Shown here: in pieces, positions 1-64,000 of the stretch
Layout: each line of letters begins with the position of its first letter
How positions within the stretch are numbered: position 1 is the first letter of the stretch
From: Methanomassiliicoccales archaeon
Lineage (GTDB): Archaea; Thermoplasmatota; Thermoplasmata; Methanomassiliicoccales; UBA472
Direction: 5' to 3'
Length of the DNA stretch: 64,000 bases
NCBI GenBank assembly: GCA_036504055.1
Contig: DASXVU010000030.1
Coordinates: forward strand, 62,001 to 126,000
Notes under the pieces: model-generated
What the model was told of the DNA's origin: nothing
Seen by the model: the letters and a program-made list of their open reading frames with translations, nothing else
Database searches by the model: none
Made by a program: the position numbers and the translations under genes

Positions 1-501
1 GTGGGGATCTGGATACGCAGGTTACGGAATGCGATGGCCTCCCCGACCTTGGGATAGATCAATGAAAGACGGTGGTGCATATCCCACAGCATGTAGACCG
101 CAAAACCGGGAATGGTGTCCCGGCGATTGACCGGCATGGGCCTACCACCGACCACTCCCACCTTGGGATCGTCGAAATGGGAGACCAGATAATCGAGCGC
201 ACCATCACCCAGGTTGTTATCGGCATTGACCAGGACGAGAATATCTCCCTTGGCGGTGGCCATGAAGGCGTTGACCGCAGAGTTCTTTCCTTCTCTCTTC
301 TCCTGTCTCAGGAGACCGATTCGTCCTTCTTTAGTCGCATATTCCATGACGATGCCATCGGTGCCGTCGGTGCTACCGCTCGAGACCACAATTATTTCTT
401 GGATGATGCCATGGACTGTCTGGGCCAGTATCGAATCGAGGGTGCGGCGTATGTTTTTCTCCTCGTTGTAGGCACATACTCCTATCGACACTGACAGCAT
501 C
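1..501 (-). CDS. Family 2 glycosyltransferase, N-terminal part (cut by window edge)
   Basis: The frame runs leftward from an ATG at 501 and is still open at base 1, giving 167 residues. It begins MLSVSIGVCAYNEEKNI and continues with a VVSSGSTDGTDGI segment and a VNADNN segment, which is the normal order of the GT-A nucleotide-binding fold of GT2 enzymes (first strand with AYNEE, then the SxGSTDGT loop, then a DxD-like site). These enzymes transfer a sugar from a nucleotide or lipid-phosphate donor, usually at the cytoplasmic face of the membrane. The acceptor cannot be told from the N-terminal half. Frame-open sequence continues a little upstream of 501 but has no ATG. It lies divergent from the GT2 gene at 694, so the two may share a glycan pathway. 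Confidence 0.85.
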
Positions 502-693
502 TTCCTCAGATAGTCCAAGTCAATATTTGAATCGTTTGGGGGAGCTTGTTTGAATCCCAGGATCCGATGCCTGATCATGTCTGGATGCCAAATTTCACAT
601 AAGGATAGCGCCCCGGTCCCAAGGCTCTTTTCCAACAATTCAATGAACGATAATTATTAAATATACATCACATTTTCTCATAGGGGATAGTTC

Positions 694-1800
694 ATGAACG
701 CTTGGTCGGAGGATTCATTTTCCATCATCTTACCTACTCTCAATGAGAGTGAGAACATCCTCCCGATGATGGAGACATTGAACACACTCTATCCGGCAGC
801 CGGAATCATCGTCGTCGATGACCACTCCAGGGATGGAACGGCCGACATAGCGCTCGAGTACGGGAAGAAAAGGGGCAACGTACAAGTGGTGCAAAGGGAC
901 CCGTCCGACCGAGGACTCACCGCCTCCATAATGGACGGAATAATGCATGCCCGCACCAAGTACTTCGTCGTTCTTGACTCGGATTTCCAACATCCTCCGG
1001 AATCGATAGCCGGGTTGATCAAGGAACTGATCAACGGCAATGACCTGGCCATAGGGGTGAGGCAGGACAAGATGGAGCTCTCATTCTCCCGGAAATGGGC
1101 TTCCATAGGGGCTCATGCCATGGCCAACTCCTATCTGCATGCCAAGAGGCAGCCGACCTCCAGGGACACCATGTCCGGATTCTTTGCTGGCCATTCCGAT
1201 CTATGCCAAAAGGTGATCGAGGCCAAGGGCAACAAGTTCGAGAGGGCCGGTTTCAAGGGGCTTTTCGACCTGCTCAAGTTCATGCCCCGCGACATCAAGA
1301 TAGCGGAGGTCGAGTTCAAGTTCAACTCCCGGAGGGCGGGAGAATCCAAGCTGAGCTCCCGTATCATTCTGTCCATAATGCGCCAGTGCGGCATCGGAGG
1401 CAAGCTCCTCGCCTACACTTCGATGTTCTTCCTCACGAACATGATCGGCCGCTTCATAGCGGCCTCCGGACTGGGGCTGCTGTTCACCTTCTGGTTCTTG
1501 GACTGGATCGGGGTCGGGGCCACCTGGAACTCGACCTTGATCGTGTCGACCATAGCCTCGTTGATCTTTGCGGTCGCCTACATCGTGTTCGCCAACAAGG
1601 TCATGTTCACTCATGGGAGCAGGAAAGGGCTATTGCTCGGGTCGAAGCTTGTCGCAACCGGTTTCAGCGGTTACCTGATCAGCCTGTACATATTCTACAT
1701 CGCCTTCTCCACCGTCACCGAGATCCAGATGGTCTCGATATTCTTCGGTTTCGGCATAGGCTACGCGTTCGACGCGGTCGGAGCCAGCATCAGGGCGTGA
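694..1800 (+). CDS. Dolichol-phosphate mannosyltransferase-like GT2 with GtrA-type membrane domain
   Basis: This 368-residue protein has an N-terminal GT2 domain (about residues 8-235) with IILPTLNESENI, VVDDHSRDGTADI and a VVLDSDFQHPP acceptor-site motif typical of DPM1-type polyprenyl-phosphate sugar transferases. The C-terminal 120 residues hold four hydrophobic segments resembling a GtrA-like flippase domain. Known relatives load a hexose from a nucleotide sugar onto a polyprenyl phosphate, and the fused membrane part may help present it for surface glycosylation. A TATA-like ATTAAATATAC lies about 30-40 bases upstream and AGGGGATAG precedes the ATG at a usable distance. The sugar and lipid are inferred only at family level. 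Its 3' end is 3 bases from the convergent GT2 gene. Confidence 0.88.
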   Translation: MNAWSEDSFSIILPTLNESENILPMMETLNTLYPAAGIIVVDDHSRDGTADIALEYGKKRGNVQVVQRDPSDRGLTASIMDGIMHARTKYFVVLDSDFQHPPESIAGLIKELINGNDLAIGVRQDKMELSFSRKWASIGAHAMANSYLHAKRQPTSRDTMSGFFAGHSDLCQKVIEAKGNKFERAGFKGLFDLLKFMPRDIKIAEVEFKFNSRRAGESKLSSRIILSIMRQCGIGGKLLAYTSMFFLTNMIGRFIAASGLGLLFTFWFLDWIGVGATWNSTLIVSTIASLIFAVAYIVFANKVMFTHGSRKGLLLGSKLVATGFSGYLISLYIFYIAFSTVTEIQMVSIFFGFGIGYAFDAVGASIRA

Positions 1801-1803
1801 AGA

Positions 1804-2706
1804 TCAACTGTTGGCCTCGTTCTTGACCACTAGTTTGAGGGCGTCGAGATATCCCCTGATATAGGAACGGAACGCTCCCTTGGACCTCTGGGCCGATATG
1901 ATCAGGAAATAATATGGCAACAGGATGAACGTCTGGCCCATGGCGCAGGAGATCTTTGTGATGCCCCGTTTCCTCTTTTTGACCAGCAACAGCATGTTCC
2001 TGCCATAATAGTAGGAACGGAACGGTGTCATGATGTTCGAGCCGCCGACCCCGGAGGAAAGGGACACCTTGTGATAGACGATGGTGTTCGGCGCGTACCA
2101 AGAACCGAAACCCCTGTCCTTGGCCCTGATGCAGAAATCGATGTCCTCCCCGTAGATGTTATACTGCTCGTCGAAAAGACCGATGGTCCGGAACAGGTCG
2201 GCCCTGACCAGGATGGAGCAGCCAGTGATGTAATCCTGTTCGCTCTCCTCTCCCTGGCCTTGGTTGATCAGGTCCATGTCGGTGTGCTTCGAGTAGCCAA
2301 GCCATTTGTTGAACGTCCCGCCGGAGAACCATATCCGGTTCGAGTTGTGGTAGAGGATCTTGGGGGAGACCAGCCCTGCCTCGGGATGCCTGTCCAATGC
2401 CTCCTTCAGTTGAACTATGAAATCCCCCTTGCCGATGGCGTCGTTGTTGATGACAAGGATGTGCGTTGCACCGGCATCCAATGCGAGGCGGATGCCCTTG
2501 TTCACACCTTTGACATAACCCTCGTTGGTCGGGTTAGCGATGAGCGTGGCGGTCGGCAGCGCCTGGCGCATCTTCTCCGCTGAGCCATCAGCTGAACCAT
2601 TGTCCACTACCACCAGACCGACATCGTCGTACCCGCCGGACAGGATCGACCGGGCACACTCAATGGTATCGTCCGGTCGGTTCCAATTGACGGTTACGGC
2701 GAACAT
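1804..2706 (-). CDS. GT2 glycosyltransferase, rhamnosyltransferase-like
   Basis: This is a 300-residue GT2 protein. MFAVTVNWNRPDDTIEC opens the fold, followed by VVVDNGSADGSAEKM, the ATHILVINNDA donor-metal site and GWF/EDIDFCIRAKDRGF, the ED-type catalytic region found in rhamnosyl- and related transferases that extend surface polysaccharides. The start at 2706 is chosen because AAGGGG sits five bases upstream and the fold starts there; in-frame ATGs at 2724 and 2748 would add 6 or 14 residues. A hydrophobic stretch near residues 250-270 may bind the membrane. It is convergent with the DPM1-like gene. The acceptor glycan cannot be inferred. Confidence 0.85.
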   Translation of the reverse strand: MFAVTVNWNRPDDTIECARSILSGGYDDVGLVVVDNGSADGSAEKMRQALPTATLIANPTNEGYVKGVNKGIRLALDAGATHILVINNDAIGKGDFIVQLKEALDRHPEAGLVSPKILYHNSNRIWFSGGTFNKWLGYSKHTDMDLINQGQGEESEQDYITGCSILVRADLFRTIGLFDEQYNIYGEDIDFCIRAKDRGFGSWYAPNTIVYHKVSLSSGVGGSNIMTPFRSYYYGRNMLLLVKKRKRGITKISCAMGQTFILLPYYFLIISAQRSKGAFRSYIRGYLDALKLVVKNEANS

Positions 2707-2809
2707 TTTGACCCCTTGGGCCATGCGGGAGTGATGGTCAGTGGACATTATAATTTGATTGACTGAAGAGGAGCAGATATAAAAAGGTCGAGCTAGAATA
2801 GTCGTCCCG

Positions 2810-3199
2810 ATGACGCTAAAGCAGTTCGATGTGAATGTTCAGAACAAGCCAGGAGAGGTCGCACACATCGCTGAGGCACTTGCCAAAGGAGCGGTCAATA
2901 TAAGGGGCATCGCGACGGAACGTGGTCCGACCAATCCCATGATGCACATCATAACGGACGATGATGTGAGCACCCGGAAGGCCCTGAGCAACGCCGGTTT
3001 CCAGTTCAAGGAGAGGGATATCCTGGTGGTCGGCCTTCAGAACAAGGCCGGAGAACTGGCAAAGATCGCCAAGAAGCTGGAGCGCGGCGGCGTCAACATC
3101 GATTCAATGTTCATCCTGGTGAGCACCTCACCCCAGACGGAGATCGCCATAGGCGTGGACAAGCCTGGAGAAGCCCAGAAGCTACTGGACTACTCCTGA
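2810..3199 (+). CDS. Tandem ACT-domain protein
   Basis: The 129-residue protein consists of two ACT domains, about residues 3-65 and 70-129. Each begins with a NKPGEVAHIAEAL or NKAGELAKIAKKL segment followed by GVNI, the usual first strand and helix of an amino-acid-binding ACT fold. No catalytic domain is attached, so it is probably a stand-alone amino-acid sensor. ATATAAAAAGG lies about 25-30 bases before the ATG and there is no Shine-Dalgarno sequence, so a leaderless transcript is likely. Its last ten bases overlap the convergent exporter gene. Ligand and partner are not evident from the neighbours. Confidence 0.82.
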   Translation: MTLKQFDVNVQNKPGEVAHIAEALAKGAVNIRGIATERGPTNPMMHIITDDDVSTRKALSNAGFQFKERDILVVGLQNKAGELAKIAKKLERGGVNIDSMFILVSTSPQTEIAIGVDKPGEAQKLLDYS

Positions 3200-4095
3200 G
3201 CCAATCTCTTGGATTTAACATCCTCCGACTGGTTCATCGAGATCACGATGACCGACAGGAGGATCATCGCCCCGCCGATGGCTGTGGCCACGGTGGGCAT
3301 CTCGCCCAATAGAAGAATTGCGAACAGAATGCCGAACACTATCTCGACCAATAGGATGACCGAGGCCATCGTTGCGCCCAGATGTTTCAAACCCACCGAG
3401 TAGAGGATGAAGGCCAAAGCGGTACAGAAGATGCCGATGAACAACGCCGCCATAGTTCCGGTGGATTCAATACTGTAGTCCTTGGTGAGGACCAGCATTA
3501 CGGGGATCAGGAACACCGCGGTCTCGATTATCACCGCACCGGTGGCAGAAGCCAGCAGTTCGGTCCCGTTGAGCTCCCGGGTCAGCAGGACGACGTAGAA
3601 TGCCCAGAGTATGCCGGCCCCGAATACCAGCATGTTACCTTCGAACGATCCGCTGATGATGGCCGACAGGTCGCCATTGGTGGAGATTATCACTACGCCC
3701 ACCAGACCTATGACCAGACCCATGACCATCCACCGGTTCAACCTCTCTTTGAGGACGAAAACGGCCAGGATCGCTATGAATACCACATTGATGTCGACCA
3801 GCAGGACGGTGTTGGTGGCGCTGGTCATGGTCATGCCAACATTCTGGAAGAGCATGGCGACGGCATTGAACAGGGCGATGACCCACAGCCCCTTGATCCT
3901 GAAGACAGAGAGATCGAGCTGCTTCATGGCCACTAGGGCAATGAATATGGCTATCGCCCCGAACACATAACGAAGGGCGGAGAACAGCACCGGGTCCATG
4001 TGCTCGACGCCGATCTTGCCTGCGGCGAATGATGTTCCCCATATGATGCCTGCCACGACAAGGATCAGCTCATAGCGTCGGGAGGCTAGATTCAC
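3190..4095 (-). CDS. EamA/DMT-family transporter
   Basis: The 301-residue protein has ten predicted membrane helices arranged as two EamA repeats of about 140 residues. Typical motifs include IWGTSFAAGKIGVEHMDPVLFSALRY near the N-terminus and GLKHLGATMASVILLVEIVFGILFAILLLGE in the second repeat. Members of this drug/metabolite superfamily usually export amino acids or other small metabolites across the cytoplasmic membrane; the substrate is not predictable here. It ends inside the last codons of the ACT-domain gene, which is on the opposite strand, so the pairing is probably coincidental although an amino-acid sensor and exporter side by side is suggestive. Confidence 0.88.
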   Translation of the reverse strand: MNLASRRYELILVVAGIIWGTSFAAGKIGVEHMDPVLFSALRYVFGAIAIFIALVAMKQLDLSVFRIKGLWVIALFNAVAMLFQNVGMTMTSATNTVLLVDINVVFIAILAVFVLKERLNRWMVMGLVIGLVGVVIISTNGDLSAIISGSFEGNMLVFGAGILWAFYVVLLTRELNGTELLASATGAVIIETAVFLIPVMLVLTKDYSIESTGTMAALFIGIFCTALAFILYSVGLKHLGATMASVILLVEIVFGILFAILLLGEMPTVATAIGGAMILLSVIVISMNQSEDVKSKRLAQE

Positions 4096-4137
4096 GCATC
4101 GGGCGTAACCCTTCTGACTATTTATGGTCTGGGCGTG

Positions 4138-5256
4138 CTACTGGATATCAGGCAGGGATCTTCCCTCGAGGGAAGCCGGCCCTTCCAGTTTTACGCCGTC
4201 CCCGAGCACGGAATCGACCAAGGACACCCCCGGTCCGATGATACATCCCTCACCCAGTATGCTTCCCCTGAGGATGGCACCGGCCCCTATCTGGCATCGG
4301 TCGAGCAGAAGGGAGTCCTCCACGCTTACCTTCTCACCCAGCGTCGACTCCTTCCCGATCGCGCTCCTGGTAACGGAGGTCCCCCTGCCCAACCTGGTCC
4401 TTTCCCCCACGTAGACCGGCCCGTATATCCTGGCGCCCTCTGCGTTGAATCCCGATCCGAATATCTTTCCCTTGCATAGAGCTCCCCTTATCGTTATATT
4501 CTGACCGTGCCTCTCGGCCAGATCGATGTTTGCCCGGAACAGGTCCTTGGGGCGGCCGATGTCCTTCCAGTACCCGTTCAGACGCGATGCGCAGAGGACC
4601 TTCCCCTGCTGCAGCAGGTCGGGGAAAAGGTTCTTGGAGAAATCGTACTTTGTGGCAGTTGGGACATGGTCCAGGACCTCGGGCTCGAGGACGTAGGTGC
4701 CAGCATTGATCACGTTCGAGAACACCTCTTCCGGTTTGGGCTTCTCCTTGAAGCGTTCTATCCTCCCGTCGGCGTTGACGCCAACGATCCCGAACTGTTC
4801 CGGCCTTTCGACCTCGGTCAGGGCCATAGTGACAAGGGCCTTTTTCTCCATATGCAGGTCGATGAGGCGCCCCAGATCGGCATCGGTGATGGTGTCACCG
4901 CTTCCCACTATGAACGTGCCATGGATCCTGTCCTGCAGCAGTTTCACCGCTCCGGCGGTTCCCATGGGCGTCTCCTCATATGCGTAAACTATCTTCGCTC
5001 CAGAACGGGTCGTCTCGCCCAGGCTCTTTACGATGTCCTGTGAGCGGTAGCCGCAGGCAATGAATATCTCCTCCACGCCGGCCGACGCCAGAGAGTTGAT
5101 GACATATTCTATGCACGGCCGCCCCAGCACCGGGAGGAGGGGCTTGGGCCGGGTGTTCGTCAAAGGCTTGAGCCTGGTTCCTTCCCCGCCGGCCATGATC
5201 ACGGCCTGTCTCACTCCGACCTTACGATCTGACATCTTAGACCCCACTTTTTCCAT
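4138..5256 (-). CDS. Sugar-1-phosphate nucleotidylyltransferase with left-handed beta-helix domain
   Basis: The protein has 372 residues. The N-terminal half is an NTP-transferase with AVIMAGGEGTRLKPLT followed by RPKPLLPVLGRP, the pyrophosphorylase signature; VGSGDTI supplies the metal-binding acidic residue. From about residue 250 the sequence turns into hexapeptide repeats (IRGALCKGKIFGSGF, then IYGPVYVGERTRLG) forming a left-handed beta-helix. Related archaeal enzymes are glucose-1-phosphate thymidylyl- or uridylyltransferases, or GlmU-like bifunctional GlcNAc-1-phosphate enzymes; the exact sugar is open. It follows the DUF89 gene with a 3-base gap in one operon and fits the nearby glycosyltransferases. 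An internal ATG seven codons in (MSDRKV) is an alternative start. Confidence 0.88.
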   Translation of the reverse strand: MEKVGSKMSDRKVGVRQAVIMAGGEGTRLKPLTNTRPKPLLPVLGRPCIEYVINSLASAGVEEIFIACGYRSQDIVKSLGETTRSGAKIVYAYEETPMGTAGAVKLLQDRIHGTFIVGSGDTITDADLGRLIDLHMEKKALVTMALTEVERPEQFGIVGVNADGRIERFKEKPKPEEVFSNVINAGTYVLEPEVLDHVPTATKYDFSKNLFPDLLQQGKVLCASRLNGYWKDIGRPKDLFRANIDLAERHGQNITIRGALCKGKIFGSGFNAEGARIYGPVYVGERTRLGRGTSVTRSAIGKESTLGEKVSVEDSLLLDRCQIGAGAILRGSILGEGCIIGPGVSLVDSVLGDGVKLEGPASLEGRSLPDIQ

Positions 5257-5259
5257 GAC

Positions 5260-6132
5260 TTATCTTGAAACACACAGTTTGACCACGTTCTGGTCCGGCC
5301 CGGCCCCGATCGCCTCCGCCACCGGTCGGCACTTGGTCCGCATCAGATAGGCGACGGGGGGATACCTCTGGTCAGAGAGCGACTCGAAGTTCGCCATGCC
5401 CTTTGAGATTATCAGGTCGGCCTTCTCCAGTTCCTGGAGCAGCGGCCGCCCTATCCGACCGGTATCGATGCCGATGGCGAACGAATCGGTGCTCATCCAG
5501 GCGTCGAAGACCTTGTCCATGCCCGTGACCTTGAGGTCCGACTCGGTGACATCGGTGAGGATCGGTTCGCCCTTGACCACTCCGACCACCCTGACACCCA
5601 TTGCCTTCAGTTCATTCACCAGCAGGCGGTCGAAAACGATCTCCCCGCAATTGTCCATCAGATAGACCACGCTGGCATCCTTGACCAGGAGGCGTTTCAT
5701 CTGGGCCACGTCATTGACCCCGAGTCCCTGACCGACCAACGCATCAAACTTGCGGCCCAGGTCCTCCGGTTCGTCATAGCCTATACCGAGCCCGAAGTCC
5801 AGCACGTTCCCGATGATGGACATCAGGCAGGCCGCCTGCAACCGGTCGGATGAATCGTTGACATAGGCCTCGGCGCGCGGATAGAGGGAAGCGGCGATCT
5901 GGTTAGCTCTCTCCTTCAGCTCATGATAGGGGTCCTTGCTCCCGATGGCATCATAGACCGCCCGATGGACCTTGGTCGCCACCGCCGCCGAATTCACTCC
6001 TGGACGGAATCCCTCAGCCAGGATCTTGACCGCGACCGCCATGGCCTGGTCCTTGAGCGATGGATCGACCAGTTCCGTCTCGAACAGGACCCGGTTAAGA
6101 AGGCACGGGACGCAGTCGGCTGCAATCTGCAT
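5260..6132 (-). CDS. DUF89/ARMT1-like metal-dependent phosphatase
   Basis: The 290-residue protein starts MQIAADCVPCLLNRVLFE, with the CxxC of the archaeal DUF89 subgroup, and contains YLMDNCGEIVFDRLL (DN...GE metal and phosphate site), PILTDVTESD and SKGMANFESLSD, the conserved Asp, Lys and Asn loops of this fold. Known members are metal-dependent damage-control phosphatases that hydrolyse sugar phosphates or unwanted phosphometabolites. Being directly upstream of a sugar-1-phosphate nucleotidylyltransferase, with 3 bases between stop and start, it plausibly cleans up a sugar phosphate in that pathway; that is inference from position. Confidence 0.85.
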   Translation of the reverse strand: MQIAADCVPCLLNRVLFETELVDPSLKDQAMAVAVKILAEGFRPGVNSAAVATKVHRAVYDAIGSKDPYHELKERANQIAASLYPRAEAYVNDSSDRLQAACLMSIIGNVLDFGLGIGYDEPEDLGRKFDALVGQGLGVNDVAQMKRLLVKDASVVYLMDNCGEIVFDRLLVNELKAMGVRVVGVVKGEPILTDVTESDLKVTGMDKVFDAWMSTDSFAIGIDTGRIGRPLLQELEKADLIISKGMANFESLSDQRYPPVAYLMRTKCRPVAEAIGAGPDQNVVKLCVSR

Positions 6133-6219
6133 ACTGCCACAGTAATTGATGGACCCTGATTAACCCTTCGAAAAGATTGTTACCAAAATAGAAAAGATAA
6201 ACGGTTTGGCCTTGGGCGT

Positions 6220-6279
6220 TTATTTCTTTCCGCATCCGCAGCCGCACTTCTTGTCCTTCTTTACTTCCTTCTCTGCCAT
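6220..6279 (-). CDS. 19-residue Lys/Cys-Gly peptide
   Basis: Reading leftward from the ATG at 6279 gives [19 protein letters not shown] followed by TAA. GAGGTGAT, a full match to the archaeal anti-Shine-Dalgarno, sits five bases upstream of the ATG, which is stronger than that of most genes in this window. The peptide is a basic/acidic leader with a CGCGCG tail, so it could bind a thiophilic metal such as copper or zinc, or serve as a small redox peptide. I do not recognise a characterised family. It lies in the divergent gap between the DUF89 gene and the Cdc48 gene. Being this short it would be missed by normal gene callers; the ribosome site is the main argument that it is translated. Confidence 0.6.
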
Positions 6280-6413
6280 TAAGAATCACCTCTTTATGGT
6301 TTGGACATGTCACCTCTTCTCCCCTTTTTAAGCTTACGCTCCTAACCTTCGTATGTGATATGTCCAGATGGACACGCAATTCTTTAATTAGGCCAGAACC
6401 GCTATCCTGGCCA

Positions 6414-8606
6414 ATGGCCGAGAGCATCATCCTTCGTGTCGCAAGGGCACATCACCAATCAGAAGTAGGCTTGGGACGCGCCCGCATCGATGCCAAGACC
6501 AGGAAGGACCTGGCGGTAGAGGTCGGCGACATAATCGAGATCGTCGGCAAACGCAGCACCGCCGCAAAGGTGTTCCGCGCGGCCCAGGAGGACGAGTCCA
6601 AGGGCATCATCCGTATCGACGGCATGATCCGCTCGAACGCCGTGGTATCGATCGGGGAGAAGGTCACGGTAAAGAAGGCGGAATCGCTGCCGGCCACAAG
6701 GGTCACCGTGGCGCCTAAGATACCGTCCGGGAAGCACGTCCGTTTCGGTACCGGAGTGGAGGACCTGTTCCGAAAGGGTCTGGCGTCCAGGCCCCTCGCC
6801 AAGGGTGACGAGATCATAATCCCGAACATAGCCCTGATGGGCGGGTTCCTGCCGTTCACGGTGGTCAGCACGGTGCCGCAAGGTATAGTGGTGGTAGGAG
6901 ACCACACCGAACTGGTGGTCAAGACCGAGACCAGCGAGACCAAGGAAACGGTAGCCCCGTCGGTCACCTACGATGACGTCGGTGGCCTGGAGGGGGAGAT
7001 GCAACGCATCCGGGAGATGATCGAGCTTCCGTTGAAGCACCCGGAACTGTTCGACCGGCTGGGAATCGACGCTCCGAAGGGAGTCCTTCTCTATGGACCG
7101 CCAGGTACCGGAAAGACGCTGCTGGCGAAGGCGGTGGCCAACGAAGCGGGAGCCAGTTTCTATTCCATCCAGGGCCCGGAGATCATATCCAAGTATTACG
7201 GGCAGAGCGAGGAGAAGCTCAGGGAGAAGTTCGAGGAGGCCGAGAAGAACGCTCCCTCGATCGTTTTCATTGATGAACTGGATTCGATAGCTCCGAAAAG
7301 GGAGGATGTCTCCGGTGAGGTCGAACGGAGGGTGGTGGCCCAGCTGTTGACGCTTATGGACGGAATGGCCGGAAGGGGCCAGGTCATTGTGATCGGAGCC
7401 ACCAACCGGGAGGATGCCATCGATCCGGCGCTGAGAAGACCGGGCCGTTTCGACCGGGAGATAGAGATCGGGGTTCCATCGAAGGAAGGACGCAGGGAGA
7501 TCCTGGAGATCCACACCCGGGGCATGCCGCTTTCGGAAGGGTTCAATATCGAGAAATACGCCTTCGCCACCCATGGGTTCGTGGGAGCGGACCTGGCAGC
7601 GCTAGCCAGGGAAGCGGCCATGAAATGCCTGGGACGTCTGGTCCCAGACCTGGAGCTGGACAAGGCCATACCGGTGGAGATTCTTGAGAAGGTCCGGGTG
7701 ACCGAACAGGACTTCGATGACGCCCTCAAGGAGGTCGAGCCGAGTGCCATGAGGGAGGTCCTGATCGAGGTTCCGCATGTCACCTGGAACGATGTTGGCG
7801 GCCTCGAGGACGTCAAGACCCAGCTGAAGGAGATGGTGGAGATGCCGATGGAAAGGGGCGACTCCTTCAAGCGCATGGGCATCAGGCCCGCAAAGGGCAT
7901 CCTGCTCTATGGACCGCCAGGCACCGGAAAGACGCTGCTGGCGAAGGCGGTGGCCAACGAATCCAGGGCCAATTTCATTTCCATCAAGGGCCCGGAGATC
8001 ATGAGCAAGTGGGTGGGCGAGTCGGAGAAGGCGATACGACAGGCCTTCAAGAAGGCCAAGCAGGTCGCGCCATCGATCGTCTTCCTGGATGAGATCGACG
8101 CGATCGCCCCGAGACGTGGCTCGTCGGAGAACGGCGCCACGGAAAGGGTGGTCAACCAGCTGCTCACATCCATAGACGGCATGGAATCAATGGAGGGCGT
8201 CACGGTCATGGCTGCCTCGAACCGCCCGGACATCATCGATTCGGCCCTGCTGCGCCCGGGAAGGTTCGACCGGCTGATCCTGGTGCCGCTGCCGGACGAC
8301 GAGGCCCGCAAGAGCATCCTCACGATCCATACCAGATCAATGCCGTTGAAGAACGTGGACATCGATCGCCTGGTGAATTCCACCGAGGGTTACGTCGGTG
8401 CTGACCTGGAGAACCTGTGCCGTGAGGCGGCGATGACCTCCCTTAGGGAGGATCCGGAGGCAGTCTCCGTCGAACAGAGACATTTCGAGAAGGCCCTGAA
8501 GGTCATCAAGGCTTCCGTGGACAAGGACGTCATGAAGTTCTATGACAACATGGGCAAGGCCCTGGACAAGAAACGGGCCGGTTGGGACGAAGGTATCTAC
8601 CGGTGA
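6414..8606 (+). CDS. Cdc48/VCP/VAT-type AAA+ ATPase
   Basis: The 730-residue protein has the full Cdc48 layout: double-psi barrel N-domain (about 1-180), D1 AAA module with GPPGTGKT at about 228-235 and IVFIDELDS, and D2 with a second GPPGTGKT at about 500-507, IVFLDEIDA, and the arginine-finger region LRPGRFDR in both. The last three residues are Ile-Tyr-Arg, a hydrophobic-Tyr-X tail known to dock archaeal unfoldases on the 20S proteasome. It therefore should unfold substrates for degradation. The start at 6414 is chosen because MAESIILRV begins the N-domain and TTCTTTAATTA lies about 26 bases upstream, suggesting a leaderless transcript; upstream in-frame codons are not family-like. Confidence 0.95.
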
Positions 8607-8611
8607 ACATC

Positions 8612-9118
8612 ATGGCAATTACAATTAAGACTCAAACCCCGGCAGAGAAGAAGGAGCACAAGGAGCTTGTCGCCGTTATGATGAAGTTCGGTTTTGGCGA
8701 GCCTGACCTACGGCTTAGGAGGGACCGCATGGAGCGCAGCATGAAGCGTCCGGTGAACGAGGTCGAGGCCTCCCTGTCGCTGCTCGAAGAAATACTGTCC
8801 TCTGCCGACTCCGTGCAGGAGAAGGTGTCCCTGTTCTTCGGTATGGCCGAGATATTCCACCTCACCGGAAAGGACCCATCCCCACCGTTGAGCGCGATGC
8901 ATAAGACCGAACTCTCCACCTTCAAGGAGATCGGCTTCCGCATGGTCAGGGTGGAAGCGTCCAAGGACGCCTGCCCGGAGTGCAAGAAGTTATCCGGCAA
9001 AGTGGTTGCCATCGAGGATGCCTTGAAAGGCGGCGTCCTGCCGCATCGCGCCTGCAAGCATGATGTCAGGAAAGGGACCGGTCTCTGCCGGTGCAGATTT
9101 CTGGCAGAATTCGGATGA
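8612..9118 (+). CDS. Cys/His metal-site protein co-transcribed with Cdc48
   Basis: This 168-residue protein starts six bases after the Cdc48 stop; its ribosome site GGTGA overlaps the Cdc48 stop codon, so the two are translationally linked. Residues 1-115 are helical and highly charged with no recognised domain. The tail holds C121-x2-C124, then LSGKVVAIEDALKG, then H145-x2-C148-x-H150 and C159-x-C161. That arrangement (CxxC, a G-V-IEDA strand, then a HxxCxH cluster) recalls the C-terminal metal site of phage Mu F/SPP1 gp7-type proteins, which is a resemblance only. A role as an adaptor or cofactor for the unfoldase is inferred from linkage. Function otherwise unknown. Confidence 0.75.
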   Translation: MAITIKTQTPAEKKEHKELVAVMMKFGFGEPDLRLRRDRMERSMKRPVNEVEASLSLLEEILSSADSVQEKVSLFFGMAEIFHLTGKDPSPPLSAMHKTELSTFKEIGFRMVRVEASKDACPECKKLSGKVVAIEDALKGGVLPHRACKHDVRKGTGLCRCRFLAEFG

Positions 9119-9202
9119 GCGCGTGTCTGAATGGTCAAAAGCCTAATATATTGAACAACCCATTTTACGGCTTGGATTTCCAATCGCTGGGGGATGCACA
9201 TC

Positions 9203-9448
9203 ATGAGAAAATTCATCACTGAACTCAAGGGCAAGACGGTAATGACCAATGACGGCCAGATCCTGGGAATGATAGACAACTTCGTGCTGGAGAACACCAC
9301 CGGGAACATCAACCATGTGCTCGTCGTACCGGCCGAAGAGATCGATGCCAGGCTGTTCCGCAGCGATGCCCAGGGCAGGATCATCTTACCGTTCTCCGAG
9401 ATGCGCGATGTCCGCGACGTCGTGGTCATGAACGTATCAAGGGCGTAA
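9203..9448 (+). CDS. PRC-barrel domain protein
   Basis: The 81-residue protein is a single PRC barrel: MRKFITELKGKTVMTNDGQILGMIDNFVLENTTGNINHVLVV shows the typical G-x2-V-x-T-x2-G-x2-L-G-x-I beginning. Similar small archaeal proteins are of unknown role; in some lineages they associate with cell-division machinery. The start at 9203 is preferred because GGGGGATG is about nine bases upstream; an ATG at 9194 would add three residues but leaves no spacing. A hairpin terminator follows. A second PRC-barrel protein is encoded at 21558. Confidence 0.82.
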   Translation: MRKFITELKGKTVMTNDGQILGMIDNFVLENTTGNINHVLVVPAEEIDARLFRSDAQGRIILPFSEMRDVRDVVVMNVSRA

Positions 9449-9462
9449 TCTTCTTCTTGTCG

Positions 9463-9478
9463 GGGCGCCCACGCGCCC
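9463..9478 (+). terminator. GC-rich hairpin after the PRC-barrel gene
   Basis: GGGCGC and GCGCCC form a six-base-pair stem around a CCAC loop, followed by pyrimidine-rich TCTCATTCTTCATTTC. It lies 15 bases past the PRC-barrel stop, in the gap before the oppositely oriented TPR gene. Hairpins are not required for archaeal termination, which depends on T-runs, so the call is tentative. Confidence 0.4.
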
Positions 9479-9544
9479 TCTCATTCTTCATTTCTGGATC
9501 ACTGCATTCCCGCTGGCCTTTTATTTGAAAAAGGGGCTGGGCCC

Positions 9545-12500
9545 TTACTTCTGAGTGTACTTCAGGAAGAGCTTGACCCTCTGCCGGTTGAATATCGCGT
9601 CCTTGAAGTTCGGAACGAGCTCGATGGCGCTGTCATAGAGCTTCAGGGCCCATTTCATGTCCCCTTCCTTCTCTGCGATGAGGGCCAGGGCGAAATCGAT
9701 CTCCGCGGTCTCCTCGTACTTCAGCGCTGAGGTGAGGGACAGCTTCGCGCCTGCGATGTCCCCGATCATGATCTGACATTTGCTCAGGTTGATCAGATAG
9801 TCTGACCTCCGGTCCACCGTTATGGCCTTGCGTATGGCCTCCATCGCCGCTTCATATTCCCCAAGCACGAACAGAGTGGCGCCGATGTTGTTCCAGGCGT
9901 CCCCGTAGTTCGGGTCCGCCTCGGTCGCCAGGCGCATGAAGTGCATCGGCTCGTCATAGGCATACTCGCCCATGAAGCGCATGCAGACACCCAGGTTGTT
10001 GAGGGCCTCCGGATAGGTCGGGTGCACCATCAGGATGTCCTTCAGGACCCGGAAGGCGTCCCTGTACCGGGCCTTGGACATCAGCGATGTTGCCACGGCC
10101 ATCCTGGTCACCGGCGAGTCCATGGGACCGAGGCTTGAGAACCTGGAGAGGATATCGTCGTAGCGTTTGGCCTCCAGCATGTTGACCGCCTCCCGCGCCC
10201 TTACCTCCTTGCTTGGGGTGATCGAGGACAGTATGGCCATGGACTCCTCCTTCCTTCCCAGCCTCCTGGATATCGCCTCGATGTCCAACAGGGCGATCTC
10301 GTCCTTGGGGTCCAGGCGGATGGCCTCTTTGAGCTCCTCCAAACACTCTGGAAGTCTTCCCAGGTCATCCAGGATGATCGCCTTGATATGTCTGGCATCG
10401 TGTGATTCGGACTTGTCCCTGATGTAGAGGTTTATCTCCTCCAAGGCGCGTGCGTTCTCACCCAGGATGTTGAGGAGCATGGCAGCCTTTAGTTCCCGGT
10501 CGCTGATGGGGATCTCAGGTTCCTCTGGGGCTTCGATGATCGGTTCTGGAACGATCAATACGGCCTCTGGCATTGGCAGTGCCTGCATCACCACCGGGGC
10601 GGAATCGGCCGCGATCACTTCGGCGGATTGTACGGTCAGACCGTCGATCTCCGCTTTCGGTGGGGGCAGCTCTACCGGGGTCTGGACCGCGATGGCTATC
10701 TCCTTATCCTTCAGGGCAGGCAAGGCCCGCTCCTCCGGAATGGCCAAATGGCATTCGTCGTCCTTCAGAGCCGGAACATGTGCCGGTTCGACCGGGACCA
10801 TGGCGGTGTTCTCCTCGACCTTCTTTATCTCGCTGGACGCCGGCTCCCTTACGACCAGGTCAACCTCTGAATCGACCTGCACAAGGGCGCAAGGTTCCTT
10901 CTGGGCAAGAACGGTGACCTCAGGCACGGCGGACGGGGCCGGGTTCTCCTCGACCGCTCCCATCTGGACCTTCTCGACGATCTCAGGGACCGATGGGACC
11001 TCAGGCTCAAGGACCGACCCCTCTACCTTGACCTCGGGTTCAGGAGAGACCTCTTGGGTCTCGACCTCTGGAACCTCGGTCTTGACAGGTTCCGACTCTG
11101 GGATCTGCTCTTCGGTCCTTACCTCGGGTTCGGGGACGGCCTCTTGGACCCCAGCCTCTTCCGCCTCTACCGCGCCGAGCGTGGGCTCAGCGATCCGGAC
11201 CTCCTCTGGCGGTTCAGATACGATTATGGGCTGTTCGCTTTCGACCGGGGTCGGTTCATGCACGGATCGAGATTCTGACCGGAGCGGAACCTCTTCCGGC
11301 GATGTTACCCCAGTCTCTTGTGTCACGTCTTGCTTCGCTTCCTGGACTTCTTCTAGGGGTTCAGCCACCGGAGCCTGCTCCCTTTCGACCGGGATCGGTT
11401 CCTGCATCGTTGAGGGCTCTGGGGCCAACGGTGCCTCCTCCCTCATATCCTCCAGTAGATCTTCCGAAGCGACCTCGGGGACCTCGACCGATTCCGGCTC
11501 CTGGGCTGACTCAGCCATCCGGACGGCGGCCAGAAGCTCATCCCTTTCGGCGGCGGCTTCGGTCATCCCTTTATCCAGCATAACGGCGTTCTCGAAGGAC
11601 CGGACCGCATCCTCGGGCTGTCCCATCGTCTTCTGGGACATACCGAGCGAATACCAGATGTCTGCCCGGTCCCGGTCGATCTGAAGAGCTTCCTTCCATG
11701 CCTCGATGGCGTCCCCGCCGCGGCCCATCTCGATCAAGGTCAGAGCCCGGTTGACCGGCGGATCGATGTAGTCACGGTTCAGGAAGGATGCCTTGTCGAA
11801 CGATTCCAGCGCTTCCTTGTGGCGGCCCATGGCCTTGAGTACGATGCCCCGGTTGTTGAAGGCCATGGCGTCCTTGGGGAAGAAATTGCACATTTCGTCA
11901 TAGACCTTGAGCGCCCAATCATAGCGATGCAGCTGGAACAGCGTCGCTCCCTTGTTAAGCAGGGCCGCTTCCATCCGCGGCGTGATCTTCAGGGCCGTGT
12001 CATAGGCCTTGAGCTCCTTCTCGAAATCACCCAGCTGATTGTATGCCAGACCCATCAGGTACCAGGTGGTGGAATCTCCGGGCCTGAGCTCGCTTGCGCG
12101 CTTGCAGGCCACCAGGGCGTCCTCGAACCGGCCCATGGCCAGGAACACGTTGGCTTTGCGCAGCCACACGATGTCGTTATTGGGCTTGATGTCCAGGGCC
12201 CGGTCGTAGTTGTATATGGCGTCCCGGTATCTCCTCTGTTTGAAATGCTCCTCGGCAGCGCTATAGAATGCGTCGAATTGTGCTCCAGAAGGAAGATACC
12301 GGTACCGGTCCTGCTCCAGTATGCGCCGGTCGAGCTCGGCCATCATCTTACCGGCCAGGTCGTACTTGCGGAGGAGCATGAGCAGTTTTGGCTTGTCCGC
12401 ATAGGATATGCCCTGAGTTTCGGCGAACGTCCTCTCATCGGTATCCAGGTCGCAGGTGACGATCAGTACGGGGGTGGCGTCCCTCTTGGCGGCCATCTCC

Positions 12501-12751
12501 CTGAGGATCTTCATCGACTCGATGGAAGCATTGTCGAAAAGGCGTGAGGCAACGACGAAATACTTGCCCTCTTCGCTGATGCCCTCGAAGAACACTGCAT
12601 CCTCAGAAACATCCATCCTTGTGACCTTGACCCCGATGCTTCCGAGCAGCTCTGAGACCAGGGACTTGAACCCGTCAAAGTCCAGGTCGTTGATGGCGTG
12701 CATTATGCGGTCATCCATCTTGCTGTCCAGCAGTTCGCTGAGATCGGTCAT
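9545..12751 (-). CDS. Large TPR protein with Mrr-like N-terminus and 360-residue acidic linker
   Basis: The 1068-residue protein has four parts. Residues 1-130 resemble a Mrr/restriction-endonuclease-type fold (DFDGFKSLVSELLGSIGVKV, later DATPVLIVTCDL) but show no D-(E/Q)xK triad, so the domain is probably non-catalytic. Residues 160-400 contain about seven tetratricopeptide repeats. Residues 415-775 are an acidic, Pro/Val/Glu-rich low-complexity stretch with recurrent PEV and PxPVE units. Residues 777-1068 hold another set of seven or so TPRs. There is no signal peptide, so it is likely a cytoplasmic scaffold. Its ATG overlaps the stop of the upstream zinc-ribbon TPR gene (ATGA), which implies stoichiometric co-expression. 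Binding partners are unknown. Confidence 0.85.
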   Translation of the reverse strand: MTDLSELLDSKMDDRIMHAINDLDFDGFKSLVSELLGSIGVKVTRMDVSEDAVFFEGISEEGKYFVVASRLFDNASIESMKILREMAAKRDATPVLIVTCDLDTDERTFAETQGISYADKPKLLMLLRKYDLAGKMMAELDRRILEQDRYRYLPSGAQFDAFYSAAEEHFKQRRYRDAIYNYDRALDIKPNNDIVWLRKANVFLAMGRFEDALVACKRASELRPGDSTTWYLMGLAYNQLGDFEKELKAYDTALKITPRMEAALLNKGATLFQLHRYDWALKVYDEMCNFFPKDAMAFNNRGIVLKAMGRHKEALESFDKASFLNRDYIDPPVNRALTLIEMGRGGDAIEAWKEALQIDRDRADIWYSLGMSQKTMGQPEDAVRSFENAVMLDKGMTEAAAERDELLAAVRMAESAQEPESVEVPEVASEDLLEDMREEAPLAPEPSTMQEPIPVEREQAPVAEPLEEVQEAKQDVTQETGVTSPEEVPLRSESRSVHEPTPVESEQPIIVSEPPEEVRIAEPTLGAVEAEEAGVQEAVPEPEVRTEEQIPESEPVKTEVPEVETQEVSPEPEVKVEGSVLEPEVPSVPEIVEKVQMGAVEENPAPSAVPEVTVLAQKEPCALVQVDSEVDLVVREPASSEIKKVEENTAMVPVEPAHVPALKDDECHLAIPEERALPALKDKEIAIAVQTPVELPPPKAEIDGLTVQSAEVIAADSAPVVMQALPMPEAVLIVPEPIIEAPEEPEIPISDRELKAAMLLNILGENARALEEINLYIRDKSESHDARHIKAIILDDLGRLPECLEELKEAIRLDPKDEIALLDIEAISRRLGRKEESMAILSSITPSKEVRAREAVNMLEAKRYDDILSRFSSLGPMDSPVTRMAVATSLMSKARYRDAFRVLKDILMVHPTYPEALNNLGVCMRFMGEYAYDEPMHFMRLATEADPNYGDAWNNIGATLFVLGEYEAAMEAIRKAITVDRRSDYLINLSKCQIMIGDIAGAKLSLTSALKYEETAEIDFALALIAEKEGDMKWALKLYDSAIELVPNFKDAIFNRQRVKLFLKYTQK

Positions 12752-13551
12752 TGCGACACCCCCATGGAGCTCAGCATACGGTTGGCCAGCGGGCTCCGCA
12801 ACTTGTCAGGTACCATCGACAGTGCCTCCTTCGCCCTCTCCATCTGACCGGTCTCGAGCAGGACTATGGCCCCCTGGACCACGAACGGAACGCTGTCTGG
12901 AGTGATCTGGTTCGCGATCAGCTCTTCGAGGATATCGACCGCCTTCTCCGACTCACCCATCCAATGTCCCAGGAGTGCAGAGTTCGCCTGCGCGATCCGC
13001 TCCAGCTTGGGGAATCCTGAGGAACGGGAATAGAATTTCTGAGCCAGTCCGGTATGCTTATGCAACAGTTCTAGGAGGTCCTTCTGATCGACCGCCAAGT
13101 ATCTGGCCCTCGACGCCGACAGGGCGTACAAGTTCCCGATCCGGAGGCAGGCCTTTGCCCAGAACTCGGTATCGTACTCCAGGGTCTCGCAGTTCCAGAT
13201 GATGGAGGATATGAGCTCTCTCTTGGGGATCCTTTCAAAACCGGTAAGGTGCAAGGGTATGCCGATCCCGTCCAGATACATATCAACGTACGAAGGCACA
13301 CGTGATGTGTCCTGATCGGTCAGCATGGTCCGGAAGGTAAGGGCCGGCTCGGTGCCCTTGGAGAATTTCACTTCCGGCGATACCAGTGGTCCGATCATCA
13401 TGGCGGCGCTGCGGGAAGAGACTAGACGCTGGTCCGCATTGGGGTCCATCAGCCTCGGGACGAGCGAAACGGGTTCCCCCAATCTCCCAAAACACTTACC
13501 GCACAACAACGACCCAGACTTGGTCGGAGAACCGCACACTACGCATCCCAT
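12748..13551 (-). CDS. Zinc-ribbon/TPR-like helical protein
   Basis: The 267-residue protein begins MGCVVCGSPTKSGSLLCGKCFGRLGEP, a CxxC-x10-CxxC treble-clef or zinc ribbon, followed by about 240 residues of helical repeats (for example VDILEELIANQITPDSVPFVVQGAIVLLETGQMERAKEAL), which look like degenerate TPRs. The start at 13551 is chosen because the zinc ribbon begins there and GGTGG precedes it; the upstream open frame has no protein-like character. Its stop codon overlaps the ATG of the 1068-residue TPR protein, so both form one translational unit. The pair may build one complex. I do not recognise a named family. Confidence 0.78.
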   Translation of the reverse strand: MGCVVCGSPTKSGSLLCGKCFGRLGEPVSLVPRLMDPNADQRLVSSRSAAMMIGPLVSPEVKFSKGTEPALTFRTMLTDQDTSRVPSYVDMYLDGIGIPLHLTGFERIPKRELISSIIWNCETLEYDTEFWAKACLRIGNLYALSASRARYLAVDQKDLLELLHKHTGLAQKFYSRSSGFPKLERIAQANSALLGHWMGESEKAVDILEELIANQITPDSVPFVVQGAIVLLETGQMERAKEALSMVPDKLRSPLANRMLSSMGVSQ

Positions 13552-13699
13552 GAAACCACCGATGAGGGAATGGGCGGGTAGGCATTTAGGATTATCCCTC
13601 GAACAGCGCACTGGAAGTGAAATGACGTAGGAGACTGGGGGTTCTGAAAATCGGAAAGGGGCCGCTGCACACAGGCCTAAGGTACTTGATCTGAGGCTC

Positions 13700-15241
13700 T
13701 CAGAGTCCCTTGGCCATATAGGGACCTTTTCGTGCATATCCCAGCGAGACGTAGTACCTGCGCACACCTACCCCGCTGGTCACGCGGAGGGCGTCATAAC
13801 CATGGTCCTTCGCCCTCTGCTCTGCCAGTGAAAGCAGCTCCTTGCCAAAGCCGCGATGCTGAACGTTGCCGTCCTGCCCTATCTTGGCCATCAGCCCGAA
13901 CACCTTCAGCTCCCGCACCATGGCTTCTGTGCCTTCGCCCCTCCTCAGACGGACGAAGCCGACCAGACCGTCCTGCTCAGGCAGCTCTAGAGAGATGAAA
14001 TCCTCAATACCGCCCGAAGCCCGGTACGATTCGATCCTGAGCTCGACGTCCTTCCTCTCAAAGGCGGTGATGCCTTTGAGCCCGACCTCCCGGCAGCGGA
14101 TACAATGGCAGGTTTCCCCCTTCTGCCTCAGCCTTGCTTCGGCCAGTTCCCTCAGGTGACCCTTGTCCACCCCGGCCTCGATCAGCGGGACCGGTATGTC
14201 CCTCTGTATCCGCTGTATCCTGGCCCATCGCGGGACCAGACGGAGCATCTCCGAAATGGTCTCGGTGGCCGCTTCAGTGTCGAGCGGCTGATATTCTCCG
14301 TTCAGCCACAGGTCGTAGAGTTTGGTGCCTTTCACCACCAGGGTAGGGTATATCTTGACCATGTCGGGACGGAACCGCTCGTCCTCGAACATCGTCCTGA
14401 ACGATCCGACGTCCTTCTCCATGCTTGAACCTGGAAGTCCGGGCATGACGTGGTAGCAGACCTTGATCCCGGCGTCCTTTGCCACCTTGGTGGCATCGGT
14501 CACTGACGATACCGAATGACCCCTATTGACCGAGGACAGGATGGTGTCGTCGAGGATCTGCACACCGAACTCGACCCGGGTGGTCCCCAATCGGAGGACG
14601 TTCTCGCAAATCTCCGGCGTGAACTGGTCCGGCCGGGTCTCGATTGTCATACCGATGCACCTGTGCTCGGAGGTCTCATTCATCTCCTGTGCCTCCGTCA
14701 GTGTTGTTGAGACGATGCCGTTCAGACCATCGAAGCAGCGTTTAACGAACTCATCCTGGTACGCTCTTTCACGCGACGTGAAGGTCCCGCCCATGATGAT
14801 CAGGTCGACCTTCTCCGTCCCATGCCCTATGGTCTCCAGCTGCTGCATCCTTCCCCGGACCTGCTGCTCAGGATCGAACTCGAAGTTCGCACCGCGCAAC
14901 GCCGCCGGTTCCTTGCCGGTGTAGGACTGGGGGGAGTTGTTGTCCACCCCTCCAGGGCAGAAGATGCACTTGCCGTGCGGACAGGGCGCCGGTGAGGTCA
15001 TCACCGCGACCACCGCCACCCCGCTCAGGGTACGCACTGGCTTTCGCCTCAGGACGTTCAGGACCAGGGGGAACTCCTCCTCGGACGCCAATGCAAGGGT
15101 GTCCGAGTTCCGGGGAACTCCCGGAAGTGCATACCGGCGGCAAAGCTCGATCTTGGCCCTCTGCAACCCGTCCTTGTCGGTTATCTCCCCGTCAAGGATC
15201 ATTCGTAGGAGCTTCTGATGGTATTCGGTGGTCTCGCCCAT
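13700..15241 (-). CDS. elp3: Elp3-type radical SAM/GNAT tRNA-modifying enzyme
   Basis: The 513-residue protein carries the radical-SAM iron-sulfur motif C87-x4-C92-x2-C95 in PCPHGKCIFCPGG, TRVEFGVQ and a C-terminal GNAT domain (RGFGKELLSLAEQRA, then VGVRRYYVSLGYARKGPYM). Elp3 makes the 5-carboxymethyl group of wobble U34 in tRNA from acetyl-CoA; in archaea it works without the other Elongator subunits. The CIRCREVG segment between the two domains is the fourth zinc site of the family. An ATG at 15241 is taken as start; a TTG at 15262 overlapping the upstream stop would add seven residues. It is the last gene of a three-gene cluster with the small barrel protein and the regulator. Confidence 0.93.
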   Translation of the reverse strand: MGETTEYHQKLLRMILDGEITDKDGLQRAKIELCRRYALPGVPRNSDTLALASEEEFPLVLNVLRRKPVRTLSGVAVVAVMTSPAPCPHGKCIFCPGGVDNNSPQSYTGKEPAALRGANFEFDPEQQVRGRMQQLETIGHGTEKVDLIIMGGTFTSRERAYQDEFVKRCFDGLNGIVSTTLTEAQEMNETSEHRCIGMTIETRPDQFTPEICENVLRLGTTRVEFGVQILDDTILSSVNRGHSVSSVTDATKVAKDAGIKVCYHVMPGLPGSSMEKDVGSFRTMFEDERFRPDMVKIYPTLVVKGTKLYDLWLNGEYQPLDTEAATETISEMLRLVPRWARIQRIQRDIPVPLIEAGVDKGHLRELAEARLRQKGETCHCIRCREVGLKGITAFERKDVELRIESYRASGGIEDFISLELPEQDGLVGFVRLRRGEGTEAMVRELKVFGLMAKIGQDGNVQHRGFGKELLSLAEQRAKDHGYDALRVTSGVGVRRYYVSLGYARKGPYMAKGL

Positions 15242-15258
15242 AAGGAGATTCCCACTTC

Positions 15259-15552
15259 TCAATTATAGAAGATCGAATCGGGCTCTTTCTTCAGACGGTC
15301 GTCCTCGTGCTTGTAGTCGAGGACGTCGATTATCAGCACCGTCATGGACGGGATGATGCGGAGGATTCCGTCAAGATCCTTGTCTTCGGAGTATAGCTTG
15401 ATGCACACCCCGGAGTCCTGTCCGAACTGGACATATCCCATGAACTCACCAACGGAGGTGAACTGTTCTTCCTTCCCGCCCCTGCTGATGATGCGGTATT
15501 TGCTACCCTTGGTCAGTTTGGTTGGATACTTCTCCTCTTCCATGCTGCTCAC
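15259..15552 (-). CDS. Small beta-barrel protein, Lsm-like appearance
   Basis: This 97-residue protein starts with GTG at 15552, which overlaps the TGA of the upstream regulator; an ATG at 15543 is three codons in. The middle (GSKYRIISRGGKEEQFTSVGEFMGYVQFGQDSGVCIKLY) followed by GILRIIPSMTVLIIDVLD has alternating beta strands and a final IP-x-x-x-I-x-x-ID strand, reminiscent of Sm/Lsm-type small barrels. That fold suggestion is inference from strand pattern only. It sits between a winged-helix regulator and elp3 with overlapping or nearly touching genes, so co-expression is likely. Confidence 0.7.
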   Translation of the reverse strand: MSSMEEEKYPTKLTKGSKYRIISRGGKEEQFTSVGEFMGYVQFGQDSGVCIKLYSEDKDLDGILRIIPSMTVLIIDVLDYKHEDDRLKKEPDSIFYN

Positions 15553-16079
15553 TCCTTATTGGCCAAATCCTGCATGTGATCGACCGTCTGGCGGTAGTTC
15601 TTCATCGCCATCTCGACGTTAGCCTCGGTGAACGACCAGGCCTTAGAAAGATCGCCGTAACGGACGCGATATCCTTTCTTCTTGCCCCCATCCCTTTCCG
15701 CGTCCACCTCCTCCAGTATGTCCATGGACTTGAGCTTGTTGAGATGACGGTAGATCGTCGGTTTGGTGGTCCTCAGCTCAACGGCCATCTCCTCCACCAG
15801 CCAGACCCTTTTCATGTTTCTCAAGAAGCAATCCGTGAACATCTTGTAAGGAACGCTGTCCTGTACATTGGAGGCCTCCGTCTTGGGATCGTAACCTTTC
15901 GGTATGTAGCCGATCTGCTGCAGGAACTGCAGTGCTACCTCGTCCAGGTTCCTGATGGGCGTCAGCGGGGTGTTGCTGACGATGCTGAGCTCGAACATGT
16001 CAATCAGGCAATGATTGCTATTAAGCTTATGAATTTTATTGTAAAGACCCTGCCTATTTTTTTTACTATCTAATTCCAT
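15549..16079 (-). CDS. Winged helix-turn-helix regulator
   Basis: The 176-residue protein contains a winged HTH around residues 95-150: WLVEEMAVELRTTKPTIYRHLNKLKSMDILEEVDAERDGGKKKGYRVRY, where TTKPTIYRHLNKL is the recognition helix and the Gly/Lys-rich turn is the wing. The N-terminal 85 residues have no recognised domain. A second ATG at 15998 (MFELSIVSNTP) could be the true start, because the first 27 residues are more AT-rich and basic. It is divergent from the ABC importer operon at 16247, and inverted repeats lie in the shared promoter region, so it may control itself and the importer. Confidence 0.75.
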   Translation of the reverse strand: MELDSKKNRQGLYNKIHKLNSNHCLIDMFELSIVSNTPLTPIRNLDEVALQFLQQIGYIPKGYDPKTEASNVQDSVPYKMFTDCFLRNMKRVWLVEEMAVELRTTKPTIYRHLNKLKSMDILEEVDAERDGGKKKGYRVRYGDLSKAWSFTEANVEMAMKNYRQTVDHMQDLANKE

Positions 16080-16087
16080 TTGTAATG

Positions 16088-16153
16088 ATTATCACTGATG
16101 ACGACCGGATAACTCGGGACTAGTGAATCCATATAATACCTACTTGTGATAAT
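16088..16153. promoter_or_regulatory. Inverted repeat ATTATCAC...GTGATAAT in a divergent promoter region
   Basis: ATTATCAC at 16088-16095 and its exact complement GTGATAAT at 16146-16153 are 50 bases apart in the gap between the winged-helix regulator and the ABC importer. The TATA-like TTTATATCC at about 16207 and GGAGGGG before the ATG at 16247 belong to the importer. Two eight-base half sites flanking a regulator start are a plausible operator pair, but eight-base repeats can arise by chance in AT-rich DNA. Confidence 0.35.
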
Positions 16154-16246
16154 AGCGGTGAAAATTGTACAATAAGGATACGTTTTCCCTATATAGGAGG
16201 AAGTAATTTATATCCACGCCGGTTTTTGGAGGGGTAAGGTATATTC

Positions 16247-17350
16247 ATGGTCAAAAAAACAACTGCAATATTAACAGTGATCGTAGCGATACTGGCAGTA
16301 ACGGCAGTGGTCGCGGTGGCGGTCCTGAGCAGCAATTCGAACTCTACTAATGCCAAGGTGATCTATTGGACGCCTGTGCCACCAGTGAACCAAAAGGCCG
16401 CAATCGCCAATGGTTCCATTTCTGCTGGAGTGAGCTGGGAGCCGTTCATAGACGATTCGGTGATCGCCGGAACAGGACATGTGCTGATATGGTCCAATCA
16501 GATCTGGGATAGCCATCCATGTTGCGTATTGGCAGTCTCATCATCCTTCGCCCAGAACAACCCGGATGCGGTTGCGAGAGTCCTCCGAGCTGACATGGAT
16601 GCCAATGCCTGGCTTCTTGATGCCGCGGCTCATCCAGGTACGGTCAACTATACTTTATTGGTCAAACTCGGAGCTCAGTTCAGCGGAAGGTCGACGGACG
16701 TTGTCAATGGTTCGCTGCTGCACACCAAATATGACACTCAGGTGACCAATGCTGACATGAGCTGGTTCGTTAACTTCACCAAGGACTTCCAGTCCCTGAA
16801 CCAGTACTCGGTGAACATCACTTCGAAGGGATATACGGGCCCTGCCGACTACGTCAACCAACTGGTCGACCAGTCGTACTATGCCCAGGCCCTTCTGGTC
16901 CAGCCGGTCGACCACATCGTGGCCAACGTTAGCATGGGATATCTGACCGGAGACCTTCACCAGTTCGCCCGATTGGTGGCTTCCAATGCCACGGTGGGCG
17001 GCGGAGTGAGCCTGTTCGAGAAGTATGGCGTACACGTGACGAGCCCCAACCTGGCCGGCTATGGTGCCGGACCAGCCGAGATGGACGCGTTCGCTGCCGG
17101 ATCGATCAACGTGGGATACCTGGGTGCTCCCCCGGTGCTCCTGAAGGTCATCAACTCTGGCGTGAACGTGAAGATCGTTGGGCTGGTCAACTCCGAGGGG
17201 TCGGCGATCGTCGGTAGCAACAGCATCACCAATTTCTCCCAGCTGCAGGGCAAGATAGTAGGGACTCCGGGACCTGGTTCGATCCAGCACCTGCTCTTCA
17301 TATACTATGCTCAGCAACAGGGATATGTAGTGAAGCTTGCGGGTACCTGA
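16247..17350 (+). CDS. NMT1/SsuA-like ABC substrate-binding protein with permuted lobes
   Basis: The 367-residue protein has a membrane anchor or signal at residues 5-28 and then all segments of an NMT1/SsuA-type binding protein, but in rotated order. Motifs that normally lie in the C-terminal half come first: ANGSISAGVSWEPF (53-67), IWDSHPCCVLAVS (86-98) and NPDAVARVLRAD. Motifs that normally start the mature protein come last: GYLTGDLHQFARLVAS (about 230), AEMDAFAAGSINVGYLGAPPVLLK (about 280-300) and LQGKIVGTPGPGSIQHLL (about 334-350). The stop follows VVKLAGT, which in the usual order would lead into the KVIYWTPVPPV at residue 38. Ligand is unknown; relatives bind sulfonates, nitrate or thiamine precursors. 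Permease and ATPase genes follow. Confidence 0.88.
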   Translation: MVKKTTAILTVIVAILAVTAVVAVAVLSSNSNSTNAKVIYWTPVPPVNQKAAIANGSISAGVSWEPFIDDSVIAGTGHVLIWSNQIWDSHPCCVLAVSSSFAQNNPDAVARVLRADMDANAWLLDAAAHPGTVNYTLLVKLGAQFSGRSTDVVNGSLLHTKYDTQVTNADMSWFVNFTKDFQSLNQYSVNITSKGYTGPADYVNQLVDQSYYAQALLVQPVDHIVANVSMGYLTGDLHQFARLVASNATVGGGVSLFEKYGVHVTSPNLAGYGAGPAEMDAFAAGSINVGYLGAPPVLLKVINSGVNVKIVGLVNSEGSAIVGSNSITNFSQLQGKIVGTPGPGSIQHLLFIYYAQQQGYVVKLAGT

Positions 17351-17413
17351 AGACCACCTTAAACCTCTTAACAAACCTTTTTATTTCCTAAACCACTGCA
17401 AGGGTGAATGCCC

Positions 17414-18235
17414 ATGACCAAGGCTTTTGACAAGATCAAAAAGGAATTCGGGAAAAGCTTTGGCAAGAAGAACCTCAAATCGCTTTTCTTCGTGACCGTA
17501 TCGCTGGTGGGTTTCGTATTGATCTGGTGGATTGCTGCTTCACTCTACCACATTGATTACTTCCCCACCCCGGACAAGGTCTACAATGCGTTCATAAACA
17601 GTTTCACCCACGACGACCCGTTCCTCGGGATCAACATGTGGCAGAACATCTCTGCCTCGCTCCAAAGGTTCGCAACCGGATTCCTGTTGGCTTTCCTACT
17701 TGCAGTCCCGCTGGGTCTTCTCATGGGCTCGTCGAGGATATTGGACTCCTTGTTGAAACCTATCATCGAGCTGTTCCGCCCCATCCCACCGATCGCCTGG
17801 GTGCCCATATTCCTAATCGCATTGGGATTTTTCTGGGGGCCTGTCTTCATCATCTTTATCGGCGTCTTCTTCCCCCTTACTTCATCCGTCTATTTTGGGG
17901 TGAAGAGCGTTGATCCAGTTCTTCTCGATGCCGCCAGAACACAGGGTGCCGGTCCCGCGGCGATATTCTCCAAGGTGGTCCTTCCGTCAACCGTGCCTCA
18001 CATCATGACAGGCATACGAATCGGGCTTGGAATCGGATGGATGTGCATCGTAGCAGCGGAGATGATTGGGGCCGTGGGCGGGGGCGTCGGATACTATCTC
18101 ACGGTCCAGCAGCTGGTCGGCAACTATCCGGCACTTTACGGCGGGATAGTCGTCATCGCTCTGCTTGGCTTGGCCACCACCGGACTAAGCGGTTACGTGG
18201 AAAAGCGTCTCGCGCAAAGGATGGGGACCAAATGA
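17414..18235 (+). CDS. ABC importer permease, SsuC/TauC type
   Basis: The 273-residue membrane protein has about six helices and the inner-membrane permease (BPD_transp_1) loop LLDAARTQGAGPAAIFSKVVLPSTVPHIMTGIRIGLGIGW, which contains the EAA-like coupling helix that contacts the ATPase. The start at 17414 is chosen because GGTGA lies six bases upstream of it; an ATG at 17408 would add two residues with no spacing. It belongs to the SBP-permease-ATPase operon, with its stop overlapping the ATPase start as ATGA. Substrate class (sulfonate, nitrate or pyrimidine) cannot be resolved from the permease. Confidence 0.92.
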   Translation: MTKAFDKIKKEFGKSFGKKNLKSLFFVTVSLVGFVLIWWIAASLYHIDYFPTPDKVYNAFINSFTHDDPFLGINMWQNISASLQRFATGFLLAFLLAVPLGLLMGSSRILDSLLKPIIELFRPIPPIAWVPIFLIALGFFWGPVFIIFIGVFFPLTSSVYFGVKSVDPVLLDAARTQGAGPAAIFSKVVLPSTVPHIMTGIRIGLGIGWMCIVAAEMIGAVGGGVGYYLTVQQLVGNYPALYGGIVVIALLGLATTGLSGYVEKRLAQRMGTK

Positions 18236-19002
18236 TACTAAGCATCAAGAACCTCCATAAGGTCTTCCCCAAAGAGGAAGGGGAGATGGTTGCCATCGAT
18301 GACTTCAACCTAGATGTCGAAGAAGGCGAGTTCATCTGCATCCTTGGACCCTCAGGTTGCGGCAAGACCACCCTGCTTCGTATGATCGCTGGATTGGAAA
18401 CCCCGACATCTGGGGACCTCCTACTGAACGGCAAGCCGATAACCAAACCCGGTTCAGACCGCGGTATGGTCTTCCAGGAATTCGCCTTATATCCCTGGAG
18501 GAACGTCCGAAAGAACATCGAGTTTGGACTGGAGATCAAGAAGGTCAGTCCGCTCGAGAGGGAGAAGATCTCCCAGCGGTTCATCGACCTGGTCGGCCTG
18601 AACGGTTTCGAAAAATATCACCCATACCAGCTTTCGGGTGGTATGAAGCAGAGGGTGGGAATTGCCAGGGCGCTGGCGAACGAGCCTACCATCCTTCTCA
18701 TGGACGAGCCGTTCGGGGCGCTGGACGCACAGACAAGGAACCTCATGCAGAAGGAACTGCTCCGTATCTGGAAAGAGACCAAGAAGACAGTCGTCTTCAT
18801 CACCCACTCGGTCGACGAAGCGGTCTATCTTGCGGACAGAATCGTCGTCCTAACAACCCGTCCCAGTAAGATCAAGGAGATATTCGAGATAAAGACCGAA
18901 AAGCCGAGGGACCGGGCCGACATCGACTTCGCCAGCCTCAGAAAGCGCATCCTGGCCGAATTGGAACAGGAAGTGGTCTGCGCTCCGAAGATCCTGGCCT
19001 AG
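18232..19002 (+). CDS. ABC importer ATPase, SsuB/TauB type
   Basis: The 256-residue ATPase has Walker A GPSGCGKTT at 39-47, Q-loop MVFQEFALYPWRNV, signature LSGGMKQRVGIARALA and Walker B LLMDEPFGALD with the switch His in FITHSVDEAVYLADR. This full set is that of the NitT/TauT family of import ATPases. The start at 18232 overlaps the permease stop by four bases. It ends two bases from the convergent regulator gene, so the operon is bounded here. Confidence 0.93.
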   Translation: MILSIKNLHKVFPKEEGEMVAIDDFNLDVEEGEFICILGPSGCGKTTLLRMIAGLETPTSGDLLLNGKPITKPGSDRGMVFQEFALYPWRNVRKNIEFGLEIKKVSPLEREKISQRFIDLVGLNGFEKYHPYQLSGGMKQRVGIARALANEPTILLMDEPFGALDAQTRNLMQKELLRIWKETKKTVVFITHSVDEAVYLADRIVVLTTRPSKIKEIFEIKTEKPRDRADIDFASLRKRILAELEQEVVCAPKILA

Positions 19003-19003
19003 T

Positions 19004-19525
19004 CTAGAGCACCTTCGACGCGGCGACCTCTATCGCCCGCCTAACGCTGTCCCTCGGAATGACCACACTGACCGGTATTGTCAATATCTGTTCGATGGTC
19101 GGGGCGATGATCGGGGCGCAGACAATGGCCAATGCCCCGTCCCGTTCCGCTTTGACGGCTGCGATGATAGCATCTTCCATCGTCAGGGCCGGGTACTCCT
19201 TCACCTTGACGTTCCTTTCTCCGACCTGGATTATGCGTTCTTCGATCTTCACCAGGACGGTCTTGGTGGCGATGACAGCGATGAACTCTCCTCCAGGGTA
19301 GGTGTCCATCTTCCGGACCCCTTTGATCACCGCTCGTACCGTACGCAAATTAGGTTCGCGCTGCTCCTGCAGGATCTTGTACACGGTTGACGGCGATAGA
19401 CCGGTCTTCTCGCAGAACTCCGGCACGCTGACCTTGAGATCTTGTTCCAGGATCTTCCTCAGGGCTTCCCTGAAACCCTCCTCGCTTCTGAGGATACCGC
19501 CGACCAGCTCGTCCACCATCGACAT
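19004..19525 (-). CDS. HTH regulator with C-terminal ligand-type domain
   Basis: The 173-residue protein has an XRE/lambda-type HTH around residues 30-75 (SVPEFCEKTGLSPSTVYKILQEQREPNLRTVRAVIKGV), followed by an alpha/beta domain (EFIAVIATKTVLVKIEERIIQV ... PALTMEDAIIAAVKAERDGALAIVCAPIIAPTIEQILTIPVSVVIP) that looks like a small-molecule or partner-binding module. It resembles the predicted transcriptional regulators found in many methanogens. Its ATG directly follows the TAA of the thioredoxin reductase-like gene, so both form one operon, and a redox-linked role is possible. The effector is unknown. Confidence 0.75.
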   Translation of the reverse strand: MSMVDELVGGILRSEEGFREALRKILEQDLKVSVPEFCEKTGLSPSTVYKILQEQREPNLRTVRAVIKGVRKMDTYPGGEFIAVIATKTVLVKIEERIIQVGERNVKVKEYPALTMEDAIIAAVKAERDGALAIVCAPIIAPTIEQILTIPVSVVIPRDSVRRAIEVAASKVL

Positions 19526-20416
19526 TTACTCGGTCTCCTTTCTGATGATGTTCGCAGCCGTCGTTCCAGCCACGCATCCTTGTCCGACCGCCTTGGCCAT
19601 TTGCCAGGGAAGACCGGTCACGTCGCCACAGGCCAGGACGTTCGCTTGCTCGGTCCTGCAGTCCGCATCGACCTTGATGAAGCCCTTTTCATCCGGTACG
19701 ATGCCCACATCCATCGCCAGGTCAGCTGGACCTCTCGCGCCCAGCTCGATGAAGACGCCGTTGACGTCCAGTTTCCGGCCGTCCTTGAGCTCCAGAGCAT
19801 TGACCACTTCGGTTCCCAGAATCTTGGCCGGCCATGAGGGGATGAGGACCTCGATGTCACTGGCCTTTATCTTGGCGTTCAGCTCGTCGGAGGCCTTATT
19901 CTCCATGGCCACCCAGTAGACCTTAGAGGCATACTCTCTTAGCAACAATGCCCCAGCCGCTGCCATGCTTCCGTCCCCGATGACCGCGACGGCCTTCTTC
20001 TTGAAGAAATGACAGTCGCAGGCAGCGCAGTAGCTCACTCCCAGACCGTGGTATTCCTTCTCCCCCTCAACGTTGAGCTTGACCCGTGAAATGCCGGGAG
20101 CCAGGATTATAATCTTGGAACGCACCTTGTTCATCTTGTCGGTGTCCATGACGAACCATTCACCCTCGCGGTTCAGGTCCATCACGTCCTCCGTCATGAC
20201 CTCCGCCCCGAAGTGCCTGGCCTGGTCGATCCCTATGGAAAGGAGCTCCTTGCCCTCAGCGGTGGCGATACCGAAGCAATTCTCCACCTTGGCCTTGCTC
20301 AAGGCGCTGTTCTCCCCTTTACCCAGGACCACTACCTTGACCTTCTTCCTGGCGGCGTGAATGGCTGCTTGAAGTCCAGAGGGACCGCATCCGATAATGG
20401 CAACGTCATAATCCAT
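19526..20416 (-). CDS. Thioredoxin reductase-like FAD oxidoreductase
   Basis: The 296-residue protein has the FAD-binding GCGPSGLQAA at 9-18, the redox pair C130-A-A-C133 in SYCAACDCHF, an NAD(P)-binding GDGSMAAAG motif and the final ACGDVTGLPWQMAKAVGQGC segment. This is the standard two-domain thioredoxin reductase architecture, slightly shorter than the usual 310-320 residues. Similar enzymes reduce thioredoxin with NADPH, NADH or F420-type donors. A thioredoxin gene lies about 500 bases upstream on the same strand. An HTH regulator follows directly, sharing the stop/start junction. Confidence 0.9.
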   Translation of the reverse strand: MDYDVAIIGCGPSGLQAAIHAARKKVKVVVLGKGENSALSKAKVENCFGIATAEGKELLSIGIDQARHFGAEVMTEDVMDLNREGEWFVMDTDKMNKVRSKIIILAPGISRVKLNVEGEKEYHGLGVSYCAACDCHFFKKKAVAVIGDGSMAAAGALLLREYASKVYWVAMENKASDELNAKIKASDIEVLIPSWPAKILGTEVVNALELKDGRKLDVNGVFIELGARGPADLAMDVGIVPDEKGFIKVDADCRTEQANVLACGDVTGLPWQMAKAVGQGCVAGTTAANIIRKETE

Positions 20417-20496
20417 TTTCTGACCGGGAAATTGATGGATTTGACCCTATAACCATTTTCCGCCAGGGTGCCGCTTATCGCGTTAAGGAATATATT

Positions 20497-20817
20497 TCAT
20501 GCATCGCGATAGCTCAGCATCAGGAAATTGCGGTCTGAGACCACAACGATGAACGTGCTGTCGTTCTCACGGAGCTTCTCCACGACATCGTCCATCGAGT
20601 CATAAGCAGACGCGCCCGTGATATGGACAACGACCGCGTCCAGATAGCTTATTGAAAGGAAAGTATGGAACCCGGCGACCACGCCGCCCTGCTGCAGCAC
20701 CTGCATTCGCTTATGGACAGCCTGAAGACTGACCCCGAGCGCGTCGGCCATGTCCCGATAGGACATCCGGGCATTCTGGATGAGCATGCCGCATATCCTT
20801 AGGTCGGTCTCGTCCAC
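20497..20817 (-). CDS. Short Lrp/AsnC-type regulator, truncated relative to its paralogue
   Basis: The 106-residue protein begins MDETDLRICGMLIQNARMSYRDMADALGVSLQAVHKRM, an Lrp-type HTH, and continues with half of an effector-type domain before stopping at SYRDA. Its N-terminus is clearly paralogous to the 308-residue Lrp protein at 46325-47251: both share SLQAVHKRM and the MDExDL start. The C-terminal two thirds of that paralogue (second HTH and RAM-like part) are missing, and the 80 bases downstream do not encode them. It may be a truncated or a genuinely short regulator that heterodimerises. Neighbouring genes are thioredoxin and thioredoxin reductase. Confidence 0.7.
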   Translation of the reverse strand: MDETDLRICGMLIQNARMSYRDMADALGVSLQAVHKRMQVLQQGGVVAGFHTFLSISYLDAVVVHITGASAYDSMDDVVEKLRENDSTFIVVVSDRNFLMLSYRDA

Positions 20818-20915
20818 AAAGCTAGAACGGCGTCATGCCCTAATAGAAATATTGGCCCGAGGAAGGATCTCCGCGCGGCCGGCTGGCCAACCATTGCCGG
20901 CCGTGGAAATATGGA

Positions 20916-21353
20916 TTATAGGTGTTTGGCGAACTTGGCCCTCATGAAGTCCTTATTGCCGGCCCCAACGATCCTGTCGACCATTTCACCGTTCTTGAAG
21001 ACAAGGAGAGTAGGGATGGCGGAGATGTTGAACCTCATCGGTATGTTCTCGTTCTCATCGGTGTTCAGCTTTCCGAAGACGATCTTGCCTTCGAACTCCT
21101 TCGCAAGCTCATCGATGATCGGGCTCAGGCTGCGGCACGGCCCGCACCATGGAGCCCAGCAATCAATTATCACAATCTTGTTGGCCTTTACGAAATCGTC
21201 GAACGTGCTGTCCTTGACCTCAGTTGCGGATGACATCTTCTCAACTCCTTTCTTGTTAGATGACTCGTGCTTCAGCAATTCAAGCTTTTTCCTTCGGATG
21301 GCCTCAAGCTCTTCCAATTCATTCAAATCGTCAGACCCCGTCCGGTTGTGCAT
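20916..21353 (-). CDS. trx: Thioredoxin with charged N-terminal extension
   Basis: The 145-residue protein has a thioredoxin fold with WAPWC70-GPC73, the buried proline in AIPTLLVFKNGE, and normal core strands. The first 39 residues (DDLNELEELEAIRRKKLELLKHE) are a charged helix not present in standard thioredoxins. A strong ribosome site AAAGGAG lies eight bases before an internal ATG at 21236, which would give a classical 106-residue thioredoxin. The upstream start at 21353 has no ribosome site but has TTTATCC about 35-40 bases upstream. Both forms could be made. It reduces protein disulfides, presumably recharged by one of the TrxR-like proteins here. Confidence 0.9.
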   Translation of the reverse strand: MHNRTGSDDLNELEELEAIRRKKLELLKHESSNKKGVEKMSSATEVKDSTFDDFVKANKIVIIDCWAPWCGPCRSLSPIIDELAKEFEGKIVFGKLNTDENENIPMRFNISAIPTLLVFKNGEMVDRIVGAGNKDFMRAKFAKHL

Positions 21354-21557
21354 GAACTTTACATAACCGTATCTCAGTCAATGGGATAAATACCTTTTCT
21401 TGATAGGTTCCGACACGCCAATTTGATGCTGGCACTTGAGAGAGCTATCGTAGGGTTTACTATTTAATAAATCTCGGGGGTGAAAATTCCTCTGGCAATA
21501 ATGGACATAAACGATGACTGGGTCCAATAAGCCTTAAAAGGGTGATTGTCGTTATGC

Positions 21558-21860
21558 ATGTTGGGATCGGCGATGCTTGAGGAAGCTACAGAGCTCATCG
21601 GATTGCAGGTGTATACACCAAATGGCATTTTCTTGGGGAACGTCAACAACCTGGTAATCGACCTTGAAAACAAGAAGGTCGACGGGCTCTTCATCAATGA
21701 GACCAACCCGCTGTTGGTCGAGGATTCGAAGGCTGTCAACGTACCGTACCGCTGGATCCAGTCGGTAGGGGATGTTGTCATTCTGAAGTACTTCCCGAAG
21801 CGTGTGACGGCCCGCAAGCCGGCTGCAAAGCCAGCCGCCGCGGCAGCTCAAGAAGAGTGA
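21558..21860 (+). CDS. PRC-barrel protein with Ala/Lys/Pro tail
   Basis: The 100-residue protein has a PRC barrel (ELIGLQVYTPNGIFLGNVNNLVIDLENKKVDGLFI) and ends with a RKPAAKPAAAAAQEE tail. Its start is uncertain: ATG at 21558 or at 21573 (MLEEATEL, which is the first conserved segment). CTTAAAAG about 22-25 bases upstream of 21558 suggests a near-leaderless message. It is distantly similar in fold to the PRC-barrel protein at 9203. Partner proteins are unknown. Confidence 0.8.
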   Translation: MLGSAMLEEATELIGLQVYTPNGIFLGNVNNLVIDLENKKVDGLFINETNPLLVEDSKAVNVPYRWIQSVGDVVILKYFPKRVTARKPAAKPAAAAAQEE

Positions 21861-21895
21861 CCAAAACCTTTTCTAGACCCATATCTTCTTTGTCT

Positions 21896-22402
21896 ATGGA
21901 TATGACAGATAGACGCATCTATGTCGATTCTACCGCCGTTGTTCTAGGGAATGTGACTTTGGCAGACGGGGTCAGCATTTGGCCGAACGCTGTTCTGAGG
22001 GGAGATGCCAACCATATTGATATCGGGACCGACAGCAACATTCAGGACAATGCGGTCATCCATTGCGCCGAAGCGTATCCGACCATCATTGGCAAGGACG
22101 TCACCGTCGGACATTGCGCAGTGATCAACGGGGCAACGGTGGGAGACCTGTGCATCATCGGGATGAACAGCACCATCCTGGACGGCGCGGTCATCGGTGA
22201 CGAGTGCATCGTTGGGGCCGGAGCGGTCGTGACCGGCAGGACGCTCATTCCTCCGAGGTCGGTGGTCATGGGTGTGCCCGGGAAGGTGACCAGGCACAAC
22301 GACCTCACGCTCAAGGAGAAGGCTCAGAAGAGCTCAGAGAACTACCAGAGGCTGAGGGACGAGCACATCATAGGACGCTATAAACGGCACACTTCTTGGT
22401 GA
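21896..22402 (+). CDS. Gamma-carbonic-anhydrase-like hexapeptide-repeat protein
   Basis: The 168-residue protein is a left-handed beta-helix (VVLGNVTLADGVSIWPNAVLRGDANHIDIGTDSNIQDNAVIH) of the gamma-carbonic-anhydrase/YrdA family. Arg36 and Asp38 of the RGD motif, Gln50 and Asp51 are present. Of the three metal-binding histidines expected, His56 and His73 are present but the position of the third (five residues after His73) is Asn78. Activity as a carbonic anhydrase is therefore doubtful; relatives with altered ligands are scaffold or acyl-binding proteins. The start at 21896 is chosen because the preceding residues lie in the tail of the PRC gene and are not family-like. Its 3' end overlaps the convergent HD-domain gene by 35 bases. 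Confidence 0.87.
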   Translation: MDMTDRRIYVDSTAVVLGNVTLADGVSIWPNAVLRGDANHIDIGTDSNIQDNAVIHCAEAYPTIIGKDVTVGHCAVINGATVGDLCIIGMNSTILDGAVIGDECIVGAGAVVTGRTLIPPRSVVMGVPGKVTRHNDLTLKEKAQKSSENYQRLRDEHIIGRYKRHTSW

Positions 22403-22949
22403 CCTTTTCTGCGATCTTCGCGTCGGCGAGCATGATGTCGATGTCCTCTCCGCACAACGCGGAGAGCTCCTCGTGCATCGCCTTCATGCGCATGGCGGTG
22501 TTGCTGTAGCCTTTGGAGTTCAGATCGTCCAGCGCTTCCTGGAGCGTGGTCACCTTGTCATCGCTGACCAGGTTGTCGGCGTGGCACACGATCTTTTCCT
22601 CTATCGTCTCAGGCATGTACTCGCCGTCAGGCAATCCCAAGGCCTTCGCCTCCTGCTTGGTGAGGCCGGCGGCAATGTGTCTGGAGATCACCCGGACCAA
22701 TGGTTCGGGGAGATCCCGGGACCGGGCGATGGCGACCCCTTCGGAGACGTGCTTCGCCCCATGCGTTCGGGAACGCCCCACATCATGAAGGAGGGATCCG
22801 GCGTTGACCAGATCCCTGTCCGCCCTGATCCTGGAGGCGATGATCATGGCTACGATATTGACCGTGCAAACGTGCCGGATCACCTTGGGTGAACATCCTT
22901 CTTCCTTCAGGATCTCGAAGCACTGCCGCTCACTCGGAAGGGTTGACAA
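22368..22949 (-). CDS. HD-domain protein, TIGR00295-like
   Basis: The 193-residue protein contains a compact HD phosphohydrolase domain: H-V-C-T-V-N near residue 26, then [23 protein letters not shown] with the HD pair, and [11 protein letters not shown]. It resembles archaeal TIGR00295 proteins of unknown substrate. No ATG is available; a TTG at 22949, with GGGGG about seven bases upstream, is the best start and lies within the last codons of the Trm56 gene. The coding frame upstream of that has no family similarity. Substrate may be a nucleotide or phosphorylated metabolite. Confidence 0.82.
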
Positions 22950-23460
22950 CCCGTTTCCCCCTTTCGCAGGGAAGCACCTTGATGTTGCCCCCTTCGAACT
23001 CCTTCGAGAACTCCTTGCCCTGTGCCAGACGGTCGAGCAGGATCGCCAGCGCGGCCACCTCCGAATGTGGCTGGTTTCCGACCGATATATTGAAGTCGGC
23101 GGCCTGGTAGACCTCCGGGGGCACCTTTTCCGCCCCGACAACGACCAACAGATCATAGTCCAAAGGCAACATCCGGGGCACGACCTCATCCACCTGAAGC
23201 CCGTACATGGTCAGGTGGGCGATCTTGCCCCTTGATTTGAAAGATGACAGGAACTTGCGCCAATTGACTCCGCTCTCGATGGAGAAATCACCGCCGAAAC
23301 GCTTGACCACGTCGTTGACGCTCTCCTCGAGCGAGACGTCCTTGGTCCCGACCTTTATCCCCTGGGCTCCGAACGCGCGGGCGGTCAATGCCACGTGTGT
23401 CGTGATGCGCTTGTCCCTTTCCGGACGGTGGCCCAAACGCAGGACCCATATCTCTCCCAT
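22930..23460 (-). CDS. trm56: tRNA (cytidine-56) 2'-O-methyltransferase aTrm56
   Basis: The 176-residue protein starts [32 protein letters not shown] and has the SPOUT-type knot residues [35 protein letters not shown], characteristic of archaeal Trm56. The enzyme methylates the 2'-OH of C56 in the T-loop of tRNA, which supports the elbow structure. Length agrees with the family. The gene overlaps the downstream HD-domain gene by 20 bases and follows an HTH gene by ten bases, forming a three-gene operon. Confidence 0.92.
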
Positions 23461-23470
23461 GTGATCCAGC

Positions 23471-23971
23471 TCACGCGTCCTTGACCAGTTCCAGCCGGTG
23501 ACCGCGATAATCGAGACGGACCGACCTCTTCACCAGGCTCTTGAGCATTGTGGACGTGATCCCCAACGCTTCTGCCACATCGCCTGCGAACTTGCCTTCC
23601 TTGCCTACCTGGGCGAGGATCTTGGCCTCGATCGTCTCGAACTCCTCCTCTGGCATCATGGCCACCGAAAGGACATCCGATATCTCATAGACTGGCCAGG
23701 AGGCGTTGATATGGAATTGGTTGTAGTAGGTATGATAAGCCTTTTCCGGGCGGTTTCCACCGGAGGGCTGCCAACGCGTTTCCACGAGCTTCATCTTTTC
23801 GAAAAACTTCAGCGCCTCTTTGCCATCGGCGCCATACTTGTCCTCTATTTCTTTGGCGGTCCGCCATTCCATGGTGACCTCCTTGAGGACGTCTCTCTTA
23901 ATTGGGGTATCAACGGCCCTCAACATCGGAACCAGTTCCGAGGGTTCATTGATGACCTTAATCTTATTCAT
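23471..23971 (-). CDS. ArsR-like winged HTH protein
   Basis: The 166-residue protein has two HTH-like segments: [46 protein letters not shown] (winged HTH in the N-terminal half) and [38 protein letters not shown] near the C-terminus. Such proteins are conserved in methanogens near tRNA-modification genes; DNA targets are unknown. It is the first gene of the operon with trm56 and the HD-domain gene. TATATA lies about 30 bases upstream of the ATG. Confidence 0.75.
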
Positions 23972-24375
23972 AATCTCCCTTAATTGTCAAACGAACATAT
24001 ATAAACTCGGTAGGAACGCCCATCATTGGTTCACGACACTGGATATGGCCCGTTCGAGAGCAATAGTTGAACCTCGAATTTCATCGTTTAACCATAATTC
24101 ATAGTCATTTGTCTATTATTTAATATCATTAGTGTAATAATGAACAATATCACTACAAAATAATGGATGTTTGAGGGGAATAACCCCTCGTTCTAGGGTT
24201 TACCTCAATTTGTTGCCACAGGGCACATCGCGAAGTCCGGGCTCACCGGGGTTCCATACTTGGACACTCACCGGAAACAGAGGCCGGCTGTTGCTGGTAT
24301 TGCTGCGGCAGAATTACCGCTCGGCCCTTCCCTCGCTCATTAGTATTATATTCCCGTTCCTTATTTCGAGACATA
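23972..24375. other. Non-coding spacer with stem-loop and GC-rich block
   Basis: No frame here looks protein-like. The spacer is AT-rich except for a GC-rich block at about 24206-24350, an island that suggests a structured RNA. GAGGGG-AATAA-CCCCTC at 24173-24189 is a perfect six-base stem directly upstream of that block. GTATTATATTCC at about 24346-24357 is a TATA-like element for the zinc-ribbon gene at 24376. The nature of the GC-rich block is not recognised. Confidence 0.4.
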
Positions 24376-24522
24376 ATGAGCAAGATCATCTACCAATGCC
24401 TCGCCTGTGGCAAGAAGCACAAGACCGAGGAGGCAGCAATGAAGTGCCATGAGGGCCCTATACAAGCGTTCGAGACGGGCATCACTCGGTTCAGCAAGAG
24501 AAGAGGCCTGATCGGCAACTGA
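24376..24522 (+). CDS. 48-residue zinc-ribbon-like protein
   Basis: The ATG at 24376 starts MSKIIYQCLACGKKHKTEE, followed by AMKCHEGPIQAFETGITRF and a basic KRRGLIGN end. C8-x2-C11 and C24-H25 form a candidate single zinc knuckle. TATA-like TAGTATTATATTCC lies about 25 bases upstream with no Shine-Dalgarno, so the message is probably leaderless. Codon use agrees with the neighbouring genes. Function unknown; the size and Cys pattern suggest a nucleic-acid- or protein-binding knuckle. Confidence 0.72.
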   Translation: MSKIIYQCLACGKKHKTEEAAMKCHEGPIQAFETGITRFSKRRGLIGN

Positions 24523-24575
24523 TCGAGCCAATGCTTTTTCCTATCCTGCCCCTTCACGTTAGGTCAATACTATTT

Positions 24576-25148
24576 TCAGACCAATCCGGCAGCCGCCAAG
24601 ATGGCGAACAGACCTAAAAGAGGGACGACTATCATAAGGAAATCATCGTCGATATACCAGTTCTTCTTCATCTCGGACATTATCCCCAGGAATGTGGCCA
24701 CGATCGAAGCGACCACTATGGTCGGATTCAGTCCGAAGAAGTATGTAAGCGGCACTATCATGATGAGGAAGTACAGGATGACGGGAACGGCAGGATAGTA
24801 CTTGCTCTTCCGGGCCCTCATTATCCCCATGAGAGGGTCTATCCAGCCCATGCCGAATATCACCGGCAGCGTTATCTCCATCGGAAAGAAGGCCAAAGAG
24901 ACGGTCAATGCCATGGCGGTCCAAGCGGCGGCGGAGATGCGGTAGTTCTCATAGTCCCGCATTCCAATGATGTGCGGTGAGAAATACAGGCGTAGGGCTT
25001 CAATGACCAGGATCAAGGCCAGGAACAGGAATAGCCCAGGCTGTTTGCCGAATAACCCGGGTAAGACCGGGTCGGGCAGATAATAGTAGACCAAGAACAC
25101 CGGGGCGCTGATGTGCACCAGGCGTCTTAGGACCTGTCCCATGTCCAT
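24576..25148 (-). CDS. Polytopic membrane protein, dolichol/phytol-kinase-like
   Basis: This protein of about 190 residues has six or seven hydrophobic helices. The N-terminal LRRLVHISAPVFLVYYYLP, the EALRLYFSP segment and WIDPLMGIMRARKSKYYPAV resemble the (E)xRKxxH, EAxR and GDxxAxxxGRKxG-type motifs of CTP-dependent polyprenol/dolichol and phytol kinases. The D-P-x-M-G-x-x-R-x-x-K element is weakly conserved, so assignment is low confidence. If correct it would feed polyprenyl phosphate to the glycosyltransferases. Start at 25148 (MDMGQV) or three codons upstream. Confidence 0.6.
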   Translation of the reverse strand: MDMGQVLRRLVHISAPVFLVYYYLPDPVLPGLFGKQPGLFLFLALILVIEALRLYFSPHIIGMRDYENYRISAAAWTAMALTVSLAFFPMEITLPVIFGMGWIDPLMGIMRARKSKYYPAVPVILYFLIMIVPLTYFFGLNPTIVVASIVATFLGIMSEMKKNWYIDDDFLMIVVPLLGLFAILAAAGLV

Positions 25149-25242
25149 TGGCCTCACCTAAGATGACTTGACTAAAAATGCTTTTGCAACGATCGGATCA
25201 GGGAGGACAATGGACTGGAATATCTGGTCCACAGTCGTTTTC

Positions 25243-26703
25243 TTATGTGAAAGCCTGCTTGGCCCACTTTCTCTCGATACCTCTGTAGAAGTACCAGGAG
25301 AACAGCGCCACGAATACCAGCACGATCCCGATCCCTCCCGCCGAGACCAGAGGCGTCGTATCGATCGAGAGCGACAGTATCGTGATGCCGAAATCGGGGA
25401 TCAACGCCAATGCGGTGAACTTTAGCATGATGTTCGGGTCGAACAGGAAGGAGTTGGTGCTAAGACCGGTGAGATATGCCGTCGCCAGGACCATGTATGC
25501 CCCGGTGATGTACAGCACCGGCAGCGCCAACCATAACAATCTCATCTCGTTGTTGAGCAGCGATATGCCGACCACGAAGATGGTGGAGATGACGCTGGTC
25601 AGGATGAAGAAAGCCAACAGCTTGCCCTTGATGACGCTGGGCACGCTCACTGGAAGTGTCTCGAAATAGTCGGCCAGATCGATGTTGGTAAGCCAGCTAT
25701 AGAGCATGACCCCGAAGAACCCGACCATACCGGCGTAGAAGACGCTGTTGAAACCGACCGGGATCTTGAGACCGTTATTGATGTACCAGGTGGTGAAAGA
25801 GAGGAACAGGAGCGGCGCGACGTAGGCAAAGCCGATCTTCTTGAGCAATCCGCTGCGAACGATGTCCACGAACTCCTTTGCCAGAAGGGCCTCGAACCTG
25901 CCGGCGAACTTCGTCATGGTCCGGTATCTGGAGAATACCTCCACGAACTGTGACTTCGCGCTTTCATACTCCTGCTTGACCAGAAGAACTGCGAACAGGG
26001 TGAAGGACACGACTGCGATCACGCTGACGGCGAAATAGAGCAGGACCACCCCGGGATCGTGCATGAACGGAGTCGATGATAGCTCCAATCCGATCGGGGG
26101 AAGCACATAACCCAGAGGATAGAGGTGAAATATGCCGAAACCGGCCATGAGCACGCCCAGGGCAGTGACGGCGATACCGAATGCAAGGGTACTGCGCGTG
26201 TACAGCACGGATATCGCGAACGACAGGGAAATGCCGAACAGGAAGGACAGGAACATCGCCACGAACAGCATCAGGCATGAGATCAGTGCATAATGCGCGA
26301 AGAACGATGCCAGCAGCAGGCCGCAGAACGCGGGGCCCAGGATTAGGACGGTGTAGAAGATGATGTCCCTTACGTACATGCCGAAAAAGGTAGAGCGGAA
26401 GGACAGGGGCAGCAGGAATGGCATCGCTATGATGAAGTTGACCTTGCCGTAGCGCCTCTCGATGTATGTGTGCCCCAAGAACCCGAAGGCGCCAACACTT
26501 ATTCCATAGATGAATATCCCGCCCAGCGCAAGGGTGAGCATATCGCCCAGCGGCAGTCCGGTCTGGAGGTTCGGGAAGCTCCCGGCGAAGAAGAAGGTGA
26601 GGACGAACACGTAGATGGGCATGGCCATGAACATGCGCCGCGATGTCTGGGAGACATGGAGACGGTATTCTTCCAGCAGCATCAGTCTAAGCAGGCTTGG
26701 CAT
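25243..26703 (-). CDS. ABC-2-type exporter permease
   Basis: The 486-residue protein has about twelve hydrophobic segments in two blocks separated by a cytoplasmic stretch (KSQFVEVFSRYRTMTKFAGRFEALLAKEFVDIVRSGLLKKIG). This is the usual layout of large archaeal ABC-2 permeases in which two halves of six helices are joined. It partners the ATPase encoded immediately upstream; start codon and ATPase stop overlap by 17 bases (ATG at 26703), and a second ATG at 26682 would avoid overlap. The exported substrate is unknown; drugs, lipids or peptides are possible. Confidence 0.82.
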   Translation of the reverse strand: MPSLLRLMLLEEYRLHVSQTSRRMFMAMPIYVFVLTFFFAGSFPNLQTGLPLGDMLTLALGGIFIYGISVGAFGFLGHTYIERRYGKVNFIIAMPFLLPLSFRSTFFGMYVRDIIFYTVLILGPAFCGLLLASFFAHYALISCLMLFVAMFLSFLFGISLSFAISVLYTRSTLAFGIAVTALGVLMAGFGIFHLYPLGYVLPPIGLELSSTPFMHDPGVVLLYFAVSVIAVVSFTLFAVLLVKQEYESAKSQFVEVFSRYRTMTKFAGRFEALLAKEFVDIVRSGLLKKIGFAYVAPLLFLSFTTWYINNGLKIPVGFNSVFYAGMVGFFGVMLYSWLTNIDLADYFETLPVSVPSVIKGKLLAFFILTSVISTIFVVGISLLNNEMRLLWLALPVLYITGAYMVLATAYLTGLSTNSFLFDPNIMLKFTALALIPDFGITILSLSIDTTPLVSAGGIGIVLVFVALFSWYFYRGIERKWAKQAFT

Positions 26704-27415
26704 AGTGGCTCCCCACCAATCTCAGGAATGCCGTTTCCAGGTCCTCTCCGTTCGAGGTGATCGCCTCGATCGAGGAGTTGAGCGCCATGTGTCCATGGTC
26801 CAGTATGATTATGTTGTGACAGAGCTTCTGCGCCGTTTCCAGGATATGAGAACAGAGGAACACCGTCCTGCCTTCGTCCCTAAGCGCTAAAAGATAGTCC
26901 TTCAGCCTGCGCTGATAGATCGGGTCCAGGTTGATGAACGGTTCGTCGAGGAATAGCAGTTTTGGCTCATGGATGAATGCCGCTGACAGCATCACCTTCT
27001 GCCTCATGCCCTTGGACAGGTCCCGGCACAAGGTACCCTTCGCCTCGGTAAGGTCGAAGAAATCCATCCAGCGGTCGATGCGCTTGTCCGCGTCCTCGAC
27101 CTTCCTTATGCTGCAGACGAACTGAAGGAACTCGGTGGCAGTAAGATAGCTTGGCGGCGATTCCACTTCGGGCACGATCCCGATGGCCTTCTTGACCTCG
27201 ATGGAACTGACAGACGGGTTCATTCCCAGCACCGAACAGCTGCCGCCAGTGGCCTGTATCTGGCCGGTCATGATCTTGAGGAGGGTGGATTTCCCCGCAC
27301 CGTTTGGTCCGAAACATCCGAAGAAGTCTCCCTGCTCGACCTTGAAACTGATATTGTCCAGGGCAGTGAAGCTCCCGTACTTCTTCGTTATCGAATCCAC
27401 CTGAACAACGGGCAT
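26687..27415 (-). CDS. ABC exporter ATPase
   Basis: The 242-residue ATPase has Walker A GPNGAGKST at 37-45, a CRDLSKGMRQKVMLSAAFIHEPKLLFLDEP signature-Walker B segment and the H-loop CSHILE. The signature is LSKGM rather than LSGG, common in ABC-2 export ATPases. It energises the permease downstream. The start is at 27415 and the divergent HTH regulator begins 400 bases away at 27823, with a phased operator pair near that regulator; it may regulate this exporter too. Confidence 0.9.
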   Translation of the reverse strand: MPVVQVDSITKKYGSFTALDNISFKVEQGDFFGCFGPNGAGKSTLLKIMTGQIQATGGSCSVLGMNPSVSSIEVKKAIGIVPEVESPPSYLTATEFLQFVCSIRKVEDADKRIDRWMDFFDLTEAKGTLCRDLSKGMRQKVMLSAAFIHEPKLLFLDEPFINLDPIYQRRLKDYLLALRDEGRTVFLCSHILETAQKLCHNIIILDHGHMALNSSIEAITSNGEDLETAFLRLVGSHYAKPA

Positions 27416-27764
27416 AGTGCTCGATTAGGAATGATGCTATATAACGACAGTGACAAGAATATCACTCCTCATTTTGTTACTGGAATCAAGAATCGAATGA
27501 GCGGGACAGTCGATCTGCAGGCGAACACCGGGCAATAAGGATGTCGTTCCTGGAACTGTTACGGACCGGGGACGGCAGCTCGGTCTTGGGAGACAGGCCA
27601 CAAGGTCTTACGTGAAACCCATGACGACCTGCCCAATGGCAAAACTGACAACTGTTCGCCGGCACGTTATCAAGAAGACCGCTCGATATGTTCGGTAGCT
27701 TGTCTGAATTGGTCGATCCTGATCATCCTTGAGAGGATTCCAGAGAGTTTGATATATTACCAAA
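27416..27764. other. Divergent spacer without a gene
   Basis: Between the ABC ATPase start and the operator region no convincing reading frame is seen. A 24-codon ATG frame at 27541 (MSFLELLRTGDGSSVLGD) resembles the beginning of a homocysteine-methyltransferase-type protein but ends at once in TGA. TTGATATATTACC at about 27749-27761 is a TATA-like element pointing to the regulator. Confidence 0.35.
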
Positions 27765-27797
27765 TGATATCACATGCCCAACTCAGTGATATCACAT
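27765..27797 (+). promoter_or_regulatory. Two TGATATCACAT sites 22 bp apart: candidate operator
   Basis: TGATATCACAT occurs at 27765-27775 and again at 27787-27797. The second copy with its preceding base gives the ten-base palindrome GTGATATCAC; the first gives ATGATATCAC. The 22-bp step is two helical turns, so two dimers could bind the same DNA face. The sites lie just after a GATATATTACC TATA-like element, over the expected transcription start, a position typical of archaeal repressor sites. The winged HTH protein that starts at 27823 is the obvious candidate ligand. Confidence 0.55.
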
Positions 27798-27822
27798 ATC
27801 ACGCCATTCTTGAGGTGGGCAA

Positions 27823-28164
27823 ATGAAGGGCAAGAGCATCCTTACGAACAAGATCGAGAGTGAGATTGAGCTCCTGGAAAGGCACGTCAAGATGCTGAAC
27901 GCGATCATGGCGCACGAGCCTATCGGGATTATTCGTCTCTCGGAACTGTTGGATATCCCCCAGCACAAGGTAAGGTACTCGCTCCGCATTTTGGAACAGG
28001 AAGGGCTGATCAACCCTTCGCCTGAGGGGGCCGTCACCACAGAGAAACTGCAGACGTTCTTTGAGGACCTGAAGGATATACTGCAGCACATGGATGAGAC
28101 GGTCAACGCGCTTCGGACCTCACTAGAGGGTCAGGTATACGAGGCAAAAAAGATTAATAAATGA
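27823..28164 (+). CDS. Small winged-HTH regulator with coiled-coil tail
   Basis: The 113-residue protein has a coiled-coil-like start (NKIESEIELLERHVKMLNAI), a winged HTH (PIGIIRLSELLDIPQHKVRYSLRILEQEGLINPSPEGAVTTEKL) and a helical C-terminus (FFEDLKDILQHMDETVNAL). GAGGTGGGC lies just upstream of the ATG, so it has a normal leader. Dimerisation through the helices is expected. Two phased TGATATCACAT sites over its promoter suggest autorepression. It is divergent from the ABC-2 exporter genes. Confidence 0.8.
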   Translation: MKGKSILTNKIESEIELLERHVKMLNAIMAHEPIGIIRLSELLDIPQHKVRYSLRILEQEGLINPSPEGAVTTEKLQTFFEDLKDILQHMDETVNALRTSLEGQVYEAKKINK

Positions 28165-28189
28165 CCAGTTATGTCTCGCCAGTTCACAG

Positions 28190-28265
28190 GCCGTCGTAGC
28201 TCAGTCGGTAGAGCGTGGGACTGTTAATCCCAAGGTCATCGGTTCGATCCCGATCGACGGCGCCA
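28190..28265 (+). tRNA. tRNA-Asn (GUU)
   Basis: A full cloverleaf is readable: acceptor GCCGTCG/CGACGGC, D stem GCTC/GAGC, anticodon stem TGGGA/TCCCA with loop CTGTTAA (anticodon GTT), and T arm ATCGG-TTCGATC-CCGAT. The discriminator is G at 28262 and CCA is encoded (28263-28265). No intron. GATTAATAAATG about 30-40 bases upstream is a TATA-like promoter. Confidence 0.95.
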
Positions 28266-28613
28266 AGATCCTCCATTTCTTAGGAATTGCATGAACTAGC
28301 CATTGCTCATCCGTTCGATGAAAGACCGGGCACGATCGTATGGTCCGTTCATAAAAAATTGGGATCGGCTATTTCGGAATTTTGACTGTTTGGGACGGAG
28401 CCGGGGGGTGGCCCGTCCCATTTTGGGGGTATTGCCGTCGCCACGAAAACCCAGGCCCATATCGAAGCCTTCCACCGCGGCGTCCGGTCATAGATCCTTA
28501 GGGCTAACACCGGCCAATTATCCTTATAACCGTGCCCATCCGGATATCAACTCCGATACCGAGCGCGACCGCTGGGTTTATCAAAGGAAGGCTATATTCT
28601 GCATTCGATAGAC
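28266..28613. other. Spacer with a strong GC hairpin at 28392-28419
   Basis: No convincing gene is seen between tRNA-Asn and the ferritin-like gene. GGGACGG-A-GCC pairs with GGC-CCGTCCC around a GGGGGGT loop (28392-28419) and is followed by ATTTTGGGGG. The hairpin has ten base pairs with one bulged base. It lies 130 bases past the tRNA, so it may end a longer transcript or belong to a small RNA. TTTATC at about 28577 is a TATA-like element for the gene at 28614. Confidence 0.4.
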
Positions 28614-28898
28614 ATGCTCTCAAAGATCCCGATCATTCTAGAGAAGATCGATCCGAAGTCGATTGACATGGAGATACTGCGGGCGGCGATCATCGGCGAA
28701 CTCGACGCCATCAACCTCTACGAACAGATGGCCGGCCTCACGCAGAACGAGGACCTACGCAAGGTCCTGTTGGACGTGGCCAAGGAAGAGAAGACCCATG
28801 TGGGCGAGTTCCAGGCGATGCTCCTTCGCCTAGACCCGGAACAGGTCAAGGAGCTCAAGGCGGGGAAGCAAGAAGTGGATGAGATGATGGAGAAATGA
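28614..28898 (+). CDS. Short ferritin-like diiron protein (EncFtn/rubrerythrin type)
   Basis: The 94-residue protein is a two-helix ferritin-like hairpin. IIGELDAINLYEQMAGL carries E29, Y36 and E37, and VAKEEKTHVGEFQ supplies E59-x2-H62, the iron-binding pattern of encapsulated ferritins and short rubrerythrin-like proteins. Such half-ferritins dimerise to complete a diiron ferroxidase site. The family often travels with an encapsulin shell gene, but none is in this window. It probably oxidises and stores iron in stress. A good hairpin terminator follows directly. Confidence 0.85.
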   Translation: MLSKIPIILEKIDPKSIDMEILRAAIIGELDAINLYEQMAGLTQNEDLRKVLLDVAKEEKTHVGEFQAMLLRLDPEQVKELKAGKQEVDEMMEK

Positions 28899-28906
28899 TC
28901 TCCCCT

Positions 28907-28942
28907 GAGCGGATCGTCCTTGATCCGCTCCTTTTATTCTTT
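28907..28942 (+). terminator. Hairpin terminator of the ferritin-like gene
   Basis: GAGCGGATC (28907-28915) and GATCCGCTC (28922-28930) form a perfect nine-base-pair stem with loop GTCCTT, followed by CTTTTATTCTTT. It begins nine bases after the stop codon. The form is that of an intrinsic terminator. Confidence 0.7.
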
Positions 28943-29069
28943 CATCCCGTGTTGTACCACGCTGATGCTTCGAGATTCGGGGCCTGATGTCGGTCGAACA
29001 AAAGGACCTATCAGAGCGGTCGAGGCATAATGATTGCGAAGGACTGTTCAGATATGGCCCCACTCCTCA

Positions 29070-29426
29070 TCACACGGTTTCCGGCTGCCTTATCATGGTG
29101 AGCAGCATCTTGAACTGTTTGACAGCCTTGAGGGAGTGTTCCTCATTGGCCGGCATTATGATCACGTCGCCAGCCTTCATGGAATGGACGATGCCTGACA
29201 GAGTGAGGTCGACCTCGCCTTCCAGCACATGCACCATGGCGTCATACGGAGCCGCATGTTCGCTGAGCCCCTGGCCCTCGTCAAAGGCGAACACGGTGAC
29301 CGTTCCTACCGGCTTGTCGATCAGCGTCCTGCTGACGATCGAACCCTCCTGATAGGATACCAGGTCGTTCATCTTAAGATGTTTTCCCAGCATCTCTGCA
29401 GGTCCGGATCCAATCTTTTTGGCCAT
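29070..29426 (-). CDS. Cupin-domain protein
   Basis: The 118-residue protein is a single cupin_2 domain: LSEHAAPYDAMVHVLEGEVDLTLSGIVHSMKAGDVIIMPANEEHSLKAV. H and E of the first cupin motif and H of the second (NEEHSL) can bind a metal. Small cupins of this sort sense or bind metals and small ligands, or act as isomerases and dioxygenases; the sequence does not decide. It is separate from its neighbours and preceded by no clear promoter. Confidence 0.85.
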   Translation of the reverse strand: MAKKIGSGPAEMLGKHLKMNDLVSYQEGSIVSRTLIDKPVGTVTVFAFDEGQGLSEHAAPYDAMVHVLEGEVDLTLSGIVHSMKAGDVIIMPANEEHSLKAVKQFKMLLTMIRQPETV

Positions 29427-29469
29427 GTGATCGGTTATGGATTGGAACCTAGTTCTAATAATCGTTCCG

Positions 29470-29850
29470 TCATCGAGGCTTCTTCTTTTTGGGTGGCTTG
29501 ACAGGCAGCGAGACCACGAAGGCGTATGAGCGCTCGATCCATGGCCTTAGCATTTCCAGGTCCTCCAATGCTGAGGCGGGCACTGAAACGTACTCTCGCA
29601 TGACAGTGCTTTCCGTTGGCGCGAACACTCCCGCCCCAGGGATCTCCTTCTTGATGGCCTGCCCATCCTCGTCGGATAGCCTGAGGAATGCGCCTTCTCC
29701 GAAGACCCCCAAGAACATGTTGCCATTGATGAACCATACATCCGCCCCGAACATCTTCCTGCGTTCGCCCTGATACTTCTCCAAAAGGGGTACCAGCCGT
29801 TCTCCCAGTTCCCTCGATGCCTTGGGCCACGGTTTCCGATCCATGTTCAT
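29470..29850 (-). CDS. TfoX/Sxy N-terminal-domain protein
   Basis: The 126-residue protein carries the TfoX N-terminal fold: LVPLLEKYQGERRKMFGADVWFINGNMFLGVFGEGAFLRLSDEDGQAI with the KMFG and W/F-x-N-G-x-M segments. The C-terminus ends in a basic PVKPPKKKKPR tail. In bacteria TfoX regulates competence, but the stand-alone domain is widespread in archaea with no known role. Start at 29850, or at the second ATG two codons later. It faces the acidic gene at 30018 divergently. Confidence 0.8.
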   Translation of the reverse strand: MNMDRKPWPKASRELGERLVPLLEKYQGERRKMFGADVWFINGNMFLGVFGEGAFLRLSDEDGQAIKKEIPGAGVFAPTESTVMREYVSVPASALEDLEMLRPWIERSYAFVVSLPVKPPKKKKPR

Positions 29851-30017
29851 TGATCTGTGCCGGGATCGTATAATGCTATTTGGAAGAACATCTCCTGTAG
29901 CTCCATTAGATAAGTCTCGTTATGATGTCGATGGAGACGAAGTTCGAGCCGAAACTTGTATAGCTCCATAATGGACTCGGAAATTCTATAAACCATGGGA
30001 AAAATGAGAGTATCGGA

Positions 30018-30536
30018 ATGAAGACCGTCGACGAAATGAAGAACATGATCATGGTCTGCCTGAAGGAAATGATCGCAGACGACCAACAGGTGAAGAAGTT
30101 CACCACCACCAGTCATACCAAGCGGTTGTCGGACAGACAATTCCTTGATTATTTTGCTCAAAAATATGGAGACAGGGCAATCGTCGAGATAGGCGCCAAT
30201 GACATATTGAACCTGTTCACCACCGAATTGAACATGAAGTGGGTATCCGACGGGAAGAAGACCGGCCTGGACGGCTTTACGATCGGCGGCATGCCGATAC
30301 TTGACTACATCAAGGGTTATCAGCTGAACGAGGTCGTACCGGCGCCTCAAGAAGAGAAGGTGGAGCTCACGGAAGAGGAACAGCTGGAAGCCCTGTACGG
30401 AAAGATGTTCGAGAACAGGGTCATTGACCAGAAGATATCCGAACACGGCAAGGAGATCCAGAGCAAGAAAAAGCCAGATGCTCTGGCGAGTTCAGAAACG
30501 GATGATGATGTGGAAGAGACCGAGTTCATAAATTGA
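30018..30536 (+). CDS. Uncharacterised acidic 172-residue protein
   Basis: I do not recognise a family. The N-terminal 110 residues (MKTVDEMKNMIMVCLKEMIADDQQVKKFTTTSHTKRLSDRQFLDYF and then YGDRAIVEIGANDILNLFTTELNMKWVSDGKKTGLDGFTIGGMPILDYI) look folded and mixed alpha/beta. The C-terminal 60 residues are strongly acidic and low-complexity (EEKVELTEEEQLEAL, then SSETDDDVEETEFIN), hence likely disordered. There is no signal peptide or membrane segment. Codon use fits the genome. Neighbours give no functional hint. Confidence 0.65.
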   Translation: MKTVDEMKNMIMVCLKEMIADDQQVKKFTTTSHTKRLSDRQFLDYFAQKYGDRAIVEIGANDILNLFTTELNMKWVSDGKKTGLDGFTIGGMPILDYIKGYQLNEVVPAPQEEKVELTEEEQLEALYGKMFENRVIDQKISEHGKEIQSKKKPDALASSETDDDVEETEFIN

Positions 30537-30837
30537 TTTTTCTATTTTCTTAAGAACAATTCATTGTCCAGCTGAAAATAGGGCGTCGGATCACCCCGCG
30601 GGCACTTTTCGGCTATCGTGAAGAGCTATGGACAAGGCCTCGATGTGGGGATGCCGAATTCCGGAAACATCGCCGGCAATGACATGCTGACGAGCGAACT
30701 TCCATGTCGGCGATGAAATGGGCGAGCGAGATCTCCATGATGGTCCAGAGAGAGTGGGCCTGCAGGTTCCCCACCCCGTGAAGACGGATGTTCCTGGCTT
30801 AATTGATTCCGATGTCAGGGATAATCACAGAGGATGA
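30537..30837. other. Spacer without a supported gene
   Basis: About 300 bases separate the acidic protein from the DUF2284 gene. A short protein-like frame can be read leftward from about 30800 (RNIRLHGVGNLQAHSLWTIMEISLAHFIADMEV) but has no start or ribosome site and breaks soon afterwards. It may be a gene relic. Nothing else is visible. Confidence 0.3.
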
Positions 30838-31464
30838 TCACTCGACCAGCAGTATCCCGGTCCACACCGGGTCCTCCTTCACCGGGAACTCCACCCCGGC
30901 CCCTGCGTTCTCTGCAGTAAGGATCACGTCGATGCCTACCGCTTCCATCGATGGTCTTGCCTCAAAAGGATGCCTGCAGGGTTCGCCAGAAGAAATCCCA
31001 ACGCACTCATCGCACAGCGAGCACGCCCCGCCTGAGAGGGCCAGCGCGAAACGGTGACCCATCATCATGGCGTCACGCTCCAGTTTGTTCAGTATGCCTT
31101 CGAAAGAACGGGTGCTGGCGCGCAGCTGCCGGCGGTAATCCTCATCATTGATCACCTCGACCAGGCTGGTCGCCCCCAACCTGCGCTCCACCGATGCCAG
31201 GTCCGTAACTATCTTGGCCTGCACCAGGATGGCGAACTTGTATCTTTCCAGGGATTTGACGAACTCCTCCGGCTTGACGCAATTGGGAGGACACATGAGG
31301 TTTCTTCCGTAGTGCGCACAACGGGGGATCTGACATTTCAGGCTGACGCGCGGGTCCATGACCACATAACTGATCGGTAGCGGGACGGCCTTCGAAGCCC
31401 CATAGTCCGCGGCCTTGCTGCAGAGTTCTGCTAGATGCTCTTCGATCGCTGTTGGCATGTTCAT
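30838..31464 (-). CDS. DUF2284 Cys-rich metal-binding protein
   Basis: The 208-residue protein matches DUF2284: LKCQIPRCAHYGRNLMCPPNCVKPEEFVKSLERYKFAILVQ near the N-terminus gives four Cys, and ALSGGACSLCDECVGISSGEPCRHPFEARPSMEA gives four more. The family occurs in anaerobic archaea and bacteria and probably binds iron-sulfur clusters or zinc; some members are linked to corrinoid and methyl-transfer metabolism. The exact function is unknown. Start MNMPTAIEEH, with a second ATG two codons later. Confidence 0.88.
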   Translation of the reverse strand: MNMPTAIEEHLAELCSKAADYGASKAVPLPISYVVMDPRVSLKCQIPRCAHYGRNLMCPPNCVKPEEFVKSLERYKFAILVQAKIVTDLASVERRLGATSLVEVINDEDYRRQLRASTRSFEGILNKLERDAMMMGHRFALALSGGACSLCDECVGISSGEPCRHPFEARPSMEAVGIDVILTAENAGAGVEFPVKEDPVWTGILLVE

Positions 31465-31595
31465 ATCCCTTCGTCAAGATGATTAGAGAGTAGAGGATAT
31501 ATTAATTGCCGAGCCAAGGCAAAATGCCTCACCCAGCAGGTCCCGGTTCATGGACATTAGTTTTATATGCGGGCTATCCTTAACCTGTCCTTAAC

Positions 31596-31696
31596 GGGTC
31601 CGTAGCTTAGTCCGGTGGAGCGTCAGGCTCATAGGATGCCACTTAGCCATCTAAGAAACCCGATGGTCGTCGGTTCGAATCCGACCGGGCCCACCA
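31596..31696 (+). tRNA. Elongator tRNA-Met (CAU) with 24-nt intron
   Basis: The cloverleaf has acceptor GGGTCCG/CGGGCCC (one T-G pair), D stem GCTT/GAGC, T arm GTCGG-TTCGAAT-CCGAC, discriminator A and an encoded CCA. Anticodon CAT is at 31630-31632. Removing 24 bases after A37 leaves the loop CTCATAA and stem TCAGG/CCCGA, with an A-C mismatch at 29-41. The first bases (GGG, not AGC) and stem make it an elongator. TTTTATATGC lies 26-35 bases upstream. Confidence 0.93.
31634..31657 (+). other. tRNA intron at canonical position 37/38 with BHB motif
   Basis: The 24-base intron forms a bulge-helix-bulge: inner helix GATG/CATC, three-base bulges TAG and AAA, and central helix CTCA/TAAG containing one C-A mismatch involving the first anticodon base C34. 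The cut sites predicted from the bulges (after A37 and before A38) match the canonical intron borders. Confidence 0.85.
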
Positions 31697-31797
31697 TTCT
31701 TCAATCATTTTCCAACATGCTTAGTTCTACTCTAGATTTCTCAGCGTTCATGTTACCTAAACTTACATAGTTCAACCCTGAGCTAACTAACACCAAT

Positions 31798-31818
31798 ATT
31801 GTTCCTTTGCAGAACAAT
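31798..31818. repeat. Inverted repeat ATTGTTC/GAACAAT upstream of the transposase relic
   Basis: ATTGTTC (31798-31804) and GAACAAT (31812-31818) form a seven-base inverted repeat around CTTTGCA. TGCAGAAC occurs again about 30 bases downstream at the beginning of the relic. It could be part of an insertion-sequence end, but no partner is seen on the other side. Confidence 0.3.
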
Positions 31819-32264
31819 TACAACATGATCCTGTCTTATTGCAGAACGATTTGGTACATCCGCGAGGTCTCGGCAGATTTGGCATATTCGTCCCGGACAA
31901 ACATCGAGACCGTCAAGAGCATGGGCGGCACCCCATTCATCCCCTCAAGAGCAAGGCGAAAGAGAAAGGAAACGGTTCGGCATGGAGGAGGATGTATCAC
32001 ATCCTCCAACTGAACAGCGAAGAGTTCATGGAGCACTATCATAAGCGCTCAAACATCGAAGCGACCAATGCGGCAGTAAAGCGGAAGTTCGGCGAGACTC
32101 TGAAGTCAAAGAATCAGCAGCGCAGATCAACGAGCTTTTCGCGAAAATTATCGCCTATAATATCACGGTCAAATCCACGAGATGTATGAGAACGGGATAG
32201 AGCCGGATTTTTTCCACCTCCGTCAAACTCTGGGCAACGGTGCCTTAAGCGCGGAAGCATCTTA
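31807..32264 (+). pseudogene. Decayed DDE transposase (C-terminal part, several frameshifts)
   Basis: Three frames together spell the end of an IS5/IS1182-like DDE transposase: VSADLAYSSRTNIETVKSMGGTPFIP in frame one; after a break near 31945, SKAKEKGNGSAWRRMYHILQLNSEEFMEHYHKRSNIEATNAAVKRKFGETLKSKNQQ in the next frame; then AQINELFAKIIAYNIT and finally IHEMYENGIEPDFFHLRQ after further shifts. The HYHKRSNIEATNAAVKRKFG segment holds the family's conserved catalytic Glu region. The N-terminal catalytic half is absent. Frameshifts in three places show it is dead. Confidence 0.8.
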
Positions 32265-32286
32265 AGTTAGGCGCTTTGATGCAACA

Positions 32287-32448
32287 TTACTTGGACATTG
32301 CATCTTTCCACTGTTCCAGCCATTTCCTGTATGCCCATTTGTGCAATTTGCATGCGTTACGCTTTGGTTTGTTGTGGACATGAGGACAAAACTTGTCATC
32401 TGTGATCTCCAACTCTCCTTTCTTTAGAGGCTCCATGAACCATGACAT
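32287..32448 (-). CDS. Small Cys/His protein, hypothetical
   Basis: The 53-residue protein begins MSWFMEPLKKGELEITDDKF and continues CPHVHNKPKRNACKLHKWAYRKWLEQWKDAMSK. The C-x2-H-x...C-x2-H spacing could bind a metal. The start at 32448 is chosen because AAAGGTGATGG is a strong ribosome site five or more bases upstream; a longer reading frame starting eight codons earlier lacks one. It lies just beyond the transposase relic. Function unknown. Confidence 0.55.
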   Translation of the reverse strand: MSWFMEPLKKGELEITDDKFCPHVHNKPKRNACKLHKWAYRKWLEQWKDAMSK

Positions 32449-32632
32449 TTTTCCATCACCTTTCTCTGTCAATGGAGGCTTTAGAGATTACATAAATGAT
32501 CCGATGTGATTCCAATTATCTGTTGCACCTAATATAGCCATTCTGCACCCAATGTCCTAGTTCATTCTCACTTAAAATGTAAAGCCTGCTCAAGGCCATT
32601 CCTTTTACCTCAATTCAATAAATATTAATACC

Positions 32633-32660
32633 TATAGTCATTTACTGACTTATAGTCATT
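32633..32660 (+). promoter_or_regulatory. Palindromic/direct-repeat operator before flavodoxin operon
   Basis: AGTCA-TTTAC-TGACT at 32636-32650 is a perfect five-base inverted repeat, and TATAGTCATT appears twice, at 32633 and 32651 (18-bp step). The sites lie between a TATA-like AATAAATATTAATA (about 32616-32629) and the ATG at 32680. GGAGAG before the ATG is the ribosome site. A TetR protein encoded third in this operon is the likely ligand. Confidence 0.5.
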
Positions 32661-32679
32661 AATTGAAGGAGAGTATAGT

Positions 32680-33174
32680 ATGAAGACACTGGTAGCATAC
32701 ATGTCAGTCTCTGGAAACACGAAAGCGGTCGCAGAGGCGATATTTGAAGAGATCAGGGGAGAGAAAGAAATTCAATCCGTGGACAATGTGACCGGGCTTG
32801 AAGAGTACGATCTGGTCTTCGTCGGGTTTCCGGTGCAGCAGTTCGGCACCCCCGACCTCATGAAGGAATTCTTGAGGACAAAAGTGAACGGGAAGAGGAT
32901 CGCGCTGTTCATAACCCATGCGATGCCACCCGGGATGGACCAGCTGAAGGGCATCCTGTCCCGCTGCCAAGCGGCCGCCGCAGGGACGATTCTGGTAGGT
33001 ACATTCGATTGCCAAGGTGAGCTTGCCAAGGACGTTGCCGATCACCTCTTAGCCTCGCCCAACAAGAACCTCCAAGAGTTCGGCCGAATGAGGGATGTGA
33101 CAACCGGTCATCCAGACATGGGCGAGATCGAAGCCGCCAGGTCATTCGCCAAACGGACAATGGAATGCGTTTGA
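32680..33174 (+). CDS. Flavodoxin-family protein (first of tandem pair)
   Basis: The 164-residue protein has the FMN phosphate loop SVSGNTKAVAEAIFEEI at residues 9-25, then YDLVFVGFPVQQFGTPDLMKEFL and FITHAMPPGMDQLKGILSRC, the typical flavodoxin core. It is slightly longer than a short-chain flavodoxin and carries an FDCQGELAKDVADHLL end typical of archaeal flavodoxin_5-like proteins. It should carry electrons to an unknown partner. The second copy follows 16 bases later, and the TetR regulator after that. Confidence 0.85.
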   Translation: MKTLVAYMSVSGNTKAVAEAIFEEIRGEKEIQSVDNVTGLEEYDLVFVGFPVQQFGTPDLMKEFLRTKVNGKRIALFITHAMPPGMDQLKGILSRCQAAAAGTILVGTFDCQGELAKDVADHLLASPNKNLQEFGRMRDVTTGHPDMGEIEAARSFAKRTMECV

Positions 33175-33190
33175 GAGGAGGGAGCCGTTC

Positions 33191-33721
33191 ATGAAGACTC
33201 TAGTTACTTACATTTCGAGCACGGGGAACACGAAGAGAGTGGCGGATGCGATATACAGAGGGATCGATGGTGACAAGGAACTCTTGCCGATGAGCGAGGT
33301 CGGGAGCCTATCGGACTATGACCTCATCTTTGTAGGCCATCCAGTCCAGAAGGCCGGCAGTCCTCGCAAGGTAAAACGGTTCCTGAAGCGGGCGGAGGGG
33401 AAGAGCGTGGTGCTGTTCATAACCCATGCGATGCCGCGCGATTTGGAATGGTTCAAACCCATGTACGAGGACTGCGTCAGGTCTGCCGCCGGAACCAAGC
33501 TGATGGGGATCTATGAGTGCCAGGGCGAGCTGGCCCATGGTCTGCCTTTCCTGCTCCGGCTCCATCCATACGGCTATGTGCGCAAATGGGCCAGGATGGG
33601 GGACGAAGAGCACGGCGTCGGTCATCCTGACGAGGTAGACTTATCGAAGGCCGCAGCATTCGGCAGGGATGCCCATTCAAAGTGGTCCGGCCGGGAGCAA
33701 GTGTCAAATCCTTCCGGTTAA
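33191..33721 (+). CDS. Flavodoxin-family protein (second of tandem pair)
   Basis: The 176-residue protein is a paralogue of its upstream neighbour: SSTGNTKRVADAIYRGI phosphate loop, YDLIFVGHPVQKAGSPRKVKRFL, FITHAMPRDLEWFKPMYEDC and a matching YECQGELAHGLPFLL end. GGAGGGAGCC precedes the ATG. Its stop is one base from the ATG of the TetR gene. The two paralogues likely arose by tandem duplication and may serve different redox partners. No obvious reductase is next to them. Confidence 0.85.
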   Translation: MKTLVTYISSTGNTKRVADAIYRGIDGDKELLPMSEVGSLSDYDLIFVGHPVQKAGSPRKVKRFLKRAEGKSVVLFITHAMPRDLEWFKPMYEDCVRSAAGTKLMGIYECQGELAHGLPFLLRLHPYGYVRKWARMGDEEHGVGHPDEVDLSKAAAFGRDAHSKWSGREQVSNPSG

Positions 33722-33722
33722 T

Positions 33723-34367
33723 ATGGAGAGGCCGGAAATGGGAACCGTCGAGAGAAGGAAGAGGGAGAAGGCCAGGAAGGAAGACGACATAGTCGAGACA
33801 GCCAAACAGCTGTTCCTCGAGCGCGGATACGAAGCGACCAAGATCGACGATATCGCCGACCGATTGGAAGTGTCCAAGGGGACCATCTACCTGTACTTCG
33901 CCAATAAAGAGGAGATCTACTTCGCGGTCGCAAAGGAAGGCCTCAAGATCGTGGTGGAAATGTTCCGAGAAGCCTCCGGTAATAACAGGACCGGAATAAA
34001 GGAGTTCGAAGCCATCGGACACGCCTATGTGAAATTCTGGAACGAGTATCCCGAGTACATGAGGCTGTTCAATAGCACGATGATCAGGACAGCGCCGACC
34101 GCCTCCGGACCCCATGGTGCCGAGTTCGCGGCCATCGGCGCCGAGGGTAATGCGATCATGGTCGAAGCGATACGGACCGGCATAAGGGACGGGACGATAC
34201 GGGGCGACATCTCCCCAGAGATGGCGGTGTTCTGCATATCGTCGTCGGTGACCGGCGTACTGGAACGGATGGAGAGGATGGGGCCCTCGATTTCCGCCAC
34301 GGGCCTGGACCGAGAGAAGGTCCTCGCCGTTGAGTTCAAGCTCCTGCTCCGAGCGGTCTCCAAGTGA
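33723..34367 (+). CDS. TetR-family repressor
   Basis: The 214-residue protein has a TetR HTH: KARKEDDIVETAKQLFLERGYEATKIDDIADRLEVSKGTIYLYFANKEEIYFAV, followed by the ligand-binding helical domain. The start is 33723 (MERPEMG) or 33738 (MGTVERR, with GGAG eight bases upstream). Being the third gene of the flavodoxin operon and having a palindrome before the first gene, it most likely autoregulates the operon. Inducer unknown; such regulators often sense hydrophobic compounds or flavin/quinone species. Confidence 0.9.
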   Translation: MERPEMGTVERRKREKARKEDDIVETAKQLFLERGYEATKIDDIADRLEVSKGTIYLYFANKEEIYFAVAKEGLKIVVEMFREASGNNRTGIKEFEAIGHAYVKFWNEYPEYMRLFNSTMIRTAPTASGPHGAEFAAIGAEGNAIMVEAIRTGIRDGTIRGDISPEMAVFCISSSVTGVLERMERMGPSISATGLDREKVLAVEFKLLLRAVSK

Positions 34368-34422
34368 AGCGGAAGCATTCATTCAGTGGGGGAGCGATAT
34401 TCCCTTCATCTTCGTCATTTCG

Positions 34423-34941
34423 CTAAGTCAGCTTACTTTTCTCCTTGATCACCCTTGCAGGACATCCGGCGGCTATTGAGAATGGTGGAATGCTCTTTGT
34501 CACTACGGAATTCATTCCGATCACGGAATTCTCACCGATCACCACCCCTCCCTTTATGAAAGATCCCGCCCCAATCCAACAATTGTCTCTCACCTCGATG
34601 TCTCCGCTCTCTTCCTTTCGGGGGAATCTGGAAAAGTCTTGATCGGCCACATATCCAGATGTATACATGCTCACAAATGGCCCTATTGCACAACCCTTTC
34701 CGATGATTACCTTGGCCCCATTGTTTGCCTCAATGACCGAGAACCTACCAATATATGAACCGGCACCGAGTCTTATGGACCGCAGATCTCCATTGTAGAC
34801 CGAGACGCTTATCCCAGGTCCTCGAAACTGAAAGCTTTCATCAATATCGTGATAAACGCGGTATCGATGATAGCGGAATCTATAATCGATCAATGCCAGC
34901 TTCTCAAGGGCATAACCCCAAGCGGTCATCACACTTACCAT
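34423..34941 (-). CDS. Hexapeptide-repeat O-acetyltransferase, WbbJ-like
   Basis: The 172-residue protein has left-handed beta-helix repeats (IRLGAGSYIGRFSVIEANNGAKVIIGKGCAIGPFVSMYTS) and the C-terminal IEVRDNCWIGAGSFIKGGVVIGENSVIGMNSVVTKSIPPFSIAAGCPARVIKEK typical of maltose/galactoside acetyltransferase-like enzymes that modify surface sugars. The first 45 residues are aromatic and Arg-rich (YRFRYHRYRVYH). Its DNA is visibly more AT-rich than the neighbouring genes, which suggests recent acquisition. Its acceptor sugar is unknown. Confidence 0.85.
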   Translation of the reverse strand: MVSVMTAWGYALEKLALIDYRFRYHRYRVYHDIDESFQFRGPGISVSVYNGDLRSIRLGAGSYIGRFSVIEANNGAKVIIGKGCAIGPFVSMYTSGYVADQDFSRFPRKEESGDIEVRDNCWIGAGSFIKGGVVIGENSVIGMNSVVTKSIPPFSIAAGCPARVIKEKSKLT

Positions 34942-35018
34942 TTTGACACCTGGTTGAAACCTTGAAGAGATTATTGTTCAGTAGTCAATTTGACAAATCG
35001 TGGAACAATATCACAAAA

Positions 35019-35057
35019 TAGTAGAATACCTACTAGAAAATTGTATCGAATTCGATA
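35019..35057. promoter_or_regulatory. Two palindromes in the acyltransferase promoter region
   Basis: TAGTAG-AATAC-CTACTA (35019-35035) is a six-base inverted repeat, and TATCGAATTCGATA (35044-35057) is a perfect 14-base palindrome, with a partial echo TTCGAATTGATA downstream. They lie in an AT-rich spacer upstream of the acyltransferase and just past the MFS stop. Regulatory sites for a dimeric repressor are plausible; the protein is not known. Confidence 0.35.
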
Positions 35058-35169
35058 TTATGAGTTCGAATTGATATGGGAAAACCGGAAACGGTTTCAG
35101 GCCACGAGAAAACGGTGAACCCGCCTTTACGATCGACCGGAGTCAGTAAACGTTCCCCCAGTTGATCCA

Positions 35170-36624
35170 TCAATCACTCCCTGGAGATCGCTCATCGTGT
35201 TGGGAAAGGCTGATCGATTCGGCGCTTAGCTTCGCCCTGTTCAGCAATACGAATATTCCAGCCAACAGAGCAAGCAAGGAAGCAATGACCCAACAATAGG
35301 CGTATCCGGCGCTGGCATCCGCGAAGCCGACGACGACGAGGCCGGCAAGGACCGGCCCGACCGACATGCCTATCGTCAGGATCATCGAGTTGACCGCTGT
35401 CGTCGATCCAAAGTTCTCTTTGGAACAGGCAACCGATATCAGATTGGTGTTGCCGGTCTGGGCCAGTCCGATCCCGAATCCGAATGCGGCCATTGCGATG
35501 AGCACAAGAGCCTCGGATGAGCGGGTCAGCGCAAGGGAAAGCAGCCCTACAAATGCTATGACCAGCCCCATGATCAATATCTTCCCATGACCGATCTTCA
35601 GACCGAGTCTACCGCCGATCGGCGAAGAAATGAGTTGCGCAATCGCATTCGGCAGCATGAAGAGCCCGATGATGACGCTGCTTGTTACGCCAAATCCGCC
35701 ATTCCCTTTTGGTATGGCCAAGAAATATGGCAGGGTCTGGAATAGCATGAACATTATTATCCCGATGAAGAACATGGTTATGTAAGCCACCGATATGTTC
35801 CGATTCTTCAGCAATCCAAGCCGGATGATGGGTTCATCGAACCGTCTTTCTTGGATCACGAACGCTATGAAAATTACGATCGCGCAGGCGAAAAGACCGA
35901 TCGTCTGACCTGACCCCCAGCCCCATATCTCCCCCTGAGATAATGGAAGTAAGAATGCTAAGAGGCCCAGCCCGAGCAATACCGAACCTTTCACATCCAT
36001 TCTTGTGGGATGCCTGACCTGCTTATCTGGGACTGAACGATACACGATGCAGACCACCAATATGACGACCGGAAGAACGAACCAGAATGCTTCCTTCCAT
36101 CCCATGAACGAGATCATTAGGCTCCCCACGACCATCCCCAGTGCCGCGCCGACACCGATCATAGCACTGATCAGACCGATACCTACCGGGACCATGCGCA
36201 CCGGTAGGATGTCCTTTGCCATCCCCATGAGGAGCGTTATTGCACCCATTCCAATGCCCTGAACCGCGCGGAAGATAACGAGGGAGAGAAGGTCCCACGA
36301 TAACGCAGCTCCGACCAGGCCAGCCATGTATACGACCATTATGATAAGGAGGACGCGCTTTCGCCCCCACATCTCTCCCAGCTTTCCGGCGATAGGTATG
36401 GCGACCGCTCCAGCAAGGGTATATGCCGTGAGGACCCAGGCCAGGTCAGATGATTGCACGGCCATGCTTACGGCGATGCTTGGCAGTGCTGGCACAAGCA
36501 TAGTCTCGACGAATATCGTCAAAAGGACAAGGACGGCCATTAGTATGGTCAAGAACAGGTCATGCCTTTCTTCAAGCTTTGGATCGAGAATATTATTACT
36601 ATTGACATTCTGAAAACTAACCAT
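35170..36624 (-). CDS. MFS drug-efflux transporter, DHA2/EmrB type (14 TM)
   Basis: The 484-residue protein has about 14 hydrophobic helices. ADDRKVLTAYTLAGAVAIPIAGKLGEMWGRKRVLLI-like motif A is present as LGEMWGRKRVLLI, and FRAVQGIGMGAI is motif C-like in helix 5. This size and the long linker after helix 6 indicate proton-driven multidrug or metabolite exporters of the DHA2 group. N- and C-termini are cytoplasmic. The substrate is unknown. It is divergent from the zinc-ribbon gene only by distance; no regulator is adjacent. Confidence 0.88.
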   Translation of the reverse strand: MVSFQNVNSNNILDPKLEERHDLFLTILMAVLVLLTIFVETMLVPALPSIAVSMAVQSSDLAWVLTAYTLAGAVAIPIAGKLGEMWGRKRVLLIIMVVYMAGLVGAALSWDLLSLVIFRAVQGIGMGAITLLMGMAKDILPVRMVPVGIGLISAMIGVGAALGMVVGSLMISFMGWKEAFWFVLPVVILVVCIVYRSVPDKQVRHPTRMDVKGSVLLGLGLLAFLLPLSQGEIWGWGSGQTIGLFACAIVIFIAFVIQERRFDEPIIRLGLLKNRNISVAYITMFFIGIIMFMLFQTLPYFLAIPKGNGGFGVTSSVIIGLFMLPNAIAQLISSPIGGRLGLKIGHGKILIMGLVIAFVGLLSLALTRSSEALVLIAMAAFGFGIGLAQTGNTNLISVACSKENFGSTTAVNSMILTIGMSVGPVLAGLVVVGFADASAGYAYCWVIASLLALLAGIFVLLNRAKLSAESISLSQHDERSPGSD

Positions 36625-36717
36625 CCAGCAATCTCCGTGATGGTCAACGTGAAAATCGTAAGACCCTATTAATAACTGCCGCTATGACTAGATTGGATCT
36701 TTTGGGTTATCCTTGCC

Positions 36718-36882
36718 TTATCCTTTCAGCTTGGTACGACATTGAGGGCACTGCAGGTAGGTGTTACTGATCTGAGCTCCGCATTGAGGGCAGTATTTTT
36801 TCTTAAAAGGGTTGAACTGGAAAGTCTTCTTGCCTTCATCTGCCTTTACCACATCAGATTTCTTCTCGTTTTCTATTGTCAA
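36718..36882 (-). CDS. 54-residue double-CxxC zinc ribbon
   Basis: From a TTG at 36882 the frame encodes a Lys-rich N-terminus (ENEKKSDVVKADEGKK), then FQFNPFKKKYCPQCGAQISNTYLQCPQCRTKLKG and TAA. Two CPQC knuckles 14 residues apart form a complete zinc ribbon. There is no in-frame ATG after the upstream stop; GAGG lies ten bases before the TTG. Similar zinc-ribbon peptides and domains are common in archaea and bind nucleic acids or proteins. Function unknown. Confidence 0.65.
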   Translation of the reverse strand: MTIENEKKSDVVKADEGKKTFQFNPFKKKYCPQCGAQISNTYLQCPQCRTKLKG

Positions 36883-37066
36883 GCGAATCGATCCTCGTGT
36901 GTTGGTAAGAGATATTCAGAACATAATGATATTCGTCCGTTCTAGTCAGGAATCGCATGATCGCGCCGATACCCCGAATGGACCTTTCATTGATGGTTGG
37001 TGGGAAGCCAAAATCACCGAAGCCGAGGTTCATCGGGAGTACAGCGATAAAGGAAATGGGACCCTC

Positions 37067-37435
37067 TTAATGGCAATGTCCTGAACCCATACATACATCC
37101 TGGATGGTCGCTTCCAACAGGCCCTGGTTCATGTAACTGGTCAGAGCCTCCTTCACCGATCCTTCAGCCCCCACGAAAACCTTGATGCCATTGTTCTGGA
37201 ACTCCATCAGCGGGCGGCGGCCAATACCACCGATCAAAACGGCGCCTATTCCGGAATCGGCCATCTTTCTGACCGGGACCATGCAATTATGTTCCCCATC
37301 GTTGTCGATCGTCCATACGTTCTTGATCTGACTCCCCTCGATCTCCACCGCAGTGAAAAGATCGCAATGTCCGAAATGAGCGGACACTCCCGCCTCTAGT
37401 CCCCCTGGCATGTTACTTGGTATTCCTATTTTCAT
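37067..37435 (-). CDS. NifX/NafY-type dinitrogenase cofactor-domain protein
   Basis: The 122-residue protein starts MKIGIPSNMPGGLEAGVSAHFGHCDLFTAVEI and has GEHNCMVPVRKMADSGIGAVLIGGIGRRPLMEF, the nitrogenase iron-molybdenum-cofactor-binding fold (MTH1175-like). The tail CMGSGHCH is an additional Cys/His cluster. GGGGAGGTAAG is a strong ribosome site before the ATG. No nitrogenase genes are in the window; such orphan proteins are thought to bind or deliver iron-sulfur or Mo-type clusters. The DUF134 gene upstream on the same strand is its usual companion. Confidence 0.88.
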   Translation of the reverse strand: MKIGIPSNMPGGLEAGVSAHFGHCDLFTAVEIEGSQIKNVWTIDNDGEHNCMVPVRKMADSGIGAVLIGGIGRRPLMEFQNNGIKVFVGAEGSVKEALTSYMNQGLLEATIQDVCMGSGHCH

Positions 37436-37585
37436 TTCTTACCTCCCCTTATCAACGTTCATATCTACTGAAACCATCGTCATCTTACCAGAGCAGAGCG
37501 CTTTGGCAAGTGGCCCGCAGCCTCTCACCCCTTCGCCGGTTGCATGATGAATCCTCATCATGAGCATCGCCATCCTCCGATGCGT

Positions 37586-38092
37586 TCAAGCATCTCTCCC
37601 GTCAGTCTCGTTGGACTGGCGGCAATGGCCTTTGCAGCATCTCCTTCTTCCATCAACTTCCTGGCTCTTCCTGTCGTAATGAATATCGATGCTACCGCAA
37701 TTGGGGCAACAGGGTGCTTCATCAGCTGCGTCAAGGATTTCCCATTCGGTCAGGCAATCTCCACACGAACATGTCCTGGACTTCTTCAGAACGAAGTCGC
37801 CCCCTTTGATCTCAATCGCCTTTCCGCTCACAAGAGCTTCGACGATCTTCTTACGGGCGCTCTGAAGGTCCACCCATAGGGCACGTCTAGAGATGCCCAT
37901 CCTTTGGGCAGCCTCCTCTTGATTCAGATTTTCAAGGTCGATCAATCGAACTACCTCCAGTTCCTCTAGTGACAGAAGGACAAAATCCAGGTCCTTAAGC
38001 GGAACCCCCTGAGGCTTGAAGTAAGACACCACCGGCTCGTTTTCAATCCGTCTTGGGCATCTTGGTCGTCCGGGTCTCACTGATTCGCTCAT
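37586..38092 (-). CDS. DUF134 HTH protein with extra Cys-rich tail
   Basis: The 168-residue protein has the DUF134 core RPRCPRRIENEPVVSYFKPQGVPLKDLDFVLLSLEELEVVRLIDLENLNQEEAAQRMGISRRALWVDLQSARKKIVEAL, a sigma-factor-like HTH. An extra C-terminal zinc-ribbon-like region (CSCGDC, CCPNCGSIDIHY, then CCKGHC) follows. DUF134 proteins commonly sit beside NifX-type proteins and may regulate them, with the Cys cluster acting as a metal or cluster sensor. AAATATTCAAATATTT upstream is the promoter region. Effector unknown. Confidence 0.85.
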   Translation of the reverse strand: MSESVRPGRPRCPRRIENEPVVSYFKPQGVPLKDLDFVLLSLEELEVVRLIDLENLNQEEAAQRMGISRRALWVDLQSARKKIVEALVSGKAIEIKGGDFVLKKSRTCSCGDCLTEWEILDAADEAPCCPNCGSIDIHYDRKSQEVDGRRRCCKGHCRQSNETDGRDA

Positions 38093-38437
38093 ATGGGAGA
38101 AAATATTTGAATATTTCTATTATTGATCGAGGGAAATCGGTGCTTCACTTTGACTCTGAGGAGGTTGAGGTCGAAATTCCAGATATTTGTCTAAGATGTG
38201 TTCAGAAGGGAAGAGGACCTCGTTTCAAGAATTTCTGGTGCTTGGTCGCTTACCATATGACTCACAATGATCATCTGCAAAAGGAATCTGATGGTTGAAT
38301 GAGCTCCTGAGGGACCGAATGAGAAAACGACTGATGAACACCTCTAGGAGACCGGGAAGGTGACGAAAGAGTGTAAGTCGTTAGAGCGGCTAATGTTCCT
38401 TGGAATTTGATGACACCACTTCATTGCCTTGACGGGA
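38093..38437. other. Spacer without a supported gene
   Basis: The 345 bases between the DUF134 start and the response-regulator stop hold no convincing gene. An 81-codon frame on the plus strand (38053-38298) overlaps the DUF134 start and lacks a ribosome site. The AT-rich block near 38095-38125 carries the DUF134 promoter. Confidence 0.4.
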
Positions 38438-38998
38438 CTATCTCCACGGGGTCCAAGGTCCATTCTCATATGCATCGACGACGAACCTGTCGCATTTCGG
38501 AGTCGGTGCCCTACAATCCCTTCCAGGCGAGCAATAATCATGATGGCTGACCCTGACCGAAGGCCCGTTACCGCTTTTGTTCTCCCTCTGCCGTGATAGC
38601 GGTTCCAGGTGGGCCCTTAGGCACATCTCCGACCGCTCCATCTCCTCGACCGTGGCCGGCTTGATGCAGTAATCAGCGGCGCCCAGTTCACGGGATTTTT
38701 GCTCGTCCTCCCTTCTCAGCGAACCGGTCATGACCACCACCGGGATCGTCGCCAGCTGCTGCGAGGACTTCATGAACGAAAGCACTTCGAAGCCATTGAT
38801 CTTGGGCAGGTTGAGGTCCAGGATGACCAGTCCCGGCGTTCCGTTTCGTTTTGCCTTCAGGAAGTTGACGGCCTCCTGGCCATCCTCCGCCAAGGTGATG
38901 TTCAGGTTCAGTTTCAGGTCTTTGAGCAACTCCTTGATGATGTAAGCGTCACCCGGGTTGTCCTCGACGATCAATACTTCCAGTCTGTTGTCGCTCAT
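38438..38998 (-). CDS. Single-domain response regulator, Rcp1-like, with unusual tail
   Basis: The protein of 186 residues starts at an ATG that overlaps the stop of the histidine kinase gene (ATGA). Residues 5-130 are a CheY-type receiver: LIVEDNPGDAY acidic pocket, LVILDLNLPKINGFE with phospho-acceptor Asp61, VVVMTGS and IKPA with the conserved Lys. Rcp1-like receivers normally end near residue 145. Here about 40 further residues (PSVRVSHHDYCSPGRDCRAPTPKC...) are added without recognised similarity; they may be a read-through tail. It receives phosphate from the kinase next to it. Confidence 0.88.
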   Translation of the reverse strand: MSDNRLEVLIVEDNPGDAYIIKELLKDLKLNLNITLAEDGQEAVNFLKAKRNGTPGLVILDLNLPKINGFEVLSFMKSSQQLATIPVVVMTGSLRREDEQKSRELGAADYCIKPATVEEMERSEMCLRAHLEPLSRQRENKSGNGPSVRVSHHDYCSPGRDCRAPTPKCDRFVVDAYENGPWTPWR

Positions 38999-41928
38999 GC
39001 CCTTGACTCCTTTGGTATGGTGAAATAGAAGGTGGTTCCTTGGCCAACCTGGGATTCGAACCAGATGCGGCCGCCATGCCTCTCCACGATCTTCTTCGCA
39101 ATGGCCAATCCTATGCCGGTTCCTTCGTACTCGACGCGGGAGTGTAGACGCTGGAATATCACAAATATTTTGTCCTTGAACAGGGGATCGATCCCGATCC
39201 CATTGTCCTTGACGGAGAATTTCCATTCATCATCGTCGCTCTCGTACGTCACCTGAACGTTAGGCACTTCCTTTCCATGGAATTTGATGGCGTTACTGAT
39301 CAGATTCTGAAATAGTATCGTCATCTGGGCGTCATCGGCCATGACCGTGGGCAGGTCGCTATTGGAGATCGTTGCCTTTTCTTCCTTGATCTGGATCGCA
39401 AGACTGTCGCATACTTTGGCAAGAACCTCGTTCATGTCAGTGAACGACATCTGCTTACCTTGGGATTCCACACGGGATATCTCCAGCAGGTCACGGACCA
39501 GGTCTCTGGCCCGCATTCCACCTTCCATGGCATAGGCCATGTATTCCTTGGCCTGCCCTTCGAGCCGATCCCCGAATTTCTTTTGAAGAAGGCTCAGATA
39601 GGCGGTGACCATGCGCAATGGCTCCTGAAGATCATGTGACGCTACATAGGCGAACTGCTGCAACTCGGTGTTCGACCTGCGCAATTTTTCCGAATGCCTC
39701 TGCAATTCTGTCAGCAGCCTATCCCTTTCCCTTTGGACCCCGACCTGTTGCGTCACGTCGATCGACAACGCCACAGACGCCACGATCGCCCCCTTTGAAT
39801 CGTACACCGGTGCACTGGAACTGCTGATGAATACTTCGGACCCGTTCTTCATCTTCAGTTCTGCCAGATCGTTCTTTATGACATCCCCCATGAGCGACCG
39901 GACGAAGGGATATTCGCTCGTTTCGTATGGTCTGCCATCCAGGTGATACCGGGCCATCCTTCTGTATTCGTTGAAGCCCTGGATATCGGTCATACTGAAT
40001 CCCAGTTTGTAGATATTTTGGACCTCTTCGTTGGCGAACAGGACCTTTCCGGTCTTGGCCTCGGTGACGATTATGCCGACAGGCATCTGGCCTATGATCG
40101 CCTCCAACCGCCCCTTGGTCTCCTCTAGCTCCCGTTCCTGTTTCTTCCGTAAGGTGATGTCGACGAAAGCGGAGATCGCGCCGCGGACCTTCCCCTCGGG
40201 ATTCAATAGCGGAGTGGCACTTCCGAGGATGGTGAGCCTTCTGCCGCTCGGGGTCACCACCTCAAGTTCCGAGTTGATGACCGCAATGCCTTTGCCTGCA
40301 GCCTCTTGCATGGGCAGCTCCTCGGGCATAAGCTCGAGACCGTCGCGATAGAACCGACGCTTTGTGTCCTGTTCCCCGCCTGATATCGTACCGGCGGAGA
40401 CGTTCTCTCCTGGACTGGACTCATAGAACCGATCGGCGGCCCGGTTCCCGGTGATGATGCGGCATTCCGGATCGTGTGCCACCCAGATGGCGGACGGGAT
40501 GATGTCCATCAGCCTTTCTACTTCCTCTGCGCGCTGACGGGCTGACTCATAGTTCTCGGCCAGAGCCCTTTGTGCCCGCTTGGTCTCTGTTATATCGACG
40601 CTCGTCGTAATGACATAATCCTTTCCCAGCGGCATGATGCTCATGAGATAGTCTCGGTTGTTGGCATCGAAATGCGTTTCTTGGGTGATGGCATTCCCAG
40701 CCTCTCGCATCTTCCGGACGTTGTCGAGACTTATTCCCGCCATGTTGTGGCTAGGTGTTCCGCTGCGCTGCTTGCCTTTCAGCTGTTCGATGGTTTCGAT
40801 CTTCAATGCCTCCAGGGCGGCTGGGTTTGCGTCCACAACGACCCAATCCAGCAGTTCATCATGGTCATCGAAGACCAACCGCCTGATGACCACCCCCTCC
40901 TGTAGGTTCTCGAAGAGACCGCGGTATTTCGCTTCGCTATCCCTGATCTCCTCTTCTGCGCGAAACTTGGATACCGCAACAGACAAGTAGCCCGCAAGAC
41001 GCTCCCAACGAGCTATCTGGCTTACAGTGAAGAGCCCTTTCCGGTGGTCATTCAACTGGAGAAGCCCCAGTCTCGCCTTCCCCAAGAACAACGGGATCAA
41101 GGCAATTGATTCATAACCCTCACCCACGCACCGATTCCTGTGCCGGGGAGGTAGATCCTCTTCCGTCATCGTCTGACCGAGCTCTGTCGTGCTATTGGTC
41201 CAGAAGCTTCCTGACTTTGTGTAGTAAGGCTTCGAGGGGTTGAAGATCCCCCTGATAAGGGTTCCGCAGGTGCATTCCATCACCGGTTCGCCCAGCTCGT
41301 CCAACAACGGACATCCGTTTTCGTCCCGAGCGCAGAGCGAATTCTCCAATTGAAGGAAACGGTGGGGAAATCCCCTTGCTTCGTAGTAAGGGTAATCATT
41401 TCCCTCACGGATCCGAATTCCAACGGCTTCCACTCCGGAACTATTTTGAAAGTAAGTGGTCGCTTTCTGGATAAGATCGCAGGTCCCGGTGCTTTCGTTC
41501 ACCAGGCGGAGGAACTCGGCGGTCGTCTCCTGTTCCAGAACTGCCTGTCTACGTTCGGTGATGTCATGCACCGTCATCAGTACGTCCTGGTTCTCGGTCC
41601 CGTTATCGAAGGGGAGGGCTGACCATTCCACCCAGAATTCCACCCCATCCTCATTTATTATGTGTGATTCCCTATTCTCCACCTTCTCTCCGTTCCTTGA
41701 GACCTTGCGGAGAGTATCCAGGAGAAGATTTTTCTCACTTCCTGACACAAATTCCGCGAATCTGGTTCCGGATACATCCCGGTCGGAAAACCTCTCGGGA
41801 AGAAAATGACGATAGGCATCGTTGATGTACTTGACCGAGAACTCGTCAGAGGAAAGGAAGATCACCGCGCCAGGCAGACTACCTATTATCCTCTGGACTT
41901 CTGAATCCTCATTTTTGCTCTCCAACAT
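38995..41928 (-). CDS. Soluble PAS-GAF histidine kinase
   Basis: The 977-residue protein has no membrane segment. Reading in order: PAS (about 10-130), GAF (about 140-310) with the Cys motif C-ARDENGC and ECTCGTLIRG, three PAS domains (about 325-450, 460-590, 600-725), a dimerisation domain with the phospho-acceptor His in SHDLQEPLR (His 765), and an HATPase with N-box NLISNAIKF, DNGIGI and GTGIGLAIAKKIVERHGG. The four PAS and GAF domains imply several small-molecule or redox signals integrated in the cytosol. The Cys-rich GAF loop may sense redox or bind a cofactor, an inference. The response regulator follows with overlap. Confidence 0.92.
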   Translation of the reverse strand: MLESKNEDSEVQRIIGSLPGAVIFLSSDEFSVKYINDAYRHFLPERFSDRDVSGTRFAEFVSGSEKNLLLDTLRKVSRNGEKVENRESHIINEDGVEFWVEWSALPFDNGTENQDVLMTVHDITERRQAVLEQETTAEFLRLVNESTGTCDLIQKATTYFQNSSGVEAVGIRIREGNDYPYYEARGFPHRFLQLENSLCARDENGCPLLDELGEPVMECTCGTLIRGIFNPSKPYYTKSGSFWTNSTTELGQTMTEEDLPPRHRNRCVGEGYESIALIPLFLGKARLGLLQLNDHRKGLFTVSQIARWERLAGYLSVAVSKFRAEEEIRDSEAKYRGLFENLQEGVVIRRLVFDDHDELLDWVVVDANPAALEALKIETIEQLKGKQRSGTPSHNMAGISLDNVRKMREAGNAITQETHFDANNRDYLMSIMPLGKDYVITTSVDITETKRAQRALAENYESARQRAEEVERLMDIIPSAIWVAHDPECRIITGNRAADRFYESSPGENVSAGTISGGEQDTKRRFYRDGLELMPEELPMQEAAGKGIAVINSELEVVTPSGRRLTILGSATPLLNPEGKVRGAISAFVDITLRKKQERELEETKGRLEAIIGQMPVGIIVTEAKTGKVLFANEEVQNIYKLGFSMTDIQGFNEYRRMARYHLDGRPYETSEYPFVRSLMGDVIKNDLAELKMKNGSEVFISSSSAPVYDSKGAIVASVALSIDVTQQVGVQRERDRLLTELQRHSEKLRRSNTELQQFAYVASHDLQEPLRMVTAYLSLLQKKFGDRLEGQAKEYMAYAMEGGMRARDLVRDLLEISRVESQGKQMSFTDMNEVLAKVCDSLAIQIKEEKATISNSDLPTVMADDAQMTILFQNLISNAIKFHGKEVPNVQVTYESDDDEWKFSVKDNGIGIDPLFKDKIFVIFQRLHSRVEYEGTGIGLAIAKKIVERHGGRIWFESQVGQGTTFYFTIPKESRA

Positions 41929-42195
41929 GCCCCCACTCCCCTTGTGAACCGAATCCGAACAGAACTGATATCATCCTGGGATGATGCTCCATGACCGTTC
42001 TCCATCGGCCTCCTATAATCGGAAGGTCGGTTCTTATCCTTTTTGATGCTCTGGACTGGTCATCGGAAGGAGGGAATGCCTCCGGAGGGGTCACGTTGCC
42101 GGACCGATCCGTCATTCAGATCCTTGGACCGGAATACTGTAGGCGTTTGGCCATCCATCAGAACCATGGGAAGATCGAGCCTTGTCGGCTTCTTC

Positions 42196-42885
42196 CTAAC
42201 CACCTAGGATCAGGCTTATGCCCACTATCGCCACGCCCAGGGTCACCAGAATGATGCCGAACAACGTCTTTCGAATGTTGGTGTGCTTGGCCCAAATATA
42301 CCCCACCACGAACAGGGCGATGAACGCTACGATGTTCGATACCAGTACCGCCATGTGAGGTGGCTCTATGAACCACAACGGGGTAATGACCACCAGTGTG
42401 GCGAGCAGCATTGCCAGGAACACCTGTATGGCGCCGAACACATCCTCCCTGGCAATGACAATGAATTTCGGCTGGTTGGTGTAATTGGCCTTGCTGGAAC
42501 GACGCTGGGCATGCAGCACGAGACGGTACACGGATTTCTGGTCCTCAGCGTCCAATGTACCTACCAACGAATCCTCCAGGTCCTCCTGGATGGCGGCTAG
42601 AGCCTCGGTTTCATCCTTTGCTGAGCTGATCTTGCCTGCTATGCGAGTATATCGGTGCTTCTGGAACACCACGACCAGTATGTACAGCATGGCATCGATT
42701 ATGCCCCATGACAATCCCGCCCCCAGCGATGTCGTCACCATCAGCTCGATGTCCAGAGCGATCCCGCCGGTAATGACCCGGATAGCGCTTGTGATGGTCA
42801 GTGCGATGACCAGACCATAGAGTATCTCCACTAGCCGTTCATGGGGATAGAGATAATCGGTCGGTCGCCTGATTATGAAGTGCAT
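42196..42885 (-). CDS. VIT/CCC1-like membrane protein
   Basis: The 229-residue protein begins MHFIIRRPTDYLYPHERLVEILYGLVIALTITSAIRV, with the long first helix beginning typical of vacuolar iron transporter-like proteins, and shows five helices separated by a charged cytoplasmic loop (KISSAKDETEALAAIQEDLEDSLVGTLDAEDQKSVYRLVL). VIT members export iron or manganese; here the metal-binding Glu-rich loop is shorter and less Glu-rich, so metal transport is uncertain. The start at 42885 follows AGAGGG with good spacing; longer in-frame sequence is not family-like. Confidence 0.72.
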   Translation of the reverse strand: MHFIIRRPTDYLYPHERLVEILYGLVIALTITSAIRVITGGIALDIELMVTTSLGAGLSWGIIDAMLYILVVVFQKHRYTRIAGKISSAKDETEALAAIQEDLEDSLVGTLDAEDQKSVYRLVLHAQRRSSKANYTNQPKFIVIAREDVFGAIQVFLAMLLATLVVITPLWFIEPPHMAVLVSNIVAFIALFVVGYIWAKHTNIRKTLFGIILVTLGVAIVGISLILGG

Positions 42886-42969
42886 GTCCGTCCCTCTAAA
42901 CAGAATTTCCCCCAATAAGCGTTTCTCATCGCTCGATCGGACCTGATCTTGTCTCCAACCACATGATGC

Positions 42970-43244
42970 CGGTGGGCACGATCGGGCGGTTCTCGAAGAA
43001 TACACCGCTTATCAGATCAAGACAGAAGAGGGATACCTGGAGAAGTACTCCTATCCAGCCTGCAGAAGCACCGTCTCGAACATCAGCGCTTCGTCCAGAG
43101 GGTCGAAGGTTACAAGCCATGTGATGCCGGCAAGATCGGCCTGTCGAACGACGTCATGCATTTCTTGGCCGATTGGCTCAAGACCATATCCCGGGGACTG
43201 ACAAGGAGTTCGGTCCTTACTTCAACAGCAAAATGCTCTATTAA
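42970..43244 (+). pseudogene. Decayed bacteriohemerythrin
   Basis: Pieces in successive frames spell the C-terminal two thirds of a hemerythrin: HDRAVLEEYTAYQIKTEEGYLEKYSYPA, then QKHRLEHQRFVQRVEGYKPCDAGKIGLSNDVMHFLADWLK, then HIPGTDKEFGPYFNSKMLY before TAA at 43242-43244. This covers the family's EExxM-like, HxxEH and HxxxD-type iron-binding stretch. A base is missing near 43183, shifting the frame inside LK-NHIPGTDK, and another shift lies between KYSYPA and QKHR. The N-terminal HxxD iron site is absent. It is therefore dead, and points to former oxygen or iron binding in this lineage. Confidence 0.75.
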
Positions 43245-43376
43245 GGCTCAATGCCCCTTCCTGGATGGGGCCATCTCCAAGAACGGGACAGAGGCGACGG
43301 TGGCTATGTCGGTTCCTCTGTAGATTTTTATATATATCACAGCCGTTGCGTCCCCACTATTTCTGGTGAGACCGAT

Positions 43377-45095
<1,719 letters not shown>

Positions 45096-45349
45096 ATGGA
45101 GACGATCCCGTCAAGCCGAAGACATTTTTTACCGAGGCAATGGAATAGATGGTTCATATCGCCAATGCGGTTGACATCTGGCCATTCCTGTGAACGCATC
45201 TTTTTGAACCCGCAGATTGAATTATCATCCTTTTCCAGACCGACGGACGCCTTCGATTCAATCTAGACATGGACGCGGGGATAAATCACCCGAGCGGGGT
45301 GACCGGTGACATGGGCGCAGAAAGAAGCCCAGAACAGGAGAACCAGAAC

Positions 45350-45838
45350 ATGAAGCTCTTTGAGTCTAAGAAGATAGGAACAGAAAGGAAACGCCTCGGT
45401 TGGATATTCGCTTTGCCGCTCGCGCTTGCAGTGGCAATGCATGGCCTGATCCACCTGATGTATGTGACGTGGACCGGTCCAGGCATCGAGCTCGGATTCA
45501 GCGGTTCGTCATGGATCCCGGACGACGCCGCGGCGGTGCTCGTGCCGGTCCTGGTGGCCATCACGATCGCGGGCAACTGTCTGGGGGCATTGGGACTGCT
45601 GAGGATCCCGTTACTGAAGGACAGCGTCGTGCCGCTGGTGATCGTCGGCAACGTGGCATCGTTGACTGGATTCGCGGTGATGCTGCCTGGCCTGGTCCCG
45701 AACGCCGACGCTCACGTCTACGGGATGATCACAAGCCTGGTAATGATCCTCGGAGCGATGCACTATGTACGTATATCGAAAGCATTCGGCAAGGTGCTCC
45801 CCAAGATGCTGGCCAAGAGGTTGGGGGCGCAGGCATGA
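45350..45838 (+). CDS. Four-helix membrane protein, unknown
   Basis: The 162-residue protein has four predicted membrane helices: IFALPLALAVAMHGLIHLMYVTW, ADDAAAVLVPVLVAITIAGNCLGALGLL, VVPLVIVGNVASLTGFAVMLPGLV and VYGMITSLVMILGAMHYV. The start at 45350 is preferred because AGGAG lies nine bases upstream; an earlier in-frame ATG at 45269 adds a soluble 27-residue stretch. No family is recognised. Its stop overlaps the following flavodoxin start, so it may provide a membrane site for that electron carrier. Confidence 0.7.
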   Translation: MKLFESKKIGTERKRLGWIFALPLALAVAMHGLIHLMYVTWTGPGIELGFSGSSWIPDDAAAVLVPVLVAITIAGNCLGALGLLRIPLLKDSVVPLVIVGNVASLTGFAVMLPGLVPNADAHVYGMITSLVMILGAMHYVRISKAFGKVLPKMLAKRLGAQA

Positions 45839-46338
45839 ACGGGATCGTCGCCTATGACAGCATCCTGGGAAACACCAGGAAGGTGGCGGAGCAGATGGCG
45901 ATCGAGATGAGGGCTAACGGCCACACCGTGCGGCTGATCAACCTGGCAACGGAAGAGGCGGGCGAGGTCAAGGGTGATTTCCTTCTCATAGGCTCGCCGA
46001 ACCGGATGAAGCGCATCAGCTCGATGGCCAAACGCTTCATCAGGCACCTGGACGGGGATGAATGGAAGGGAAAGAAGGTCGTGGTATTCGATACCGTCCT
46101 GCAGGTGCTGGACGACCCGAACAAGACCGAGAAACAGATGGCAAAGGCACGCAAGTGGGCATATGAAGGAGCAGCCCCGAAGATGAGCAGGAAGCTGGAT
46201 AAGAAAGGGATCGTGTGCTCCGGAGTATGGCATTTCGAGGTCTCGGGCCTGAAGGACCCGCTGGTCCCTGGATGGGAGGAAAAGGTGAGGGAAAGGCTCG
46301 CTTCCCTTGACCCCCAAAACACCTTCACTGTTTCTTGA
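45835..46338 (+). CDS. Flavodoxin-like protein
   Basis: The 167-residue protein begins MNGIVAYDSILGNTRKVAEQMAIEM, a flavodoxin FMN loop, with GDFLLIGSPNRMKRISSMAKRFI and GKKVVVFDTVLQVLDDPNK. The C-terminus is Lys-rich (KMSRKLDKKGIVCSGVWHFEVSGLKDPLVPGWEEKV). It starts four bases before the membrane protein stop ends (ATGA overlap), so both are made together. A third flavodoxin besides the tandem pair at 32680-33721. Its 3' end overlaps the convergent Lrp gene by 14 bases. Confidence 0.83.
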   Translation: MNGIVAYDSILGNTRKVAEQMAIEMRANGHTVRLINLATEEAGEVKGDFLLIGSPNRMKRISSMAKRFIRHLDGDEWKGKKVVVFDTVLQVLDDPNKTEKQMAKARKWAYEGAAPKMSRKLDKKGIVCSGVWHFEVSGLKDPLVPGWEEKVRERLASLDPQNTFTVS

Positions 46339-47251
46339 GCTGAGGGAGCATCTTCTCCTTCCAGGTGTCGAACCCCCAGGCGGTGATAACCACGTTGGGC
46401 ACCGCCGCCCTTACCCTCTGATCGGCGTATAGAGACCCCATCGCCTCGAAGAGGGATGACATCATAGGATGGTTGGTGGCCACTGATATCATGTCGGGAA
46501 TGTTGCAGTAGGTGCGGAAGAACAGGACGGTCGCCGGATACTTCTGCATGAGCTTGATGCCGAGCATGTTACGGTCGACGCCTTCCTTCGTGTAGACATG
46601 GATGACGGAGGATATGGTACGGGCATGTGTTGGGTCCACCTTCAGGAGGAGCTCCGCACTCCCTTCGTCTATCATCCTGTCAAGGCGCTGACGTACAGTC
46701 CTTGCGGTGGCGCCGGCCTCTTCACCGACCAGGGCATATGGCTTGCGGGCATCGTCCTTCAGCGATGCGATGATCCTCAGGTCCAGCGGAGATAGTTTGA
46801 TCTCCGGTGCGAGCGGTTCTGCGGGCCTCACCTCACCGACCCTGCCGAGGGATTCGATCGCCATGGTCGAACTCTTCATGGTGCAGGTCCGATGGACGAA
46901 CTCCTGGAAAGGCCCCATGTCCACCGTTCTGCGGAGAGTGCCGGAAACGTACATGACATTCCCAGAGCACAGCATCACGTATCCGACTGAATCATTCCTG
47001 CCCAGATCGGCAACGATATCGTTCAGCTGTCTGCTTCCTTCCATCCTTCCGAAGATGAACACGTTGGTCGCGTTGACGTAATTGCCCGGGATGACGGCCC
47101 CGGTACCGACGAATATTCCGGCCTCCTGGAGTGACCGCATACGCTTGTGAACTGCCTGAAGCGATATTCCGAGACGTTCCGCGAGCTCCCTCAGCGGCAT
47201 CCGGGGGTCTCGCAGCAGCAGATGATAGAGATGTAGGTCGAACTCGTCCAT
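46325..47251 (-). CDS. Two-domain Lrp/AsnC regulator
   Basis: The 308-residue protein holds an N-terminal Lrp HTH (MDEFDLHLYHLLLRDPRMPLRELAERLGISLQAVHKRMRSLQEAG), an effector-like region, then a second HTH (LSPLDLRIIASLKDDARKPYALVGEEAGATARTVRQRLDRMIDEG) and another effector-like region. Such doubled Lrp proteins are found in methanogens. The paralogue at 20497 has only the first quarter. Ligand (often an amino acid) is unknown. Confidence 0.82.
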   Translation of the reverse strand: MDEFDLHLYHLLLRDPRMPLRELAERLGISLQAVHKRMRSLQEAGIFVGTGAVIPGNYVNATNVFIFGRMEGSRQLNDIVADLGRNDSVGYVMLCSGNVMYVSGTLRRTVDMGPFQEFVHRTCTMKSSTMAIESLGRVGEVRPAEPLAPEIKLSPLDLRIIASLKDDARKPYALVGEEAGATARTVRQRLDRMIDEGSAELLLKVDPTHARTISSVIHVYTKEGVDRNMLGIKLMQKYPATVLFFRTYCNIPDMISVATNHPMMSSLFEAMGSLYADQRVRAAVPNVVITAWGFDTWKEKMLPQLKKQ

Positions 47252-47316
47252 TCGCTATGGTAATCGCATACCGGGCTTTTGAAACATCGGAATGGACCCC
47301 GTGAACCCGATCATGA

Positions 47317-48741
47317 TTATCCTGGCATTATCTTCCAGACCTTTCCGGTGGAACCGCTCGGCCCCTGGCTATCGGTGGTAAGGGCGTACAGTTCCCTGTC
47401 CGCTCCCAGGCCAAATCCTAAGAGAAACCCAGGCAGAACGGTCGAATTGACCGCAGCCCCGGGGATCTGATTCCCGAGCTTGTCCTCGAACGAGGAATAG
47501 GCGATCATGGAAAACGACCAGTTCGAACTGTCAGGAGAGGTTACCCAAATCACCGAATTCGCTCTCCAGAGGCCGAACGTGTACCCTCCCTGAAGACCGG
47601 CCATCGACGAGCCACGGTAGACGTAACCGCCGACAACGGAGAGGCCGGTGGAGGCAAACGAACTATGCGGCAGGGAGATGATCGGATCGACCAGCGGTTC
47701 GCCGAAGTAGCCGGTCTCACGAACGCATACCACACCTTGATTGGCAGAGTTGGACCGGTCGAAGCAATGCCCGTTCTCCTTTATCGGCCATCCATAGTTC
47801 TTGCCTTTTTCCACCAGGAACACACCCTCATAGAGCTCCTGGCCGGCGTTGCCCACGAAATAGCTGTGGTTACCGCCGGGATCGAATGAGGCGAAGGCAG
47901 GGTTCCGGAAACCGTAGGCGAATATCTCGGCGCGGCCGGGGCTGGATACGAACGGATTATCGGGGGGGATGCCGTAGGCCTCGCCCCCGTTCGGAGAATC
48001 GATCGTGTCAGCAACGCTTACGGAAATGTTCCGGTCGATGTCGATGCGCAGTATCTTCCCCAGAACGGTGCTGAGGTCCTGGCCATTGCCGATGACAGAA
48101 TGGCCTATCCCCACGTCGTTCCCGCCGCCCCCATCCCCTATTGGTATGTAGAGGAACCCGTCAGGACCGAAATTGATGTCGCCCCCGTTGTGGTTCGGGG
48201 AAGGATGGTTCGATCTCAGGATGAAACGCTCTGTGGAAACGTCGGCCACATTAGGGTCGGCCGAGGTCTTGAACTCGCTGAGTATGTTGGTGTGGTCCCA
48301 CTGGGAAGGAGCGCGGGCATCGAGGGGCGCACTGTACCAGAGATAGAACTTACCGTTGATTGCGTAATTCGGATGGAATGCCAGTCCAAGGAGCCCTCTC
48401 TCGTCATAGGACGCGGACAGGGGCACTAGCTTGCTGGATATGTCGATGAACGGTCGGTCGTTGGTCGTGCCGTTCGGAAGAACGATCCAGACCTTTCCTA
48501 TCTGGTCGACGACGAACAACCTTTCCGAGCCGTCAGGCGGCGAGACCGCCCTGACCGGATGGGTAAACCCATCGGCGACCAGGCGCAGGGTCGTGTTGCG
48601 GTTCGCACTGGTCTGATTAGGCAAAGCGGAATCGTGTCCCGGGTTAAGGATGACAAGGACGTAGATCATCGTTGAGGCGATCACTACTGCCGCAACGATG
48701 AGGACGGCGACCGTGGTCCTTCGCCTCTGTTTTTGGTCCAT
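47317..48741 (-). CDS. PQQ-dependent aldose sugar dehydrogenase-like protein, surface-anchored
   Basis: The 474-residue protein has an N-terminal membrane anchor (RRRTTVAVLIVAAVVIASTMIYVLVIL) and a six-bladed propeller of the soluble glucose dehydrogenase family: GFTHPVRAVSPPDGSERLFVVDQIGKVWIV, ERGLLGLAFHPNY, SPNHNGGDINFGPDGFLYIPIGDGG and YGWPIKENGHCF. These match the PQQ- and calcium-binding family. The enzyme oxidises sugars outside the cell. The start at 48741 follows a TTAAATATGA box by about 30 bases, giving a near-leaderless message; longer starts are unlikely. A source of PQQ is not visible here, so it could also be a non-catalytic relative. Confidence 0.85.
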   Translation of the reverse strand: MDQKQRRRTTVAVLIVAAVVIASTMIYVLVILNPGHDSALPNQTSANRNTTLRLVADGFTHPVRAVSPPDGSERLFVVDQIGKVWIVLPNGTTNDRPFIDISSKLVPLSASYDERGLLGLAFHPNYAINGKFYLWYSAPLDARAPSQWDHTNILSEFKTSADPNVADVSTERFILRSNHPSPNHNGGDINFGPDGFLYIPIGDGGGGNDVGIGHSVIGNGQDLSTVLGKILRIDIDRNISVSVADTIDSPNGGEAYGIPPDNPFVSSPGRAEIFAYGFRNPAFASFDPGGNHSYFVGNAGQELYEGVFLVEKGKNYGWPIKENGHCFDRSNSANQGVVCVRETGYFGEPLVDPIISLPHSSFASTGLSVVGGYVYRGSSMAGLQGGYTFGLWRANSVIWVTSPDSSNWSFSMIAYSSFEDKLGNQIPGAAVNSTVLPGFLLGFGLGADRELYALTTDSQGPSGSTGKVWKIMPG

Positions 48742-48845
48742 GCTCCATAAAAGACTGGAACACGTCATATTTAACCATAATCGGAGGCTGCTCATTAACG
48801 GGCGAGGGTGATGTTATTACTCTTCACCCTCAATGAAGGACAGCT

Positions 48846-50132
48846 TCAACGCTGGTTGAACTGGTGCTTGGGATCGAACAGCGAGTCGTTTTGCCTCTCC
48901 CCCATCATCGCTTTCGCTATCCTGCGGGCTCCGTAGATGCTATGCAGGATGCCGATCCCGTTGCATCCCAGGTTGTAGAACAGGTCCTGGTTCTTTGGAT
49001 CGGGACCTGCCAGTCTGACGCCGGAACTGGTGTATCCCATGGACCCATCCCAACAGGTCGTTGCCTTTGTCTTGACCCCGAGGATCCCTTCAGCCAAATG
49101 GTCGATGCGGGAATGTGCGGTCTCGTCCATATCATCCCGATGTTTGCCGGCCTCACATGTGAACTGCGGTCCGCCGACCATGAGGACAGCTGTTTCCGGA
49201 TCCTTTCCCCATGTGGTGGTAAAAATGTAAGGTTCGTCGGTTGAGGGCTGCACTTCGTGGAAGAACAACCCGACACCCTCACCCTCACGGGGCGGTCTGT
49301 ATCCGTTCATGTATCCGGTCACGCACCTGAGATAGTTGTCCGGTATCGAATTGGGAATGTTGGACAGATCGGGAAGAGCGTATCCGTTCGTACATACCAC
49401 CACCCGTTTGCATTCCACCTGCCCCTTCTCGCATTTTATCAACAGCGGATGGAGGGCATGCACGCTAAGGACCTTTGATCCCTCATGAAGGCAGAACCTC
49501 TTTGGGAACCTGATGAGCATGCTCCGTACCAATCCTTCGGATATGGCGGCAACATTGGCAATGCGGGTCCTGGCAATGGCAGCGGCCCGATAACTTTCAT
49601 CCGTCGTTCCCAGCATCTCGAATATGGCCTCCGGTGGAACACGGTTGGGCGTTACGCCCCTGTCCCTCAGTTCGCAGTTCCATCCTGAACCGGCGGCCGC
49701 ATACAGTTTCATTGATGGCAGAACGTCCGACAAATTTCCCGACGATGTCTTGGCCAATGCTTCGGCCATTTCGATCGAGGAAAATCCGATATGGATCCTG
49801 ACCCTATGCACCTGGTCTGGAGTCCCGGCATCCCTGATCAACTCTCCGAAGCGACGTTTTGAGAAGGCGACCTGACGGAACGCAGCGTTGGCCAGTTCCG
49901 GTCCGAATCGCTCAGCTAGGGCGGGGAAACCGCCCTCGAACGATGGGCTGACCTGCCCTGAACCATTGCCCGACGCGCCGTGCGCTATGCGGTCCGCCTC
50001 GATCAACATGACCGTCATGTTGCTCTGCTCCAGAAGATCGAAGGCGGTGGACACACCGGCGATCCCTCCCCCGATGACGACGACGTCCACGCGCTCGTGG
50101 CCTTTCAACGGATCGACAATGCGATCTGACAT
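48846..50132 (-). CDS. FAD-dependent amino-acid/amine oxidase-like protein (DAO family)
   Basis: The 428-residue protein starts MSDRIVDPLKGHERVDVVVIGGGIAGVSTAFDLLEQ, a Rossmann FAD motif (GGGIAGxSTA), then GASGNGSGQVSPSFEGG as the second FAD contact and GMGYTSSGVRLAGPDPKNQDLFYNLGCNGIGI at the end. This is the DAO architecture used for glycine, sarcosine, glutamylputrescine or glycerol-3-phosphate oxidation. The start at 50132 follows GGAGGG closely. It is next to MsrA, and would produce hydrogen peroxide if it uses oxygen. Substrate not identifiable. Confidence 0.83.
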   Translation of the reverse strand: MSDRIVDPLKGHERVDVVVIGGGIAGVSTAFDLLEQSNMTVMLIEADRIAHGASGNGSGQVSPSFEGGFPALAERFGPELANAAFRQVAFSKRRFGELIRDAGTPDQVHRVRIHIGFSSIEMAEALAKTSSGNLSDVLPSMKLYAAAGSGWNCELRDRGVTPNRVPPEAIFEMLGTTDESYRAAAIARTRIANVAAISEGLVRSMLIRFPKRFCLHEGSKVLSVHALHPLLIKCEKGQVECKRVVVCTNGYALPDLSNIPNSIPDNYLRCVTGYMNGYRPPREGEGVGLFFHEVQPSTDEPYIFTTTWGKDPETAVLMVGGPQFTCEAGKHRDDMDETAHSRIDHLAEGILGVKTKATTCWDGSMGYTSSGVRLAGPDPKNQDLFYNLGCNGIGILHSIYGARRIAKAMMGERQNDSLFDPKHQFNQR

Positions 50133-50282
50133 CAGACCCTCCAACCAGGGGGACCTATGTTCGCGCATGCTTTCTGATTTGAGCCTCGGATATTTGAAGC
50201 TCGTTCAAGGACCTGATCGTGGAAAGGATCCACCGACGGAACCGCTAATGCAGTTTGAAATGCCCATGTTCAACAAAGATCA

Positions 50283-50759
50283 TCAGCGCTCTGTACTTTC
50301 CAACTTTCGAATATAACATTGATGATGCTCTTCGGCCAGCCAGAACCTGGAGGCAGGCAGGATAAGAGTCGATATGCGTCCTCGAAATCTTCCAGAGCTC
50401 AGGATCCGTCTTCTGGAGTCCTCCGCCAGTGCCTTTTGCTCGTCTGTATGGAAAAAGATCATCGATCGGTATTGGCTACCAGAATCACCGTTCCCATCCC
50501 TTTCCGCGACAGGATTGTGAGAGCTCCAGAAGATCTCTAGGAGTACCTGGTAGGTCAACCTGCCTGGGTCATATGTGATCTCGACCACCTCGATATGACC
50601 TGTACCCCCTGAACAGACCTGCTTGTAGGTCGGGTCTTCCTCAGCCCCTCCCATATATCCGACTCGGGTGGAATCGATCCCAGCGATCCCGGAGAAGGTC
50701 GCCTCAGCGCACCAAAAGCAGCCGATGCCGAACGTTGCCAGTTCCTTTCCTTCTTCCAT
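50283..50759 (-). CDS. msrA: Peptide methionine sulfoxide reductase MsrA
   Basis: The 158-residue protein has the active-site motif GCFWCAEATF, then GYMGGAEEDPTYKQVCSGGTGHIEVVEITYDP, EIFWSSHNP and the GSQYRSMIFFH substrate-binding Tyr region. MsrA reduces the S-sulfoxide of methionine. Length is typical. Its resolving Cys may be that of CSGG or one near the C-terminus (HHQCYI). It lies in a small repair group with the M29 peptidase and MsrB. Confidence 0.93.
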   Translation of the reverse strand: MEEGKELATFGIGCFWCAEATFSGIAGIDSTRVGYMGGAEEDPTYKQVCSGGTGHIEVVEITYDPGRLTYQVLLEIFWSSHNPVAERDGNGDSGSQYRSMIFFHTDEQKALAEDSRRRILSSGRFRGRISTLILPASRFWLAEEHHQCYIRKLESTER

Positions 50760-50845
50760 GTTGGCTGTTGATTGAGCTGGATCGGCTACTTATCGATACC
50801 GCCGGTTATTTCGTATCATGCTCTCGGGCGAAAATGACCGGCAAC

Positions 50846-51961
50846 CTACATCAGGTTCTCCGGATTTAGCCCTTTGAGCTCGTCCAGAACGAACACGCCG
50901 TCCTTCCTGACCAGCACGTCATCGAAGTACATTTCGCCGCCGCCCCACGCCTTTGTCTGGATCAATACTATGTCCCAGTGAACCCGGGAATGGTTCCCGT
51001 TCGGCGCATCGTCGTAGGAGTTGCCTGGAGTAAAGTGGATCGAACCGGCGATCTTCTCATCAAAGAGCGTATCCAGCATCGGTTTGTTGACGTACGGGTT
51101 GAGCCCGATGGCGAATTCACCCACGTAACGTGAGCCTTCGTCGGTGTCGAATATCTCGTTCATGGCGACGGTGTTGGATGATGTCGCTTCAACGATCTTG
51201 CCGTCCTTGAACGTGAGCCGGATGTTGTCGAACACCTTACCGTCATACAATGTCCTGGTGTTATAGTGGATCACACCATTGACCGAGTCCTTGACCGGGG
51301 CGGTGTAAACCTCTCCGTCTGGCAGGTTCAGTTTTCCGTCACACTTGATCGGAGGGATGCCTTTGATCGAGAACTCCAGGTTGGTGTCAGGAGCGACCAA
51401 CCTGACCCGGTCGGTACCCTTCATGAGCTCGACCAGAGGCTCCATTGCCTCTGACATCTTGTCATAGTTCAACGTACAGGTCTTGAAGTAGAAATCCTCG
51501 AAGCCTTCGGTGGACATTTCCGCCAGCTGGGCCATGGACGGCGTCGGCCAGCGCATGACCACCCATCTCGTGCCCGGTATCCTCTGGTTTATGTGGACCG
51601 GCCCCCACCAATATTTGGTATAGATGGCCATCTTCTCCGCGGGGACGTCCGAGTTCTCTGTGACGTTGGAAGACCCCCTCATCCCGATGTAGACCTGGGC
51701 CCGCTTCATCTTCTCCATCTCGATTTCGCCGATCACCTTCATGGCGGCCTCGCTCGTTCCCATGTAGATCTTCCGGAGCACCCTTGGGGATTTCTGAGAT
51801 ACGATCGGGATACCGCCCGCTTGATACACCTTCTCTACCAGGACCTCGACCATTTCATCAGGGATGTTGAACGCCTCGATATAGACGATCTCACCGGCCT
51901 TGAGCCCGGTTGAATGACCGATTATGACATCTGAGAATTTGCCCATCCTTGGGTCGTACAT
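50846..51961 (-). CDS. M29-type thermophilic aminopeptidase
   Basis: The 371-residue protein has the M29 metal ligands: NLPDGEVYTAP (Glu), YVGEFAIGLNP (Glu), GSIHFTPGNSYDDAP (His) and SRVHWDIVLI (His and Asp). Such cobalt- or zinc-dependent aminopeptidases remove N-terminal residues in the cytosol. Start at 51961 (MYDPRMGKFSD); the Met at codon six is an alternative. It lies between msrA and msrB on the same strand, so a role in recycling oxidatively damaged proteins is plausible, as inference. Confidence 0.88.
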   Translation of the reverse strand: MYDPRMGKFSDVIIGHSTGLKAGEIVYIEAFNIPDEMVEVLVEKVYQAGGIPIVSQKSPRVLRKIYMGTSEAAMKVIGEIEMEKMKRAQVYIGMRGSSNVTENSDVPAEKMAIYTKYWWGPVHINQRIPGTRWVVMRWPTPSMAQLAEMSTEGFEDFYFKTCTLNYDKMSEAMEPLVELMKGTDRVRLVAPDTNLEFSIKGIPPIKCDGKLNLPDGEVYTAPVKDSVNGVIHYNTRTLYDGKVFDNIRLTFKDGKIVEATSSNTVAMNEIFDTDEGSRYVGEFAIGLNPYVNKPMLDTLFDEKIAGSIHFTPGNSYDDAPNGNHSRVHWDIVLIQTKAWGGGEMYFDDVLVRKDGVFVLDELKGLNPENLM

Positions 51962-52033
51962 GGAGGGATGAAAGACAAATGGCGGTTATTAATAACCTGG
52001 CAAGCCCGGGCGGGGGCCTGCGGTTACAATCGA

Positions 52034-52435
52034 TCAACCCTTGTCTTCCTTGAAATGCATGGCGCCCGAGTTCATGCAATACCGTTTACCTGTCGGTCTA
52101 GGTCCATCGTCGAAGACATGGCCCAGGTGCCCGCCGCATCGAGCGCATTTGACCTCTTGCCGTACCATTCCGAAACTGCGATCGATCTTGGTCTCCACGT
52201 GGTCTGGAGAAATGGGGGCCCAGAAGCTCGGCCACCCCGTTCCAGAGTCGAACTTGGTGTCCGAGGAGAACAGCTCCAGCTCGCATCCGGCGCAGGTGTA
52301 TGTTCCTTTCTTCTTGCTGTCGTGATACTTGTTATGGAATGGCGGCTCTGTCCCTTCTTCCCGGAGCATGTGGTACTCATCAGGAGTGAGAAGCTTACGC
52401 CATTCTTCATCGGTATGGCTAATTTTTTCGACCAT
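52034..52435 (-). CDS. msrB: Peptide methionine sulfoxide reductase MsrB
   Basis: The 133-residue protein has the MsrB fold: HDSKKKGTYTCAGCELELFSSDTKFDSGTGWPSFW, the zinc cysteines CAGC and CARCGGHLGHVFDDGP, and the catalytic Cys in KRYCMNSGAMHF. Most members have RYCINSAALxF; here the motif is RYCMNSGAMHF, so the active-site surroundings are slightly altered. MsrB reduces the R-sulfoxide of methionine and complements MsrA. It is reduced by thioredoxin. Confidence 0.93.
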   Translation of the reverse strand: MVEKISHTDEEWRKLLTPDEYHMLREEGTEPPFHNKYHDSKKKGTYTCAGCELELFSSDTKFDSGTGWPSFWAPISPDHVETKIDRSFGMVRQEVKCARCGGHLGHVFDDGPRPTGKRYCMNSGAMHFKEDKG

Positions 52436-52585
52436 GGTGACCGAAATTTAATCACGCACCCCCGTTTATAATAACCTTACCGGTTGAGACCGAGGCTGGC
52501 GGACAGTTTCCCGGACTTCCCATATGTCTCTGGTAAAATTTCCATCGGTTGCATTTTAATAATTGAAGTTCGCAAGCCGAGCGAC

Positions 52586-53464
52586 ATGATAGAGAAGGGA
52601 AAAAAGACGATACTCGTCGTTGGCGCCACCGGACGGCAGGGAGGTGCTGCCGCCAGACACCTTATTCATAATGGATGGAAAGTCAGGGCCATGACCAGGG
52701 ACGGAACAAAGCCCAACGCAGTGGCGTTGAGGAAACTTGGTGTGGACATAGTCGAAGCGCACCTGGAGGACAGGTCGTCACTTGAGAGTGCAATGGAGGC
52801 AACATATGGGGTCTTCGGGGTGATCACCCCTTACGAGAAGGGAGTTGAGGAGGAGGCCGTACAAGGCATGAACCTCGTCGATGCCGCCTTGAACGCTGGA
52901 GTGGAACATTTTGTTTACAGTTCGGTTGGCGGGGCCGAAAGGAACACTGGTATACCCCATTTTGAGAGCAAGTGGACGATCGAACGGCATCTGATGGCTT
53001 CGGGTGTCCCCCACACGGTGCTTAGACCGGTCTTCTTCATGGAGAACTTCTGTAATCCAATGGCAAGGGCGGCGATACTTTCCGGGAGGCTGGAATCCAC
53101 CCTCGATCCCTCAAGATCCATCCAGATGATCGCAGTGGACGATATCGGCGGCTTTGCCTCCATGGTGTTCGACGATCCGGAACGATGGAAATCCAAAGCG
53201 ATCGAGATCGCTGGTGACGAAAAGACCATGCCCGAGGTAGCGGAGGCGTTCTCAAGGACCATAGGCATACCCGTCAAGTACGTGCGGACCAGCCTGGAAT
53301 CGATAAAGAGCGCTGACTCCAAGGCGATGTTCGAATGGTTTCAGAAGGAGGGATACCGAGCGGACATCGGGGAGCTGAGACGGATGAGGCCGGAGACCAT
53401 GGACTTCCAGGGTTGGCTTAATAGATCAGGCTGGAAGCGGGTCAAGAAAAGGAGTGCGGCATAG
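52586..53464 (+). CDS. NmrA-like NAD(P)-binding protein
   Basis: The 292-residue protein begins with TILVVGATGRQGGAAARHLIHNGWKVRAMTRDGTKPNAVALRKLGVDIVEAHLEDRSSLESAM, the NmrA/isoflavone reductase-type Rossmann fold with a GATGRQG motif, then FVYSSVGGAERNTGIPHFESKWTIERHL. The catalytic Tyr of short-chain dehydrogenases is not in its usual place, so it may be an NADPH sensor rather than an enzyme. The start at 52586 follows a TTTTAATAATT box by about 30 bases. It is divergent from msrB and could act as a redox sensor for it. Confidence 0.85.
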   Translation: MIEKGKKTILVVGATGRQGGAAARHLIHNGWKVRAMTRDGTKPNAVALRKLGVDIVEAHLEDRSSLESAMEATYGVFGVITPYEKGVEEEAVQGMNLVDAALNAGVEHFVYSSVGGAERNTGIPHFESKWTIERHLMASGVPHTVLRPVFFMENFCNPMARAAILSGRLESTLDPSRSIQMIAVDDIGGFASMVFDDPERWKSKAIEIAGDEKTMPEVAEAFSRTIGIPVKYVRTSLESIKSADSKAMFEWFQKEGYRADIGELRRMRPETMDFQGWLNRSGWKRVKKRSAA

Positions 53465-53537
53465 TCCTCCAGGTCTGTCGATCCGAGACATATCCGCGAT
53501 CTGCGTTGAAAAGAAGAATAAGGCTCCGGGGAAAGGG

Positions 53538-54635
53538 TTACTGTACCACGAAACTTCCGTTCATCTGGCTGGGATGCACGTCACAACGGAAGAAATAGGT
53601 CCCCGGAGTCGTTGGGGCGGAGAACGTGTAGGTAGTGCTCGAAACCCCGGTTATCGCGGGCCCGACGAATATCGGTGTAGTGGCTGCGGAATTGGTGTAG
53701 ACCGAGAACGTGTGTGGAATGCCGCTGTCCAGATTGTTGAGGTTGACTTTCACGGTCGCTCCGGCCGGTACCGTTATCAGGCTGGTGTTGAACGCGATGT
53801 TCTGGGCCGTTATTGCTACCGTCACCACTGGAGGTGGTGCGGTCACAGTCACGTTGATGAAGGCCACCACCACAGGTTGCAGCGGAGTGTGGTTATTGTT
53901 GACAAGCTCAGCGGAGAACATGTGCAGGCCGAGGCTCAGGTTGGTCCAAACGTAGGACTTGGCAGCCGATGCCGCATATGTCCCTGCCGCTGTGAACGCG
54001 TCGACATTCGGGGTAGTGGGGGGAACCACATCGAGGAAATAGTGGATATGACCTTCGCCCGAAATGCTGGCTTGGCCGAATTTGCTCACCAGGTCGAAGT
54101 TTTGAACGGCCACGCCGATGGTGACGTTAGGCCCGGCAATTGAGGCTCCATCGATCGGACTGGTGATCCGCAATTCCGGAGGTAGTGGCGGCAACACGGT
54201 AATGTTCACTGAAGAGACAACGGCCGGTTGCAGGGGAGTGTGGTTGTTGTTGACCAATTCAGCGGAGAACATGTGCTGTCCAGGTGTAACGTTGGTCCAT
54301 TCATAGGACGTACTGACCGAGGCGACATAGGTGCCAGCCGCAGTGAAGGCCTCAACATTGGGAGCGGTCGGCGGAGATACGTCCATGAAGTAATGTATGT
54401 GGCCCTCTCCTGGCACGCTGGCCTGGCCGAACTTGCTAACGATGTTGAAGTTCTGGACGGAGACGTTCACCGTTATGATGGGGCCGGCTATCGAAGCCCC
54501 TGATGAGGGGGACGTAATGGATAGAGCAGGAGCATTGGACTTGTTTGTCCCGCCCATCGACAACGCGACGGCCGCCGCTACCACGATTATGACGATTACG
54601 ATCGCAACCAGCGCAACCATTGTGCCTCTTTTCAT
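53538..54635 (-). CDS. Cell-surface protein with two GHIHY repeats and a cupredoxin domain
   Basis: The 365-residue protein has an N-terminal signal or anchor (residues 5-26), two about 110-residue repeats (38-148 and 153-265), each with KFGQAS-xx-GEGHIHYF-x-DV and HMFSAELVNNNHTPLQP, and a C-terminal cupredoxin domain (268-365). The repeats resemble DUF4399-type modules; their His residues (H79, H81, H121, H132 and equivalents) could bind metal. The cupredoxin has H308, C351, H354 and M358, a complete type-1 copper site. It likely sits outside the membrane and carries electrons or handles copper. The repeats differ only slightly, suggesting recent duplication. Confidence 0.85.
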   Translation of the reverse strand: MKRGTMVALVAIVIVIIVVAAAVALSMGGTNKSNAPALSITSPSSGASIAGPIITVNVSVQNFNIVSKFGQASVPGEGHIHYFMDVSPPTAPNVEAFTAAGTYVASVSTSYEWTNVTPGQHMFSAELVNNNHTPLQPAVVSSVNITVLPPLPPELRITSPIDGASIAGPNVTIGVAVQNFDLVSKFGQASISGEGHIHYFLDVVPPTTPNVDAFTAAGTYAASAAKSYVWTNLSLGLHMFSAELVNNNHTPLQPVVVAFINVTVTAPPPVVTVAITAQNIAFNTSLITVPAGATVKVNLNNLDSGIPHTFSVYTNSAATTPIFVGPAITGVSSTTYTFSAPTTPGTYFFRCDVHPSQMNGSFVVQ

Positions 54636-54687
54636 TTTTTTCCCCCTCCAATTGTCTTCTCCACCTCGTGATCTTTAGAACCTTCGG

Positions 54688-55068
54688 TCACCCCATCATC
54701 ATCGCATCGGGGGCGGCCTGCATTGCTCCGAATATGTTACCTTCGGTATCCTGGAAATAGACCAATGTTCCCACTTTGGGGATCTCCATCTTGGGGACCA
54801 ATATCTTGCCGCCGTTCGTGTTTATCTTGGCAATCGTATCGTCTATCGAAGCGACCATGATCGTACTGATGACGGATTGGGGCAGCTGCGTCTTCGCCTG
54901 TATCGCTCCGTTTATGCCTGGTTCGGACTTCTCCCCGGCGGTGACAAGCCAATACTCCATGCTGTTGTCCCCATACTTCTCATACTTCCAGCCGAACACC
55001 CTTTCATAAAAGGCCATCGCCCTCTTTGGGTCATCGGCAGCTATCTCGAAATGCATAACTTTGGGCAT
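54688..55068 (-). CDS. Glyoxalase/VOC-family protein
   Basis: The 126-residue protein begins MPKVMHFEIAADDPKRAMAFYERVFGWKYEKYG and ends with TLVYFQDTEGNIFGAMQA, the two halves of a VOC fold (H near the start, E in the DTEGN end). Members include glyoxalase, dioxygenase and resistance proteins, all metal-dependent. GAGGTTCC just upstream supports the start at 55068; the longer frame is not family-like. Substrate unknown. Confidence 0.85.
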   Translation of the reverse strand: MPKVMHFEIAADDPKRAMAFYERVFGWKYEKYGDNSMEYWLVTAGEKSEPGINGAIQAKTQLPQSVISTIMVASIDDTIAKINTNGGKILVPKMEIPKVGTLVYFQDTEGNIFGAMQAAPDAMMMG

Positions 55069-55219
55069 TTTGGAACCTCGCTGTTCGGTTCGAGCGCTCA
55101 TTATATAATGAATGCTCAAGGAGAATGAGCAAGAATGGTCCTTAGTCCGTTGAATGACCGGCCAGCGTTTGGCCCGCTGTTGAAAGGGACGGGAAAGGGT
55201 TTCGGATGTCTGAGCGGGC

Positions 55220-55627
55220 TCACTTCCACTCATAGGCAGTGGCCTTGAACTCCATCATGTTGCCGTCAAGCTCCTTGACCACGATCATCGAATTCATCCA
55301 GGCATACTTTTCTGACTTGGTCATGAAGGTGATGACCATTATTCCCCTTATCGTCCCCTGGGTCCGCTTGGAATGGCCGGACCCCTTCCAGACGATTGTC
55401 TCGTTGTCCTGGGTCATCATCATTCCATGCCACTTGCCGTGTGCTTTATTGTCCATTCCTATCCAGATCGTTCCAGACCCCATGTTCATTCCGCTTGGGA
55501 ACTTATCTGCTCCCGTCACATCGGAGTTGAACGATTGCTTCATCACGATGCCGTTGGCATCGATGGATTCCACGTACGTCATCGTCATCTTGCCTTTCTC
55601 TTCGAACAGCTTTTCTCCCGTTGACAT
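55220..55627 (-). CDS. Uncharacterised Met-rich beta-barrel-like protein
   Basis: The 135-residue protein has beta-strand-like segments (YVESIDANGIVMKQSFNSDVTGADKFPSG, MNMGSGTIWIGMDNKAHGKW, GTIRGIMVITFMTKSEKYAWMNS, MMEFKATAYEWK) and no Cys. It resembles single-domain lipocalin/calycin-type proteins but no family is recognised with confidence. It has no signal peptide. Fifteen Met in 135 residues is unusual and could point to metal binding or oxidant scavenging. Neighbouring genes are a VOC protein and a P-type ATPase. Confidence 0.6.
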   Translation of the reverse strand: MSTGEKLFEEKGKMTMTYVESIDANGIVMKQSFNSDVTGADKFPSGMNMGSGTIWIGMDNKAHGKWHGMMMTQDNETIVWKGSGHSKRTQGTIRGIMVITFMTKSEKYAWMNSMIVVKELDGNMMEFKATAYEWK

Positions 55628-55763
55628 TTTGAAGACCTCAAAAGAAGGTTCTGGGGGGCCAGTATTACTATTTTGTACGTCGCAACATCGAAATTATGGG
55701 CATCGTTCAAGGAATGAAAGGGTTGGCATCGGATTCTATTTTGCTCATGTGCTTCGACGGGTT

Positions 55764-58598
55764 TCACGGGTTGACCGATGAAGGTCGCTTAGACAATTTG
55801 TGGACAGCCCGTCTAAGCAGCTCCAATAGGACGATGACGGGGACAATGGAATAAAGCATGACCCAAACCCCCAAAGGAAATGCTGCGGTTCCCAGGGCCA
55901 TCTGAAGGATCGGGACATATACCATCAACAGCAACAGTCCAAACTCAAGAAGCACCGAGAATATCAGCCATCTGTTGTGTTCCCTTCCCCTCCATGAAAG
56001 CCGGATGAGGTCAGAGCGAACCGAAATAATGGTCCCCAGTTGACCGGCGACTATACCGGAAAAAACAGCGGTCGTACCCAGAAGATAACCGTTCTGGTCC
56101 GACATCGTGCCCATGCCGATCGTCCATCCGTGCTGAGACCAGATGTTCAAACATATCATCAGGGCAAACACCCCGATCAGTGAGCCGAGGATCATCGTCC
56201 TGGCAAGCGCAGTTCTGCCGAAGATACGGGAGGCCCTGGACCTGGGTGGACGCTCCATGGTGCCCGGCTCAGGAGGGTCGAGGGTAAGTGACAATGAGGT
56301 TGGGATCTCCAGAATGAGATCGATGGCCAATATCTGGATTATTGTCAGGGGCAGGGGCGTGTGCAGCATTATGAAAACAATAAAGGCGACCAGTTCAGCC
56401 CAGTTGTGCGTGAACACGTATAACATGAATCTCTTGAGGTTGTCAAATACGGCCCGACCTTCTTCAACGCTTTTTACAATGGATGCAAAATTATCGTCCA
56501 GGAGCACCATGTCCGCAGATTCCCTGGCCACGTCGGTGCCGGACCGCCCCATGGCGATTCCGACATCTCCCTCGAGCAAGGCAGGGGAATCATTTACTCC
56601 ATCCCCGGTGACTGCGACGACCTCGCCCGCCTTCCTTAGCAGTCTGACCACCCGGAGTTTCTGGCCAGCGGTGATCCGGGCAAAAACGATCTCCCTCTCC
56701 TCCAGTCGCTTCGATAGTGTGAGGTCGTCAATCATTTCCATCTGACCTCCGGTGACGATCATGGCGGAGTCTGAGGTGACGATCCCCGCTTTCATGGCGA
56801 TCGATCTGGCAGTCAGCTCGTGATCTCCAGTCAGCATGATGATGCGGATCCCAGCGGCCTTAGCTCTTCTTGCCGCCTCGGGCACCTCCTTCCTAGGGGG
56901 ATCTAGAAAGGCCACTAATCCAAGGAACACCAGTGCGTTCTCAATATTGTCCGGATCCTTCACGTCCGCCGTACTCAGTCCGGTACGGTAGGCTATGGCC
57001 AGCACCCGATAGGCCTGGTCACTGAACATGTTGATCGTGTGAACGACATCAGCCCTTTCTTCATCGGACAAGGGCTTTGTCTCATCGTACAATCGAATGG
57101 AAACGCAGCGCTCCAGGACCTCCATGCCTGCCCCTTTGACGTATGCCTTCACGTTGCCTCGAGAATCCTTGGCCAAGGTGGTCATCATCTTTCGAGATGG
57201 GTCGAAGGGTATCTGGCCTACCCGCTCGATACCTGCAATGATCTTTTGTTCGAGAGCTCCAGCTTTGTTTGCCAGCACGATGAGGGCGGCCTCCATCGGG
57301 TCGCCGATGGCGGTCCATCGCCCCTTTCCTGGCCCAGAGGGCGGAGAAAGGGTTGAGTTGTTGTTGATCAGAATTGCCTGGCTTAAGATCTTCAGATCAT
57401 CCCTTTGAGAGCAGCTGACCGCTTTGCTCAAAACGAAAACGGAGCCGCTAGGCTCATAACCCTCTCCCGACACTTCCAGGACCTCTCCGCTCAGCCAGAC
57501 CTTCCTGGCGGTCATCTGTCCTTCCGTTATTGTACCGGTCTTATCTACGCATATCACCGTGGCCGAACCAAGCGTCTCCACGGCGGACAGACGCTTCACC
57601 ACCATGTTCTGCTTGGCCATGGCCAGACTGCTCAGAGCCAACGCCAGCGTGACGGTGACCTGCAGCCCTTCAGGCACCAGCGAGATCATCACCCCGATCA
57701 TGAACAACAGACCGAGGGTCACGCTCAGATCGAGATAGAAAACTGAGACCAAAAAGAAGGCGAACCCTACCAGGATAGCCAGGTAGAAATTCAGTCGGGC
57801 CGTGCGGTTTAGCTCCATCTGCAGGGGGCTCGGAGGCTCCTCGACATCCATGGCCAGAGAGACGATGTGACCGAATTGGGTGTTCGACCCTGTGGCTAGG
57901 ACCACGGCGATTCCCGTTCCGGAGAGAACGTTGGTTCCGGCTAACACGATATTCTTCCTTGAGCTGATGCCCGATCCAGGCTGGACGATTTCCCTTGATG
58001 AGGTCCTAGGCTGGGGGTCCGACTCTCCGGTTATGGAGGAATTGTCCACATTGAGGTTGTGGCATTCGATGACCCTCCCATCGGCCGGTATCCGATCGCC
58101 TTCCTCCAAGACCAGCAGATCACCGGGCACGATCCCGGTCACTGGTACCTGTACCTCGTTGCCATCGCGCATCACCTTAGAGTTCTGGGGCACCAGCTCG
58201 CGTATCGCATCCATGGTGCGCTCCGCCCTCCTCTCCTGTATCAGGCTGAAGAGAATGCTGATCAAGACGACCATGAGGATGACGGCACCCATGAAGATCG
58301 AGCTCTGGTCATCGGAGACGTAACCCACGATGAAAGAAAGGATGGCGGCCAGGATCAATAGGATATTGAACAGATTGCGGAACTGGATGAGGAACTTTTG
58401 GTAGATCGCCCGATGTTTTGTGGGAAGCTGGTTGGGTCCGTGCTCCTTCAGTCTTCGGCCGATCTCCTCCTCTCTCAGCCCTTCCCTAGTTGTATTGAAT
58501 GCACCCATTATCTCTTCGATGTCTTCCTCAGACCACTTAGGGTCTAGGGGTGGGAAAGGACCGGTTCCTCCCTCCCTCTCCCCATAGTCCGAATCCAT
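55764..58598 (-). CDS. P-type II cation ATPase
   Basis: The protein has 944 residues. Landmarks are the actuator TGES region, the phosphorylation site DKTGT at about 350, KGAGMEVL, TGDGVNDSPALLEGDVGIAMGRSGTDVARESADMVLLDD, and ten membrane helices. In M4 PEGL keeps the ion-binding Glu; in M5 NxxE (HNWAEL) is kept; in M6 the calcium-pump N..TD is AIDLILEI, so the Asp is Glu and the Asn is Asp. That differs from both calcium and sodium/potassium pumps and leaves the ion open (calcium or another divalent or monovalent cation). The start at 58598 (MDSDYGE) is family-like. It is divergent from the MMPL gene. Confidence 0.9.
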   Translation of the reverse strand: MDSDYGEREGGTGPFPPLDPKWSEEDIEEIMGAFNTTREGLREEEIGRRLKEHGPNQLPTKHRAIYQKFLIQFRNLFNILLILAAILSFIVGYVSDDQSSIFMGAVILMVVLISILFSLIQERRAERTMDAIRELVPQNSKVMRDGNEVQVPVTGIVPGDLLVLEEGDRIPADGRVIECHNLNVDNSSITGESDPQPRTSSREIVQPGSGISSRKNIVLAGTNVLSGTGIAVVLATGSNTQFGHIVSLAMDVEEPPSPLQMELNRTARLNFYLAILVGFAFFLVSVFYLDLSVTLGLLFMIGVMISLVPEGLQVTVTLALALSSLAMAKQNMVVKRLSAVETLGSATVICVDKTGTITEGQMTARKVWLSGEVLEVSGEGYEPSGSVFVLSKAVSCSQRDDLKILSQAILINNNSTLSPPSGPGKGRWTAIGDPMEAALIVLANKAGALEQKIIAGIERVGQIPFDPSRKMMTTLAKDSRGNVKAYVKGAGMEVLERCVSIRLYDETKPLSDEERADVVHTINMFSDQAYRVLAIAYRTGLSTADVKDPDNIENALVFLGLVAFLDPPRKEVPEAARRAKAAGIRIIMLTGDHELTARSIAMKAGIVTSDSAMIVTGGQMEMIDDLTLSKRLEEREIVFARITAGQKLRVVRLLRKAGEVVAVTGDGVNDSPALLEGDVGIAMGRSGTDVARESADMVLLDDNFASIVKSVEEGRAVFDNLKRFMLYVFTHNWAELVAFIVFIMLHTPLPLTIIQILAIDLILEIPTSLSLTLDPPEPGTMERPPRSRASRIFGRTALARTMILGSLIGVFALMICLNIWSQHGWTIGMGTMSDQNGYLLGTTAVFSGIVAGQLGTIISVRSDLIRLSWRGREHNRWLIFSVLLEFGLLLLMVYVPILQMALGTAAFPLGVWVMLYSIVPVIVLLELLRRAVHKLSKRPSSVNP

Positions 58599-58831
58599 TG
58601 AAATCACATCAACCCCAGAAAGAATGGTCAATATTGACAGCATTTAGACCATAACAGTTTGCCTCGGCCTACTAGATGAGAACATCCGTCCAAATCGTCC
58701 TTTTTGGCGTGTTCGGACAGTATATGGCTGTGCATTTTCTATTGAAAGTCAGAGGACAAGAGATATTACACCCTTCGATGTTGAACCTGTCCAACCAACG
58801 GTCGGCAAATTGCCGATGGGAGGCGGTTGGG

Positions 58832-61798
58832 TTGATATTCGATCGTATCGCAAGCGGTTTAACAAAGCACTATAAGAAAGTCTTGATCGTCTGGGTGATA
58901 GCCCTGCTGGTCTCTGTTCCGGCCATGTTGCAGGTGAACAGCGTGGTCCAGTATCAGGAATCTCAGATGGCTTCGGGGAGCTATGAGTCCCTACAGGCCC
59001 AGGACGTAATATCACAACAATTCCAAAGTTCGGTGGCCAATGGCACCATACTCGTCGTGATCCAATCGAATGACGTCACCGATGCCGCTTCCAGGGATTT
59101 TGTCCTCGATCTCCAGCAGAAGATCCAGTCCTCCCATGATATCAGGTTCTTAGAGAACGTGACCTCGGCCTATTCGGCCACCGGAATGATGATGGACCAG
59201 GTGGTCCTCCAGCTAGGCCCGGCCATGCGTCCAGCGCAAATGCAGGTGAACATGAGCGCGTTCCTGCTCTATGGCATCCCGGCGGCGCACATGTCCGCCT
59301 GGGTCCAGGTACATGCCGCGTATCCATCGCTTAACGTCACCGATACCGATGCTCTGACATTCAACCAGACCAAGGCATATCTTGATTCCTATCTCCAGTC
59401 GGTCAAGCCGCAGACCAGGGACTTGGCATACCGATACTACTTCGCAATAACCGACGCCTGGAACGCCACCGCGTCGAACCCTACCTTGGTCGCAGATCCG
59501 GTGTCACGTGCGAATGACTGCATAAACAATGTCGCCCGCGGGTTCATAGGAGAGTTGTCCGCTCCGGTCACCGATGCCGAGAAGAACGTAATGTATGCTG
59601 TACTGACCGCCTTTAACCTGGAAACGTTCTCCAACCAGACCTTGGTTCACGATTTCACCCTGGGAATGATCGGCAAGATGGCCAACATCACCAACATGAT
59701 CTACCTTGAGGCAGTCTATAATCTTGACCCCACATATCAATTCGCGGAAGTGCATGCTTTCAATGAAGAGATCATCGGGAACGGAACGCTTGCCACCTAT
59801 CCGATCAAGTTACCGGCCCAATTGCTCAGCAATCTGGTCGCCGAGAACAATAAGACCATGCTGTTCATGGCCACGTTCTCGGTGACATCTGCTTATACAG
59901 AGAACACCGGCGTCAAGCCGCTAGTGCAGGACGTCAATTTCATCCGCAACATAGTGTCACAGGTCAAGTCCGATACCGGCGCACCGGTCACAGTTTATGT
60001 GACCGGTGATGCGGCCATCTCCTCTGACATGGAGTCGAGCTCGATGAATGATATGGCCATCATCGAGCCGCTGACCATCGTGATCATAATCGTGCTGATG
60101 GGCGTGCTCTTCCGGTCGGTAGTGGCTCAGTGGATACCGCTCGGAGCGGTAGGCGTCGCGCTCGGAGTCAGCCAAGCACTCGTATTCGTAATAGGTTCAT
60201 TGGTGGCGAACATCCAGTATACCGTCCTGACCATGCTCTTCGTGGTGCTGATGGGGGTGGGTACGGACTATTCCATCTTCCTCATGACCCGTTACCGGGA
60301 GGAAAGAATCAGGGGATCCACCCGTGAGCAGGCTGTTCACACCTCGGTCACCTGGGCGGGCGAGTCCATAGTGACCAGTGGGGCGACGGTGGTCATAGCC
60401 TTCTTCGCCATGGGACTGTCATCCTTCTCCATGGTGCAGACCATGGGCCTGGTGCTCGGTATGGCGATCGTGGTCGCACTGCTGGTAGCACTTACCCTGG
60501 TCCCGTCCCTGCTGATGCTGCTCGGCAATAGGATATTCTGGCCAACGACCGGTGAACGATGGAAGAGGTTCTCCGAAAAGACCATGCAAAAGAGAAAGGA
60601 CGGCAAGCATGGATACTTCCACAAGGCCGCCAAGTTCTCGGTCCGTCATGCCAAGGTCATCCTCGTCGCGTCCGTATTGGTCTCGGTACCGGCCACATAT
60701 CTGTACCTCACGACCGAGACCAGTTTCGATTTCATCGGAAGCATGGGCACGTCGGAGAGCACCACCGGGATGAACGCCATGACAGCCGATTTCGGTGCCG
60801 GAAGGATCATGCCGACCGATGTCGTGTTCGCAGGAAGCATCGTGATCTATAATGGGACCAGCTTCAACATGGCCTATCTGGACGCGGTAGAGAACGTCTC
60901 GAAGACCGTGGCAAGCAACTCCCTGGTTCAACAGGTGACAGGCCCGACACGGCCCTATGGAACTGTCATCGATTATCGCAACCTTTCATTGCTGCCAGCA
61001 GAGACGAAGGCACAGCTGGTCGAGGCCATGCTGCAGAGCGTGGGAAAGGACAACAAGAGCGTTCTCCTCACCGTCGTGCTGAAGGAACAGCCAATGGCGG
61101 CAAAATCGGTCAACCTGATGCCGACCCTGCGCAGTGAGATCGCGCAGGAGAAGTCCACTGAACCTATCTTGGCCGGGACCAGCATAATGGTCGGAGGTTC
61201 CACCGCGGTCATCTATGACCTGAGCGTCCAGATGAACGAACAGTTCGGCACCATCGAACTTTTGGTGGTCGTCGGTATTTTCATCGTGCTGATGATCGTC
61301 CTCGGCTCCCTCCTGTTGCCTACGTTCGCCGTGGTCTCCATAGCCATGAGCATCTCCTGGTCATTCGCTGCCACGTCCCTGGTCTTCGGCAGCTGGCTGG
61401 ACAAGCCCATCCTCTGGATGGTGCCATTGATCCTGTTCATCATGCTGATGGGCATAGGCATGGACTACAACGTGTTCATCCTTACGCGTATCAGGGAAGA
61501 GGTGCACAAGGGCAAGGACACCAACGAAGCGGTGGTGGATGCCGTCGACTGGACGGGAGGCATCATCACCGCCTTGGCCCTTATCATGGGCGGTGCTTTC
61601 GGATCGATGATGCTTTCCAGCAACACCATGCTCCAGGAGTTCGGCTTCGCTCTGGCCTTCGCCATACTGGTCGATGCCATGGTGGTGCGCACCTACATCG
61701 TACCGGCGGCCATGTCGCTGATGGGAAAACGTGCCTGGTGGGCACCCGGAAGGTTGCAGAGAGAAGGGCGCATGGAGAAGTCGCAGAAGAAGGAGTGA
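58832..61798 (+). CDS. MMPL/RND-family transporter
   Basis: The protein of about 988 residues has two similar halves. Each half has a membrane helix, a large extracytoplasmic loop of 250-300 residues (first half) or 150 residues (second half), and five more helices. Signature repeats are GVGTDYSIFLMTRYREE in the first half and GIGMDYNVFILTRIREE in the second, the MMPL Asp-Tyr motif that carries protons. MMPL proteins export lipids, glycolipids or drugs. The start is uncertain: a TTG at 58832 (LIFDRIASGLTKHYKKV, preceded by GGGAGGCGG) fits the family, while an ATG at 58676 would add 52 non-conserved residues. It is divergent from the P-type ATPase. Confidence 0.9.
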   Translation: MIFDRIASGLTKHYKKVLIVWVIALLVSVPAMLQVNSVVQYQESQMASGSYESLQAQDVISQQFQSSVANGTILVVIQSNDVTDAASRDFVLDLQQKIQSSHDIRFLENVTSAYSATGMMMDQVVLQLGPAMRPAQMQVNMSAFLLYGIPAAHMSAWVQVHAAYPSLNVTDTDALTFNQTKAYLDSYLQSVKPQTRDLAYRYYFAITDAWNATASNPTLVADPVSRANDCINNVARGFIGELSAPVTDAEKNVMYAVLTAFNLETFSNQTLVHDFTLGMIGKMANITNMIYLEAVYNLDPTYQFAEVHAFNEEIIGNGTLATYPIKLPAQLLSNLVAENNKTMLFMATFSVTSAYTENTGVKPLVQDVNFIRNIVSQVKSDTGAPVTVYVTGDAAISSDMESSSMNDMAIIEPLTIVIIIVLMGVLFRSVVAQWIPLGAVGVALGVSQALVFVIGSLVANIQYTVLTMLFVVLMGVGTDYSIFLMTRYREERIRGSTREQAVHTSVTWAGESIVTSGATVVIAFFAMGLSSFSMVQTMGLVLGMAIVVALLVALTLVPSLLMLLGNRIFWPTTGERWKRFSEKTMQKRKDGKHGYFHKAAKFSVRHAKVILVASVLVSVPATYLYLTTETSFDFIGSMGTSESTTGMNAMTADFGAGRIMPTDVVFAGSIVIYNGTSFNMAYLDAVENVSKTVASNSLVQQVTGPTRPYGTVIDYRNLSLLPAETKAQLVEAMLQSVGKDNKSVLLTVVLKEQPMAAKSVNLMPTLRSEIAQEKSTEPILAGTSIMVGGSTAVIYDLSVQMNEQFGTIELLVVVGIFIVLMIVLGSLLLPTFAVVSIAMSISWSFAATSLVFGSWLDKPILWMVPLILFIMLMGIGMDYNVFILTRIREEVHKGKDTNEAVVDAVDWTGGIITALALIMGGAFGSMMLSSNTMLQEFGFALAFAILVDAMVVRTYIVPAAMSLMGKRAWWAPGRLQREGRMEKSQKKE

Positions 61799-61832
61799 CC
61801 GAGAAAGACAAAATTGACCTTGCCTGCGCTAC

Positions 61833-63452
61833 CTATTGCCAATCTTCCTTCTGGCCAGCACGGCTCTTGGTCAATCCCTTCCGGGAAAGGTATTCGTAGG
61901 CCGAGATGGCGGCCACTGCGCCCTGGCCTACGGATACCGATATCTGCTTCTCAGCGACGTCGGTCACATCCCCGGCCACATACAATCCGGGAGTGGCGGT
62001 CGATTGGTCCCTGTTGGCCAAGACCTCTCCTATATCATTCATCTCCGCCAGTCCTCGCAACGGAGCGGAGTTCGGGCTGAGACCGATCTCCAGGAACACC
62101 CCGTCCACCGATAGATCGATGGCTTCCTTCCCGTCTATCGATGAAAGTCGGATGCCAGAGAACTTCTCCGTGCCCAGGAACGATTCCACCGTCATCGGCG
62201 TATGGACCTTGACCTTTGCAGAGCCGAGCACCTGTTTGACCAGCAGCTCGTCGGCGGTGAAATCTGTCCTCCGGTGGACCAGATGCACCTCGCGGGCGAA
62301 CCTTATCAGGTCCCGGGCGGAGGTAAAGGCGGAATTGCCGCCGCCCACCACCGCGACCCTCTTGTCCTGGTAGAGAGGGGCATCGCAGTTGGCGCAGAAT
62401 CCGATCCCCCTGCCAATGAAATGCTCCTCGTTAGGCACACCTAGCTTCCGATACTCCTTACCAGCGCAATAGATGACGGCGTTGCCGGTATACCTCTTAC
62501 CATCCTCTGTCATGACCGCGAAGGAATCCCCTTCCTTCCGAACGTCGATGACGGCGCTCCCGATCGACTCTGAGACGGGATACCTCTCGAAGTGCTCTCG
62601 GAAAACCTCGGACAGATCGCCACCGCCTACCGAGGGGAAACCCAGATAATTGTCCACGGTCCCGGTATAGGTCATCTGACCTCCTATCTTAGAGGCGATC
62701 ATCGCCACATCCAACCCTTTGCGGGAGGCATAGAGCGCAGCCGACATAGCGGCTGGCCCGGCACCGACTATGAGGACCTCGTAGCCGTGGCGAGGATCGA
62801 CCTTCTTGGCCTTCCTTACGCCCTCGGAATCCCGGATCAGATCCTCTATCTCGCGGTATGCATCCGGATCGACCGCCTTAAGGATCTCAAGGTAGAGGTT
62901 CGCCGCCGGAACAGCTCCGTCGAATGTATGGGTTTCATTGATCACCGTCTTGGGTACGCCATACACATCATAGCGCTGGACCACTTGCGGGAACTCCGAT
63001 GACTCGACCATGTCCGCTGTTATCAGATCGTTTACGAAAGCGAACTGGTGTGCCACATGCACCATCTTGGGACAATATGGGCAGGTGAGCGTGACGATGA
63101 CCTGGATATGGACCTCCTTTTTGATCGCCTTGATCATCTCCTCCATCTCCGGCGGCAATCCGGAATGGCCGGTCGAGGCCATCATGATGGCGGAGAGGAG
63201 CGACGGGAACTCATATCCGAGGGTGGTGCCATAGAACCTGATACCGTTCTCCTTGCTACCAATAACCAGGGTGGCCGGTACCTTGCTGATCTTGAACTTC
63301 GCTGCCAGTTCCTTGTCCTTTTCCAGAACCCGAACCTCCAGGGAGATCTTTTCTGAAAGGGCTGCCAATTCCTCCAACAATTGGGTCTGGGTCTCGCAGC
63401 CGGGGCATGCGCCCTTCTGAACGAAAAGGACAATCCGTATCGGACTGGCCAT
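61833..63452 (-). CDS. Fusion of a PDO-like double thioredoxin fold with thioredoxin reductase
   Basis: The protein has 539 residues. Residues 1-215 are two glutaredoxin/thioredoxin folds with C16-P-G-C19 and C124-P-Y-C127, as in archaeal PDO; residues 228-539 are a thioredoxin reductase with VGAGPAAMSAA FAD motif, FCANCDAP redox Cys and VVGGGNSAFTSA NAD motif. This is the layout of AhpF, but the first CxxC is intact here. Reducing power from NAD(P)H would pass internally to the disulfide pairs. An upstream coding-like stretch lacks a canonical start (see findings). It ends 35 bases from the MMPL gene. Confidence 0.9.
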   Translation of the reverse strand: MASPIRIVLFVQKGACPGCETQTQLLEELAALSEKISLEVRVLEKDKELAAKFKISKVPATLVIGSKENGIRFYGTTLGYEFPSLLSAIMMASTGHSGLPPEMEEMIKAIKKEVHIQVIVTLTCPYCPKMVHVAHQFAFVNDLITADMVESSEFPQVVQRYDVYGVPKTVINETHTFDGAVPAANLYLEILKAVDPDAYREIEDLIRDSEGVRKAKKVDPRHGYEVLIVGAGPAAMSAALYASRKGLDVAMIASKIGGQMTYTGTVDNYLGFPSVGGGDLSEVFREHFERYPVSESIGSAVIDVRKEGDSFAVMTEDGKRYTGNAVIYCAGKEYRKLGVPNEEHFIGRGIGFCANCDAPLYQDKRVAVVGGGNSAFTSARDLIRFAREVHLVHRRTDFTADELLVKQVLGSAKVKVHTPMTVESFLGTEKFSGIRLSSIDGKEAIDLSVDGVFLEIGLSPNSAPLRGLAEMNDIGEVLANRDQSTATPGLYVAGDVTDVAEKQISVSVGQGAVAAISAYEYLSRKGLTKSRAGQKEDWQ

Positions 63453-63619
63453 ACCTTGGAGGACCTTGAGAAGTTCGGCCTTGCTCTTATCATCGAAAAC
63501 ACTGGTCTTTATTGCCTCGGCCGTGATTGATCACCTGAGTGAACGATTGAGGGGGCATAGGCCAAATATCTTCCTGTTTTGAACCTCGTGCGAAGTGAGG
63601 ACCTGAGACCGCATTGGGA

Positions 63620-64000
63620 CTAATGGGTTCTGAGTAAAGCGATGGCGTTCCCATCGTTCCCCACCCTCCAGCCGTCTATTATGACATCATCGATCGGCAC
63701 CACTCCCGCCATTTCCCTCATCCCGACAATGCCTACCCTAATGGGGCTCTTCCCTCCGTCAGAATACCTGGCCAGCATAGCAGCGGCCTTATCGATGGTG
63801 CCGCGATCATGTCCTTCCACCAAGCACACCGGACCATTGACATCGATCGGTTCCAGTACGTCCATGTCTTCGTTGGCCAGATCCTTTAGCGTGTGATTCT
63901 CTCTTTCATTCCGGCCAATGATCACCTTGTTCCCGTCGACCCGGAAATGCCTGCCTGTCTTCAGAAGGAAGATATCCCTCATCGTCAAACGATCAGGGTG
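63620..64000 (-). CDS. C-terminal part of a PP-loop thiouridylase-like protein (cut by window edge)
   Basis: The frame stays open to the right edge. The fragment (about 126 residues) starts HPDRLTMRDIFLLKTGRHFRVDGNKVIIGRNERENHTLKDL and continues GPVCLVEGHDRGTIDKAAAMLARYSDG. The TMRDIxLLKxGRHFR-x5-K-xIIGRNExEN element is found at the C-terminal side of archaeal tRNA 2-thiouridylase-like PP-loop proteins, so this is probably the end of such a tRNA-modifying ATPase. The catalytic PP-loop lies outside the window. Confidence in the family is moderate. Confidence 0.65.
   Translation of the reverse strand, partial: HPDRLTMRDIFLLKTGRHFRVDGNKVIIGRNERENHTLKDLANEDMDVLEPIDVNGPVCLVEGHDRGTIDKAAAMLARYSDGGKSPIRVGIVGMREMAGVVPIDDVIIDGWRVGNDGNAIALLRTH

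Follow-up and report, generated by a model that had tools for sequence, protein, structure and literature searches.

The gene at positions 16247 to 17350 (forward strand, ATG start) of the window, the 64,000-nucleotide stretch of Methanomassiliicoccales DNA analysed as a whole, encodes a circularly permuted NMT1/SsuA-like (type II) ABC substrate-binding protein of 367 residues. Matches to the Pfam profile PF13379, a scan of all rotations, homologues and an AlphaFold2 (AF2) model leave practically no doubt that the permutation is real. Relatives of this protein are found in four cyclic orders, and the reading towards which we lean, by a modest margin over even chances, is one of 'wandering termini': in Thermoplasmatota, the phylum of the Thermoplasmata lineage, the ends of the protein would have moved repeatedly, giving the four orders, leaving tandem-fusion intermediates that are still extant, producing one of the orders twice and returning at least once, without a change of locus, to the canonical order.

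The canonical chain can be divided into four segments, N1-N2-C1-C2, and in the order of the window protein, called type A, these become C1-C2-N1-N2. The chain opens with a hydrophobic helix and spacer (residues 1–36; 16247 to 16354), a putative signal or membrane anchor preceding the old second lobe. The helix is kept in the alignment and occupies the first 28 residues of the model (helix 3–28), which bears out the earlier suggestion that a new signal anchor had been attached ahead of the old C-lobe. Segment HMM mapping then places, all on the forward strand, C1 (residues 38–78; 16358 to 16480), running from the strand VIYW to the WEPF helix and corresponding to the middle of the canonical chain; C2 (residues 80–225; 16484 to 16921), with the HPCCV motif and the C-terminal helices of the canonical protein; N1 (residues 229–304; 16931 to 17158), from GYLxGDLHQ to GYLGAPP, the N terminus of the canonical protein; and N2 (residues 308–363; 17168 to 17335), with NSEGSAI and TPGPGSIQH, which forms the new C-terminal end. 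The two old termini meet at about residues 216–228 (16892 to 16930), a joint marked by a short inter-segment gap (median of 6 residues in type A proteins) and by a block pLDDT of 96–98 over approximately residues 201–230. In the translated frame GVSWEPF occupies residues 61–67, HPCCVLAVS 90–98, GYLTGDLHQ 231–239 and GYLGAPPV 290–297, and the chain finishes with VVKLAGT, all as placed in the preliminary description.

Profile comparisons reveal the reversed order directly. The NMT1_2 profile (PF13379) matches the native chain with 76.3 bits, above its gathering cut-off of 24.7, but does so in two stretches; the best aligns residues 37–130 with profile positions 152–245 of 252, so that the C-terminal half of the profile comes first in the chain. 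TIGR01728 likewise matches as two reversed stretches. The preliminary description had proposed exactly this reversal, C-lobe before N-lobe, and had suggested linear and rotated alignment to PF13379 as a check: rotation merges the two stretches into one, with 86.7 bits. The same happens with TIGR01728, which scores 94.1 bits against the native sequence and 104.7 bits, in a single stretch, against the rotated one. A 299-position profile of 17 relatives with canonical order, drawn from bacteria, Asgard, Bathyarchaeota and others, matches the native chain in two pieces of 117.6 and 94.8 bits, covering profile positions 5–131 and 127–297. A scan of all rotations against this profile has its optimum at a new start around residues 213–227, and the rotated chain (by about 190 residues, starting near residue 219) gives a single match of 222 bits over positions 5–297. 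As judged from these alignments, the window protein has the residues of the canonical domain in rotated order, and the whole domain is covered. Assignment to a subfamily is another matter: the protein stays under every NCBIfam cut-off, rotation included, missing that of the aliphatic sulfonate binding subfamily TIGR01728 (163.5) and that of the SaoX model NF040735 (300, with 37.5 bits native and 44.1 rotated). Its Pfam, NCBIfam and significant PDB matches are all type II NMT1/SsuA/NrtA-like.

The AF2 model, computed from 32 type A sequences, is a confident bilobed fold (pLDDT 92.8, pTM 0.86) that includes the joint of the old termini. It places the new termini in a loop between neighbouring strands of lobe 2 (residues 360–364 and 37–43). 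The preliminary description had put the break in a single linker; a break in one loop is what the model contains, but the new ends lie between two strands of lobe 2 and not between the lobes, and the half described as the 'N-lobe' also takes in the first part of lobe 2. Apart from these points the reading as a circular permutation is essentially right, given the rotation scan, the colinear homologues and the predicted fold. A Foldseek search with the type A model returned weak sequential matches to solved structures (best TMq 0.34, with OpuAC ranked first) and no solved structure sharing the type A order with good superposition, so that the fold match is based on sequence and model confidence.

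Homologues in the same order are plentiful. Matches to the window protein occur in 58 of 61 related genomes, many of them full-length, colinear and about 40–55% identical, and colinear full-length homologues at 29–55% identity are carried by about 50 Thermoplasmatota genomes, those of Methanomassiliicoccales among them. The named homologue records come from these groups and are mostly metagenome assemblies. Once identical proteins are removed, 52 distinct proteins have the type A order; four genomes from elsewhere in the phylum, beyond the class, add a further five, which brings the number to about 57. A search of contigs with the single protein as query gave no match, and matches were obtained with an alignment-based query. 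The orthologue search proposed in the preliminary description has thus yielded dozens of independent colinear homologues. Among 32 type A proteins 27 columns are invariant and both halves are represented in them (GDxHQ, G..PP, N..GSA, PG..SIQ, WEP and HPCCV). One type A gene, in assembly DTU008 (L042:2590-3769, reverse strand), has the same sequence as L087 and is frame-shifted, being either a pseudogene or a sequencing error. The window's own genome also encodes, on contig C48 (L002), a second NMT1-type binding protein, in canonical order and with its own ABC ATPase, which is not orthologous to the window protein.

When the four segment HMMs (window residues as given above) were mapped onto the open reading frames of all fetched loci, two further permuted orders were found. 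Type B, N2-C1-C2-N1, is cut in lobe 1 and occurs in family f2 of Methanomassiliicoccales, one-contig genomes included; one family member, L084, is recorded as Methanomethylophilaceae. Type C, C2-N1-N2-C1, is cut after the WEP helix and is represented by seven proteins, one of them from the one-contig genome G058. Patterns lacking C1 (N2-C2-N1 and C2-N1-N2), where this short segment falls below the HMM threshold, were filed as B and C; in L149 a WEAQ stretch is recognisable by eye at the C terminus. Canonical-order homologues include L045, L046, L047, L160, L191 and proteins of many bacteria and archaea. The motifs GDxHQ, G.PP, N..GS, P....QH, WE and H.CC are present in every order, canonical, A, B and C, which identifies the chains as rotations of one protein and not as different families. 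The type B model is of lower confidence (pLDDT 77.6), and Foldseek matches it to SsuA, CmpA and NrtA at TMq 0.43–0.51, consistent with the long run in canonical order that type B retains.

Canonical and type A genes share a single locus. In many genomes the type A gene is flanked on one side by Elp3 and a divergent HTH gene and on the other by a permease, an ATPase, an XRE-type gene and thioredoxin reductase. In the window these neighbours include a putative HTH regulator with no Pfam match (15549 to 16079, reverse strand), which is a conserved companion of the transporter in 35 loci, and, beyond the ATPase, an HTH regulator of the XRE type (19004 to 19525, reverse strand), conserved as a neighbour in 29. 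Elp3 and the putative HTH regulator are separated by an open reading frame of 97 residues (15259 to 15552, reverse strand), with no Pfam match, and similar small frames recur there in related loci. The canonical L046, from the one-contig genome G006 of the window's family, and the canonical L045 occupy the same syntenic position with the same neighbours. One gene slot in Methanomassiliicoccales holds both the canonical and the type A order. The existence of canonical-order homologues over the same residues, named in the preliminary description as an argument against permutation, demonstrates it instead, because the one slot holds both orders.

How the orders arose is suggested by proteins in which the domain is doubled. 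L027 (337-2529, forward strand) encodes an A-A tandem in one frame of 731 residues, with copies 52% identical; the first copy has no HPCC, GDLHQ or SIQH residues, which suggests, from its residues, that one half no longer binds. The B-B tandems L151–L153 are 770–793 residues long, and in L152 the halves are 86% identical. By segment order, a stretch from inside A-A has the arrangement of B, and one from inside B-B has that of C, as a model of duplication, in-frame fusion and trimming predicts. The type A order would have originated when the gene was duplicated in tandem and fused in frame, after which the outer ends of the fused duplicate would have been lost, leaving an internal, rotated copy. 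Repeated use of this route would lead from canonical to A, from A to B and from B to C, and probably A has also gone back to canonical. No canonical-canonical fusion, the intermediate predicted for A, was found among the mapped loci. We consider duplication, fusion and trimming the likely route to the permuted orders, in a succession of events reconstructed by comparison.

Trees were computed with IQ-TREE from sequences rotated to the canonical order, one with 71 rows and one with 70 rows and more taxa. In the 71-row tree the Thermoplasmatota proteins form one clade (support 100/97). Type B has a single origin nested in A (support 100/99, and 98/94 in the other tree), with the type A protein L035 as its sister. 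Type C is nested twice within B, and the AU test rejects a single origin for it (p 3.2e-5). Canonical rows from Thermoplasmatota are interspersed with those of type A, and the test also rejects one clade for the canonical order (p = 0.010), which points to either a return to canonical order or several origins of A. Adding five members of the phylum leaves the picture unchanged except that L186 (type A), on a long branch, joins the canonical outgroup. The minimum number of changes of order is six for the 71-row tree and eight for the 70-row tree.

The competing account that holds up best dispenses with repeated re-permutation in place and proposes one ancient permutation, combined with horizontal transfer of A, B, C and canonical genes as separate lineages and with their loss. 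The canonical proteins of Thermoplasmatota could be imported copies in such a history, and the trees have weak branches and long rows in places; however, the nesting of B in A and of C twice in B is strongly supported, the canonical L045–L047 lie within the Thermoplasmatota clade, and L045 and L046 sit at the conserved locus. Transfer and loss are an unlikely substitute for wandering termini. Much less probable is an apparent permutation made by joining a C-half and an N-half from two different binding-protein parents. Duplicated copies do exist and diverge, as the 52% identity within L027 indicates, yet the halves of the window protein fit the same canonical profile in complementary fashion with nearly no overlap (5–131 and 127–297 of 299), the rotated chain outscores the summed pieces, and canonical proteins occupying the same gene slot match each half. 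With recent tandem duplicates as parents, such a fusion is simply the duplication route.

The window protein is very probably a working, if permuted, ABC binding protein. It would be the extracellular, membrane-anchored component of an NMT1/SsuA-type importer, with its old C and N termini connected by a short linker, its new termini in a loop of lobe 2 and a new anchor at the N terminus. Ligand would be bound between the lobes and handed to the adjacent permease as by an ordinary binding protein; the H-P-C-C and GDLHQ motifs, one in each lobe, plausibly line the cleft. As the preliminary description had it, the operon continues with an ABC permease (BPD_transp_1; 17408 to 18235, forward strand), nearest among NCBIfam models to TauC, SaoP and NtrB, and an ABC ATPase (ABC_tran; 18232 to 19002, forward strand), nearest to SaoA, NtrCD and TauB, none of these models reaching its cut-off. 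The start of the ATPase (MILSIKNL) was chosen from sequence and its start codon overlaps the permease stop. From the likeness of these partners to TauC/SaoP/NtrB permeases and to SaoA/NtrCD/TauB ATPases, small-molecule import can be expected on established knowledge, and the importer very probably works. A permease gene follows in 81 loci and an ATPase gene in 78, and the motif positions are strongly conserved, which makes it most improbable that the permuted protein has become a sensor or a dead relic without a part in transport. The A-A copy with missing motif residues would fit such a fate, as would some type A copies, in proteins of about 900 residues, that share one reading frame with fibronectin III or with fn3/PKD/CARDB/beta-helix domains (L039:1672-4437 and L040:1-2700, both reverse strand), which are possibly surface proteins reusing the permuted domain.

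As for the substrate, our tentative guess is a small compound that is anionic or contains sulfur. The window has genes for thioredoxin and its reductase near the transporter, a Desulfobacterales relative has DsrE, rhodanese and OsmC genes among the neighbours, and OsmC occurs at another Thermoplasmata locus; these neighbours at some loci hint at sulfur or redox chemistry and serve as a lead only. RACo-like corrinoid-activator genes directly adjoin type B transporters at L048 (251-1897, forward strand) and L049, a lead to a possible link with methyl-compound metabolism. The wider surroundings of two type B loci and one type C locus indicate no clear substrate. Coenzyme M, a sulfonate, is not a compelling candidate, given that its biosynthesis genes have been reported in three Methanomassiliicoccales (Borrel et al. 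2014, PMC4153887). An organometal or SAO-like role, considered on account of the HPCC motif and a weak likeness to SaoX, SaoA and SaoP, was rejected, with scores far under the cut-offs and an empty literature search.

That the permuted gene is an artefact, with tandem canonical genes wrongly joined in assembly as the preliminary description had cautioned, is refuted for the family as a whole: the window's genome is split over 49 contigs and some relatives do carry tandem copies of the binding-protein gene, but the roughly 57 distinct type A proteins come from many genomes with intact frames and an identical break, and one-contig assemblies contain type A (G084, G115 and G122) as well as B, B-B and C proteins (G030, G187 and G058).

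In most cases natural permutation is deduced by comparing two distant proteins, and the path between them is lost. Here the starting point, three permuted products and tandem-fused candidate intermediates all survive in archaea related to one another, some of them at a single syntenic locus, which makes both the duplication-fusion-trimming model and the reversibility of permutation directly testable. The natural break points also mark positions at which new ends are tolerated in a two-lobed sensor protein, which is of use in biosensor design. Mis-annotation of these proteins is likely, since domain profiles match them split or in part and the type C protein compared with NCBIfam had no matches at all.

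Natural permutation of ABC binding proteins is itself established. TpMglB-2 (Tp0684) of Treponema pallidum is a natural circular permutant, proposed as 'Type Ic / Cluster Bc', with an N-terminal tether, a two-lobed crystal structure and glucose binding accompanied by conformational change (PMC4990184). It resembles the window protein in being a naturally permuted ABC binding protein, but it is bacterial, has the type I sugar-binding fold and represents one permutation, whereas the archaeal protein is of the type II NMT1/SsuA kind, with matches that are all type II and outside the type I (Cluster B) sugar-binding sequence family, and belongs to a set that has three break points and includes canonical orthologues in the same gene slot. 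Permutation between the glycine-betaine proteins OpuAC and ProX was found by structure comparison with CPSARST, together with molybdate-binding proteins and CysB (PMC2395249). This too is permutation among binding proteins, and OpuAC is also the best structural match of the type A model; the family and substrate are different, the permutants are less than 24% identical and share a single break, and the parts of that account consulted report no tandem-fusion relatives or shared locus, unlike the case described here. SsuA/TauA/NrtA/SaoX-type proteins (TIGR01728, TIGR01729, NF040735; PDB 2x26, 2g29) are homologous in sequence and have similar operon partners, but they keep the canonical order, while the window protein is permuted and bears the GDLHQ plus HPCCV signature. 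A search confined to open-access papers found no permuted SsuA-type proteins. The permuted GTPases cpRAS and YlqF offer one fold in more than one permuted order (PMC2430557); they are intracellular and scattered in distribution, and a chain of tandem intermediates such as the one here is not stated in the portion of that source consulted. What is new is the family and the organisms, the three break points in one lineage, the canonical orthologues in the same slot and the tandem-fused relatives, and a single family permuted more than once, with candidate intermediates at hand, appears to be new as well.
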